From the NCBI GenBank assembly GCA_001600455.1, contig BCKC01000010.1:1556556-1620555 (forward strand): a DNA stretch of 64,000 nt, in the 5' to 3' direction. Positions 1 through 64,000 of the stretch are shown in pieces. The stretch is from Endocalyx cinctus. Taxonomy: Eukaryota > Ascomycota > Sordariomycetes > Amphisphaeriales > Apiosporaceae. The notes under the pieces were generated by a model. It saw only the letters and a list, made by a program, of their open reading frames with translations, did no database searches and had not been told where the DNA came from. Positions within the stretch are counted from its first letter, which is position 1. Each line of letters begins with the position of its first letter. A program made the position numbers and the translations under genes.

Positions 1-1056
1 TAAGTCGTAACCCCACAGCCCTGGGAACATTCATGATTCTTATTTCAGGGATTCTCCGAATAAAAGCACGGGATTTATAGTGCATATCATGTCTTTGAAT
101 CCCTCGTGGGTTTTCCTCAACGTGCGTAGACGGTAGCTGTACATATTGACAAGGACAAGTTTTGCCCCTCCAAAAACCCTTGTATAATACCACCCCAGAT
201 TATATGTAAGCGTTCAGTAAGAACCAATCACGACGTCATATTGATCGAGTTATAATCTACCGTATTATAGTGTTTCTCCACCTCCATGTAATGTCACCCA
301 TTTTCTCCGCCCTTTACCTAAATAATCCATCCAATTCCCGCGCATCTTTGTTAAGGTGAGGAAAAAAGGACCAAATTAAAACGCATGTTCCCTATGGGCC
401 GTTGGCTGTTTGCCATCTAGGTTTTTTATTTTCACATAACCGTACCATGGAACCGCGGCACGTAGGCCAAGTAAAATAAACCCGTGGGAAGCGCTCGAAA
501 GGAACCTCATAATCGCTGACTTGCCCTCATTAGAAGCCAATGTGACACCATGATAATATTACATTGCAACAATAACACATGCAAGATTCGATACGGGTCA
601 TCCTGAACAAAAAAAGAAACTAACTAGCCCCCGGTAACTTGACGGCTTTCCCTTCCCTTGTAGTTCCTTTTTATAAACTTTGTTGTTATTGTTGCAATGT
701 CGCATCAAACGTGCCGGGCCAAGTCCACGATTTCTGGTTCAGCGTGGGGAGGCCCTGATGGGGGAAGAATTCAAAAAGGGAAGAGATTATATCATATATG
801 AGAAGCATTAAGCTCTACTGCACCGGAGCTTTGAACCGAAACTTGAATAATTATGTCTTGTCGCTAAGAGGAGGAAAATTAAAATAAAACCAAATTTCCG
901 CGACCCTTACCACTATTCCGTTCCTCTATTTCCCTTCCCTTCCCTTTCCACCTTTCTCATATTAAATTGAAGCAAATAAGGAAAAAAAAGAAGGATTTAC
1001 AAGAGGCTTTTTTTTTCCCTTGTTTTTCTAAAAAGAAGGGTCGGGATATTAGAGAA
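1..1056. other. AT-rich upstream spacer, no gene recognised
   Basis: This is non-coding DNA upstream of the carboxylesterase, with no long open frame on either strand. The last 150 bases are pyrimidine-rich (about 905-955), as is common just upstream of fungal start codons. No tRNA, repeat array or recognisable relic was seen. Confidence 0.6.
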
Positions 1057-3497
<2,441 letters not shown>

Positions 3498-6400
3498 AAT
3501 CTTTTAATCCAAGCTATATTCTCAAGATACACATAAATGCATTGAGTTATTATTATACTATTACCCCCATGTTTTTCTTTTCTTATAATTACTAGTATTT
3601 ATTACCCGTATTTCTTAAATTATTGTTGCTGCCATAGGAGGAGACGAGAGAACGAAACCAACATGATACCGATACATACACATATCTACGTTACCAAAGA
3701 GAAAGTTATTAGTCACTGATTAGATGAGATAGGAGGAGATGAGGATTCAAAAATGTATTGCTAGATACGCTTGAACTTGGAGATTGAAAAACCGGGCAAA
3801 AGATCTTGTACATAAAACAAGGAGCATTGAAGATATGTTAGAGAGAAGGGTAGAGCCGTATATAGTTTTCATGCATAATTACACAAGTATCCATATTCAA
3901 TCCATTAGAATGCGCAACCATATGAAGAAGGAGAGAAAAAGGGGGGTTAACTAGCTTCCTGATCGTGAACCCCACGTATTTGAATGCACTATGATAGGAA
4001 GTCTGGATCAAGTGATCAAGACAGGGGTACGTTCACCCATGGAATTTCTAATAATTATACTCTGTATCTTACCATATTTCCTCCTAAATGGGTTCATGAT
4101 AAACATGGGCATCTAATTACCCCCCCCCCCCCCCCCCTTTTTTTTTTTTTTTTACGAAAAGTTTCCTAGGGAGCAAGATGCGAGATGTGTTCCCGTATGC
4201 GGTATCTAGTTGGGTCTGATTGGCCCCAAGATACATTAGCGCCCGGTTTTCTCTTCCGTGCCGCCCTTACATTCATCTGCAAAGGCGGGATACACGGCGT
4301 CGGGAACTTCTAGGATTAGTAGGTGCATATATCCCAAAGTTGACTAGTGACGCGAGAAGGGGAAAAAAAAAACGAAGCAATATTATGGATGGATCATGCG
4401 CCCATCCCCTCGTGTAACATTTACTACAGTAGTTTAAACCGAGGTTTTTTAGTCTTACGCTCATAGCGGCACTTCGTGATATAGGGAAAACAATGCATAA
4501 TTTTTCATGTTCCCGGCTATGTCGGCTTTAATGCAGATTGAATAAAGAAGCCCCTTAAATCAATTGCCTCGGCAGAATGATTTTACTCCTATACGTCCTC
4601 ACGCTAATAAGTAGGATAAAGACTGTGAACCATATCAAGCAAGTGGGCCACCCAGTTTAGGTGATATAGTAATTACTATTATTAGATACGTACGTATATA
4701 ATCGAAACCTCTAGAATAAATGTTAGGGATTTATTGACTAGACTATGGGGTATCGGGAATTAATATGCACGTAATCACTTAGTATTAATAACTAAATTTT
4801 CGTTGATGCTACTAAAAGTGAAAGGAATACTATCTGTGGTTTTCGCGTAGCGGTTCCTTTGTTAATTTCTCAGAGATACCAGCTCACTGCGACACAGGTA
4901 ACTACATGCCACTCATGGTTGAAGAACACACGGGTGTCTGATTCGATGAGATACTTTTATTGATTGATCTACCAACCGACTAATACTATATCGTAAAACA
5001 GGGAAGGAGTGACAAACTTTAGACAGAGGTCGTAGAAGGGTTAAACTCGATGGAAATAAGACCAAAGGCATATTATCTGTTAGAGTGTGAAAGTTTTACT
5101 CGTATATATCTTTACAGAAGGTAATATGATACTGCCAGAGAGATGACTATGTTGCCCTATTTCTTTGTGTGACCTTTCATCAATATTCTAGCTAGTTACA
5201 ACCGACCGCGTATTCCGGCTGGACTTTATTTATTGTTATTGACTAACCTAGATTTATCTGAAGTCAGACACATGTTTAATTAGTCAGGTTATATTTATCT
5301 AATTCCTACAATTCACGTGAAAAATATTGTTCTGATCATAGTGATTATTTGGTATCACATGGTGTAGTATCCTATTAATTATTTCCCTGTCCGCAAGAGG
5401 CAATACTGAAACGTATTATAAAGGGTGAATCTGAGGCATTTATCTGGAATTTAAAGTAAATAGCTACGAACAAAGATCACCCAAACCGAATGTACTCGGG
5501 CTTCTACAGCCTTTTCATGTAGCTAAAGCACTCAGATATCTGACATGCCCATTGGCCCGTACAAGGCCGCCATTTACACTTGCACGCACCCCACGTTGGA
5601 CTCAGAAAGATTCAGGACACAACAAGGGGAAAGGAGTTATGTGTTATGGAAATGAAATACACGACCTGTACGTGTTTTTGTCACTATATAATTGCCATAT
5701 CTTTCTCTTATGTAAAATTCTAGTTGCCAATATGTATAGCTTTATGACTAGATACGGGAGGTGAGCTTGCAGCCCACAGAACGTCCTGAGTTTACAAGTT
5801 TTACTGTGTTACACGGAAAAGATAAGATAAGAAAACGACAGGAGTTTTTAAAGATGGTTCCGTAGAGGCGTGTAGAAGAACCTTCGTAAACTCAGGCATT
5901 TTTGTTTGGTAGATCCATGAAGCTTTGAATGATATCATCCAGAGGCTTCAGTGCAGGTCCCCCGAGAATAAGTTGCTGTTCAGTCTCTGGAAGAGGTGGA
6001 AATCACCTAGTGATATTACGAATTCATAGTATAGATAGACGAATGGGTGACTTGGCTGGTTTATCTGACAAATTATTATTCTATTGAGCTAGGAATAAGT
6101 GAAAAGAACGAAAAGACAAGAAAAAAGAAAAAAGAAAGGCTGAAAAAGCCTGTTAAAATCGCGCTACTCCGCTTCACCCATAGCCCCTTTTAAGGATCGA
6201 TCTCTCAATTTCAGCTGTTTTATAATGTGTGACTTCAGCTCAGAGTAAGGCTGTAAGTTCACAGCCTATTATAGTGGCCTGGAGGAGTACGGAATCTGTT
6301 TGGGTTACATGTAGAATGCAGTGATAGTTTCCATTTCTTAACTCTAAGGTTCTCAATCTTAGAATAAATAATCATGGCTAAGTTCTAGATCGTTCAATCT

Positions 6401-9400
6401 AACCTAATTGGAAGTAAATAAAGAGATATGAAAGGTGTACGAACCCCTCTTAACGCTACCCTACCCGCTCGGTCCATACTTAAGGTTTAACTCCCCCTTT
6501 CTAATGAATGAGTTTAAGCTGGATTTGCGACTAGGACTGTCTTTAGACTATAAGCTTATATTATGCAAGATATTGTTATGGTAAAGTAAATATACACCGC
6601 TTCACAAATAATATATTACTTCGACGTAGATCAAAGCTGCGTAAATTTACGAACCCATAGAACTGTACATTTATCAAAAGCAATTCTCATGTTCAACATG
6701 ATTGAATTTTCTATATATACACACCACCTACCCATTCCAAGTCACTCCACTGACGATAGGATAGGTTGTCTATCAGCGCACAGCGCCTTTTAAAACTATA
6801 TAATTCTCTCGAAGATGAATCGAAAAGCATCGTATTGTATCCAGTACTCATACTTGCCTAGCCTTAGCTGGAGGCTCTGATCAACTCTACCTAAGTCACA
6901 ATTCTACGCTCAGAACCAAGTCCGCCGCATCACCTGCCAAGTCTTGCAGGGCCCAGCCCATGCCACGGAAGGCAAGACGGATAGGAGTACGCCAGAATAG
7001 AAGCCACTGCATAGTCAGGACAACGGAAAATATGTCGCTGGCCGAAGGTGTAGTCTCTCTGGCGAGGTTGGCCGAGAATAGAGAGTTGAGAGGAAATGAG
7101 GTGAGAAGAATGAGAAGGTGAAAGAGATTCTGAAGAAAAGGGGCGGGCATCATCTTTACTTGGGTAGGTTAACTAGGTGAAAGAGTGTTATTTCTGTGAT
7201 ATGTTTCCAAGTAATGGGTACGCACCGCGATGTAAATGAATCTCTGTCTGTTTGAACGAAAGAAAGGCTTGTAGTGTTTTGAGTATAATGGTCAGGCGAG
7301 ACAAGAATATCCTCGGGAATTGAGAACATATGTAGTTCCATGAATGATGTTGTATTCTTTGATGGCCACGCGAGTTGATATTTTTAGCAACAAAAAAGCC
7401 AGCTTACCTTAGAGGATTTCGACAAATTTCATTGTAAACTTGTAAAAGTAGCATCGTCGCTTTGTTACATAGTAGAAAGACGCCCTATGGTGGTAAAGAA
7501 GTGAAATTATCACATTGTGGAACTGATGAAAGCGAACAATGATATCTTGGAGTCGATGAATGAGTAACAATGGTTTGATTAATTAGTTGAACTTACTCAA
7601 TAAGGAATCGATGGCTAAGTCTTATTATGCTACCCCCATCCTGCGAAGAAGAGGATGCATGGCGGATGAATGCCGTTCCTGCATAGTACATTAAACTTCG
7701 TGTGCGACGATACTCTGGGGGTGTTTTCACTTTCTGGCAAACTTAAAATAATAGATGGCATCACTAATAGAGATTCTGAGAGAGCTCAAGTATCATAAAT
7801 CTGCTGGTTTTCGAAGCAATACTAGGAGAAGGATTCTGTAGATTTGTCCGCTAGATTTCGACATGGATTAAATGTTGAAAGCCACCAACTGGCACGCGTC
7901 TTGAGATAATAAAATGGCTTAATCATTGCTGTTTATCGTATGACTCGGTATATGGACGATGCTGCTGAAATAGGAAGCTGTATAGGTACCTTTCGAAGTC
8001 CTCTGTGTCTTGAAGATTTCTCACAATTCCTAGATCTTCAAGTGGCGAGCAAGAATGTGGACGAAGAAAATAGCCGGTACCAAGTCAATCTGAGTGGTGT
8101 GACCCGAACTTATATAGCCATTTTTCAAAGGACAACCCGGTGTATACATGCGTACCAGTCCATCATCATCCCAACCGACTCTTGGCTACATCTCTTGTCA
8201 TGAGCTTATAAAGTAAAATCTCCTGGTAGAGTACAGCACTGAAATCGTAGACATCGTTCGATTTTAAGCTTTTTCTGCGAATAAGCAATACTACAAGCTC
8301 TTTGGCGTCCGGGGTAGATGACCTCCTAAGTAATGATCTATAGATATAATTATTTTTCCTAAACACCACATACAGCGTGGTGTATCTACCTACTAGATAG
8401 TATCTTAAAATACAAGTTAACTATCGACTTCTAATTATATCATAGTCTTGAAGCGTATACGGTATATATACGGCATACTGCAATACATGGCATTCATCTA
8501 GTCTTACATTTCATTGTCTATGAAATACTAAATCAGTCTCGTCATATTTCACTACGTACGAATACATAAAGACTGCTTCCTGATTTAAATCATATTAAGG
8601 ATCAATAATTGTAAAAGCCTGACCGGGCCGTCTTGCCAAGCCTTACGCCGAGCCTGGTGCCGAGCTATTGTCACGGCGCCGAGCCTTAGCTCATTTGGAT
8701 CCGGTGTGAGTGGGTACTGGTCTTTTTGGACTGCCCTATCAAATAGGAGTGTTGCTAAAGCCGAGCCGGAAAACCGGCATATTTTCAAAGTCACTCCTAA
8801 AGTGATCGCCACCCAACCCTGCTTATATTTTCTTGTCATTCCATGCTACCAATTTTCCTTGTTTCCTTCCTTCTTTCTTTTCCTCTAGTCAATCATTTGC
8901 ACTTCTTCTACTAGCGGGGAAGGATATTTTAGGCGCCCAAGCTTTTTTGGCTATGTTGAAACGAGGAGTGCGTTTGGAGGGGCTGTTTTGGCTTATCCAT
9001 TGTTTCTGGCACAGAACAGAAAGACTTGATGAAAGCATATGATTGCGTAGCTGGGACGCGATCGTGGAGAAATCTAATCATTTGTTCTAAACATAGAGAT
9101 TATACAGTTTGTTGAGGAGACGGCGCTCTGACATCAGATCAGACTTACTGTTAAAACAAGTTATCTCATTACTGATGTGCAGAATTAATGACAGTTGCAA
9201 TTTGATTTTTTTTTTTTTTTTTCAATAGAAATTCAATTGAAGTGGCTTTTCTCGATAGCTTGCGTACAAGGCGATATGGCTGGCAACGTCATCACCAGCC
9301 GGACTCCGTTTTTCATGAACTTTTCATAAGTTTCTCATTCAAAAGATCAAAACAGGGCCTCATTGCACCTAGCCTATCAAGTGTTACTAATAACACAGCC

Positions 9401-10332
9401 AAGCATACTATCCTGACTACCCTGAATCTGTATTCTCTTGTGTTTTAATCTTGAATCTCTATGGCTCTTGGTATGGATAAGGTAAGTAATGCTAAGAAAA
9501 AGAAGCAATCGCAATTGATATGATATGAAAATTCGTTTCCAGTAGGAAGGTGTTATTCATCTAGCCAAAGTTTTGCTCACTCATAGCCGCGCTGATACAC
9601 TGCGATGATCGTAGGGTTATGCTACGCCAAGGAGCAGTCATACCAGCATTTCGTGTTTAATGATGCTGGGAGAAGATAGTTATATGGCGTTTATTAGTGT
9701 AAGTCTGTTCGTTTTCTTTGAAGCACATATTGCGATCGCCAGGGGAGAGAAAATTGGCACAACTCCTTTTCGAGACTCTTGGCTACAATCATATGCGTCA
9801 GTCGTCCGCATCCAAGCCTCCATGATCTACGTTGCGTCCCCAATCGATGCGCAGGTACAGATGATGGGTCCGTGGCAATTGTAAACCCTTGGCTTAAATC
9901 TCAACTAAAATAAGTTTCCAAGAAACTATTTGTATCTACATCATATCAAATTCATTTCCAATTTAATTTTCTGTACATCTTCTTTTTTTATTTCGTTTAT
10001 CGCTGGTCGAAGTTGACAAGTACAGGAACATCGGCGTGGAACGGGTTCCGTTTTTCTTTTTCTTTTATCTTTTATTTCTTATTCATTTTCCTTCTAGTTT
10101 ATTCCTTTCATTTAATCAATTCAGTTTCCTTCTTTGGGTACCGGTTTCTTTAGATTTCATTTATTTTCCATGATATAGATTCAAGATCGTATGTTTTCTC
10201 GCATCACCTTATCTTGTTAAATATTTCCTCGGCCCTTCTCTCCTTGCAGGTCAAGGAAATAAATATACTGCTAAAGCACGGTGTACATTTGGATTCCTCG
10301 AGGCCCATTTTCCTAGACTACCAATCTTCAAC
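3498..10332. other. 6.8 kb gene desert
   Basis: This is a long AT-rich spacer without a convincing gene. Open frames are short (under 90 codons) and show no family motif. It holds a C18-T16 homopolymer junction (4120-4153), a T tract (about 9207-9222), a pyrimidine-rich stretch before the antiporter (10040-10140), and a patch of higher GC at about 8610-8830 with several GCCGAGCC-like words that could be an old repeat fragment. A minus-strand frame of 85 codons at 6896-7153 looks mildly protein-like but matches nothing I know. Confidence 0.55.
4120..4153 (+). repeat. C18-T16 homopolymer junction
   Basis: Eighteen C residues run directly into sixteen T residues in the gene desert. No function is apparent. 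The exact lengths are prone to sequencing error. Confidence 0.8.
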
Positions 10333-12415
10333 ATGCCTTCTCTAGATGTGAGCGAGTTGAACATTGTTCTGACAATTCTTGGTGAGCCGACCATAAATCA
10401 CTTCGCAAGAAGAGATACTACTTCGCCAAATCTAAACGACTAATTAATTATCTCAGGACTGTTTACCATCTCGTACGGGTATCTGTCCGTGAAGATCAAG
10501 CAGAAATGGTACTTGGGTGAAGCTCGTAAGTATTCTCATCAATCCCCGCAAAAGCAATTCGCTTTCGTCCATGACTTCCAACTCTAACACCACACTACGC
10601 GACGCAGTGCCTGCTGTGTTGATCGGGATTGCACTCGGGCCTCTAGCCGCGAGGTTCCTGGATAGTGAGAGATGGGGATCCGCTGAGGAAGGACAGCAAA
10701 ATCACATCACTCTTGGTGTTATGCGTGTCATGATTGGCGTCCAACTAGTCATCGCCGGCTTCCAGCTGCCAGCCAAGTACCAGATGCAGCGATGGAAAGA
10801 GATGGCTATGCTGCTACTACCGGTCATGACCGTCATGTGGCTCGCTACGACTCTCACCATTCTGGCTACGGTCCCTAAGGTGACACTCTTGGCCGCCTTG
10901 GTGATTGGTTCCTGCGTTACCTGCACCGATCCCATCCTCTCCCAAGCCATAGCCAAGGGTCCCTTTGCCGACAAGTTCGTCTCGCGCCCGCTGCGTGAGA
11001 TCATATCTTCCGAAGCCGGTGCCAACGACGGGTTCGGCTTTCCTTTCCTCATGCTCGCCATATACCTGATGCGCCACTCCGAGATCCCCGAGAGCGCGAT
11101 CCAGCACGGCGCGGCTACCGCCGTTGAGGAGTTGCATCGGCGATCGGAGGAAGAGATCGGCCGGCTCGGTGGAGGCGTTGGCGTCGCCCTCGAGAACTGG
11201 TTCGTTGAAACCTGGCTGTACGTCGTGCTTCTCTCGATCGTCTACGGTGCCGTTGTTGGTTACGGCGGTGGCAAGATCATGAAGTTCGCCCTTCGCCGCA
11301 AGTGGGTCGACTCGGAGAGTTACTTGCTTTTCCCTACTGCCGTCGGTGTAAGTATAAATAAAAACTCTTCATTTGATTCTAAGAAGTGAGGCGCAGGAAG
11401 TTAGAATCAGCTAACCCGCATACTTTTTAATCTTTTATAGCTCTTCCTCGTTGGTAGCTGCGGTGCTATCGGCACCGACGACCTTCTGGCCTGCTTCGTT
11501 GCCGGTAATGGTATCAACTGGGATGGCGAGTTTCTCGAGGAGACCGAAAAGCGACACGATGAAGTCAGCTCGTCGGTGGATGTACTCCTTAACTTCGGCG
11601 GCTTCATGTACATCGGAACTATCATCCCGTGGAGCGAATTCCACCAGCCGGACGTGACGGGAATCACAATCGCACGCCTGATCGGCCTCGGCTTCCTCGT
11701 TTTGTTCTTCCGTCGTATTCCTGCTATCCTTCTGACGTATAAGTTCATGCCTAAGGTATGCAAGAACTACAAGGAAGCCTTTTTCATGGGCTACTTTGGT
11801 CCTATCGGTGCCGGTGCGGTATTCTATCTTGAGCATACTCGCGTGCACCTGTTGCCGGCTCTTGGAGATGGAGACGAGGGAGAGACTAACTTGGTCCGAG
11901 CCATTGGTCCAGGTAAGTAATCAGATAATCTAGGGCCTTCGTAAGAACTTGGCACCATCAGAAACTAACAGGCTGCAATTTTCACAGTTGTTTACTGGCT
12001 CGTACTCTTCTCCATCGTCGTGCACGGTCTGTCTATCCCAGCTCTTAACCTGATCTACAAGTGGTACGGCGTGAAACCGATTTCCGAAGACGCCGTTTCA
12101 ATCCACCGCAGGTCAGTGTACGATGCGGGACCATCCAACGCCGAGGCTGCCGACTCCCAGACCTTCATCGCGTACAACCGCTTCTCACGCCCCATCTTTG
12201 ATCAAAGCCAGCTACCTTTCACGCAGGAGTCAATGGATCGGGACCGAAGTGACTCGGCAAGTATTCACTCGTTGGACCAAGAAAAGCTGCAGGCGCAGAT
12301 GAATGCTTTGGATCAGCTCAACAATACGAACCGGCAGCCGATGCCGCCCCGAAGGCCCAGCAGACCATCCACGCTGAAATTCTCTCCCGATACCCGAATG
12401 GGGCGAGATTTATGA
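10333..12415 (+). CDS. Na+(K+)/H+ antiporter, fungal Nha1/Sod2 type, five exons
   Basis: This gene encodes a plasma-membrane-type alkali cation/proton antiporter (CPA1 superfamily), about 585 aa, expected to export Na+ or K+ in exchange for H+. Proposed exons are 10333-10381, 10457-10525, 10608-11347, 11441-11912 and 11988-12415, and all junctions keep the frame. Many hydrophobic helices are visible. Conserved family segments include GIALGPLAARFLD near the N-terminus, TCTDPILSQAIAKGPFADKFV, SSEAGANDGFGFPFL with the ion-binding Asp, and CGAIGTDDLLACFVAGNGINWDGEF. The hydrophilic C-terminal tail after VVYWLVLFSIVVHG is about 130 residues, much shorter than in yeast Nha1, so this is a short-tailed paralog. 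The start ATG gives MPSLDVSELNIVLTILG, which resembles antiporter N-termini. The next gene converges on it. Confidence 0.92.
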
Positions 12416-13238
12416 CAGAGCCCTATTGAACGAAAGGGTAGAAAGGGTGATGGTTGATGATGTGAATTGAGGATTAAGTCGTATGAGGGGGGAGAGGAGG
12501 TATTGGTACTAGAGTAGTACTAGAGGACGTCATTTATCTCAGAAAAAGAAAACCAACTAGATTCAGAGTCCGAAGAAGTTATTATACCATTGAAAATATT
12601 GAATTTTAACGGGCCGGATGTAGGAGGGACAACAGTTGGAAGTGGTTCATGTACCGCCGGCTTTTAGATGTTATAGAAGAAACTCATATAAATACTGTTA
12701 AATTTAACCATAGTCTGTCTTTACTGAACCAACTGAGATACACAGGCAAGAATGGGTATGGCATCGTGATGACAAATTCACTAATAATACATGATATTTT
12801 GGTGAATATCACCTTTTTCATAGCTACGCTTGCTTTTTTCGAAACTCATACTTAAGTACTTAAGTACTTATTTCTACCCTCACTCGGATTCGCACTTGCT
12901 CAATGAGTAAGAATAAATAATCAAATCCGCACACGGTACTAGTCATTGTCGAGTTCTTGATACTAAGCCTGCGGTTCTCTAGGATTTAACAGATAGATAT
13001 TTTGGTACAATGATAATACGTTGGCTGTATTTGAACCGAGCAAAAACACGTCACTCAGGCATTATATACCATTTTTATTAATTTTGAAAGAGTTTGCTGT
13101 TGGGGAACTCTATCCTATGTGCCGTAAAGTGCTATCACATTTCGTCTTCAATTACATGGTTCGACTGAAGCTAGAAAAACCAAGAAATATACAGAGAATT
13201 AACACAGTATACAGCATGATGGATGCAAATCTGGACTA
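12416..13238. other. Spacer between convergent genes
   Basis: This AT-rich spacer holds the 3' flanks of the antiporter and the SDR gene. It contains a short tandem palindrome built from TACTTAAG (12850-12870). No gene was recognised. Confidence 0.6.
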
Positions 13239-14255
13239 TTATGCCTTTTCAATCCCGAGTTTCTCAAGATATTGTTCGGCAACATCCACCACAGCCGTCT
13301 CGAACGATTTGAATGCGCCGCCCAAGAGCTGCTCCGCATCGCTGGAATCGTAGTTTGTAGGCAGAGTGGGGATAATGCCCCTTTTGAAGACACCCGCCGC
13401 CACCGCCTGCGGAAAAGCTTTTTCGACGTAGTCGAATACGGTCCCATAATCGACCTTAGTCGCGGCGCCGAAATCCTTAACTGGACCGTTTCCGGTCAGA
13501 AGGGCCACGCGTAAATGGAGTTCCGCGGCGTCGTCGATGTGTATAAACCCTCCGTGTATGGGGAAGGGGACCTCCCCGCCGAGCATGCCCATCATGAGAA
13601 AGTTATTAGAGCTATTTTGCGTCTGCATCATGGTGGCGTCGAGGGCTAGCTCATTACGGCCGAAGATGTACCCGGGAATAACGTGTGAGACCGTGAAGCG
13701 AGGCGCTTGTTCCCGTACGAATTTGTCAGAATTATGCATCTCGACGACCTTCCCGGCAACGTACGCGTCGAAGACATTATCGAGGTTGAGGGGGTCAAAA
13801 TTAGGTAGGGATAAGCGCGTGGCTGCACTAGCCACGGTATCGGGCGGGTTCATACCGACGTTCCCTACGATAGACCAGGTAATAATAACGCGCTGCACGG
13901 CTGGGGATTTAAGAGCAGATGATAGTATGTTTTGGCACATCTTCACAGTCGGTTGGAATACCTGGGTAGTCGGGTCAAAATCAGGCATAGGAACGGGAGA
14001 TCCAGCATGGATGATGTGCGTAATGCCGTCCAGGGCTGCGTCGAAAGCACCATCTACGGTTAGGTCGGGAATAACAACGGAGGTAAGACGATTTCCAACT
14101 GCAAGCTTTTGGACCGAGGGGTTGGAATAAATTGCTCGCCCTTTCTCTTCCGTACGTACTGTAAAGCGTACGTGATGGCCCTTCTCGAGGGCAGCGACAA
14201 GAGTACGGAAGCCGATGAGCCCGGAGGCCCCGGTGATAAAAAATTTTGCAGTCAT
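13239..14255 (-). CDS. NAD(P)-dependent reductase, dihydroflavonol-4-reductase-like extended SDR
   Basis: This single-exon gene encodes about 338 aa of an extended short-chain dehydrogenase/reductase, related to the dihydroflavonol reductase and aldehyde/ketone reductase groups. It probably reduces a carbonyl using NADPH in the cytosol. The substrate is unknown. The nucleotide-binding motif TGASGLIG lies at residues 8-15. The following HHVRFTVRT segment places Arg residues where NADPH-preferring members have them. The catalytic set is Ser at about 128 (ITWSIVG) and YVAGK at 165-169. I chose the ATG that begins MTAKFFITG because the frame upstream of it is not protein-like. It converges on the antiporter gene. 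No biosynthetic partner lies next to it, so its pathway is open. Confidence 0.88.
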   Translation of the reverse strand: MTAKFFITGASGLIGFRTLVAALEKGHHVRFTVRTEEKGRAIYSNPSVQKLAVGNRLTSVVIPDLTVDGAFDAALDGITHIIHAGSPVPMPDFDPTTQVFQPTVKMCQNILSSALKSPAVQRVIITWSIVGNVGMNPPDTVASAATRLSLPNFDPLNLDNVFDAYVAGKVVEMHNSDKFVREQAPRFTVSHVIPGYIFGRNELALDATMMQTQNSSNNFLMMGMLGGEVPFPIHGGFIHIDDAAELHLRVALLTGNGPVKDFGAATKVDYGTVFDYVEKAFPQAVAAGVFKRGIIPTLPTNYDSSDAEQLLGGAFKSFETAVVDVAEQYLEKLGIEKA

Positions 14256-15319
14256 CTTCAATCTGGGCGCGGTAAGGGTAATGAAAACTAATATCAGACA
14301 GATGTCTGAGTCTCTCAAGCCGTTCGATCTGGTTGGGAGGAAATAATTTATATTTATAATACACGGTTGGATGCTTAATAAGTCCTTCACGAACTGCGTG
14401 TTTCCCTGCAGAAAGAGGTATGTACGAAAGCCGACTATCTACATGTCAGCCACTTGCATGCCAGGAAACCTTAGATTACCGTTAAATATGCGGGGTAATA
14501 TCCGGTGCTTGATTTTCAAGAGAGTAAAATCTGTAATTTGTCAGCTTGTATGATCTGTGATACTCTGTCGCATAATCTAACGGATATAAACTACTCCAGT
14601 ACCATCTTCGTATACCTGGGTCTATCTAGTTGGATTGCCTGATTTTTTTCGGTCATTCTATTCAGTTAACTTTTGTTAACATACCACATCCTCATTTGAA
14701 AACGCCTAAGAGTTGGTTTTTTTTTTAAGTGAGATAAGGGGTAATTGATATAGTCAAGTACATCTACGCCATAATTATGGTGAATTTATACGGTCGCTGC
14801 TCTAATTACCACTCCAACGCCGCACGCTACCCCGCCCTTCGTAGTAATGACTCGTGCCGGAGGGTGAATCTTCCCCCCTTTGTCATTTTATATAATTTAA
14901 TAGGAAACGTGACTGACAAGTGGGACTGAATTGGACCTCGTTTCGGAGGTGTAACATTAAGGGATGCAAGCAATCTTACCGACCCGGTCTGAGAGATTGA
15001 CCGATCCTGTATATAGTATTATAAACTCTGAAAGCTTATGAATAGGGTGCTGATCTTCCGTAGGAGTAATAGAAGTAGATAGTTCTTTAAACCCTAATTC
15101 AATGACATATTTACATAGTACACTTTATATGATTCCCAAGCTCCCACACCCACTCCATAAGCTCTAAGACTTTCATAGGTCACGATAAAGAAATGGCTGT
15201 CTAGGACTGAAGTCTTGAAATGTACGACCTTGACAGGTGGGTTTGCAAGTATCTTTCCGATCTTCCCCCCGCGGCTTTTTGCCCCTAAATTTCATCATTG
15301 GTGATTAATTGCTGTTGGT
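14256..15319. other. AT-rich spacer
   Basis: This stretch holds the upstream flank of the SDR gene and AT-rich DNA. I see no gene, RNA or clear repeat in it. Confidence 0.55.
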
Positions 15320-15828
15320 ATCCGACAGTATGGTGACACGTGTTGTATCAACTGCTTTGAGAACCTATGTCTCACCCACGACTTAGAATTCGGCGATCAA
15401 GATCCTGTGCGTTGGAGAAAACTCCGCAAATTCCAGCGCGACTCTGGGCCTCTCACAGTTGCAGGAACACCTCTAGTTCACCGCATTCTAGGAGCTGCTA
15501 AAGCAGTCTTCCGCATCTTACGCGTGCCTTCACCTGGATATGATAAAATATTTTCCTATTCCGAAGTGTGACTACGCGAACCATGCCATCGGGGTAGTCA
15601 AGATCCACACCTGTAGTAGCTGTCTAGTGTAACGAGAAGCTAAAGAAAGATATGGAAATCAGGGACTGCCCCAAGTGTAAAATGCCATTTGAAAAGATAG
15701 ATGGATACGCCCATATGACTTGTCGTTGCGGAGCGCATATCTACTGAGTCTGTTTAGCAATCTTCAATTCATCGGAGGATTGTTACAGTCACATGAGTAG
15801 CGATGGAAATGACGACTTCCTTCACTAA
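15320..15828 (+). pseudogene. Relic of an RBR (RING-IBR-RING) E3 ubiquitin ligase
   Basis: The 3' part (15664-15828) reads in one frame as CPKCKMPFEKIDGYAHMTCRC, then GAHIY, an internal TGA, then VCLAIFNSSEDCYSH and a natural-looking TAA end. The Cys spacing and the GYAHMTCRCGAHIYxVC pattern are those of the second RING (Rcat) of fungal RBR proteins. The internal TGA stands where the family has Trp (TGG), a G-to-A change of the RIP type. About 300 bases upstream another frame reads CINCFENLCLTHDLEFGDQ, a Cys-rich piece that fits an earlier part of the same domain, with a further stop between them. The first RING is not recognisable. I infer a broken, truncated gene. Confidence 0.6.
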
Positions 15829-15849
15829 TTTGACTTCAACTGCATCACG

Positions 15850-16105
15850 GCTAATTTGGCCATGTACGGTGCAAGAATACTCGCCAAGCAGCCTTCCCAA
15901 TGTTCTAGGGCACGTTGGAGTGAACTCGTTAAATTCCCAATCCCTTCTCCTCGCCGGCATTCAAATGCCCTTGCCTCAGAATCAGTGGCAACTCGATGTC
16001 ACGGCTTGGTTTCAAACCATCTTGGCGGTAATCCAGGCAGACTATGTTAGCCTGTTGTCTTTCACAAAAGTTGCCCTATCCGACCCTGGTCAACTGCTCA
16101 GTTAG
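15850..16105 (+). pseudogene. Fragment resembling an uncharacterised fungal membrane-protein family
   Basis: A plus-strand frame contains a segment around residues LPQNQWQLDVTAWFQT, followed by ILAVIQADYV. From memory this resembles a segment found just before the last membrane helix in a large family of uncharacterised fungal membrane proteins. The frame starts inside the end of the RBR relic and stops after about 85 relevant codons, without the expected membrane helix. I read it as a remnant. The assignment rests on recalled similarity only. Confidence 0.3.
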
Positions 16106-16740
16106 TCGCCGCTTTACTTAGGTTCTACTCAGGGCATGCTCAGGAGAATCGCCGAATCCGGGTTAGTCGGTTATCAACGCGTTATGTTAATATGATATCC
16201 AACAGTGGACATCCAACAATAGATGTCCAATAATGGATATCCTTACCGGCTCACCCGCGGCTCAGGTTAAAGCAGCACCGTCTCAGGATCATGCACGACA
16301 AAGGAAATTGTTAAGAGAAACTTTCGGGTGTAGCATAGAACTGTAATCAATCAATTTGCTACGGAATTTGCTATTTTGTTCACCCAGGATTGGCCTCGTT
16401 CCCAATACCATAGAGATCAGCAAGATAGCAACTATAGCTAGGCAAATTCACCTCTTTTCTCTCTAAAAGATCCCAGTAAACCCCTGATAATATCCCATCA
16501 TACACCAGTACCTCCAAGAAACCTTCTGTCCGCACTTTTTTTTTTCTATGAGCACTTTGTCAGCATATCAACAATGATTTGGCATTTTCTATATTCCACC
16601 AACCACTCATTAGCTTTCTAATCGACCATCTCAATACTTAATGAAGATAGGGGGAATGCAGCCTCATTGTGATGTGTTTCCTTACTCTCGTCCACTGCTA
16701 ACTGATATGAAGAGAGATTGAAGGGGCCCAGAATCAAAAG
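16106..16740. other. Spacer with LTR-like short repeats
   Basis: This spacer contains a cluster of direct and inverted GGACATCCAACA / GATGTCCAATA words at 16193-16243. One 17-base piece (16205-16221) also occurs at 24403-24419. Otherwise nothing was recognised. Confidence 0.45.
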
Positions 16741-17583
16741 ATGCTCTTACCGCAGAACAAGAAAGGATGGCTTCGTTCCCGAAACGTCGGCAGCGGCCCA
16801 GACGGTAAATTAACGTACGCGGAGTTTCAAGCACGTCTCGCTCAGCTCGACCCTGCCAACTCGATGAATGTTGACACGAGCATGAAAGCTCCCGGATCGG
16901 ACGGTGACGGAAAACCGACAATCCACGATTGCGCGCAGAAAATCACAGCTAAAGGCTGGGCTACAGCACTGAATGTGAACGACTTGGACAAATCGCTGAT
17001 CGTCGATGACTACAAGGAGAAGGGTAAGCACGTGGACGAAAGTGACCCGGACAAAGGCATTTATAACGTACTCGTGGAGCGCGCCGACAAGAAATTTGCC
17101 CAGTATCGTGCAGCAAACGAGAACAAGTGGCAAAACTTTTTATTCGAGAAGAACAAAATCGTACAAGAACTGTTACAGAGCATAGTCACCTTGCGGACCG
17201 AAGACACTAGCGACTGGCTGTATAAGCAGCTTCAGCATCCAAAAGAAAAGGGCGGACTTAGTCTGGACCCAGGAGACATCAGCGCAGAGATTGGAAAGTT
17301 ATCGGACGTTCCGAACAAGGGAACATATAATAAGGTAGACATCCCTATGACTTTGTCTGTGGGCTGGGCCGACGACAAGATCCGGGCCAAGTTGCAGGCT
17401 GCCGGAATTACTAGTCTTTCGAACGCGCTTTCCTGGGCTGATAACCTAGGAGATTCAAGCAAAAAGATGGATCTTGATTACCAGCCGCTGAACAAATCAC
17501 ACTTTAGAGTTCTGAAGAGTTGGAAGATGGCTTTGGCTAAGTCGCAGAAAGATGTGGCGGCGCTTAAGTCCTGCATAAGATAA
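16741..17583 (+). CDS. Hypothetical hydrophilic protein, possibly 5'-incomplete
   Basis: This is an intron-free frame of 280 codons with ordinary coding character, rich in Lys and Asp. No family is recognised. The protein is soluble-looking, with no signal peptide or membrane helix. Its N-terminal part holds GPDGKLTYAEF and GSDGDGKPT, Asp/Gly-rich stretches faintly like EF-hand loops but without a full motif. The start is uncertain. Just upstream, in the next frame, DALTAEQERMASFPKRR also looks coded, which suggests that the true N-terminus is joined by an intron or has been cut off by a one-base shift. It lies between relics and another uncharacterised gene, so it may be an accessory gene. 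Confidence 0.5.
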   Translation: MLLPQNKKGWLRSRNVGSGPDGKLTYAEFQARLAQLDPANSMNVDTSMKAPGSDGDGKPTIHDCAQKITAKGWATALNVNDLDKSLIVDDYKEKGKHVDESDPDKGIYNVLVERADKKFAQYRAANENKWQNFLFEKNKIVQELLQSIVTLRTEDTSDWLYKQLQHPKEKGGLSLDPGDISAEIGKLSDVPNKGTYNKVDIPMTLSVGWADDKIRAKLQAAGITSLSNALSWADNLGDSSKKMDLDYQPLNKSHFRVLKSWKMALAKSQKDVAALKSCIR

Positions 17584-18363
17584 GAAGTGGTCACCTATAG
17601 TAATTTGTTTGATTCCTCGTGGATTCTATTAAATAAACTACACCACTCGTTAGTTCCAGTATATATTATTTTACCTCTAAACGTTATGAACTCATAGCAT
17701 TACAATGACTGCCATAATAATCATCACCACATTTTCGCACTCCTTACAATCTTGAGCAGGGACTGGCTTCATTTTTACATATATTGATGAGGTAAATAGG
17801 CTATTAGGTTAGGTTACTATTATATACGGAGTACTCAAGTAGCTATTGGCAAGGGGCAGTTCCACTTTTAGGAGAGATTCATAAGTAGTAGTCGTGCATC
17901 GGCAGATTGGCAGATGGGAAGAATTGGGTACAAGGATTTCTGGGATGGATATAAACTCCAAATCTTGAATATAGCCCTAGATGCTTGTATATTTGTTTAT
18001 CATTGGATCAATATACCCGTCACGGTTGCAGGCGAAAGTAACGTGGCTTGGACGATATTCTTGGGTACCATAACCAGGGTATGAGTCACTATTAGGGCTA
18101 CTGTAGGCAGGCAGGCAGACAGGTACTTAACTAACTAGGTACCTAAGTAAATATATTGCATAGCGTTGGCGCTTGTGCACAGCATTTATAATACAACTAG
18201 TCATCATAAGTATAATTACAATCCATTCATCCCACAATACCGGTCACATATTTTTCCCCATAAGAACTAATTAACTTTTATGTCTTGAATTTTTAATTTC
18301 TATAATTTTTTTTTTAAAAAAGGAAAAAAAAAAAAAAAAAACAGAATCAAGCAACAAATCAAT
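17584..18363. other. Spacer with TAGGTACCTA palindrome and poly-A
   Basis: This stretch contains a GGCA/GACA short repeat (about 18108-18123), a palindromic TAGGTACCTA word (18136-18145) and a long A tract (about 18323-18341) just before the next start codon. No gene was recognised. Confidence 0.55.
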
Positions 18364-19896
18364 ATGGCCGAAGAGGAGTATGATACGTGGAAAGATGCAT
18401 GCTTCGCCGCAATTCGTGGTGAGGGTGTACCACAGCAACAGCGCCATGGCGACCGTGAAGTTGTGCAAGCTTCGCTTATTCGAGGGATTCGTCTTCATTA
18501 CGACTTTGCTATCAGCCATAAAGTAACCGAACTGGCGAATGTGTCGCCCCTCTTTGCACGCGCACGTAATGCCCGTATGATCATGAGCAATGTAGTACCG
18601 GAAGCGATGGCTAACGATCAAATGCCATATTGCATTTGGTACCCCGACTTTGCTACCGAGGACACCTACCGCCTCTTAGCCCGTCGCTATCCAAAGATGC
18701 TATATCAAGTTGGCCGTGCCTGCGCAGCCGCTGGTTATGTACTATATAGCGAGCTTAACCTACTTCCTGATGTTTCCATCGCAGAAGAGGCGCGCGAGAG
18801 CAAAACCGAGGGAGGCCGTCTTATTTACGAGGTCATCATGAACAAACCACATCGCTACGCTGTGATGGACGATTATACTCGGACCGTAGAGATGGAAAAC
18901 CCGCGCTACCCGGCCTTCCTGAACGGGGACACCGAAGTGCGCTGGCGTTTAGAACCTCGTTGGGGTCTCCCCGCCACTCAAAGTGGTCGTCCAATTCACC
19001 GACTCCCTTGTATCGAAGAAGATATGCATGCTCATGATGACATGATCCGACCGAGCGATGAAAGTCGGATTCTGACCGAGGATGAAGCCAAACTTCTTTA
19101 CGAACCACTACCGCTAGATCTACCCACCGTGAAGAAAAAGGCTCTCATTCAGATGGCTGCCTTCGATGGAAACATTGACCGCTACTCGCGGCTGACCCAG
19201 CCAGAGAATCCTATAGGCGATTCTGAACTCACGTGCGTGATCCGCGGTATCTATCATCATACTATGTATGCGCGATGGTGGGCTGGTGAAATCGAGAAGA
19301 ACACAGTGCGTGCCCAGGTCGCCGCCACGAGCCGAACCCCCAGAGGGTACGATGAAACCATCCTCAAGATCAAAAGGGCCATCTCGGCAAGGCGGATCAT
19401 GCAGAACGACTGTCGCGAGTTTGTCGATTCGGGATGGCCAGCCGACGAACCGCAACCCTATTTAATATGGTACCCGCTCCGAGCTGAACCTGACATGCTA
19501 AACCTTCTCGCCGAGAAGGTACCGAGCATGAGAGAGCAAGTGGCGGTAGCTGCCATATTCTTTAATTACCAATACACATATACGAGCCTAAATTTAGATC
19601 CAACCACTCATCTTTGGTATGCCGCAATCAAATCACCCATTCCCTTCTACCGTGACGACTTGGAAAAACGTGCACGGAAGCTGGGAATTTTTGACAAGAT
19701 GAACTCGTATTCCATGGATACGGAACAGATTCCTGTTATTGAAATGGATGTAGAAGCAACCAGCTTACTTGATTGGACAAAAGTCGAACCAATCGATGAT
19801 TTCATCTACAGACGACAAGGGCCTTATAACGATGGAGAAAGACCGGACACGGCTGAAACAGAATTCAAGGTTTGGTGGAGCCTTGCGAGGAAGTAG
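18364..19896 (+). CDS. Uncharacterised fungal protein with internal duplication
   Basis: This single-exon gene encodes 510 aa with no introns, signal peptide or membrane helix. It belongs to a conserved but functionally unknown fungal family, as I recall. Two related halves are visible. The first, about residues 38-142, has LIRGI, RNARMIMSN, PYCIWYPDF and TYRLLARRYPKMLYQVG. The second, about 290-422, has VIRGI, SARRIMQND, PYLIWYPLR and NLLAEKVPSMREQVA. The first half keeps a longer acidic insert (SIAEEARESKTEGG). The duplication suggests a two-lobed or pseudo-dimeric fold. No catalytic motif could be identified. The start ATG is the first in the frame and directly follows an A-rich leader. 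Confidence 0.75.
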   Translation: MAEEEYDTWKDACFAAIRGEGVPQQQRHGDREVVQASLIRGIRLHYDFAISHKVTELANVSPLFARARNARMIMSNVVPEAMANDQMPYCIWYPDFATEDTYRLLARRYPKMLYQVGRACAAAGYVLYSELNLLPDVSIAEEARESKTEGGRLIYEVIMNKPHRYAVMDDYTRTVEMENPRYPAFLNGDTEVRWRLEPRWGLPATQSGRPIHRLPCIEEDMHAHDDMIRPSDESRILTEDEAKLLYEPLPLDLPTVKKKALIQMAAFDGNIDRYSRLTQPENPIGDSELTCVIRGIYHHTMYARWWAGEIEKNTVRAQVAATSRTPRGYDETILKIKRAISARRIMQNDCREFVDSGWPADEPQPYLIWYPLRAEPDMLNLLAEKVPSMREQVAVAAIFFNYQYTYTSLNLDPTTHLWYAAIKSPIPFYRDDLEKRARKLGIFDKMNSYSMDTEQIPVIEMDVEATSLLDWTKVEPIDDFIYRRQGPYNDGERPDTAETEFKVWWSLARK

Positions 19897-21055
19897 TAAT
19901 ATGCTTTTTTTTTGTTGGTACTGATATTAGTGCTGATGGATCTGATCTTACGCTGATGGCATGTTCATGCTAACAATTACATGCCCATAAAAGTGTCGCC
20001 GACTATTTAGCGAGTGATCCTACCATAGAGGTTCTATGCAGTCCATCCAACAATAAAATACTAGCCCCATTATTAGCATCTTGTGACTCTATGACTCTAT
20101 AAATTATGAATTCGGGTCCATCTCCGCAACGCGAATAAAAGTGAGTCAGATACCAGTTGTAGTCATATATGACCAGGATCGTGAAATTAAACAACAATGT
20201 TACGCCAAGAATATATATGTTCACTTGATATTGCTGCAGTATATAGGCAGACGTGTTAGGTAAAATAGTGAGCCCCGCATCCTCCACTGTCAGTGGTAGT
20301 GTTGGTTAATAGTATACCAACTGCATAACTACTTGAGTAGCAAACATGTTTTCCACCTTGAATACTCAAACCAACTGCATAATTATTCAACACGTTTTTG
20401 GCTTCCAAGGCCCGGAAGACTTATGCTACAAGTCTAGACCATCTGATTTTTCTCGTATTATTATTTTTTTTTCAGGGACAGCCTTACATATTACATAATA
20501 TGTTGAAGATGCCTTGTGGCACATATTCCTGATTGTCGTCTTACTTTGTCACCGAAATAACCAACCACATGAATAGTTTTTGAATTGCATGGCAGTTGCT
20601 ATATCGAGATCAAAAACTTAACTGAGATATTGTTATATTATCACAATGGGCCAAGCATTAATATAATTTAATAAACAGTCGGATTAGTTTCAATGCTACT
20701 ATCTTCCCCTGACGGTTGACCGAGCCTTGAAAATGAAGCATGAACTATAGAAATCGGACGATCGACTAATAGGAATGTTGGTTAAGCTCACAAAGGATGT
20801 ATCGTAGCCTTAGCGACGACACGACCTGGGTCCTTTAATGAGCTGGAAAGTGGGCAGCTATAGACTAGTGGCCGATCTTGTGTGTTTACGAGCTCTTCTT
20901 GGATACCACCTCAAAATTATACTCAAATATTAAGGCAGCACTACATCTACATTGTCGTCAAGATAACCAATGATCTAGGCCGCCATCGTTGACATCTCTC
21001 TTCAGAGCTTTAACCTATTCAAACTGCCCCTTTGATTTATTATCTATTACCCATT
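19897..21055. other. AT-rich spacer
   Basis: This is a 1.2 kb AT-rich stretch between two plus-strand genes. No coding region, RNA gene or repeat was recognised. Confidence 0.55.
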
Positions 21056-22276
21056 ATGCGATTCAATGCAAGCACCATTCTTCAGCTACTCAATGTAGCT
21101 GGAGTGAGCTCTGCTTCTGTTCTTCGTCATAAAGTAATCCGGTACCAAGGGGGCGGTAATGGCACTAGAACCATTATGTCATCTACTCCAAAGCTCGAGT
21201 ATGATCCAAATACGACTTCATACTGTACCTGGTGGCACGATAGCAGGGAGTCCATCAGTTGTTTCGAGCTGCTGGAGGACAATGCCATCACGTTGGCAGA
21301 CTTCCGGCGATGGGTTAGTTATTTGCCCCCTCCCCTCCCCCCTCTTTCAGAAAGGCTTTTCGCTGACATACCTTGACTCGACTCCTAGAACCCTTCGATT
21401 GACGCTACGTGCTCAAACCTCGAAGTAGGCCACTCTTATTGTATTGAAGCGGCCTTCGAGCCGGCACCACCTACTACCACTACTACCGCTCCACCGAGCA
21501 CGACGGCCGCCCCTGGAAACGGGTGAGTTATTCTTGCGTGCTGGTTTTTAATTTCGTCACTTCACATCTTAGCTAACATCGTGCAAAGTATCACAACCCC
21601 AACCCCAACCCAACCTATCATCACTTCGGACTGCAACGCGTTCTACTTCGTGGCGCTCGGGGATACCTGCGACGTCATCGCCTCCAAGCACGGGATCACC
21701 ACCGCGCAGTTTCAAGAATGGAACCCCAGCGTCGGCGCCGCCTGCGGAGGGATATGGGCGGACGCGTACGCCTGCGTCGGCGTCGTCGGGTTCACGCCCA
21801 CCCCGTCCGAGCCCGGTAATACCGGCAACGGGATCGAGACGCCGACGCCGACGCAGCCCGGCATGACGGACGACTGCGACGCGTTCCACCTCGTCCGGAA
21901 GGGCGAGACCTGCGCCGCCGTCGCCGCCGCGAACGGCATCACGCTCGCGCAGCTCGCCGCCTGGAACCCCAAGGCCGGCGCCACCGGCGCGTGCGCCGGG
22001 CTCTGGGCCGAGGCGTACGCGTGCGTCTCCGTCGTCGGACACGTCCCCACCCCGGCAACGCCCGGTAACGGCGTCGAGACGCCGACGCCGATCCAGGACG
22101 GCATGGTCGGGAACTGCGCCGCGTTTCACTTCGTCGCGGCGGGCCAGAACTGCGCGACGATCGCGCCCCTGTACGGCGTCAGCGTGGCGAGCTTGATTAA
22201 ATGGAATCCCGCGGTGGGTTCGGGATGCGGGGGCTTGTGGGCTAACACGTACATGTGCGTTGGTGTCTTGCCTTAG
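21056..22276 (+). CDS. Secreted protein with four LysM domains (LysM effector-like)
   Basis: Proposed exons 21056-21313, 21389-21522 and 21589-22276 give about 359 aa. The N-terminus is a moderately hydrophobic leader (MRFNASTILQLLNVAGVSSA), probably a signal peptide. The first LysM is split by intron 1 (CTWWHDSRESISCFELLEDN joined to the NPSIDATCSNLEVGHSYC part). Three more follow in exon 3 as tandem units, each with a Cys near the start, GDTC/GETC/GQNC, a WNP motif and a closing YACV or YMCV. Thr/Pro linkers (ETPTPTQPGMT type) separate the domains. LysM domains bind chitin or other N-acetylglucosamine glycans. Fungal proteins built only of LysM domains often mask chitin or protect hyphae. 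No catalytic domain is present. Exon 3 is far richer in GC than its surroundings, and the repeats look recently duplicated. Confidence 0.88.
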
Positions 22277-24436
22277 AAGAGAAAAGGTGGTCGAGATGGG
22301 ATGGATGTGGAATAATCAATTAATTATCTCTCTTCTATTATAATTTTTAATTTTTAATTTTATTTAATCGATGCAATTTTCTCCCTATCATTTTTGCCAA
22401 TTATGATAAATATTAGAGAGCCTACTTGCTAGTATTTCTGTTTCTTAGTTTCGTCGTTTCTTCTAACATGCCATATACCTGACCAGCTTGAGGTCAAAAT
22501 AAAGACGCAGGTCATAACAATAGTTACATGGATATTAATCGGGTTTGTTGATGACGTATGCACGTAGGCAGGTAGGGTTGACAGGGTTGACTAGGGTGGA
22601 TCGGCGTTTGCGCCCCAAGCGCCCGAAGATGGAGTTTAGCGGATTTAACCCGCTTCTTCGAACCACTACCATTTCCATTTCAGTCAACTATTGTTTAGTA
22701 TTGCAGCGCACAGGATCTGTATCAATTTCAAACCCCGTAGATACTTTACCGCAATTAGAGTCAGGACAAAGTAATAATGTAGTTCCAATGCAGCCCTATC
22801 CAGATTGCCGATAGTTAATATGGGGGGTTGCTCGATCAATTTCAGCCGGAGGGCTCGAGTCATTAACTGATTAACTACGGTATCGGAGATAACGTAGTTT
22901 ACTTTACCCCTTATTTTTGATGCGGTGCATTTGGATGCTTACGGGGAGACTAGATTTACTGGGGGCTGAGGGGCTGACACTTTGTACGGATGTGATTTTC
23001 TAGACACCTCTCTAGTGATAGTAATTGTGTGCGACAATTCGTAACTAGTGGCTAATTAATATTGAAAATGCGACCTTCTCGGGTACTATTTATTCATCTA
23101 TAGGTGCCAACCTTTCCAGTACCACATTAAGGATGGCCAAGGATTAGAGAAATTACGACAAAACCCCAGGCTTCATACCATACTTGTCTTACTACCAAAG
23201 CCGGTATTGACTCGATCTTAGCGTATCAACGTTGTTTCTTCAGTGGATTTCAACTCAATGTGCTAGAACATATGGTTAATATACGGTCGTAATTCCACTC
23301 AGAAGAGACCTTTCTGGGAGGGCAGCATTGCTCATATCGATAGTTATTTGGCCCAGACCAATTCAACGAGACTCCATGATTGATAGGTGACACAATCTGC
23401 AGCGGGGCTCCCTTCAGCAGACTTCTCCAAGGATTTGATTCCTGTACTGACATTACTATAAATACGCAGATGAAAAGGTGTAATGGATGACACTCACATC
23501 TTATCTGTTATTTTCTTTTTATATTAAGATGTAAAGCCTTCCCAGAATCAATCATTAATGATAATTCGTGAGGCGCATCAACCCACCCGACAGATCTCTT
23601 TCGAAAGTTGGGATCGCACTGTCGCAGTTGCTGACCTCGATATGGCCTTGGCGAACCGGAGAAACATTTCAAAGCGCAACTCTCCCCACCAGTCAACATT
23701 GACACCAGCCCTCCCGTGACCTTGGCTCTGTCACGTCATGCCAACTCCAAAAAGTACAGTTTCTAACTGCCCGGAAGGGAGAGGGGCTCAAACTTGTCAC
23801 GGTCTATGAATTCCACCCACTAACCAATTTACGCTTCATGCTGTAGCTGAATTAATGGGGGCATAGATCCATTCTGTCGGTTGCGATTGATGCCGTCCTT
23901 ATTCAATATTAAAGAAAAGGTACGTGAGATGGGGATAGACAAAACGTATCATAAAAATGATTACTGGTACTAAAGCGTGGCACACTCTAAGTGTTAAGAC
24001 TATTTGTACGGCTTGGGCGACTTAATAGAAAGGGCAAGTATTAATTTGCATCCTAGAACCCGCTTGTCACTAATTTTCAAAACCTATTTTCGTCTTTACA
24101 ACTCTGATTAATACGGAAGTGGAACGAAGGAGAATTAAGACTTGTTGAATCTTAACGGCTTAATCACTGCCTCGTATAATGCAGCACACTATTTAGGCCT
24201 GTGTCCACGAGTTTCTTAAGCATCGGCTTATGACTTGTTTGAGAAGCTCAAAAAAAGAGAAGAAAAAAAAGAGATAGAGAGAAGCTATTTTTTCCCTCTC
24301 TTTCATTATCGTCATAATCAAAGTCAAAACATGGAACCCCTGTGTACCTGATTCTCGAAAATTTTAACTATTGTGGGCGGGTTTTAATATGACGTTAATA
24401 TTGTGGACATCCAACAATAACTGGGTACTAGCTCAA
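22277..24436. other. 2.2 kb AT-rich spacer
   Basis: No gene was recognised between the LysM gene and the tRNA. A 17-base word shared with 16205-16221 (GTGGACATCCAACAATA, 24403-24419) ends 17 bases before the tRNA and may be an LTR end. Confidence 0.5.
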
Positions 24437-24509
24437 GCCCGGTTAGCTCAATCGGTAGAGCGTGAGACTCTTAATCTCAAGGTTGCGGGTTCGACCCCCG
24501 CATCGGGCT
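24437..24509 (+). tRNA. tRNA-Lys(CUU)
   Basis: A 73-base cloverleaf folds cleanly. The acceptor arm is GCCCGGT with ATCGGGC plus a discriminator T. The D arm is GCTC/GAGC with AATCGGTA. The anticodon arm is TGAGA-CTCTTAA-TCTCA with anticodon CTT. The T arm is GCGGG-TTCGACC-CCCGC. There is no intron, and CCA is not encoded. Internal A-box and B-box (GGTTCGACCCC) are present, and a T run about 45 bases downstream can terminate RNA polymerase III. Confidence 0.97.
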
Positions 24510-26600
24510 CAATTCCCGGTGCCTCATTGAATACAATGAGATATCATCAACCCTTTTTTTTTTCTTTTTTTTTTCTTTTCTTTCTAAGCTTTCCTCTTTT
24601 ATTTTTTACTTTGCTTTTTTTTTTCTCTTGCGACAGGGTATGCTGAATGCAAAGTAAGATGACGTGTCGTGCGACTGTACTCAACCATTGCTTCGTAAAG
24701 TGCCTGGATGAAGGATCGGCAGCCGAATTATTCCTAAGATATTGATAGATTCTCCTTAAAAGAGAGGTACCATCACCTAGCTTGCGTGTATCACACGTCT
24801 TGATGCAGTGACTGACCGAGAATACTTGTTTGGAACATATATCGCTTCTAGCAAGACCTAATGCTTGGTAGCGAGATTTTGTTGATTCTGCAATTGAAAT
24901 GCAGTCAATTGCGTGAGTGAGGGATGGTATCGCGAATGATTTGGTCTTGCTAGCACAGAAGTTCATACTGCATTCAACCACAGCCACAGCCCCTCTAGAA
25001 TTGACAAGGTCATAGTTGAGTGGTGAACACGTGGTGATGGGTATGTAACCTGCGCAGTACAACCGCGTGATAAAATAAGTTGTAAAATACTAGAATAATA
25101 CGGGACGGAGCAAGATCTCAACCTACTGGTATGAAATTCATATGGCAATAGTTCCATATGCTGTGCTGCCCCCATACACAAGACCCGAATTTTTCCATGT
25201 ATCGTTGGAAAGGGTGTCCCCGATAACATGGACCCCTGATCTTGTCCCAGTGTTTCTACTTGCTCCTAGTTGGAGGCGTTATTATAAGTCGACTACCCTG
25301 TCAACGCGCCACCCCTGTTTGCGCCACGCGTAACGCGACTACCACCCCACCTCCAATGATATGGTCACAACTGGTGATGGTCAGAATTTGTTGTTAGAGA
25401 TAGTTGATTCTTTTATCTAATGATTCGCCAAAGGCGAAAAGAATTATCTAACTATATATCTTTAATTCATTTATCATTATGTCATCCTTTCCCATTACCA
25501 TCTTAATCTATTACTATCTCATGGCTGACATATAGAAAACGAAACGAAAATTACGAAATAGGGTAATATATAACGATAAGGTTAATAATGTTAAGGTATT
25601 TAAAGACGAGCTTAAAATATCCAGTAATAATTATTTTAATAATATAGAGCCCGAAGAGTATATTATAGTAAAAAATAATAAAAAATAGAATTAATATATC
25701 TATTTTAGTACTTAAAATAATTTTAATTAAAATATATTCGTTTATTATATTGGTGGCCTATGAGGCGGTGGCCCGTGAGGCCGTACGCATCTTTACCAGG
25801 AACAGTCACGGTATATTCTTGAGACTGAATGAAAGCCTCCATGTCGTCTCAGGGGTGATAAAAGTTGGTCTTTTTATTTCTTTACTCTCCTTCTCATCCC
25901 TGCATTGCCATTGGTGGTTCGCGTATAACAGGCGCGCCAACACCTGCAGATCCATAGACCATTCTAGCCACAGCCTACCTTATCTCCTGATATCATTCCA
26001 GTTAACTAACCCCTTGATCATGTCGCGTAGTAATTGTATGACTGCCGCTTGTAGGAGCTGATCCTAATAGTTTAAAAAAAAAATTTTTTTGACCTTAGCA
26101 GAGGCGAGCTTGCTCTCCACAGAAGGGCATGAGCCTAAAGTTGGAGGATTGGCTTAGAGGCCTAACAAAAGCTAGAAATCTTGAGAGTCAGGCAGGATAA
26201 ACGCAGCTTGGGATTAGTACGTACGCCACCGGGGTCTTTAATTATTGTTTTCGACAGAATCACCTCGGGCATATTGCAGGCTATCCACCACACACTTGAA
26301 CAGTAAAACTTCTGTTAAGTATGTCATGAAAATTTTCTAATAGTTTACTTATAAACCAATACGTGTACTCTAGCATCCCACTAAATTCATACGTAAGACA
26401 AATTGAGGAAAAGAATGTGAGTCTCAAGCATGCATTACGGCTCCCCAACGCAATTCTTAAGCCACGGCTATGACGATAATTAGAAATTCACTCCAACAGT
26501 CTTCCTATATCCACCTTTTCGTAAGTATATTCAAGAACTTCCTTAGTCAATGCATCTCGTGACAGCAAAGATTGTAGACTAGCACACCAAAGTTCTCAGT
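24510..26600. other. Spacer with a strongly AT-biased decayed segment
   Basis: This 2.1 kb stretch has no recognised gene. From about 25385 to 25745 it becomes extremely AT-rich with few CpG, as in a RIP-mutated repeat, but no transposase or reverse transcriptase motif can be read. Pyrimidine tracts follow the tRNA (24554-24630). Confidence 0.5.
25385..25745. repeat. Extremely AT-rich tract, probable RIP-mutated repeat relic
   Basis: Base composition changes sharply, to long AT stretches with little GC, flanked by ordinary spacer DNA. In Pezizomycotina this usually marks a repeat destroyed by repeat-induced point mutation. The parent element cannot be identified by eye. Confidence 0.35.
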
Positions 26601-28140
26601 TCACACCACCCCTGACATCGATTGCTCCGTCTGTTCGTGAAACGAGGTGGTAGACTTTGATGGGTTTTCCGTAGACGTGTTGGTTTTTCTCCAACTTTCA
26701 TTCTGGGAAAAGTCGATACTCAATCTACCTGAAGGAGGGTGGGGTAAGAGTGACATTTCCATATCCGTGCCTTCCCAAGTTTTCAGGGTATTCATCATGT
26801 TTTGATGCATTCTTCGAGCTCTTTCGCGAATTCCGAGGCGTCCAGGATCGTAGGCTCCATCTTGAGTTCTCGGTTTAGCAGCAGGAACGGGCTTTGGACT
26901 CTCTTGTGCGAAAAGTGATCGAAATGATACGAGGCAGGCAATGAGAAATGCTACTATATGATGAGTAAAAGTGACTTCAGAAAAATAGGGTTTATGAATG
27001 GAAAACCTACAAACAATAAATTCGATATTGAACCAAAACCATATCCCTAGATTTCATTAGTTTAGGTCATAAAAATTTTGGTAATTTCTTTTTTCCAATT
27101 GAACCCTTTTCGAGCCAGCCTTGAGCGGTACCATTTCATTCTATGAGTCTCAACTTACTAGTAGCACGTTAGCAAAAGGAATAGGTGTGATAACAAATGA
27201 ATGATAATCCTACTAACCAAGTGATATTCATTTCCTCTGGATGATCTGGATCAAATGACTTATAAACACCGCCGAATATGCTTCCTCGAACTATTGTAGT
27301 AGCAATGGTGAACGCCACAAGGGAGAAAATCCCAAGAAGAATCAACTTTCTTCGAAGATTTATGCGTACATTCCATAGAATTACTATTGGGAAGCAAAGA
27401 ACTTCATGTTTCCTTTCGTTAGTATTGTATTCAAATAATGCCACGAAATGAAAACTTACTAAGTGCATCTGATATCACATCAACAATGACCGATATCTTA
27501 AATAACTCGTCGGTCTTCTGTATAACTTGTGTTTCTTTGCAGACAGTTATAATGTAGTCGACTGGTCCAAAGAGGCACGGAAATTGCACAATACCAATTT
27601 CTGTCGCTAAACTTCCAATAACAAAAAGTAGAACAAACCACCAAAAAACCAAGTATCTGGTAACATTGTGTCCAAGGCGGTAGAAAAAGGCCAGAAAGCT
27701 TAGTTTAATAAGCCAAAGTCCAGCGTAGCAAAGGATTGACTGGACTGCGAATCCAAGAATGCCACGATGAATCTCTTCAAGGAAGTTTGGCCCTGGGATC
27801 TGTTCTCCTCTTCCAACATCAACTAACAAATACACGTCTACTAGAACCATCTGGCCTGTAGCTGCTGCTGCGGTTAGGAGTAACAACGCAACTAGCATTA
27901 TATAATCGTCAACGAGGAAGCGGCGGAAACAAACATAACGGATATAGACTCGGGTAACGTAAGCAACCACACACAAGGCAAAGCCTGCCCAGATGATTCC
28001 CTTTGAAGTTATTTAGAATACTCAACATTAACTGTGTATTGTAGAATGCGAGTACTCACGTGGAATGTTTGTAGGGAGACGAGTTCAGTTTTAGACTGAA
28101 CGATCTCGATTGACCCATTAGAGCTGCTTGATGTGTCCAT
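26601..28140 (-). CDS. Fungal rhodopsin-domain integral membrane protein, with one frame conflict
   Basis: This gene encodes a seven-helix membrane protein of the Fungal_rhodopsin (PTH11-neighbour) family. Proposed exons on the minus strand are 28140-28060, 28000-27460, 27401-27218, 27046-27011 and 26953-26601. Recognisable family segments are VTRVYIRYVCFRRFLVDDYI, WLIKLSFLAFFYRL, PIVILWNVRINLRRKL, TIVRGSIFGGVY, NITW and FLIACLVSFRSLF, followed by a hydrophilic tail of about 100 residues. The family is uncharacterised and may sense or transport small molecules. The junction between exons 3 and 4 is one base out. NITW ends in phase 2, while the next exon reads IWFWFNIEFIV only from phase 1. 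This could be a real frameshift, an unusual splice site or a sequencing error. It is the left-hand neighbour of the P450 and may belong to the RiPP locus. Confidence 0.7.
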
Positions 28141-29093
28141 CTTTGGTTTGAATTTGTGACTCGTTATGAATTTCTCTGAAATCAAAATATTCTGTAAGAT
28201 ATCTGAAAACCAAGCGCGAAGAAATATGCCCCATGAATGGCATTATGTATTGTATTCCAGATAAATATTGGACCAACATGCATCACTTCTGTATCGTCCA
28301 GCCTTACACCCACATTCTTGCGAAAATGGATGTCATAAGTGAACTATGAAGGTAAAGTTTGCCACCCTTTTCTGAACTAATGCTAATGTGTGGTTGCACG
28401 ACTATGCAGTAAGATATTAATATCCATCAATGACAATATTTCTGACCGAGTGGGGTACACTGACATTGATTGGTTTCATTGCCGAGTTGTATCGCACGAC
28501 ATATGTACAGTGGTATTTACTCCAATAGATTGAGACGCTTCCGTTCCGACCGAGAATCCTTTAATGCTCACTGTGCGAATGATTTAAGGATGTACCCGTG
28601 ACGGCTGTAAGCGCAACAAGAGCTGACAATGTTCCATGTATTGGTATAATGGTGCCAAATCTCTACACGAAACTACTTTTATTTCTATACGTACGAGTAA
28701 AATGAGTACTAAGGTACCCATACGTACCTACAAAATGTACTACGTAGCCTGCATTTTCCAAGACTTGGGGGCTAAATATATTCTAACAAAGAAGTCGAAC
28801 CCCTTTTTGCTCGGGATTTAATATTTATATGTATTTACTAAATTACGTTTAGTGGATATGGGCCAGTAGGTTACAATTGGTCAGGCTACCTGCCAGCCTG
28901 CCAAAAATCAATGTACGAATGCAACTGAAAACCAATGTACAAATATCAATTTTCTTTCGCCCCCGCCCCCCACACCTCTTTCTCAACCGGCTCACACTTC
29001 ACATCTCTTCTCCCTCGTTTCCCTCGTCTCCCTCGTCACCTTCTCACGCCCATTTCCACCATATATTTTCCTCAAAAGTATACGCTCATTCAG
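28141..29093. other. Divergent spacer between membrane protein and P450
   Basis: This is 950 bases of shared upstream DNA between divergently transcribed genes. A C/T-rich stretch (about 28961-29050) lies just upstream of the P450 start. No other element was recognised. Confidence 0.55.
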
Positions 29094-30738
29094 ATGTCTT
29101 ACAGAATCTTTACAGCGGCTCTTGGGGTCATTGTGACCACAGTGGTCTTTTTTCGAGCGCTGTTACGATTTACTCAGGATTCCCAAGAGCCTCCGGTGAT
29201 TGATTTCCCCATTCCATTCCTTGGTCCCATTATTGGGATGATATCGAAGAAATCTAAATTCTATAGTTATATCAGGTACGTAGTTCGTTTTCTCTAGTTT
29301 TGCCATGTTTGACTGTTTGCTTTAGGAACACGTATGGACACCCGGTCTACACTCTACGACTGCCTGGCTCCCGAATTTATGTCATTAATTCCACCTCTCT
29401 CATTCCCGTCGCGCAACGTCAATTCAAAACACTTGCCTTTGGACCCATTGAAGTACGAGCAGCGGAGAATGTTATGGGCGTCAGTAAATCCGGAGTAGCC
29501 ATCATGCAAAAAGATATGGTCGGTGATCACGGCTATCTGACAACATTCAATCATGCAATACACCCCTCGCTATCTCCTGGCCCTGATCTCGATGCTATGA
29601 ATCGTGTCTCTGTGGATACCATTGCCAATTCTCTAAACACCTTTGCTGCGAAGCCATCGCGCATTCAATTGTTCAAATGGGTTCGCCACGAGATGTTTAT
29701 GGCCACCAGTGATGGAGTTTATGGGCCTCAGAACCCCATGAGAAACGCTGAAGTTGAGGCTGCCTGGTAGTAAGTCGGCTTTACCTCTTCATACATATAT
29801 GTAGTGCATGCTGACCATAAAAAAGTGACTTTGAGCCAACGATTGTGCTGTTTCTCATAAACATGATGCCAAAGCTGCTGGCTCCTAAAGCTTATCGTGG
29901 TCGCGAAAGAGTGGTGGAGGCATTGGCACGATATTATCTCAAAGGTAGCTACAAGGACGCCTCTTCACTGACGAAAAATCGATACGAGCATAACGTCAAA
30001 CATGGCATACCAAAGGACGATATCCCAAGAACAGAGGTTGGAAACATATTTGCTACTATTGGAAATACAGCCCCTGCCGCTTTCTGGATGCTCTATCATA
30101 TCTACTCCGACCCAGTCCTTCTCGGTGATTGTCGGCGGGAGGTATCAAATATTATCCAAAGCGATGGCAATATCCGCAAGGTGGACATAACGGGTGTGAA
30201 GACCCAGTGTCCGACTCTTCTGTCAGCGTTGAAAGAAGTGTTGCGGTTCCACGGCACGGGCATCTCAACTCGTATGATATTGGAAGATCACATGCTAGGC
30301 GACCAGTATCTATTGAAGAAGGGAAACATGCTGATGATTCCGGCGCCAGTCCAACATACATTTCCTGACATCTGGGGTGACAACGTAGACGAGTTTTTTG
30401 CGAAGCGTTTTGTGCGATTGGCGCAACAAAAACGCCCAAATCCTGTCGCGTTTCGTGGGTTTGGTGGAGGAACCGTTCTTTGCCCCGGAAGGCACTTCGC
30501 TAGCACCGAGATTCTAGCATTTACCGCGCTCATTATTATGCGCTTTGACTTACGACCGCCAGGTGGGAAATGGTCACATCTGGGGACAGAAAAGGCACCC
30601 CCATCTTCCTCTGTCGCGCCTCCTGATGTAGATTTGGAGGTAGAGGTAATGCTAAGAGATAGTTATGAATGGAAGGTCTCCTTTTCAGGATCTGATAAGA
30701 CCATGGAAATTGCGGCTGAAGATATTAAATCTACGTAG
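29094..30738 (+). CDS. Cytochrome P450 monooxygenase (RiPP-locus candidate)
   Basis: Proposed exons 29094-29275, 29326-29769 and 29826-30738 give about 512 aa. An N-terminal membrane anchor (residues about 5-25) suggests the ER. The heme loop FRGFGGGTVLCPGRHFA puts the ligand Cys at about 428, and the ExxR motif is KEVLR. The I-helix reads FATIGNTAPAAFW, with Asn in place of the usual acid-Thr pair. This pattern is seen in fungal P450s related to the CYP7/CYP8-like group, where oxygen activation can differ. It is a monooxygenase or oxidative rearrangement enzyme of unknown substrate. It lies 4 kb from the UstYa and precursor genes in the same gene neighbourhood, so tailoring of the peptide is possible, but sequence alone does not prove it. 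The alternative is an unrelated secondary-metabolism P450. Confidence 0.88.
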
Positions 30739-31935
30739 GTTAATGTTAGATGGTGTCAGGGGACTTTGTAAAATGGGTTCGGATAGCTGCTTACTTACTA
30801 CTTATTATTACCTGCTAGAACTTTTCCACCGGCCATTTTCAATTGATATCAAACGTCTAAAAGTGTAATCTTCGTTGTCTCCCCGTTTCCTTACTCTCTC
30901 CATATCATTTAACCCTTGTTTCTAGTTTTTCTCCATTAAGTTTGACAATGTCCTCCGTTTTTCGCCCTTTTTTTCTTTTTCTTTTCTTGCGTCACACGTA
31001 TTTAATCACTTATTAATCCAATCATGATTCCCTACTCCCTCGTGTTTTTTTTTTCTTTTTGTGTACCGATTATTTTTAAGATTATGTATCCCTCAGAACT
31101 TATTAATTAGGTTTTTTAATTAGTTCTTTAGTTAGTGGAAAACCTTCAATATATAATAATTTACTGGTAATTCGGAACTAATGAAAATAAATAGGTCGTA
31201 GAAAGTAGAGCTGGTGATAGACCCTCTGACCCTACAATCGTTACTGCTTAAGGTCTATAGATGATCTACTGGCGATTTTCTGATCGAAAGCGCCGAGTTT
31301 GGCCTGTGCGTCTAGATCGTCATATATCGGGACAACCCACAGCTTCGAACAAAATAAATCGGGGCCGGATAGGCCTAAAAAGTTACTCTGACCACGATGC
31401 CGAAGTTAGTTCCGGCGCCTTTTATCCCCCATAGAAGGTTTGTTTCGTTTTCTAGACACACGGCGTTAATCGGTCGGTAATTATTGGCTTAGTATACGGC
31501 CAAGGTAGAGGATCCGGCCACAGTTAACGCTAACCAGTATAGCGCCGACGCAGCGACGATAGCGCTATAAGAGCGGTACATACTACCGCCATAGTCTCTA
31601 TTAACAATAAATATTTCATCACAAATCTTATTTATAGTACATTAAAAAAAAAACAATTACTTGATAATATCAGTATCTTTGAAGCTACTCAAATTTGGAT
31701 AGATTAAAAAATATACGGTAAAAGTTTGAAAATAAGTCAGATTTAACTCCACCGACTGATTTGAATGGGGTAAAGATCACGTAAAAGGGCTCCTTTTATG
31801 GGTCGCATATGAAGTTTCAAGCAATCTTTCTTCTTTTTCTCCATCTCAATACTTGAGTCACGAAAGTTTCCTCTACCCTCAAAAAAAGAAAAAGAATAAT
31901 ACAGCGAAATCGTAATAATAAAACTAGACAACATC
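30739..31935. other. Spacer containing an oxidoreductase relic
   Basis: This spacer begins with pyrimidine-rich, AT-rich DNA (30880-31200). It then has a patch of higher GC (about 31200-31600) that holds a decayed FAD-linked oxidoreductase, and ends with the AT-rich leader of the acetyltransferase gene. Confidence 0.6.
31262..31490 (-). pseudogene. Relic of a FAD-linked (BBE-type) oxidoreductase
   Basis: On the minus strand one frame (about 31490-31377) reads ENETNLLWGIKGAGTNFGIV, then VRVTF, a TAG, and AYPAP. The LLWGIKGAGTNFGIV pattern is the FAD-domain signature of berberine-bridge-like oxidoreductases, where LFWALRGGGGNFGIV is typical. A second frame (about 31349-31262) continues with KLWVVPIYDDLDAQAKLGAF then DQKIAS, as in the same family. 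The fragments are about 90 residues in total, broken by an in-frame TAG at a likely CAG site, an upstream TAA and a frameshift. The rest of the gene is not visible. It lies inside the candidate RiPP locus and may be a lost pathway enzyme. Confidence 0.65.
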
Positions 31936-32544
31936 ATGGCTCAGCCATTTCGCTCAAAGAGACTACTCTACCGCCTACCGGAACCGGCAGATGAGGGGTT
32001 ATTCCTAGCGAGCCAGGCCGAACTCATCTCCTTCCAAAATTCTAGTCCCCAGCTCTTCAAACCTCAAACTCCGCAAGACGCTCGGGACTACCAGAAAGCC
32101 GTCGAAGAAGCGTTATTGGGCGTAGTGATATGTCTACCTGCTGGCTCCGAAGCGCGTGACTCGTCTACTTCAGTCAATCAGCAGCAAAAGCATGTTCCCG
32201 TTGGCTTCATCCATCTGTCACCGTTAAGACCGAAGCTCGCGCATCATCGCTTCTCCGAGATCGGCATCGTTATCTTTGAGTCCTACCAGGGGAAAGGATA
32301 CGGTACCGAGGCGATCAGTTGGATCTTGGACTGGGCTTTCGACACGGCCGGCTTGCACCGTGTGGGGATTAAGGCCTTCGAATACAACTACGGTGCGAGG
32401 AAGTTGTACGAGAAAATAGGATTCAAGCAAGAAGGTATCACTAGAGAGACGTTTTGGCATGCTGGGCGATGGTGGGATGATTTTCAGTTTGGGATGTTGG
32501 ATAGAGATTGGAAAGAGATACGAATGAGTCAGGGTGGTTCATAG
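31936..32544 (+). CDS. GNAT-family N-acetyltransferase
   Basis: This single-exon gene encodes 202 aa of a GNAT acetyltransferase (RimJ/RimL-like, Acetyltransf_3 type) that transfers acetyl from acetyl-CoA to an amine. The start region (FRSKRLLYRLPEPADEGLF) matches the usual first strand of the fold. The acetyl-CoA pyrophosphate loop is QGKGYG (118-123), preceded by the strand EIGIVIFESY. The C-terminal NYGARKLYEKIGFKQEG is the conserved last part of the family. Length is normal. Substrates range from ribosomal-protein termini to small metabolites and antibiotics. Its place between the P450 and the UstYa gene raises the possibility that it acetylates the peptide product or gives self-protection. 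That is inference only. Confidence 0.87.
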   Translation: MAQPFRSKRLLYRLPEPADEGLFLASQAELISFQNSSPQLFKPQTPQDARDYQKAVEEALLGVVICLPAGSEARDSSTSVNQQQKHVPVGFIHLSPLRPKLAHHRFSEIGIVIFESYQGKGYGTEAISWILDWAFDTAGLHRVGIKAFEYNYGARKLYEKIGFKQEGITRETFWHAGRWWDDFQFGMLDRDWKEIRMSQGGS

Positions 32545-32660
32545 ATATGTTACTCTAACGTAATTTTATTAAATATTTAAATATGTAGACGAAAAGATAA
32601 ATAAAAAGACTATCTAATGGGTTGTAGCTCTTGACAGTACGTGTCTTTTACAATTATCTC

Positions 32661-33849
32661 TTAAGTCGACTCAGATAGAACTGGGTCTCCCTCTCTGTGC
32701 CTGACCATAGTGGTGCCCATGTCAATATGGTTTTCCTCATACCAACCCAGGATAGCATCAAAGTTCTTGCATTGCGCGTGGAAGTTGAAGTCCTTATCCG
32801 GTCCTATTCCATCAACGAACCATTGTCCGTAGACCATGGTATTGGCATTACACATGATGAACTGTCTAAGCATGTCCAAGCAGTGAGCTAGAAAGAGGTG
32901 AAAATTAAACGTCAGTAACTCGTAATTAGGAAAATTAAAATGGGCAAGTTAATACTGACTGAAATGCTCATAGAGGTCATCTTCATCCTTGTAGCCCTCA
33001 AACGCGGTACCCGGTGCCTCGTCAGTATAGGCCTTGGCTCTGTAGTAGTCCCAGTTCCAGTGAGAGGTTTGGCGGATTAAGTTCTATAAATTTGTTTTTT
33101 GTCAGTCAATAAATTGCAAGTCTTTCCTTGAAATTTTTCTCCACATATACATTTCTAATGAACTCACCAAACAATGAAGGTCGTGGAAAACAAACACATC
33201 GGCCATATATCCGCTACCTTGCTCAGGGACTCTTTGCACTTGACCTTTTTGGAGGCCAAAAGACGCTGCTTCTTCAACAGGAACGACAATTGATCCAACT
33301 AATTAAAGATGCGTTTAATTTTAGCAAAGTTTCTTGAGAAATAAAAACAGAGGAAGGGTCATCTTACAGTTTGTTCCTAAGGCGAGCCATGCGTCGTCAA
33401 CTTCTTTGCTGGGGTGTTGACGATAGATAGTCCACTTATGAACCGATCCATTAATAAGTGTCTCTTGGTACAGTTCGCCGAGATCTTTCTCGATTGGGGA
33501 ATCTGAGAGAAAAGTTATTAGCGGTCAGCACTTTAAAATTCATAGTTGTCTTTTCACCAAGTTAAAAATTCATGTAGTTACCGAATGTTTTACGCTCATG
33601 TTCATGTTCATGCTCATGTTCGTGGCCATGCTCAGCTTGGTGGATCTCCAAGAGCTGTTTCCAAGCCACGGCATTCAGCGCAACTGACGTTACCAGTGCG
33701 ACTAAGATCAGGCTGTAGGAGATAGCCTTTAAAGCCCCTCGTTTTCTCCCCTCGCGTAGCCTTCGAGTGTCGTGTGCCTCGAGGAGGGATTTTTCATCTT
33801 CTAATGGCTCATACTTGACAGAGTCCTGGGAGTTGTCTCTGTATGCCAT
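32661..33849 (-). CDS. UstYa-family (DUF3328) oxidase, first copy, His-rich stem
   Basis: Five exons (33849-33582, 33502-33368, 33298-33168, 33083-32960 and 32887-32661) give about 294 aa with consistent phases. An N-terminal cytosolic tail is followed by one membrane helix (about residues 42-63), so the catalytic part should be lumenal. Both family motifs are present: HDLHC at 173-177 (YMADVFVFHDLHCL) and HFTHC at 218-222 with the trailing LDMLRQFIMC. UstYa proteins act in oxidative cyclisation of fungal RiPPs (ustiloxin, phomopsin and asperipin pathways) and in some other mycotoxin pathways. Just after the helix is an unusual alternating Glu/His run (residues 73-83), which may bind metal or be a microsatellite expansion. 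The gene is divergent from the peptide precursor, 1 kb away, and the two could share a promoter region. Confidence 0.92.
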
Positions 33850-34852
33850 TGTGAATACGAAGTAAAGAAATGTGTAAAGAATGCGTTAATGCTGCTTGTC
33901 GTATCTACCTCCACGTCAGAGTAAGAAAGACGTTAAGATGAGAAAGAGTGACAAGTTAGGGAGATGGGTTGAGGGGAAGAGAAGTAGTAATGAACTACGG
34001 AAAGGTGAAGACTTCCTATTCTAACGACTTATAATTATATAATTACAATTACAAATCAACATCGGCGTTCAAAGCCATATGCAGGAGGGTGATAAAGAAA
34101 CTTTGCATCTGCAGGAGAGTGGCAATGGACAGGTCTGATCCTCCTCCATCGCTACCAACCTATTTCAACCCCTGGAAGCAACGAGGATACTTGTTTTTAG
34201 GTCCGCATTATACTCACGACACTTTGGTTTCCCCTCTTACAGTCCACAATACTATGTAACTATCTTGACCATGTGACGAGAATCCCTGCCGGACGATGAT
34301 CTTCAATCTTCATATCGTTCAGCCTCGGTCCTTGTGGGGTTATAGAAGGATTAATAAGGACGGCGGGATATGACGCCGAAGGATTTGTTGTCCCGGGAGG
34401 CGGGTCGAGTATAACTGCCCAAATCGGGGTTTCCTTGGAAGTACGGTTAAGAGAACTCTGTTTTCTCATGGCCATATAATGTAATTATGCACATAATCCA
34501 GGGAGTGAGAGAATCAGGCAGTGGTACCCACTGAGGTATATATCAGAGTGGCTAGGCTCAGTCCTTTTGTTATTATGGACGGAGACTTGGTCCGCAGATG
34601 CAGGGGGGTGTCACGTTACCGCTTGAACGGAGGTGTCTCCAGCATGCCAGTGCCACTGGGAACAACTCTCCAGCGTTTTTCTTCCATCAAAGAAAAGACA
34701 GCAGAGAGAAAAAGTTATAAGAAGAGAAGATGGAATCATAAACTTACGATATTCAGTCTTCACTTACCACCCTTGATAAGCACCTTTACCAGTTCCCACC
34801 ATCTATCTGTCAGCCTACCTTAAAAATCAGTTCTTTTCAAAGATCTTTCACA
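33850..34852. promoter_or_regulatory. Divergent intergenic region between UstYa copy 1 and precursor
   Basis: This 1 kb of non-coding DNA separates the head-to-head ustYa-like gene and the repeat-peptide precursor, and so probably carries both promoters. No binding site could be named with confidence. A purine-rich leader precedes 34853, ending in CACAATG, a good fungal start context. Confidence 0.45.
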
Positions 34853-35260
34853 ATGAAGACCTCACTTATTATCACTCTCTGCACCACCTTCGCCGCTGTT
34901 CAGGGGCTGGCTATCCCACCTCGCTCTGAGATGGAAGTTGAGGAGGTGAACTTCCCAGCTCCTCACAACAGCTACAAGCGCGATGTTCAGGATGTAAACT
35001 TTCCCGCTCCTCACAACAGCTACAAGAGGGACGCTGAAGAAGAGAAGAGGGACGTTCAAGACGTCAACTTTCCGGCCCCTCACAACAGTTACAAGAGGGA
35101 TGTCCAGGACGTGAACTTCCCTGCCCCCCACAACAGCTACAAGCGGGACGCTGAAGAAGAGAAGAGGGACGTTCAAGACGTCAACTTTCCGGCCCCGCAC
35201 AACAGCTACAAGCGTGATGTGCAGGACGTGAACTTCCCTGCTCCCCACAACAGTTACTAG
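34853..35260 (+). CDS. Kex2-processed repeat precursor, candidate dikaritin-type RiPP
   Basis: This intron-free gene encodes 135 aa. Residues 1-18 (MKTSLIITLCTTFAAVQG) form a clear signal peptide. The rest consists of six perfect copies of VNFPAPHNSY, with N-F-P-A-P-H-N-S-Y at 33-41, 49-57, 72-80, 88-96, 111-119 and 127-135. Five copies are followed by KR and the sixth by the stop codon, so Tyr is the real C-terminal core residue. The sequence before the core is EMEVEEV in copy 1 and DVQDV in the others, so the conserved block starts at Val or Asn. Two acidic spacers (DAEEEKR) split the copies into three pairs. Seven KR sites in total fit Kex2 cleavage in the Golgi. Dikaritin precursors (ustiloxin, phomopsin, asperipin) have this same architecture with a Tyr-containing core. 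Two UstYa-family genes flank it. A repeat pheromone or other secreted peptide is the main alternative. Confidence 0.9.
   Translation: MKTSLIITLCTTFAAVQGLAIPPRSEMEVEEVNFPAPHNSYKRDVQDVNFPAPHNSYKRDAEEEKRDVQDVNFPAPHNSYKRDVQDVNFPAPHNSYKRDAEEEKRDVQDVNFPAPHNSYKRDVQDVNFPAPHNSY
34931..35257 (+). repeat. Six core-peptide repeats in three pairs (117-bp higher-order unit)
   Basis: Cores lie at 34949-34975, 34997-35023, 35066-35092, 35114-35140, 35183-35209 and 35231-35257. At DNA level two sub-types alternate. From the second pair on, odd copies carry GACGTTCAAGACGTCAAC and even copies a GATGTNCAGGACGTGAAC form. Each pair plus its spacer makes a 117-base unit. Differences between units are mostly synonymous, so the pair appears to have been duplicated as a block while the core was held constant. 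Confidence 0.85.
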
Positions 35261-36984
35261 ATGGGGAGGCGATAAGCATCTGGCTACTGCAGCGCCTTGA
35301 CAATTCTTGCAATACTCGTCNGGGGGGGGGGGGGGATACATACTTCTAGTTTGTCATGACGATAGAAGGATAGGAGGGGGATAGATGGAAAGGGGTTTAT
35401 TTCCTAGCATGTATTTAGTTTAAGCTCTGTAGTATCGGAACACAGGGGTCATCTCCGGATCCCTGCCGTTATACATGACTAGGATAATAAATAGATGGCG
35501 TTAAAGATATTAGTGCAGATCTCGGTTCTCTTAATTAATTCCTTGTTTAATCTAAATGATTACTCCGTACGCCACATCGAGAAACACGGCACTCAATCAC
35601 ATATTATATGATAGTTATTGAGCTGATGTCACAATGATAATAAAACCATACATGCACACAAAGCAGGCTGGCCGAAGACAGCACATTCATGTTATGCCAA
35701 GATTTTGAACTGCTAGCACAGATACGATGAGAAGGCCACGAAGCACGGCGCAGTAATTTACAGCTTCTGTAGCGTCATTTCGGTCCCGATTAGTACGATG
35801 AAGAGCAAGACTTGGGTGTGGATAATGGCTGTTGGTAGCCAGTGTTATCTTAAGTTGGATCCTGCTCGGCCGGTTTAACCCGTGGTTAGTTCGCCATCGA
35901 TGCGGGCGAGAAGGAATACGATCCTAGTTCGGGAGGGAAATATCTTCCGATACTGTTCGGAGTCAGCGGTTTCATATGATTACATAGTCAAAAGGACTTC
36001 GCAGACCAGAACGGTTGAGGTTAGACTATAGCGACAAAACAAATATCGGGTTATGTAATACCTGGGCGGTCTAGATCCTCGGCATCCGTACGAGTCATAT
36101 TTGGGCGCGCGGTGGAGTATAAACGACAAGAATATATTAATATAGGAACCAGAAAGGGGAAAGTAGGCTTGGCTTCAAAATCCTACTCTGGGTACCAGGA
36201 GAGTATTTAAAACGATGAATGGTGGACATTCAACGGCGCAACCCATGGGAGTTAAGCGGCGCGGGTGGGGAGTTTTAACTTTTTGCAGCGCGGAATGGGC
36301 CGGGAAAATCCACTTTCCAAATTCTTCTTGGTTCTGCATGGAGATCCGTCTGGGGCACAAGTAGTTTATATAAGACCCCTGTTAATAAAAGCGATACCGA
36401 GCCGCAACATATCTTTCTTTTTTTGGAGTAAGGTCGTAGATAAGAATTCAAGTTTATTCGGCTTTTGATATATTCGAAGCTTAATCATCGCATAAGCACA
36501 TATACCTATACACACGTGCCTATAGAGCAGGCCAGGGTTTGTGCCGGTTTCTCGGCGCTCAACCATGGTATCAAGAACGATTCTTCATGGAGGATTTCAC
36601 CTTTTTAGAGAATGATAGAGAAGATTCTTTCGTGACGTCTTATTAGTAAATAGTGGATCGGCGGCTGGATGCTCTGATACGATTCTGGTTATTGGTCGTC
36701 TTTTTGTATCTAACCATACTTGAAGTCCTATTGGGTGGACGTCGGCCTCTTTTCTTCCAGAAATATCCAGTTCAGGAAGTAAGACTGCTCAAGACCTAAC
36801 TTTCCCGCTCTTCCATAGCCACCTTTCGATACTTCTTCCTTTTCAACCATTGTCGTAGAAAGTACCACTCAACTTGAGTCTTCTTCTTCTTTCAACCCTC
36901 AAGATTCTTTTTCTTTCTCTATCTGTGTCTCTTATTCAATCTCAATATCAATCTCAATCTGCATCTCCATCTCCATCTTTAACA
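35261..36984. other. Spacer between precursor and second UstYa gene
   Basis: This is 1.7 kb without a recognised gene. It includes the precursor 3' flank, one undetermined base at 35321 followed by a run of about 14 G (35322-35335), and C/T-rich leader sequence with repeated CTCAAT/CATCTC words (36940-36980) before the next start. Confidence 0.6.
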
Positions 36985-37912
36985 ATGTCGCGTACGAGTT
37001 CTAGTGATATGTCCCGGGAGAACTTGCTTCCAGTCGAGGAGCAAGAGAAAGACGATTCGTTAAAGCTGCAAAAGCAACCGGGCCGTATGTATAGACTTTA
37101 TCAAAGCTTCAGCAAGCGACGCTTCTACACGAACGGAATCTCGGTTCTGCACCATGTTATTCTCCTGGTGCTGTTCGTAGTCAGTGTGCGGGTAGCCTAC
37201 CTTCAAGGACTTGGTCGTCTTACACCGAGATCCTATCGAAGTTTTGTTCCACAAAGTATGTCACACAGACACTTATACACAGATTTTATACCTTCTCTGG
37301 CTGACCATTGTACTCCAAACGTAGTTGGAAATGCTCCTGGCCCAATCCAGTTCACCGACAGCGCCGACTGGTCAGGCAACACGTCCCAGGCCGCCGTCAA
37401 ATGGAACAAGTGGTTGGTGAACTTCGAGACGCATACCATCGCAATCCCAACACCCCAGATCGAGGAATTCGGATACGAGCCCGGCCTTCCGGATACGCAG
37501 CACTCGGAACGATTCGGTATCGCCATGTTCCATCAACTCCACTGCTTGGTAAGGAATAGCTCACGTTCTCCAAGATGGTTCTTACCTTTTTTCTTTCAAC
37601 TCTTCTAATAATAACTTCTACTATAATTAGGCGACGATTCGGGAGTTCGCTTACCTCCCGGACGCGATGAGGATGCCCGACGGCAAGCCTCTGGATCACG
37701 ACGGAGTCGAGTTCTCTTCATTTCACATGGATCACTGCTTCAACTATTTGAGACAGGCGATTGAATGCTTTGCTGACTCGACGGTCGAGTGGGCCAAGGT
37801 GAACCAGCATGGACAAAGGCAAGGTATCCAGGGTTGGGGTATTCCTCACCACGAGTGTCGCGACCGCGATACATTGGAGGCATTTGCGATCAAGCACCAT
37901 AACGTTAACTAA
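36985..37912 (+). CDS. UstYa-family (DUF3328) oxidase, second copy
   Basis: Two exons (36985-37548 and 37631-37912) give about 281 aa. I start at the ATG of MSRTSSSDMSREN, because the 37 residues upstream in frame are low-complexity leader sequence. One membrane helix (about 52-72) follows a cytosolic tail, giving a type II topology with a lumenal domain. The two family motifs are HQLHC at 183-187 (FGIAMFHQLHCL) and HMDHC at 220-224 with FNYLRQAIECFAD. The intron falls directly after HCL, at the same place as intron 3 of the other copy, which supports common origin. The two copies differ strongly in sequence, like the paired UstYa/UstYb proteins that act together in ustiloxin cyclisation. It is 1.7 kb downstream of the precursor, in the same direction. 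Confidence 0.92.
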
Positions 37913-40042
37913 ATTGTATCGTGATATGGGCAACGGGATTATTCAGTCAGCCAGCATGTTTCTCTTCACTATACATCGAGGCAAATCAGGAGTGGAGTCA
38001 AATATGTGAAGTTTAGTTAACTCCTAATTAATTATGATGGTTTTTCTTTATATTTACTCATATCTTACTTTGTTTTCCCGATGGTTATTTGGTAGCTGAG
38101 AGGTGCTATTTAAATAACACAAATCAATTGTTTTTTCTTGACTTTGATAAAATGTAGTTATTATCCTGACAGCTTGGCAATCCCATCGTAAAAGCTTGAC
38201 AAAATCTCTTGAAAGCTTAGCAATGCTTCTACGGACTCTGGGCAGCTGGGCAGATGCTTGGTAGCGTACGCCAAGTATTATACTCAACAACGCACTATTC
38301 CCACGGCTAGAAGATGTCCAATCAAAGATTTTCTATGTTCTAAAATCTAATACAGAATCTTCATTTCATTTCCATTTTCGTCACTCTCAATAATATTATA
38401 ATTATTTAGTATTTAGTTCGTAACAGAAATAAAGTACTCCTAATTCCTAAAAGCTGCCAAAATGGCTTATAACCACCCCTGAATCCAGCATAACCAACCT
38501 GACAAATATCAAAGTTCAAACCCGCAATACCCTAGAACAACTCTCTAAAACCCCCTTTCACGTAGTCTGACCTAAAAACCCCATTATATCGTACGTAACT
38601 GTAATGTTTCACTACTTATTCCTCAACAAAAGCACCCTCCCACGACCACCAAAAAGACCCTCAGCGCAACCTCCTCGTTCTCACCCACCAAGCGCGATCC
38701 ATCCGCCTCCCCCTGGCGTCGTGCAATTAAGAGTCGTCCCTATCCACTTCCCCGCGTCCTCCCAAGCATCCTTCAACGTGCCGCTCAACAACGACCACAA
38801 GCTCTTGTTATCGACTTGGACCGGTCCGCGTCTCAGTCGAGACCGTACTCGCTGCAGGCGTCGGATTCGGTTCTGGTCGGAGTAGTAAGTCGAGCGTCGA
38901 AGACGGTTCCACATGTCTTCCGTCGAGTTGTAATTACGCCGAGAGGAACATTCCGTTCGGGTAGTGGATGCCGAGGTCATTTAACAAAACCTAGAGACAT
39001 TCCTTAATGGCGTGGTTGTCTAGAGCCTCGTCGATCTTATACGTGCTGAGAGCGCCTGAAAAACATGATTTGCCGTGTGCGGCGCCCATTTGTGGATATA
39101 AGGGGGCAGGGTATACGTTACAGTATGGCCCTTGCCGTGAGCCTGAAAGGGGTTGACTGATTGAGTCGCACCAAGTAATGCGTTTGGAGTCATCTATGCA
39201 CCAGGGTCATCAATATCGAGAAATGAGTAGAGAATAATCGTGAAAACAAGCATGGTGAGATGATTATAAGCAGTATTTGATTTCTTTTAGGATTTAGATC
39301 AATGGGTATGAAGGGGTAAGCTTCGTTCGCGCATGTCTAACTAATCATTGTAAGTTCATCAACGCCGATATTGTGCGATTTATCTACTTTACTCTTGCAC
39401 CTAATATGATCCGGGTCTGTAATTATAAAATTGTGTTGAAAATATGCATCAGGGTGTGTTTACCGAGATCGATCAATGAATCCCGAACCAGCAGAGACCA
39501 TCATCCAAACCACGGACGCCTATCTTTCATTGGTATCATTAAAATAATGAATCATGCATTCATCGACTCTAGTTAGAACGGCTGTAACTGGTCTATAATA
39601 AATTTTCATAAACCGTCCTACCCCTATCATGCTTTCCGAATATGCGAGTGCCGCTCCTATATGCTACCGAGACTGTAAACCCTGTTACCGTCACCTAAAC
39701 CACCTATAACGCCTCGTTGAGATCCTTAAACCTGTCAAATACGCACACGAATCTTATCCATGCTGACTTTCGCGGCAGAGATAGGTACGACGATTGGTAA
39801 TGCAATACCTAGATGAGAGAGAGGACCGAGATACGAATTAGTACATAATCATGACTCGGATGTGATGCAGTAATATCAAAAAGAAAAGAAAAATAGCTCT
39901 CAGATTCAAAGTTATCCATCAACGAAAAGATCTCAGTCCCGTCTTGAAACATATTTTTTTGGGTGACAAGTATCATCATGAACATAGTGAAAAGGTTAGA
40001 AAGGAAAAGAAAAATTGTGACTAACCAAAAAGTCATGCCATC
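37913..40042. other. 2.1 kb spacer
   Basis: This spacer lies between the second UstYa gene and the 3' end of the SKI3-like gene. A patch at about 38600-39100 is more GC-rich and gives open but mutually inconsistent frames on both strands. It may be the remains of a gene, though no family could be named. The remainder is AT-rich. Confidence 0.5.
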
Positions 40043-43000
40043 CTAGTCAAGTCGACCAGTGACCACATCTCCAAAAGCATCCCAACCCTCTTTTCTCCAC
40101 GGTGAAATGAAAATTGCCGTCTGCGCATCGGCCGCCTTTCCTGTACCAGCGTACGCTTGGGCGAGGTCGACGGAGCCTAACTCGCCGCGAGGTGGAACAG
40201 CTTTCAACGCGACGTCAAGCGCCATCTCCGCCGCGTACTCTTCACCTGTCAGTTCGGCGAGGCGACTCCAACCATGGGGAAGGTGAGGGTATAGCATGAT
40301 ATCGTCCTGGACCTGAGATATCATCGCTTGGACTTTATCTTCTTCTGTCTCGGCGTTGTTTATACTCGGGGCAAGGGCTGCTACAGCGCGGAAGATCTCG
40401 CCAATTCGTGAGTGTTGCGCGTCTGTGACTGCGTCGCTGGTGCGCAGGGTATGTAGTTCTGAGACAACAGCATCGAGGGATTCCTCGTCTTCATCTAGTA
40501 ATGCAACTACGCCTAGCAATAGCACCGATTGAACATGACTTGGATCTTCAGTAATGACGTCGAATAAAATAGTCCGCGCTTTATCACGGGCTTCCTCGGT
40601 TCCAGATGCCCAGAGCACTTGGGCCAACATGCAGGTAAGATCATGATTATTTTCGGATTCGTCAATGGCCAACTCAAAATAGGTGATGGCAGTGGTGAGT
40701 CTTCCAGCAAAATATTCTGAGAGGCCGGCAGTAATATGAGCTGAAAGGCGTGCTTTCACACGCTGTTCAGCTGAGAGCTCACGAGCAGAATCATCCGAGC
40801 TCAATTGTAGAGCAATCTCGGCGGATCCAGTTGCCTCATTATATTGTGCATTGGCCAGGTATAAGCGAGCAAGATCCGTCTCGGCTAAAGAAAATCGTGC
40901 GAGGGATTGAGAGGACTCCGTGGCTTCAAAATCAGCTTCAAGCTGTGTACGCAGCTTTTCTAGACAAGATACAGCACTAGAAACATCATCAACACGTTCT
41001 TGGTATAGCGTTGATAAATGTTGATAGATAGGATCCTGTGAATCTAAGTGTTGCAATTGCGTGAGCGCAAATAGCGGATGAACGAGAACCGACGTGTTCA
41101 TATTGGGAGGATTTGCCAGAACATTATCAAATAGAGAGGTCGGATATTGCCTCCTGGTCAGAAGCGAGGAGGCTTCAGAAATATCCATCGCATGCGTAAA
41201 TAGCGCGAGAGCTTCCTTCGAATCGCCGTAAAGTAGAGCAACAAAGCCTTGACCGAGCCATCCATGCGCATAATCGGGGTCATTCGATTGTGCTCTGGTG
41301 AATGCTTCGTTTGCCAACTGCACATCGTTCTGAAGAAGGGCGAGCGCGCCCAAGTTCGCCCACCCAACGGGACTTCGCTCGTTCAGGAAAAGGCCGCGGA
41401 CGAATGAGTGCTGGGCCACAGCCGGGTTGATTTCGCTGGTGACTACGCCCAAAGCATTCCAAAAATCGGGATTGCCTGCTTCTAATTCGATCGCGCGTTT
41501 GAAGCACCGCACTGCGGCTTTCTGATACCTGCTCGACTGAAGACGAAGATGGGGTGGGAGACAGAGGTGGGCACGATTCTCTGCCCAGCCCAGATTGTAA
41601 TATGCCACTGCTTGAGCATGCATGTCGTTAGACGAAACATATATCGCCCTTTTATGGGCAAGTATAGCAGAATGTAAGGCTCGAGTAAGGTCTACCCCGA
41701 CCTGTTCGTCTTCTGAAAATATGCCTTTCGCCAAGACGACATCCTTTCCAACACCGTCAACATCCTTGAGAACATCGTAAGGTCCATCGCCATCTGAAGC
41801 TACATCGATAATCTTGGAAATACAATCAGTTGGAAGATCTTGCAGTCGGCCCTGAACAAAGGAGAAAACAGAGCAAGCATCACCGATAGCTTTCCAAAAA
41901 TTGAAGGCATTATGTGTGATGGCGGGCACAGTCAGAGCGAATGATAAAGTTTCCGTCGCAAACTCAATCGACTTGCCAAAGAAGCCTTTCTCCACAGAGT
42001 CTAGTGCGTTTTCAACCATTGTTTGCATCAGAGCTATGATGACACCTTGTTCTTCCGGGCGACTGAGGACGACCTCACGATAGAGGACAATAGCCTCATC
42101 GAATTCGCCGAGCTCTCGCCTTACGTTGGCAAGCATATACTTAGTGAACCAAGTGTCCTCTTCAATAGTTTGCCCTTCCTCACCCTCTTCTAATTTCTGC
42201 GCGTTTTGAATGGCTTTGGTGGCGGCGATGTAACGACCAGAATTGTGGTAACTCTCGCCAAGACCTACCCAGGAATGATAGTCTTCGGGGGCTATCCGAA
42301 GAGCCTGCTGGAACGAGACGATGGCTTTAGCGTAGTCTTGTTTGTTCAATTCGGCGACGCCGAGTGCAGACAACGGCCAGCTAATGCCTTTCTTTTTTGA
42401 GCCAGGAGGTGGTTTAACCCGTCCCGAATCGACCACGCGCCGAGCGACAAGTTCAACCTTATCCCAGTCGCTAGCATCTGCGAATAGTCTTGCTAGTCGC
42501 TCGGCAGATTCGACCTCCGCCGAAGAGAGTTCGACTGCCTGGGTGAAACACTTTCTAGCTCGATTCTTGTCCTTCGCATAATCAGCAAAGTAAACACCCA
42601 GCATGCTGTACGCTGGCGCATAGCCGAAGTTATTTTTGAGTGCCTCCACAAAATACCTGTAGGCACCATTGCGGTTCTTTCTGGCAGATTTTGAGTCGTC
42701 GAGGTTCCAAATGCAACATCCTAATCGGTATTGGGTCTGAGCCAGAAGATCCTTTGATACGGTTTTGCTCGTCATGGATTGAAGTAGTGAGTCTAGCTCG
42801 TCCCTGCCCCGGGCATGGTCACCTTTGAGAGAATATAACCATCCAACCTCCGCACGTACACGGAGATTGCCACCGTCGCCTTTTAATGCCCGTTGAAGAA
42901 AATCGATCGCTTGATCATATTCTTCCTCCTCCTCATATATAAGACCAACTCCGATCATGGCTGCCGTCGATGAAGGGTCCACTTTGAGAACTTTATCGAA

Positions 43001-44455
43001 CAACGATTTCGCTTCGGTATGATTACGAGGGGATTGATAGAAAACTAAAGCAGTGGCAAGGTAGAGTGTATAAGCTTGGTTCGTGTTGGCGAATATTTTA
43101 CCCGTCTTCTCGGTTTCGGTTGCCAGGATTTTCATTGCTTTCCTCATGAGTTCCACATTAGATTCGTGCTCCTCTAGGTGCTGATAATATTCTGCCATCA
43201 GACGGTAAGCGAGGAGTGACGTAGTAGAAGAGACACCTTCTGTCATCATAAGAAGTCGGTCCTCGTCGGTATAAGGAATTATAGAAGTTGGTGCACCACC
43301 ATCCTCATCATCCTCGCTGTCGTCGTCGCTTCCGGGAGTGGTAACAGGCGCGGAAGAGGGGGCCTTTTTTGGAAAGGGAGAGATATCACTGGTAATGTAA
43401 CCCGTTAAGACTCGATAGAGATCACTGTCTGGGAAATGAGAGCAATATTCATCAAGAACATTGATGTCCAAATCCTTGATCTCCTTGCAGTCCTGCCATT
43501 CTATGGAAATATCCCAAGCTAGTTTGAAGGGGTGTTTAATAATTACCATATCATCGGCCAACTTCTTGACGATTTTGAGCTCGGCAGGCTTGTCGCGAGC
43601 TGGCATGACTAGGAGACGATCGAATCGGAATTGAATTAATTTCTCTTCATATTGCCTTCGAACATCGTCGTCTTGAGACCAAAGGATAAGTTGCTCGTAG
43701 ATCTGACCGAGCCTACTTTGACACATGACTTCTCTGTTTACCTCGAGAGTAACATTGGAAAGTTTAGCGCCTAGTCTAGTACGTCTTTCGCCAATTAATG
43801 TGTTGATGCGTTTTTTCTCATCAACTTCAAGTATCTGGGCGATGGTCTCATACGTCTTGGCCGGGTGAGGTAGACGTCCTTCCAGCGCGGGATAAATGGG
43901 ACTATCCGGAAGGATAAGGCCGAGAGCTTCGATATACTGAGCACGATCACATTGTGAGCGAGCAAAGTCGATGAATTTATCAACGACATCTTGACATTTA
44001 TACATCTCATCGGCATCTCGAAATATTTCAGCCAGCTTGAGAGCGGCATGTTGATATCTGGTTAAGGTCTTGGGACCTTGTTTTTCATAAAGTTTAATCA
44101 AACCTTGCCAAGCTTGAGCATCCGATTTAATATCAGTGGCAGCCTTGTACGCAGCCTCAGCCTGCTCGAAATCATTTTTCTTATCTAAGGCAAAGGCCTT
44201 AAATACATGCCTAAATAATTTGATAATTAGATGGTTAGATTAACTTGAATATATAGAGGGCTATAAGGTACGAGATATGATATATGAGATATGGAATATG
44301 GAATATGGAATATGGGAAAAGGAATATGATACATACGCTTGGTAATTTTTATGGTCCTTGCTGAGGAGATTTTCAGATTGCGTTATTGCATCATCCCATT
44401 TTTGTTGACGAATGGCATCATTAATCGCTTTTAATGAGGCCTTAATACTCGCCAT
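40043..44455 (-). CDS. SKI3: Superkiller protein 3 (Ski3/TTC37), TPR scaffold of the Ski complex
   Basis: Two exons (44455-44337 and 44210-40043) encode about 1428 aa. The protein is almost wholly tetratricopeptide repeats. Clear units include AWQGLIKLYEKQGP near the start, DYHSWVGLGESYHNSGRYIA and GWANLGALALLQNDVQLANE. An acidic stretch (SDDDSEDDEDGG) interrupts them. The N-terminus (MASIKASLKAINDAIRQQKW then DDAITQSENLL) is the typical Ski3 N-terminal TPR, and the C-terminal SPWRKEGWDAF resembles the family's closing segment. Ski3 scaffolds the Ski2 helicase and Ski8 and feeds mRNA to the cytoplasmic exosome for 3'-5' decay and for non-stop decay. Length agrees with fungal Ski3. The single intron near the 5' end contains a short tandem repeat. 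It is a conserved housekeeping gene, divergent from the GH5 gene. Confidence 0.93.
44289..44327. repeat. 7-bp tandem repeat inside the SKI3 intron
   Basis: An ATATGGA-like unit is repeated about four times, with one degenerate copy, inside the only intron of the SKI3-like gene. It is probably neutral slippage. Confidence 0.65.
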
Positions 44456-45654
44456 CTTCGGAGAAGGGTATCGGGATTCATGAATTTTGGTATCATGTCT
44501 TGCGATATTTGAATTTTTTTTTTAGATTTCTGGGGTATGAATCTTATCATATAAATACAATCAGACCATTTTTGACGAACGATACTATTAGGTAGTGAAT
44601 GTAGTTGACCTTAAAAAATTCAGGGCAATTAGATGTTATGTTGTCTGGTTGTGCTGTGACATGAAATATCGGTAAATCATCGGAGTAAAAATGAAAAAGT
44701 CTTCATTTGGACTAGTCTATCGGAAATCGGGTAAAGTATGGAACAGTTCAATCAGCGGGATTCCGTTGGTATTACAGGCTCTACACAGTAGTGTCCAGTG
44801 CAGGTATTACAGGTATTACACGTATGTATTACACGTATGCACTAATGCGGGTCCTCCCCTCCTGATGATCGTTCAAGATGATAGCAGCATAGCTTCTACT
44901 ATTACATAGTAAAGAGAACCCACCCCCCCCCCAAATCTCCAATAAACCCAGCACCATTTCATCACAGAATAAGAATGAATGATTTGTATTTGTATTTTGA
45001 TTTCTGCACTTTTATGTCATTGGCGTTATTCATTCAAGTTGGGTATATATATTATTTTAGTTATCTTGCGTAGTAATTTTAAAATCTCTCTGAATCCTTT
45101 ATCTTTTATATATACTTACATATATATATATATCCGTATCCCCATATATTCTCCCTCTGTCGTCTTCCTCATTTCGCAGTTGCCTTTACAATAGTTGATA
45201 TCCTACCTACTAATACTTAAACGTCATGTGTACTTGAGTATTTATTTTATGTTAGGAGACCTTAATACATAGCACATGCAAGCCTTTGGAGTCAAACTAA
45301 AAGCTGTTTGTTCCATTGCCAGATATCCCCTAAATTGAAATTCATAACGCCTGACTTGGTCTGCTTATCCCCCTAATCTATTTAAATTCCAGGCTATTTA
45401 GTGCCAAGACGTTTTTAATAACCAACGTCATAGTCAGCTCTTATCACAAGAAAGACCCGTTCATCATCAATCTGCACAGTTCCTGTCCAGGAAGAGTATA
45501 GCAGTAGAAATCAATATACAAACAAAAGAAAGAGAATTTAGACATATCTTTACACAATTCATTTGTCTTCATCTCGCTATTCTCGGAATTGTTTTTGTTT
45601 TTCTTTCCCTCAAAAAAAAGATTAAAAATAAAACATATATTTCTTACCATAGTC
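44456..45654. promoter_or_regulatory. Divergent spacer between SKI3 and GH5 genes
   Basis: This is 1.2 kb of shared upstream DNA. It contains ATTACA-type short repeats at 44803-44842, a C8-9 run (about 44921), and TA-rich microsatellite DNA at 45108-45132. No defined binding site was identified. Confidence 0.45.
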
Positions 45655-48197
45655 ATGTCACCACTCCGTCTCACAATCCAAGATGGTCAATTTCGAGATT
45701 CTCATGGTAGACATGTTCTGTTAAGAGGAATCAACGTTGCAGGTGACGCCAAACTTCCAAGCACGCCAGATGTACCCTCTCATATTTCCGAGGATTTCTT
45801 CGATGGCGACAACGTTAAATTCCACGGTCGCCCCTTTCGAAAAGAAGACGCCCATATACATTTCTCCCGGTTGAAACGATTTGGCTACAATACTATTCGC
45901 TATGTCTTCACATGGGAGGCCATTGAAGCTGCAGGGCCTGGGAAATATGACGAGGAATGGATTCAGCATACCATCGAAGTATTAAGAGTCGCTAAAGAGT
46001 ACGGATTCTACATTTTCATGGATCCTCATCAGGATGTGGTAGGTCCACCTTGATTAAGACATTGCCATATATTTTCCCTTGGATAGATATACTGACATCT
46101 TATCTCCATATACTAGTGGTCTCGATTTTGCGGTGGATCTGGCGCTCCCATGTGGACAGTCTACGCTTGTGGTCTGAATCCCCAGAGCTTTGCTGCTACC
46201 GAAGCCGCCATAGTACATAATACCTACCCCGAACCCGAGAATTTCCCAAAGATGATTTGGTCCACGAACTATTACAGATTGGCAGCCGCCACCATTTTTA
46301 CACTCTTCTTCGCCGGTCGGGAATTCGCACCCAAATGCATAATAAATGGAATGAACATTCAAGATTTCCTTCAGGGACACTTCATAAGAGCTTGTGCACA
46401 TCTAGCCAAGAGAATACAAGAGGCCGGTGACATTGAAAACGATATTGTTTTCGGGTGGGAAAGTATCAATGAGCCTAATCGAGGCATGATCGGTCATCAT
46501 GACTTGAGCGTGATTCCCAGCGAACAGCAGCTGAAGAAGGGTACGTGCCCGACATTATGGCAAGGTATTCTTACCGGTTCCGGACGCGCTTGCGAGGTAG
46601 ACTCGTACGATATGGGAGGGTTAGGCCCGTACAAAGTAGGCCGTATACTGATAGATCCCCACGGTGAAATGGCCTGGCTACCGACAGACTACGATGATTC
46701 TCGCTATGGGTGGAAGCGAGACCCCGGTTGGAAGATGGGCGAATGCATATGGGCCCAGCACGGAGTCTGGGATCCATCTAACGATGTGCTGTTGAAGAAA
46801 GACTATTTTGCAAAGCATCCGAACACCGGAGAACTGTTGGACTACCCCAAGTTCACCAACACTTTCTTCATGACATATTATCGGGCATTCAAGGATGCCA
46901 TAAGAGCCATACACAAAGATGCTGTAATGCTCTGCCAACCCCCGGTTTTGGAAATACCCCCGAGTCTCAAGGGTACTGATGATGACGACCCGAACATGGT
47001 CTATGCTCCCCATTACTACGATGGAATCACCCTTATGACCAAGAAGTGGAACCGAACGTGGAATGTCGACGTCTTCGGTGTCCTTCGTGGCAAATACTTA
47101 CACCCCGCGTTTGCCATCAAAATAGGAGAAACGGCTATTCGAAACTGTTTCCGAGATCAACTTGCTGCGATAAAACAAGAAGGATTAGACTACATGGGAA
47201 ACCATCCTTGCATAATGACCGAGTTTGGTATTCCATATGATATGGACGATAAATATGCCTATAAGACAGGCGATTATTCTAGTCAATCGGCTGCCATGGA
47301 TGCCAACCACTTTGCTGTTGAGGGGGCCATGATGGAGGGTTACACCTTATGGGTATACGTACCTACGGTAAGAAAACTCCTTTTTTTTTTTTTTTTTGCG
47401 AGTGGCTGTCATTTGCCCGTACTGACTCATCTGCTTCTAGAACGACCACCAGAGAGGTGATCAGTGGAACGGCGAAGATTTATCCATTTTCTCGGAAGAT
47501 GACCAAACATTGCCTGTTTCTGCTGTACCCCGGACACCCTCCTCAACTGGTTTAGCAAGCTCAAAGACGGAGGTTGGAGATGAGACATCCGTCAACCCAA
47601 ACAATCTTAAGCGCACTATCACGAATCCTTCAATTTCATCAGTTCCACCAAGCCCGCATCCGGAGTTGACAAATGCACCGGGATACCGAGCCGCAGAAGC
47701 GTACGTCCGACCAGCTCCTATTGCTACCAACGGGCTCGTCCTTAATTACGGATTCGACCTCAAGACTTGCGAGTTCACGTTAAGCATTGACGGTGCGGCC
47801 GCTCCCTCCAAAGATCTACCGACGACCATTTTCCTCCCCGAGTACCACTTCCCTAAAGAGCAGTGTACGGTGGTAGTGAGCTCTGGTCAATGGGAGATCA
47901 GCACCGACGACGAAGAATGCGCCTGGATCCAGAAGATCCGGTGGTGGCACGGTGAGGGCAAGCAGAACCTAAAAGTGTATGTATAGCCTCGCAACTTCCC
48001 ATCTCACTGCCCCAGTTCCTTTTGCTACCCGTTATGCGCTTTTGAATATCCCAAAAATAATTGCTAATCACCGCCTCTCTAGGTCCGGTCTTGTGCGACC
48101 ACACAACAGTCTTGCTGGTACGGCCGAAGAGGCCGGCTACCTGGATCAATGCCAGGCATCCTATGGAGTCGACCTGAAGAATTGCAGCGTTATGTAG
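45655..48197 (+). CDS. GH5 sterylglucosidase/glucocerebrosidase-like glycoside hydrolase (EGH1/EGCrP2 type)
   Basis: Four exons (45655-46038, 46117-47367, 47441-47976 and 48083-48197) give about 761 aa, close to yeast Egh1. The protein has no signal peptide, which fits the intracellular (vacuole or cytosol) EGCrP group. The GH5 barrel starts with LLRGINVAGDAKLP, continues through GYNTIRYVFTWEAIE and IFMDPHQDVWSRFCGGSGAP, and has its acid/base Glu in WESINEPNRG (about 247) and its nucleophile Glu in IMTEFGIPYD (about 497). A C-terminal beta-sandwich follows (VVSSGQWEISTDDE region). Family members hydrolyse ergosteryl-beta-glucoside and, in some fungi, glucosylceramide. A Ser/Thr/Pro-rich insert (after DQTLPVSAVPRTPSS) sits between the barrel and the C-terminal domain. 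The last codons match the family's terminal region. It is a conserved gene and probably not part of the RiPP locus. Confidence 0.92.
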
Positions 48198-50314
48198 ATG
48201 ACGAGGCTATATATCAGCGTTAGTACATAGAAAGCAGAATAACGTGTCTGTCGCGGGATCAAATTTAGATCTCTCAAAGCAGAACACCCTTTCGGGGCCC
48301 AGAGCTCGAAAGTTCTTATTACAAATCGGCAAACGGGTATACATATGTACATGGATTACGTTTCCAAGTTTCAGGAGTTCGGGCGTTTCTTTACAAAAAA
48401 AAATTATTATCAGTTTATTTTCCACGCGGGAGAACAGGAGGATCCGGATTATCTCCTTAGTTGTCCGTTACACTACACATACGTAGTTGGATTAATTTCC
48501 ATATTATACTGCCATCGACGTCGTCCAGACCAAGCGTGTTAGTGGGATGCATTTGTAGAAATTCAGTAGCGTGCTATTTTGCTTACTGCGTACGCACTTG
48601 TCCTAGGGGTTACCATCCTACTACTGCAAGGCACACTTTAGGACTCCGCCCGATCAGGCAGCGCTGACCTTACCAACCTACATATCATATACATCTAAAA
48701 CGATACCAATAAAGTCGAGTAAGACCGGAAAGCCAATCGGAGCCCTACTCTCTCAGCTGAGCTCTTCCCAATACTACGTTGCCTCAGCTCCGCAGGTCCT
48801 AAGGTGGTGGGTTCATTTATCCATCAAACCGATACAAACTATTACCATACAGCCACAAGCCGCGGTCGTGGGTTGAAAAGGGAGGAGGGGGCCATGCAGA
48901 TAGATATAGTGTATACGCACGCTATGTTTAGCATTAGTGGTTTGGAGGTCACATTCGGTATATATGTGCGTATGCAGAGTAATTTATTAAGGGGGGGGAA
49001 TGCGGCGCAGATATTCGCGAAGTAGGAAAAGAAAAGCGATTGGTGATTTTTGTACCTCGAAATATCGGAACAAGCCTCGCAAATCTAGTCAATACTAGAC
49101 ATTACATTACATACGGATAACATATCATCCGAGATGAGGGCTAGGCAGTATTTCCTTATTTTTATTTCGGTATACGTTTTAATATGTCAAGTACGGCGTA
49201 TAAAAAAAAAAGTCCTGTGCCGTATTTTTTTTTCCTTTTTTGCTTCGTTGTCCCCTTCCTCGCGTCTTTCTAGAAGGATTCCAGAAAAAAAGACTGGATA
49301 ATGCGGGAAATGTTTACCGAACCATGTAAGCGAGAACTATTTATTTTATGTGTTGTTAGTGTTAGACGAAAAGGGGGATGGATTTAATTTTTTATGCGAG
49401 TGAGTATGCAGTCAGCCGTCGATCATCAGCACATGAAAAGGGAAAAAAAAAATAAAGCCGGAACCGAGAAAACTTGTAGTTTTAAGTATAGAATAAAAGT
49501 GATAGAATGATGAAGGCCTGGAGATGATAGTTTATCGTGAAAAGATGCATAGCCTTTAAGTTGATGGGTAGATCAGGCAGAATTAAGAAGGTTGGCGGTA
49601 GGCTCTGCTCGGTGTCTTGGCTGAGGTGATGGAAATAGGAAGGCTGAGTGAGCGGGAGAAAAGGCTGTGCTATTATGGGGGGGTGTGGTGTGGTAAATGA
49701 AAGGAGATGTTGGCCAAGAAACTCGTCGTAAATGGGCAGTGGGCAAAGCACAGTATATAGTGCGTAAGTAGGTAGGTATTTATCGTCTACTCCTGGAGGG
49801 GGCTAAAAAAGCAGTGAAGTTACCCATACATGGATGCGAGTTGCAGCATCATCGGCTGAAAACCACGTGAACGAGAATTCATCGCATCCCCAGCTCACTC
49901 GCCCGTGGTGGGAAGTTCTAGTATACTTTCTACCGCGCAGGGGGCCAAAGAAGCAGTGAAACGGAATGTTTAACCCGTTCCTACATGTGCACCACAGAGG
50001 AGGGTGGTCCAACCTATCAGGTCGAAGATTTCCGGGCACTGCTCCAATTCCCATGTCTATCGATGAATTTTCCCGCATCTACAAGGGGTTTCTACCTCGC
50101 ACCGCGTCCAATAGTGAGAGAGAATCGCCGAGACACATCATTACGAGGAAAGGAAATGAGCTCATTTGTCCAAATGGAAAAATCATTTCATGTATTATAC
50201 CTACTAGTATACATAAAGTTACGTACACATTGGCAGAAAAGAAACGGATCAGGCTTTTGGGAAAAAAAAAAAAAAAACAGTTAGGTACCGGTACAGAATT
50301 TCCCGGACCATAAC

Positions 50315-50332
50315 TACCTAGGTACCTAGGTA
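50315..50332. repeat. Perfect 18-bp palindrome TACCTAGGTACCTAGGTA
   Basis: The sequence equals its own reverse complement. Related words occur at 18136-18145 (TAGGTACCTA), 50777-50786 (TAGGTACCTA) and, with AAGT in place of AGGT, at 12850-12870 and 50644-50663. All copies are intergenic. Confidence 0.7.
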
Positions 50333-51302
50333 AATGTGACATGCCCCTAAAATAAAATAAATTCCAAGAAGGGCTTTGACGGAGACTTTGACGGACGGTG
50401 GAACGGGATTGACCGTGTTTGAGGCAGGGGGTGATAATGGATTTTCGATAAGGTTTAATGAAAAGAGTTGACGAGATTGAATCAAACCAGGGGTCTTTTT
50501 TCATTTTGGCGCATTACGCACATACTCAGTCACTATATGCCAGGTTAGTATTAATTAATCCTTGGAACGGTGCCCTTTTTCCCCCATAAAAATAAACAAA
50601 TACGAAGATCAAGAAATATACGTAATGAGCAAGTACTCTCCGTATACCTACTTAAGTAGGTATGTACCCTACACTACGCTACGCTACACTACTGCGCAGT
50701 ATACCAAAAGTTGATCCACACGTTTCACCCAAACTCTACCCCCATATGTTTACAGTAGGTATGGAGTACCTATATGTAGGTACCTAGGTAGTTATTCACA
50801 TGAATATTAGTTGGATGATTTGTGATCCCCGTCGCGGAATAAGTGTCAAACGTCAACGTTGATTTCGTTGATCTATTATTATTATATTAGTAGGATAATA
50901 GGTATTACAATTATCAGATTAGATACCGGAGATATGTTGTTCCGAAACAATATACTGTAAATACCTGGTGAAAATTTGTATAAAGATAACACCTAATTGA
51001 ACATATGCTTTTTCATATATACAATTAAACAACATTACACTACACTACATTATAGACTTATTTGAACACTATCACGTAACTTATAAGCATTAAATACAGT
51101 ATATTCCACTTAAATTTTAGTACTCTAGCCTATACTACAGTACATCTTAGTATTCTACACTAAGCACTTAGGCGGTAACCTTGGAACTAATGTACGAATC
51201 CTAAGCGCGCAGAGCCGCTGACACCGGACACAGATTCAAGGTAAAACCGGCGCTAAGGAGCTACACTAGCGTATATGTTACAGTACGTCGGGATCAGGCA
51301 CT

Positions 51303-51335
51303 CAGACAGCCAGACAACCAGACAGACAGACAGAC
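51303..51335 (+). repeat. CAGA tandem repeat
   Basis: An imperfect tandem of CAGA/CAGAC units lies in the MAPKKK upstream region, followed by AACAAACAGAACAAAC. It is simple-sequence DNA. Confidence 0.7.
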
Positions 51336-52468
51336 AATCAGAACAAACAGAACAAACAAACCAAATTACAGTGAGTGTTATACTATACTACAGCTACTCC
51401 GTGTACTATACTACACATACATGTACACTACATTAGAGCAGCAAAGAACCGGGGATCTGAATCAAAGAAACAACACCAAAGAAAGACCCCCACCAACCCC
51501 TAAATCAGTTTAGCTCCATAATAGTCTACTATTCATCTTTGCTTTTTCTTCTACAGTACTATTTACTGTGATTGACACTGTATCATCCATTCATCTGTTT
51601 CCCCCCCATTTTGACATTCGTCCTAAAATCCACCTTGACATGCCATCACTCTTCATACTAAACAGTATTACCCACCCGCCCAGTCTTCTCAAACTCAATT
51701 GTGAGACAAGACGAAGACCTAGACAAGAAAGAAACTAGAAGACGACGAGAAGAGGAAAAGAAATAACGAGATATTCATTTTAGGTTTTTTTTTTTTTTTT
51801 TTTTCTAAATCCGTATCATTATTGTATAATTTGAACATGTAATATTTTGTTTGTTATACTTTGTGTCTGTTTTCTTGGGTTGTTTTTCTTTTTTGTGTCG
51901 TTTGGTTGTCCCGTTGATTGTTTCCCTCAATCCATCGTCCGAATAGCGATACGAGACCATGATACTGCGAAAACCTCGGTTACCCAACTTGACTTATTTA
52001 TTCCCCTAACGACAACGGCAACGATAAACGAAAACTAAACTATACCTGAGGATCTTTGATTAGTCTTATAGACACCTTCGATATTTTTAAGACGAAAAGA
52101 ACGATCCTAATTATCGAAGATTCTCTTTAGAATCGAGATTAAAAGCCCACCGTCTACTGTCCGTAGAGGACTCCCGACATTGTATTATTTGCGCGAAAAT
52201 CACTAGCTGGTATACCCTAACCCGATAGCGAGTCCATATTTCAGGGTTTTAAACCGTCTATCCATACTACCCGCGCCTTGCCGATCTCGACGTTCTTTCA
52301 ACGAGCGACGAACTGCTCTCATACCCAACCCTAACTCACTAGAACTATTGAGCAATTTTAAACCAGAAAAAAAAAAAAAGAAGAATTAAAATTTTGAAAG
52401 AGCCGTCGTCAATAGAAGGCGGGCGCCTCGGCTACGAGCCGCATTAACCGCTGCTCTATCTATTCGAT

Positions 52469-55400
52469 ATGTATCAGAATACTCAACAAAATGGGGGGCG
52501 ACCGGTTTTTCAAGTCCCCCCTCCTCCCCCTATGTCGCCTCCTATTCCCGGTCAGATTAATAGCCTGATGAACCTCAATCTCCCTCCGCCGCCTCCTCGG
52601 TACCCATCCGCGCCGACCGGTCCAAATAATGTCATGCTACCACCACCGCCCGGTCCCCCTCCTAACAGCGCGTTAGGACCACAAGCGCCTTGGCAAGGCA
52701 ATTGGGGGAGACAGTATGATACACGTACAGGTTTTCATCTTCCTCCTCCACCTGCTGGAGGACCAGTTGCCCCCTATAATCCCAAATTACACTCTCAAGC
52801 ATCGAGTCAGAGTTTAAACATACCACCGCCGCCGCCGTCGAACGACCTCATGCCTACCTACCGCCCCTCTAGCAACGATACTAATGAAGGCCTCGTATCT
52901 GCGACCTATATCCCGGGTGGCGACACATATGGTGAAGGTGTTGGTATCCCGGGATTTTTTCCTCCCGACGATCCTTCCACGTATACCACGAGCTCTTCGA
53001 CTTCATGGGGAACTGCCGCGACTCAGACTACTACCAACACATCCCTCACCACCCCAGCAGACGACAACAGGCAGCCGCAAGGCTTATATGCTAATGCCAT
53101 AGCGAATAGGATGGCTTCGATAACCTCGACCGTACCAGCATCACAATCCGAAGTCCCTCCCGAATTAGCAGCAAAATGGCCACTAGACCACGTCTTGCTC
53201 TGGCTAGCGGCAAACCACTTCTCGAAAGACTGGCAGGAAACGTTTAAAAAACTGAATATCCACGGTGCCCAATTTCTCGAACTTGGTAGCCAGCGAGGCG
53301 GTCGAGGGAACTTCGGTATGATGCACCAACTGGTATACCCAAGGTTGGCTCAGGAATGCACAAACAGCGGTACCGGGTGGGATCCGGGTCGCGAAAGAGA
53401 AGAGGGAAAGAGAATGCGCCGGCATATCAGAAGTATCGTTACCGGTAAGCCAGTAGAGTCGTCCAAATCACACACTTCTCATGCGAGGAAAGAATCCGTC
53501 AGTGGCGTCCACTCTCAGAGTGCGGGCACTGACGCCGATTCTCCTAATACCCCTGGAGGACTTATGGCAAGAAGATTCTCCCAGTCAAGATCTACAACCA
53601 TGCCTAACCTCACCAATTCTTTAGGGGAGCCTAATCATCGGGCTATGCTAAAGAATATTGATATTGAAAGCTCGCGCAAAGGGAGTCCTAATGGTAGTGA
53701 TTATGGTAGAGGAAACAACAGTCCTGGCGCAAGCCCCAAACTATCTTCCCAATTATTCCCCCCTCCTTCCCCCTCTAGCAGGTTTCACAAGTCGCGTAAT
53801 AGCACGGATTCCGTCTCTTCCAATGCCGCGATATATGGATCAGGAGTGCCTCCTGAAGCTGGACAACTGCTTCGAAACGGTAGTGCGATCGGGGACATGA
53901 TTACTGCTACCAACCGTAACGACAACCGACGGCTAGGTGGTGACAGTCGCCTTTCACCTTTAGATCCTAATCATCCAATTGAGCCATCTTCTGCTAAAGA
54001 CAATAAGGGTTTCCTTCACTTCCTGAAGAAAAAGAACAAGCAGAGAAACGATGATGAGGACTCCCCAACGAGCACGAGTCCGAACATGACAAAATCACAT
54101 TTCGGCATAAACCGATTCGGAACGCCTCCGCCAGAAGCTATCCAAGACAAAGCCCCTACCTTCAGGCAAAAATCTGAGAGCCTGAGATCGTTCCTCCTCG
54201 TTACGTTGGATGGCTGGAACTACCGCATGTGTGAGGTCACCGATTGCGAGACCGCAGCCGACCTTCGAGCGTGTATATGCATGAACCTCGGCCTCCCGGA
54301 CCCTGGCGATCTACAAATCTTCCTCACCGAACTTGGACAGGCAAACCACGAAGAAGCACTAGAAGACCAAAGCTTGTGGTTGCACAAACGCAACAAGGCA
54401 GACCATAGCGGATCATTAAAGCTGTTCATCAGGTTTGGAGGCAAGTCGGGAAGTGCAAACATTCCGTCATTGATGCCACTAAACTCGGCTATGGCAAAGA
54501 GTGCGGGCATGGATGAAGATACTTACGCGCGTCTCAACGGTCAACGGTTGAGGTCGAACTCGACACCCCCAGCATCTAGGAGCAATACAGTAAGCGACCA
54601 TTCACGCCGAAAGCCCGACGACTTGATTATTCAAGGAAACGATTATCACACCAAGATGGAGGAAAAGCGGGCTGCATACATTGCCAATAAGCAGCGAATA
54701 ATAAAAGAAAACTCACCTCAGGAAACATCGCCTGCAGTCAGCATATCGGGTAGGAACGTGAACTTTGATCACCCTCGATCCTCGCCGTACGAAGAGAAGA
54801 AACAGGACAACCTCCTCCCGCAGAGGAAGGCGCCCGCCCCTCCTGGAGTAGAGACGGCCACTCTAATCAAGGCAAACTCTCTAAGTAGAAAGACGGGCCA
54901 TACTTTGAGATTGTCCCAAGGCAGTCTGGATGGTCACCCGAGCCCACGACGCCCTGCAACTTCACAGGGTCACTATGATTCGAGCCACGAGATGGCTCAG
55001 AAGCGGGGACTCGCATCTCCACCCGCAGGTTCGGCTCTAGGAGCTTTGGTGAACATGGGTAGTGCTTGGGGCAGACTCGGACGTCCTTCAGCTAATAGTG
55101 GTGGTGATCTGAATCGGTCTATCTCGCCTAATAGGGTTAATTCAGGACCGGCCGCCGGAGCGGAATACATGGAACAAAGAGGTAAGGGAGCAATGGCAAG
55201 CGTTGATTTTGGGCAGTCCGGCTCGGGTCGTAGTAGTCCTGGCTCGCCCGGCTCACTCACTTGGAGTCGTGGTGATATCCCTTTCATCGTGCCAGACTAC
55301 TCGCCCGGTGGTACGCCAATCCCTAACGGCCGGAATCAAGCCCAACATGAGACAGTTACTAAATTAAGTCGAACAGCACAACGGGCCCCATCGCCTGGCG

Positions 55401-57426
55401 ACCTCAGCCCAAGCACAGCTCACCCGACGAGCTCCGGATCCGGCTTGAGTCGCACAATGAGTACAAGTTCCCGTCCGAAATCTCACGGTCCCGACGTCAA
55501 TTTCACCGAAACGGACATAGAATTCTCCAAGCTTACCGAGTCCACGGACTTCAACAACGACGATACCAATGACGACTCAGACGATGGGTTATTTGCAATC
55601 CCGGTCAGAGGTAGACAGCCATCGAAGACGCTGAGGAAACAATCGAGCTCCAATGCGAATAACAACGATAGCGATTCCGAGACGGGCAGCAAGCGACCAC
55701 CTGGCCTAAAAGTCAAGACCTCGCGGTCTAGAAAGAACCTTTCGGTATCATTTGGATCCCCCAGCGCCGTCAAGACGCCAGATCTCGAGGACGATGAGGA
55801 GAGCATCAGGAGTGGGCGCAGTTCCCATCGACGCACCCCAGCAACGCCGGGATCGGAGCAATGGCAGTCGGATGATAGCAAGCTTAATCGTCGGAAGTCT
55901 TTTATGGAACGTGATGTGTGGGCCAATCGTCCACCCACTGAAGCTCTGTTGAGCAATCTAGATGCGTTCTTCCCTGGACTCGATCTCGATCAACCCGTGC
56001 TCGACGAGAGTCAACTCCAAGACCCAACCTCGCCAATCTCACCTATATCAGAAGAACGAGAGGTACAAGCGGAGAGTTCCAATGCCGGAGGTGATATTCC
56101 CAGCCCACCTGAAAGTGCTGAAGGGAAGACGTTTTATAACGAAAGCGACACCTTGGGATCGGACGAGTCGACGCTGAAAGCTCTAGAACGGCCACTGTCG
56201 ATCGCATCCAACTCCCGCCGGAGCATGCGTAGATCCGGCGGACTAGGTCGTATGAAGTCTATTCGAGAAGTGGCACGCGGTGCTCACGAAGCAAATAAAC
56301 GTTACACGCAGTCTTCTTCGACCAGTGGCGGTAATAGGACGTCGTCGCTAGTTCAACGTCGCAAGAGTACCAAGATGTTCGGCGCCAACGTTGTTCAAAT
56401 CCGGCCTGATCGCGGTTCGATGATCATACCTCCCATCCCGCAAGACGTCCTTCCAAAGCGACAGACCACATTCCGCTGGTTCAAGGGTGAGCTGATCGGT
56501 AAGGGAACCTACGGTCGGGTGTACCTCGGCATGAACGCAACCACTGGTGAATTCTTAGCTGTCAAAGAAGTTGAAGTTAATCAGAGAGCTGCCGGCGGAG
56601 ATAAGAACAAGATGAAGGAGCTCCTAGCGGCTCTCGACCAAGAAATAGACACGATGCAGAATCTCGACCACGTGAACATTGTGCAATATCTGGGTTGCGA
56701 ACGTAAGGAAACTAGCATTAGCATCTTCCTCGAGTATATTTCCGGTGGTAGTATTGGTTCATGTCTCCGCAAGCACGGCAAATTCGAGGAGCCTGTGGTA
56801 CGATCGCTTACTCGCCAGGCATTATCTGGTCTCGCGTACCTCCACCGAGAAGGTATCCTCCACCGAGATCTTAAAGCCGACAACATCCTTCTAGATGTCG
56901 ACGGAACTTGCAAGATTTCGGATTTCGGCATCTCCAAGAAGACGGACGACATCTACGGCAACGACAAGACGAACTCGATGCAGGGTTCCGTCTTCTGGAT
57001 GGCACCCGAGGTCATCCGCTCGCAGGGCGAAGGATACAGCGCCAAAGTCGACATCTGGAGTCTGGGATGCGTGGTGCTGGAGATGTTCGCCGGTCGCAGA
57101 CCCTGGAGCAAGGAGGAGGCTGTGGGCGCCATTTACAAGATCGCCAACGGAGAGACGCCGCCGATTGCGGACGACGTGCGCAATACCATTACCCCTTACG
57201 CCCTCGGTTTCATGCTCGATTGCTTCACTGTGTAAGTTTTTTTTTTTTTGCATTCTTTTTCCGAAAATGATACCTCTAGAAAAGTGCTAACCATTACTCT
57301 AGCGACCCAAGAGAGCGACCTACCGCGGAGCGGCTTCTCCACCATCATGAATTCTGTGATATAGACGATAATTACAACTTCTTCGACACAACGTTATATG
57401 CCAAGATCCGGGGCACATTTCAATAG
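52469..57426 (+). CDS. BCK1: Bck1-like MAP kinase kinase kinase (cell-wall integrity pathway)
   Basis: Two exons (52469-57231 and 57303-57426) encode about 1628 aa. The N-terminus is proline-rich (VPPPPPMSPPIP and similar). A SAM-like segment begins about residue 236 (WPLDHVLLWLAANHFSKDW). A Ras-association-like domain begins about 572 (SFLLVTLDGWNYRMCEVTD). A long Ser-rich disordered region follows. The Ser/Thr kinase domain fills the C-terminus from about 1333, with the Gly loop LIGKGTYGRVYLG, the lysine in LAVKEVEV, HRDLKADNILL (about 1465), DFGISKK and WMAPEVI. This layout is that of fungal Bck1/Mck1. In the family it acts below protein kinase C and activates the MEK that drives the cell-wall integrity MAPK. 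The single intron lies in the kinase domain just before DPRERPTAERLLHHHEF. The protein ends DTTLYAKIRGTFQ. It is a conserved core gene. Confidence 0.95.
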
Positions 57427-58173
57427 ACTAGATCAAGCTAGATCAGACACTAGTCTATAAGCTACGTAAATGCTTGACAGAGACGAATAAGCTAAAGGGG
57501 AGAGATGGAAGACAAAGCGAAGAGCCGCAATGAAAGGAAAGGAATCATCAATAGCTGGGTTTGGACCATTTTCAGATCCTCCGGTATATGTATTTTTCAC
57601 TGGTCACTATTCGGGAACCCCAGGTCATCAAGGTTTTCTGGAGTGTGTAGGTTTAAAGACTTGGCATCTTGGAAAAGAGGGTTACTTCTCGCAAAGAGAC
57701 AGGGTGGGTCATTATTTATTTATTTATTTTTTGGTAAAATTATGAAGGAAGGACGGAAAGGGGGAGTATTCAAAAGGAAATTAGATACTCCCTCCCTGTT
57801 TTAACTCACTTGCGTATTATTGGGACATGGGAAGGGAAGAGGGTGGGAAAGATGGTTTAATAATGACATACTAAAATCCTTGCTGAGAGTGCCCTTGGTT
57901 ATTCCGTGGTGATGATAAATGAGTCAACATGTGCGCCCATTACCCGTCGAGTTTTTTTTTATCTAGGGAGTGTAAAGATACACTATGTGATGTCCATGAT
58001 GGTACTATATAAGGATCTAAGAAGCGTATTAGATAACAAGGGTGAGATTGATGATTACCCACGTAGAGAGAATGATCCACGGAAATTATATCACGTTAAC
58101 ATGTCCATCAGCATGATTTCATTCTGCCCAGTCTCACTACAACCTCTTTCTCTCACCAGCACTATAATCATAT
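57427..58173. other. Spacer between convergent genes
   Basis: This is 750 bases holding the 3' flanks of the MAPKKK and P450 genes. Open frames here are short and of low complexity. No feature was recognised. Confidence 0.6.
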
Positions 58174-58705
58174 CTACATAACTGAGGATTTTTCACTAGG
58201 CGCATAATCCCCAAGTAGACCAAGCGCATCCTTATACTCCCTCTCGATGACGTCCGCATGTTGCTGAGAACGAGGTCGTATCGAACACGGGAACGGTAGG
58301 GGACTAGAATTAAACCCATCCGTGAAAGCAAATCTATTTTTTTCCCTTTAATGTTAGTCACTCATAGACCAAAGTTATATATCAACGAAAAGAGAGAGAG
58401 AAACTCACATATCGACTTCATCCGCGTCTTTCTCCGGTTGGACGTCAAAAGCCCACAATATCCGCGCGATGTTGAGCGATACCGACGCCGATCCCAGATA
58501 CATGCCCGGACATATGCGACGGCCCCAGCCGAACGCGCTGTGTCCCAAGTTACCGGGATACTTGCGCGGTTCCAGGAATCGCTCGGGTTTGAACTCGTGG
58601 GGTTCGGGAAAGTCGGATTCGTTGAGGTGGACTATATATTTTTTTTGTTTCATTCGCGATATTAAAGACAGACAGACATACACACATATATTGCATAGAC
58701 GCAAA

Positions 58706-58736
<31 letters not shown>

Positions 58737-60266
58737 TACTTACTACTCCAAAGAGGTGCGATAATGGTGCTCCCTTTCGGTATGAACATCCCGTTATAAA
58801 CGTCGTCGGCGGTGCTCGCGTGCGGCGTCCCGCCTAGGACCGCCACCGGTCGCCATCTCAGCGTTTCTGAGGCTATCGCGCGCACGTACTCCATCGACTC
58901 GAGGTCCTCGAAGGTCGGCAGCCGGTCGGATCCGACGACGAGCTCGAGTTCGGCCCGCGCTTGGGGGATGAATCTAGGACCGAACTTTACGCATGCGAGG
59001 AGGAAGCTAGCTAGTGATCCGGCGGACTAGATAAACAAGAATTTCAAGTTAACCCATCTTCTTTATGTAATACCTACTCCTGTCTAAATATAAACCTTTA
59101 CACGCAAAATAAAACAATAACTTACCGTCTCAACCCCGGCCCCGAAAGGTGATCCCGCCGCGTAAGCGACTTCTAGATCCGACATGCCGAGCTTTTCTTG
59201 CTCTTCCAAGACGTGCGTCGCGAAACAAGGGGGTGCCGCGTTGCGCGCCATCCGCCGCTTCACGTCATCCATGAGATCCATGTACAGGTCGATGTCCTTC
59301 TGTCGCTGGCGCAACATCTCGGCTTTCCAAGGGGCCGCGAAACTCGGGACGTATTTCAGGATGGGATACCGCTCGACGGCGTATTTTCCGGGGATGCTGA
59401 GTATAGTTATTTTGAGGTTAAAACAAATTTTCTTTCTCCTGTACTTTGAAGAGACAAAGAGGGAAGAGAACGCAAAGCAAAAGCAAAACTCACTTCACCG
59501 ATGTTAACCGTCCCATAGCCTCGTTATTCTGCTGCACCACGACGTCGGTCCTCACGTCCCGGACCCTCCTCCCGTACGTGACGGTCACGATGACGGAAGC
59601 GGCGTACCTCTCCAAATGCGTACGAAACTCGCGCGGGGTATCGAGCAGCTCCTTCATCAGCACCTTCGACTCGAGGCTCTGCGTCGGGCGGTACGTCTCG
59701 CTCTGCCTCTGCATGAACCCGGAATGCAGCAGCTTCCTCCACCGGCGCCAAAAGGGTCCGTAAGGCGCCATGAGGCCCCGCATGCCGGCCGATAATAACT
59801 CGCCGCCCATGATGAAGCGCGGCCGCGAGCTGTAGACGGCGCCCCGACGCTCGAGGAGGTCCCACGCGGCGCGCGCCGATCCGAGGACGATCGTCGGCGT
59901 CGGCCCCATTTGCAGGTATACGACGTCGCCGTATTCGAGGCTGAGATCCCGGAACCAGAGCCAGGGCTTGCGGAGACCGGTCTTGACTGTTTTGGGGCCG
60001 GGGGGAAGCTCGTGGCGGTGAGCCCATAGCTTGGCTTTTAGACGTAGCTGTTTAGAAGGAAATAAAAAGCCGAGTTAATTTTTATTTTATTTCTTGAAAA
60101 TTTGTATGTAGAAATCGGTATTTCTCTTCCTTTTCACGAATATAATAATACCGTCTGTGGAAAAAGTTCATGTTTTGGGGAGGTATATACTTACGTCTGG
60201 ATATATCATCCCAATCCATGATAATATGAGGACCGCGACGAAACTAAAGAAAATCGTACCAAACAT
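58174..60266 (-). CDS. Cytochrome P450 monooxygenase (CYP64-like, secondary metabolism type)
   Basis: Six exons on the minus strand (60266-60195, 60047-59494, 59396-59126, 59026-58744, 58631-58409 and 58333-58174) give about 520 aa with all phases consistent. An N-terminal membrane anchor (MFGTIFFSFVAVLILSWIGM) points to the ER. The hinge is ELPPGPKTV. The I-helix reads GSPFGAGVETT, the ExxR motif is SETLRWRP, and the heme loop FGWGRRICPGMYLG has its Cys at about 434. The C-terminal FTDGFNSSPLPFPCSI is typical of fungal P450s around the O-methylsterigmatocystin oxidoreductase group (CYP64-like). The substrate is unknown. Exons are GC-rich, and intron 4 carries 26 A on the plus strand. It is divergent from the MFS sugar transporter, with 860 bases between them. 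Confidence 0.92.
58709..58734 (+). repeat. A26 homopolymer in P450 intron
   Basis: Twenty-six A on the plus strand form a poly-T tract within the fourth intron of the minus-strand P450, close to its donor site. Its length is likely to vary. Confidence 0.8.
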
Positions 60267-61130
60267 GATGAGAAATGGGTGTTTCGGTTTGTCACTAAAT
60301 CACTTCTTCCAAAAGGTCTAATAGATTGTTGTCAAACGCAACCAGCTTTTACGTCGACATCTGTGAAAGAAAGAAGAAGTCATGTGTTAGATGAAGATTA
60401 TGATGTCCATGGTGGGGGGCTCGGAAAAAGAAAGGTATTGTGAGCGAGGATCCGGCACGATAAATGGAACTGCCGAAGACCAGGTGGACCGGGTTGAGAA
60501 GACCGAAGCGACTATTGGAATTCAAGACTTTTTCTTGGCTACTTTTTTTTTGTGTTCGGGTTCACAGGTCTTTGGGGGGATGAGGGGAATCTCCAATTCT
60601 GGCGATGATGAGAGATACCTTGTCACCGATATGTATCCGGTAATGGGCACAATCTCTCTTTGCGGTATAACTTGCCTGGCCTTAACCCCCATACTATCGG
60701 TCTTGGTATGGAGACAGATTATGGGGTTATGCTTATGGGGTATGGGGTAAGAGGGTATAGGACTGGAGTTTGGGGCCATGATATAGGAATATACCTGGTT
60801 CAGCTCATTTCATCCCCTGCTCTTTTGAATTTTACAAGGAGGGAACTTTCGAATTCCGAAAGAGAGAGAGAGAGAGAGAAAGTCTCCCCTCATTTAGTGT
60901 TTATAACTCTAGCGGTTTTCCGATATACAAAACTGTTGTCGAGCCAGGAATTACGGAATCAACCTTCATCTAGTCTGTACGACAAACTTTTTTTTGGAGG
61001 CATTGGGGAAATTCTCGCTATTTATTTCTTGCCTCTAACCAGTCTGAAGTGCTTCTTTCCGATCAATACCGCTTATTCGCTGGTTCGGTATTTATCTGCA
61101 AGTGATATACTGAATAAATTAAATCTCAAC
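60267..61130. promoter_or_regulatory. Divergent spacer between P450 and MFS transporter
   Basis: This is 860 bases of probable shared promoter DNA. It has a (GA)n run at about 60860-60879 and a GGTAT/GGGGTA-rich patch (60700-60760). Open frames here appear spurious. No defined site was identified. Confidence 0.45.
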
Positions 61131-63260
61131 ATGTCCGCCAGTCTTACAAGATTAAAACAAACGTTGAGCAAGCCCTTTCTGACAGCCATATTCCTTGGTA
61201 TTGGAGGGTTTCTCTACGGCTAGTTAGTATTTACTTCACTCTCTCTAATTATTGGATATATATATGTATATAACCTTACTTACCATAGTTGACATCCATC
61301 CACAGTGACTCCGGTATAATCACCCCGAGTCTGGCGCTCAGCTCCTTTAAAACATATTTCGGAAATCCGGACCCAGCGCTCACGGGAGCCATCGTGTCCG
61401 TTTATCAAGGAGGAGGTATGTAAAATGTGAAAACTCGCTTCTCTAGAAAAAAAGACTAACTAAAGGACCCGTTTGTTCGCGTACTTTAAGCATGGTTCGG
61501 AAGTGCCTCCGTCGGTATCACCTGCGATAAACTCGGTAGACGTAGAGCCATAATCTTCGGTTGTCTATGGGGTGTCATTGGGGGAGCGCTCATGGCCGGT
61601 GCCGCTCATGTTGGAATGTGTAAGATTTCAACATATTCGTTTCCGTCTTTATTTAAAGATAAAAGCGATGAAGCTCTAATTGCGGTAAATTTCTGCAGTG
61701 ATCGTTGGCCGCTTGCTTGTCGGTTTCGCCGTCGGTAGTATTACGGGCATTGCCCCTGTTTTCGGAGCCGAGATAGCTAAGGTTAGTTGACTGGACGATC
61801 AATGAATTTTTTCTACGTATGTAATAACCGAGCTGACACGGAAATATAGACACATGAGCGAGCGAGACTTACGGCAACAAATCAAATGAGTAAGTATTAA
61901 AACCTATGACACACTCATTCATTCTTATTGTCGAACTATTCTCTAAATAGAGGTTAATATCTTATCAGTGGTTGCCTGGGGTTTCTTCATCGCCCTATGG
62001 ACCGGCGTAGGGGAAGGAAAATGGCAGAGTCCCAACCAATGGCGTCTCGGGTTCGGGATCCAAGCCATCCCGCCTCTCGTGCTCGCCGTCGGCGCCTACT
62101 TCATCCCCGAGTCCCCGCGATGGCTCTGCCTCAAAGGCCGGCACGAGGAAGCCGAGGAGGCCTTTCGTCGGTACCACCACGACGGGGCAAACGACGACTG
62201 GTGCGCGGACGAGTTCGCCGTGATCCGCGCGAACGTCGCGGCCGAGAGGGAGGCCCAGCACTCGCTTTCGTGGGCGGCCCTGCTGAGGACCCCGCCGTTT
62301 CGCAAGAGGCTGTTCGTCGGCGCTTTCGTCTGGGCGGCCGCTATGCTGAGCGGCATCTCCTTCGTGCAGTACTACCAGACGGCGATATACGCGACGCTGC
62401 AGTACTCCGAGGAGCAGCAGTTACTGGTCAGCGGCTTATACGGTACCATCGCGCCCGTGGCCTGCCTCGTCTCGCTGTTCTTCGTCGATAAGATCGGTCG
62501 CAAGACTATTCTAGTCTCGAGCTCGGCCTTGCTGTCGGTCCTATACGCCGTAATCACCATCATTGCTGCCGTGTTCCCCGCTCGTCCCGGGTTTCCGACG
62601 AACGAGGCGGCGCAGCGCGGTCTCATCGCTAGCATCTTCGCCGTCTCGGCCAATTATTCGGCACTTTTGGGTCCTATGACTTGGATCATTCCGTACGTTC
62701 TTCCCCCTCTTTTCTTAATGTTGACTTGTTAAAAATAAAACTAATAGTAATGGCTCCCGTCTTTTTTTAGTCCCGAAGTATTTACGACCGAGTTGCGCGC
62801 CAAAGCGAATGCGGTCGTTCAAGTGATCCACTACTCCCTTAGTCTGGTCATCACCCAATTATCCCCCATAGCTTTGAAGAGCGTCGGATGGAAGTATTAT
62901 GTATGTTCATTGTCTATTATTTAGATAACTGATCTTATACTGATATGCGAGATAGATCCTTTTCATTCTCACTAACGCTCTATGCTCTCTGGTGTTCTTC
63001 TTCGCATATCCCGAAACTAGAGGTATTTTTCGATTCTATTTCCGCTCTTGACTCCCCGGATTTTAGGGTTTGTTCCGGAGAGAAAATGAAGTTTTCTTGC
63101 TAACAGCATTTCCGCAGGCAAATCGCTGGAAGAAATTGACGAGATATTCGGCGATGTCTCGACTCTTCACCGATCCGATCTAGAGAAGCAGCATCACGAC
63201 GATGAGAAAGAAGGGCTTGCCGTAGAGGTCGAGACTCGGGAGAAGAAAGACGAGGATTAA
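61131..63260 (+). CDS. MFS sugar transporter (hexose/monosaccharide type), nine exons
   Basis: Exons 61131-61222, 61306-61415, 61491-61619, 61699-61781, 61850-61889, 61969-62692, 62771-62900, 62956-63022 and 63118-63260 give about 505 aa. Every junction keeps the frame, including a 40-base exon. Twelve membrane helices are expected. Sugar-porter signatures are GYDSGIITPSLAL in helix 1, DKLGRRRAIIFG, GRLLVGFAVG, PESPRWLCLKGR, DKIGRKTIL and PETRGKSLEEIDEIFGD at the C-terminus. The family imports hexoses or related sugars by H+ symport at the plasma membrane. The exact substrate is not readable. The short tail is rich in Glu/Lys (EKEGLAVEVETREKKDED). It is divergent from the P450 gene, so co-regulation is possible. 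Confidence 0.93.
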
Positions 63261-64000
63261 GACAGGTTTACGATCAATCTTATGCCTTAGTAATGGATTT
63301 ATCAAAGTAATATAGCCATCTCTTAAAGCACATAGCTATGCCTATGTGAATCAACTTGAATTCAACTTCAACATGATTTATACTTCGAGATTTCTCAATT
63401 TGATCATATATCTTTTTCCAGCCCTTCTAGTCACCACTATCTAAACCTTTCTTTTTAACTGGCGATATTTTTCTACACAAGGCCATATTCATACTCGCCA
63501 ATCCTTCCGGAAACAGTCACATTTAAATGTCAAATCCAGTATCCTTGGTCAATCAGCCAAGTTTGGCAGTATCCTATAGAGATCCAAGAGGAGAAGGGAA
63601 TATATACACACATATAAATTAATAAATGTTTCATTATAATTATTTACTGATACTAATACATATATATATATATATATATATATAGACAATCGGGCTTCTT
63701 TGCCTAGATTCCCTCAGACCGTCTCCACTCCTACGCCGGAGCGGAACACCTCCGATATCTACTAAAGTAAAGCGTATCAGTCTGAGGCGAACCCACTTAG
63801 CTGTCCTTCAGCTTCGATATTCCTGCCCTTACGTTGAAAGTCGAGAGGTACTACAGATAAATTCCGGTCTGTATGAAACAATTGCCATACTATTAGAGAA
63901 GAATTTGCAATGGAAACAACACAAGTCAATAGAGGGTCCGTCGGCGACAATAGCGACCCCGCCGCACTCCGGCAGGATTTCAAGTCTCTCAAAATCAACG
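63261..64000. other. Spacer with TA microsatellite at right edge
   Basis: This AT-rich stretch follows the transporter. It contains (TA)12 at 63661-63684. A short minus-strand frame near the edge (63777-63998) shows no family motif. A gene could continue beyond the window, but nothing here proves it. Confidence 0.55.
63661..63684. repeat. (TA)12 microsatellite
   Basis: There are twelve uninterrupted TA units, with further TATA-rich DNA just upstream. Confidence 0.9.

Follow-up and report, generated by a model that had tools for sequence, protein, structure and literature searches.

The 64-kb stretch of DNA analysed here (the window) carries at 34853-35260, on the forward strand, an open reading frame that translates without interruption into a protein of 135 residues. 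This precursor starts with the hydrophobic segment MKTSLIITLCTTFAAVQGLAIPPRSE and continues with six copies of VNFPAPHNSY; NFPAPHNSY is found in 6 of 6 copies, with a Val ahead of each. The first core occupies 34949-34978 (+), its start falling on the Asn or the Val codon, i.e. within 3 bases, and has the acidic EMEVEE ahead of it, while the sixth, counted as NFPAPHNSY at 35231-35257 (+), abuts the stop codon; the dibasic pair KR follows the other five (5/6). Six perfect copies, KR sites between them and a Tyr end at the stop codon had been reported in an earlier note on this DNA, and the translation bears this out. The signal peptide that it had proposed is supported by the hydropathy of the N-terminus and its conservation in two homologues. 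The core lacks Cys and Trp and has one Tyr, which is the last residue in all six copies. The computed neutral masses of the linear peptides are 1045.4617 Da for NFPAPHNSY, 1144.5301 Da for VNFPAPHNSY and 1601.7110 Da for DVQDVNFPAPHNSY; the residue sum of NFPAPHNSY is 1027.45 Da, and the 1045.46 Da previously quoted for it refers to the neutral linear peptide instead. In a Pfam scan of the precursor no family scored above its cut-off, and matches to TP0453 (Pfam) and to thiovarsolin and TpgA (NCBIfam), all below the curated cut-offs, were taken as repeat noise. The sole N of the window lies at 35321, ahead of a G run just past the precursor gene.

At the DNA level, Tandem Repeats Finder described the precursor gene as 2.7 copies of a 117-base unit (score 493), which holds two cores because an extra DAEEEKR segment is present between copies 2 and 3 and between copies 4 and 5. 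In shuffled versions of the precursor (n=2000), no 4-mer occurred more than three times. Compared over their 30 bases, the six core copies vary at six sites, all of them third codon positions, through at least 10 changes that leave the protein unaltered. If changes were spread evenly, such a silent-only pattern would have a chance of ~1e-7, a crude figure given that the copies share a history of duplication. The KRDVQDVNFPAPHNSY block of copies 2-6 spans 16 codons, 11 of which vary, again only synonymously. The silent-only variation across the core and the DVQD stretch therefore shows that the protein sequence is being kept, in a block that extends beyond the core.

The UstYa-family genes and their neighbourhood

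The precursor gene is flanked on both sides by exons of the UstYa family (DUF3328), spotted by their HxxHC motifs and by Pfam PF11807 scans. Splice models for the two genes, with introns of 69-84 bases, were built by hand. UstY1 lies at 32661-33849 (-) and encodes 294 residues (PF11807, E 3.7e-40) in five exons (33849-33582, 33502-33368, 33298-33168, 33083-32960 and 32887-32661), one of the donor sites being the less usual GTCAGT. UstY2, at 36985-37912 (+), encodes 281 residues (PF11807, E 9e-25) in two exons (36985-37548 and 37631-37912). Each model contains two HxxHCxxxxR motifs, and the alignments cover positions 9-220 (UstY1) and 13-220 (UstY2) of the 220-position profile; the two proteins are 23% identical to each other. 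Since the start of UstY1 on the reverse strand is 1.0 kb from the start of the precursor on the forward strand, the two form a divergent pair, and UstY2 follows 1.7 kb downstream of the precursor on the same strand as the latter. The two intergenic regions flanking the precursor have five 10-mers in common, against an average of 4.08 and at most 11 in 50 base-composition shuffles, and no shared word of 11 bases or longer, so a common promoter motif was not detected there. Across the 44.76-Mb genome (15 contigs), 48 exon-level PF11807 matches were scored, some of them closely grouped (e.g. C2:5575586-5580383), which makes it likely that there are more such loci. An AlphaFold model of the NU459 homologue of UstY1 described below (P0006), built with 13 sequences, had a mean pLDDT of 45.5, too low for use, and was confident only for approximately residues 50-70, the membrane helix; a search of solved structures gave a single irrelevant match for UstY1 (E 0.12) and no match for a 13-row profile.

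The wider neighbourhood was scanned with Pfam using 27 window ORFs, the UstY1 and UstY2 models and the precursor; since these are only part of the ORFs of the window, a small gene or one split by introns could have escaped notice. A GNAT acetyltransferase ORF (31936-32544, +; Pfam) adjoins UstY1, and the C-terminal part of a cytochrome P450 is found at 29821-30735 (+; PF00067, E 1.5e-25); either is at most a candidate cluster gene. The match of the P450 to the RiPP P450 ApyO (31.8 bits against a cut-off of 525) was taken as general P450 likeness. A large TPR protein lies to the right, on the UstY2 side. No transporter or reductase beside the precursor was recognised among the 27 ORFs, an Na+/H+ exchanger-like ORF and an epimerase-like ORF both being more than 18 kb away from it. 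Of the 39 exon-level tyrosinase (PF00264) matches in the genome, the window holds none, and the closest on its contig (C10:1812836-1813511) lies ~192 kb past the window end. The window has no S41 peptidase match either, the single one in the genome being on contig C11, and no unsplit Zn2Cys6 motif was found in the window, where an intron-split one would escape such a search. The window also encodes a fungal rhodopsin-domain membrane protein near the P450 (27434-28012, -; PF20684, E 1.5e-08), a LysM-domain protein (21527-22273, +; PF01476, E 1.7e-18), pieces of a glycoside hydrolase of family 5 (PF00150 and PF18564; 45508-47983, +) that flank an ORF without a Pfam match, and pieces of a second cytochrome P450 (59493-60074, -), with a heme-type motif near 58533 (-). 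Elsewhere in the genome, the tyrosinase matches at C10:1888658-1889392 and C15:4060-4794 have identical scores, open-frame lengths and stop counts, and C15 may duplicate part of C10.

Homologous precursors and the HNSY end

Homology searches with the precursor returned three homologues with cores ending in HNSY, annotated only as hypothetical proteins or left nameless. A search of ~5.8 billion proteins gave a single match among 1789 candidates, P0002 (MBLNU459_g2869t1) from Dothideomycetes sp. NU459, with an E-value of 2.9e-17. The start annotated for this protein is probably placed too far upstream; from residue 68 onwards, it opens with MKTATVFAFCAAFAAVQGLAI, which resembles the window precursor, and contains seven TLTQHNSY units, the last of which ends at the stop. 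A second search with the window precursor and P0002 cut to this start, in which scoring was limited to 7992 candidates, added P0003 (E 1.0e-13) and P0004 (E 2.0e-5) among the matches listed. P0003 carries MKASGFLALCAFFATIQGLAI and three VT[TS]PALHNSY units, which again run to the stop; in P0004 two units can be read, VATPATHNSY and VTSPAVHNSY, and its tail resembles these repeats read out of frame. A search for HNSY listed it at the end of all 18 readable units (six in the window precursor, P0001, seven in P0002, three in P0003 and two in P0004), and P0001-P0003 show no unit that lacks it. Ahead of it stand V-x-x-P-A-x in the window precursor, P0003 and P0004 and x-x-T-L-T-Q in P0002; the homologous cores thus vary except for HNSY, which is their conserved end. 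The VNFPAPHNSY form of the conserved block delimited in the earlier note fits two of the three homologues, in the form V-x-x-P-A-x-HNSY, whereas the part common to all of them shrinks to HNSY. Wherever the precursor end is intact (P0001, P0002 and P0003), the last unit stops at HNSY, and this encoded stop agrees with Tyr being the mature C-terminus. In the genome of the window fungus, searches with P0002 and P0003 returned only the window locus, and a back-translated HN-x-YKR pattern gave five matches at the locus and three elsewhere, with Thr or Trp in place of Ser, compared with six for the reversed control.

A profile of UstY1 and UstY2 retrieved 17 proteins at E <= 1e-20. Five of them are UstY1-like, with 57-76% identity, and come from Truncatella angustata (a 198-residue piece), NU459, Mollisia scopiformis, Hypoxylon rubiginosum and one other source; eight further relatives are 31-44% identical to UstY1, and four partial proteins are UstY2-like (60-69%). 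The NU459 protein, MBLNU459_g2871t1, is 57% identical to UstY1, the left-hand UstY of the window, and its gene is two locus tags away from that of the precursor homologue g2869t1, both being listed with a contig of 293742 bases; no UstY2 homologue from NU459 is among the 17 matches. In a tree of 15 rows, from which the four UstY2-type pieces were left out and in which the very long UstY2 row was kept, the window UstY1 pairs with that of Truncatella angustata (Sordariomycetes, Sporocadaceae) with support of 99/99, the six-row UstY1 group is moderately supported (78/77), and a long branch (95/93) separates the eight more distant relatives. The HNSY core family occurs in the window fungus, which this one gene places near Truncatella, and in a Dothideomycete, and so has relatives in probably two fungal classes. 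No precursor from Truncatella, Mollisia or Hypoxylon, which carry UstY1 homologues, was among the matches listed in either search; this may reflect missing annotation, or UstY1 may be independent of this precursor.

A possible pathway and its alternatives

Dikaritins are peptides derived from Kex2-processed repeat proteins and cyclised by UstYa homologues, and five had been reported according to a 2022 review (PMC10512285). The window locus has repeated cores split by KR (Kex2) sites behind an endoplasmic reticulum signal peptide, as judged by hydropathy and conservation; two UstYa/DUF3328 genes beside the precursor; and, in all six cores and in the homologous ones, a terminal Tyr able to provide the side-chain bond, Tyr being the bond-forming core residue in ustiloxin, asperipin and phomopsin (PMC7329392). 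The marks of the ustiloxin/phomopsin subgroup, a tyrosinase, an S41 peptidase and a zinc-finger regulator in the cluster, were not recognised here. A dikaritin-type architecture had already been proposed from the precursor, and that assignment gains from the two flanking UstYa-family genes, which the earlier note did not mention and which stand out against just 48 exon-level PF11807 matches genome-wide, and from the UstY1 homologue near the NU459 precursor. We therefore consider it likely that this is a small dikaritin-type biosynthetic locus, whose Kex2-released units would be oxidised by the two UstY proteins, probably at the Tyr of HNSY.

In such a pathway, the precursor would enter the secretory pathway and be cleaved by Kex2 after each KR, and a Kex1-type carboxypeptidase would then strip the KR, so that the sites predict 14-residue units of the DVQDVNFPAPHNSY type with a free Tyr end; for copies 2-6 the released piece would be DVQDVNFPAPHNSY itself. 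The two presumably membrane-anchored UstY proteins would oxidise the peptide, most likely by joining the Tyr of HNSY to a nearby side chain, and loss of its acidic N-terminal residues by trimming would reduce it to about VNFPAPHNSY or NFPAPHNSY. UstYa homologues are reported to be indispensable for cyclisation via Tyr in ustiloxins, asperipin-2a and phomopsins, and in the survey that states this, Tyr is present in 65.6% of the repeat sequences that have a DUF3328 neighbour versus 38.2% of those without (PMC7329392). Because HNSY is invariant and holds the single Tyr of the core, it is the likely site of modification. A more specific and speculative proposal, which we regard as doubtful, is that HNSY is a new UstY substrate signature, in which Tyr would be joined to the imidazole of the His three residues ahead or to the Asn two residues ahead, closing a small C-terminal ring while the variable residues tune the target. 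Such a C-terminal Tyr-His or Tyr-Asn ring, if real, would be new in kind among dikaritins as far as the literature examined goes.

The same genes can be accounted for in other ways. The repeats might be excised and secreted as a linear signal peptide, such as a pheromone or hormone, with the UstY genes serving elsewhere or adjoining it by chance. Kex2-processed repeat proteins do include pheromones, and linear peptides ending in Tyr are possible. The ascomycete alpha-pheromone core is of the type W-C-x3-G-Q-x-C-W, whereas the present core has neither Cys nor Trp; this strict motif occurs nowhere in the genome and hence provided no positive control, and with the classical alpha-pheromone gene not located, no known pheromone can be pointed to elsewhere. 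Among 216 putative fungal pheromones in the fungal survey, 98.6% lacked a DUF3328 neighbour, as did 100% of 227 yeast alpha-mating factors (PMC7329392), whereas here there are two, one on either side, and in NU459, too, the precursor homologue has a UstY1 homologue linked to it. On core composition and these published base rates a pheromone identity was judged unlikely, and the linear-peptide explanation as a whole appears improbable.

The UstY proteins might also alter the peptide in ways that form no ring, for instance by desaturation or hydroxylation. Three UstYa homologues of the phomopsin pathway are reported to be needed for desaturation besides cyclisation (PMC10512285), and the pairing of two UstY genes with a core that has a single Tyr suggests that the steps are of more than one type; however, the reported requirement of UstYa homologues for cyclisation in the ustiloxin, asperipin-2a and phomopsin pathways (PMC7329392) and the invariance of the single Tyr in the HNSY cores both speak for a ring, and we hold modification without one to be unlikely. 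Repeats expand readily, and the gene might instead encode a repeat protein that is structural or part of the cell wall, or might be decaying and yield no peptide, but the differences among its copies are silent only, the homologues again show the cores, the KR sites and the end at the stop, and the protein has no Pfam family above cut-off, which together make this very improbable. A tyrosinase-dependent, ustiloxin-like pathway was set aside, there being no tyrosinase match near the locus.

Relation to known fungal peptides

NFPAPHNSY had no match in the literature searched, and the HNSY core family is absent from the main texts searched, including PMC7329392 and PMC6339444; supplements, figures and Nagano 2016 were outside this search, and an earlier listing there is possible. 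Taken together, the sequences of the HNSY-ending precursors suggest a peptide family that is undescribed but of a known kind, the dikaritins. The locus offers a compact testable case, with one precursor, two UstY genes and four fixed terminal residues at which modification is likely, and HNSY-KR repeats provide a short signature for finding more such loci.

The locus resembles that of ustiloxin B (UstA, UstYa, UstYb and UstQ) in the acidic residues before the core, the KR after it and the two UstY genes, and the Kex2 products proposed for the UstA repeats are 13-14-mers (PMC6514808). It differs in that Tyr is the first residue of the YAIG core and the last one here, and in that the window has no tyrosinase match. 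In the epichloecyclins, the repeats of GigA are probably cut by Kex2 and yield nine-residue peptides (PMC9233826); there, however, an internal Tyr is linked to an N-terminal Ile, whereas in the HNSY family Tyr is C-terminal and none of the cores contains Ile. Asperipin-2a of Aspergillus flavus (aprA, aprY, aprT and aprR) shares with the present locus a repeated core that ends in Tyr (FYYTGY), a UstYa-family enzyme and a small gene set without a tyrosinase (PMC6514808), and since the window has neither a tyrosinase nor an S41 peptidase match, its gene set is closer to that of asperipin-2a than to that of ustiloxin. Yet the core sequences are unrelated, there is one UstY gene there and two here, and here no transporter or reductase was recognised beside the precursor among the ORFs scanned; with one Tyr per core instead of three, the Tyr-based bicycle of asperipin cannot be copied. 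Production of asperipin-2a by its original producer was confined to solid maize (PMC10512285). A 2020 survey of 1461 fungal strains found DUF3328 among the 15 closest genes of 1758 out of 7878 Kex2-processed repeat proteins, with an average of 1.7 each (PMC7329392). As pairs of such a precursor and UstYa-family genes are thus numerous in fungi, the present locus belongs to a known kind, and it is the HNSY core family that it adds.
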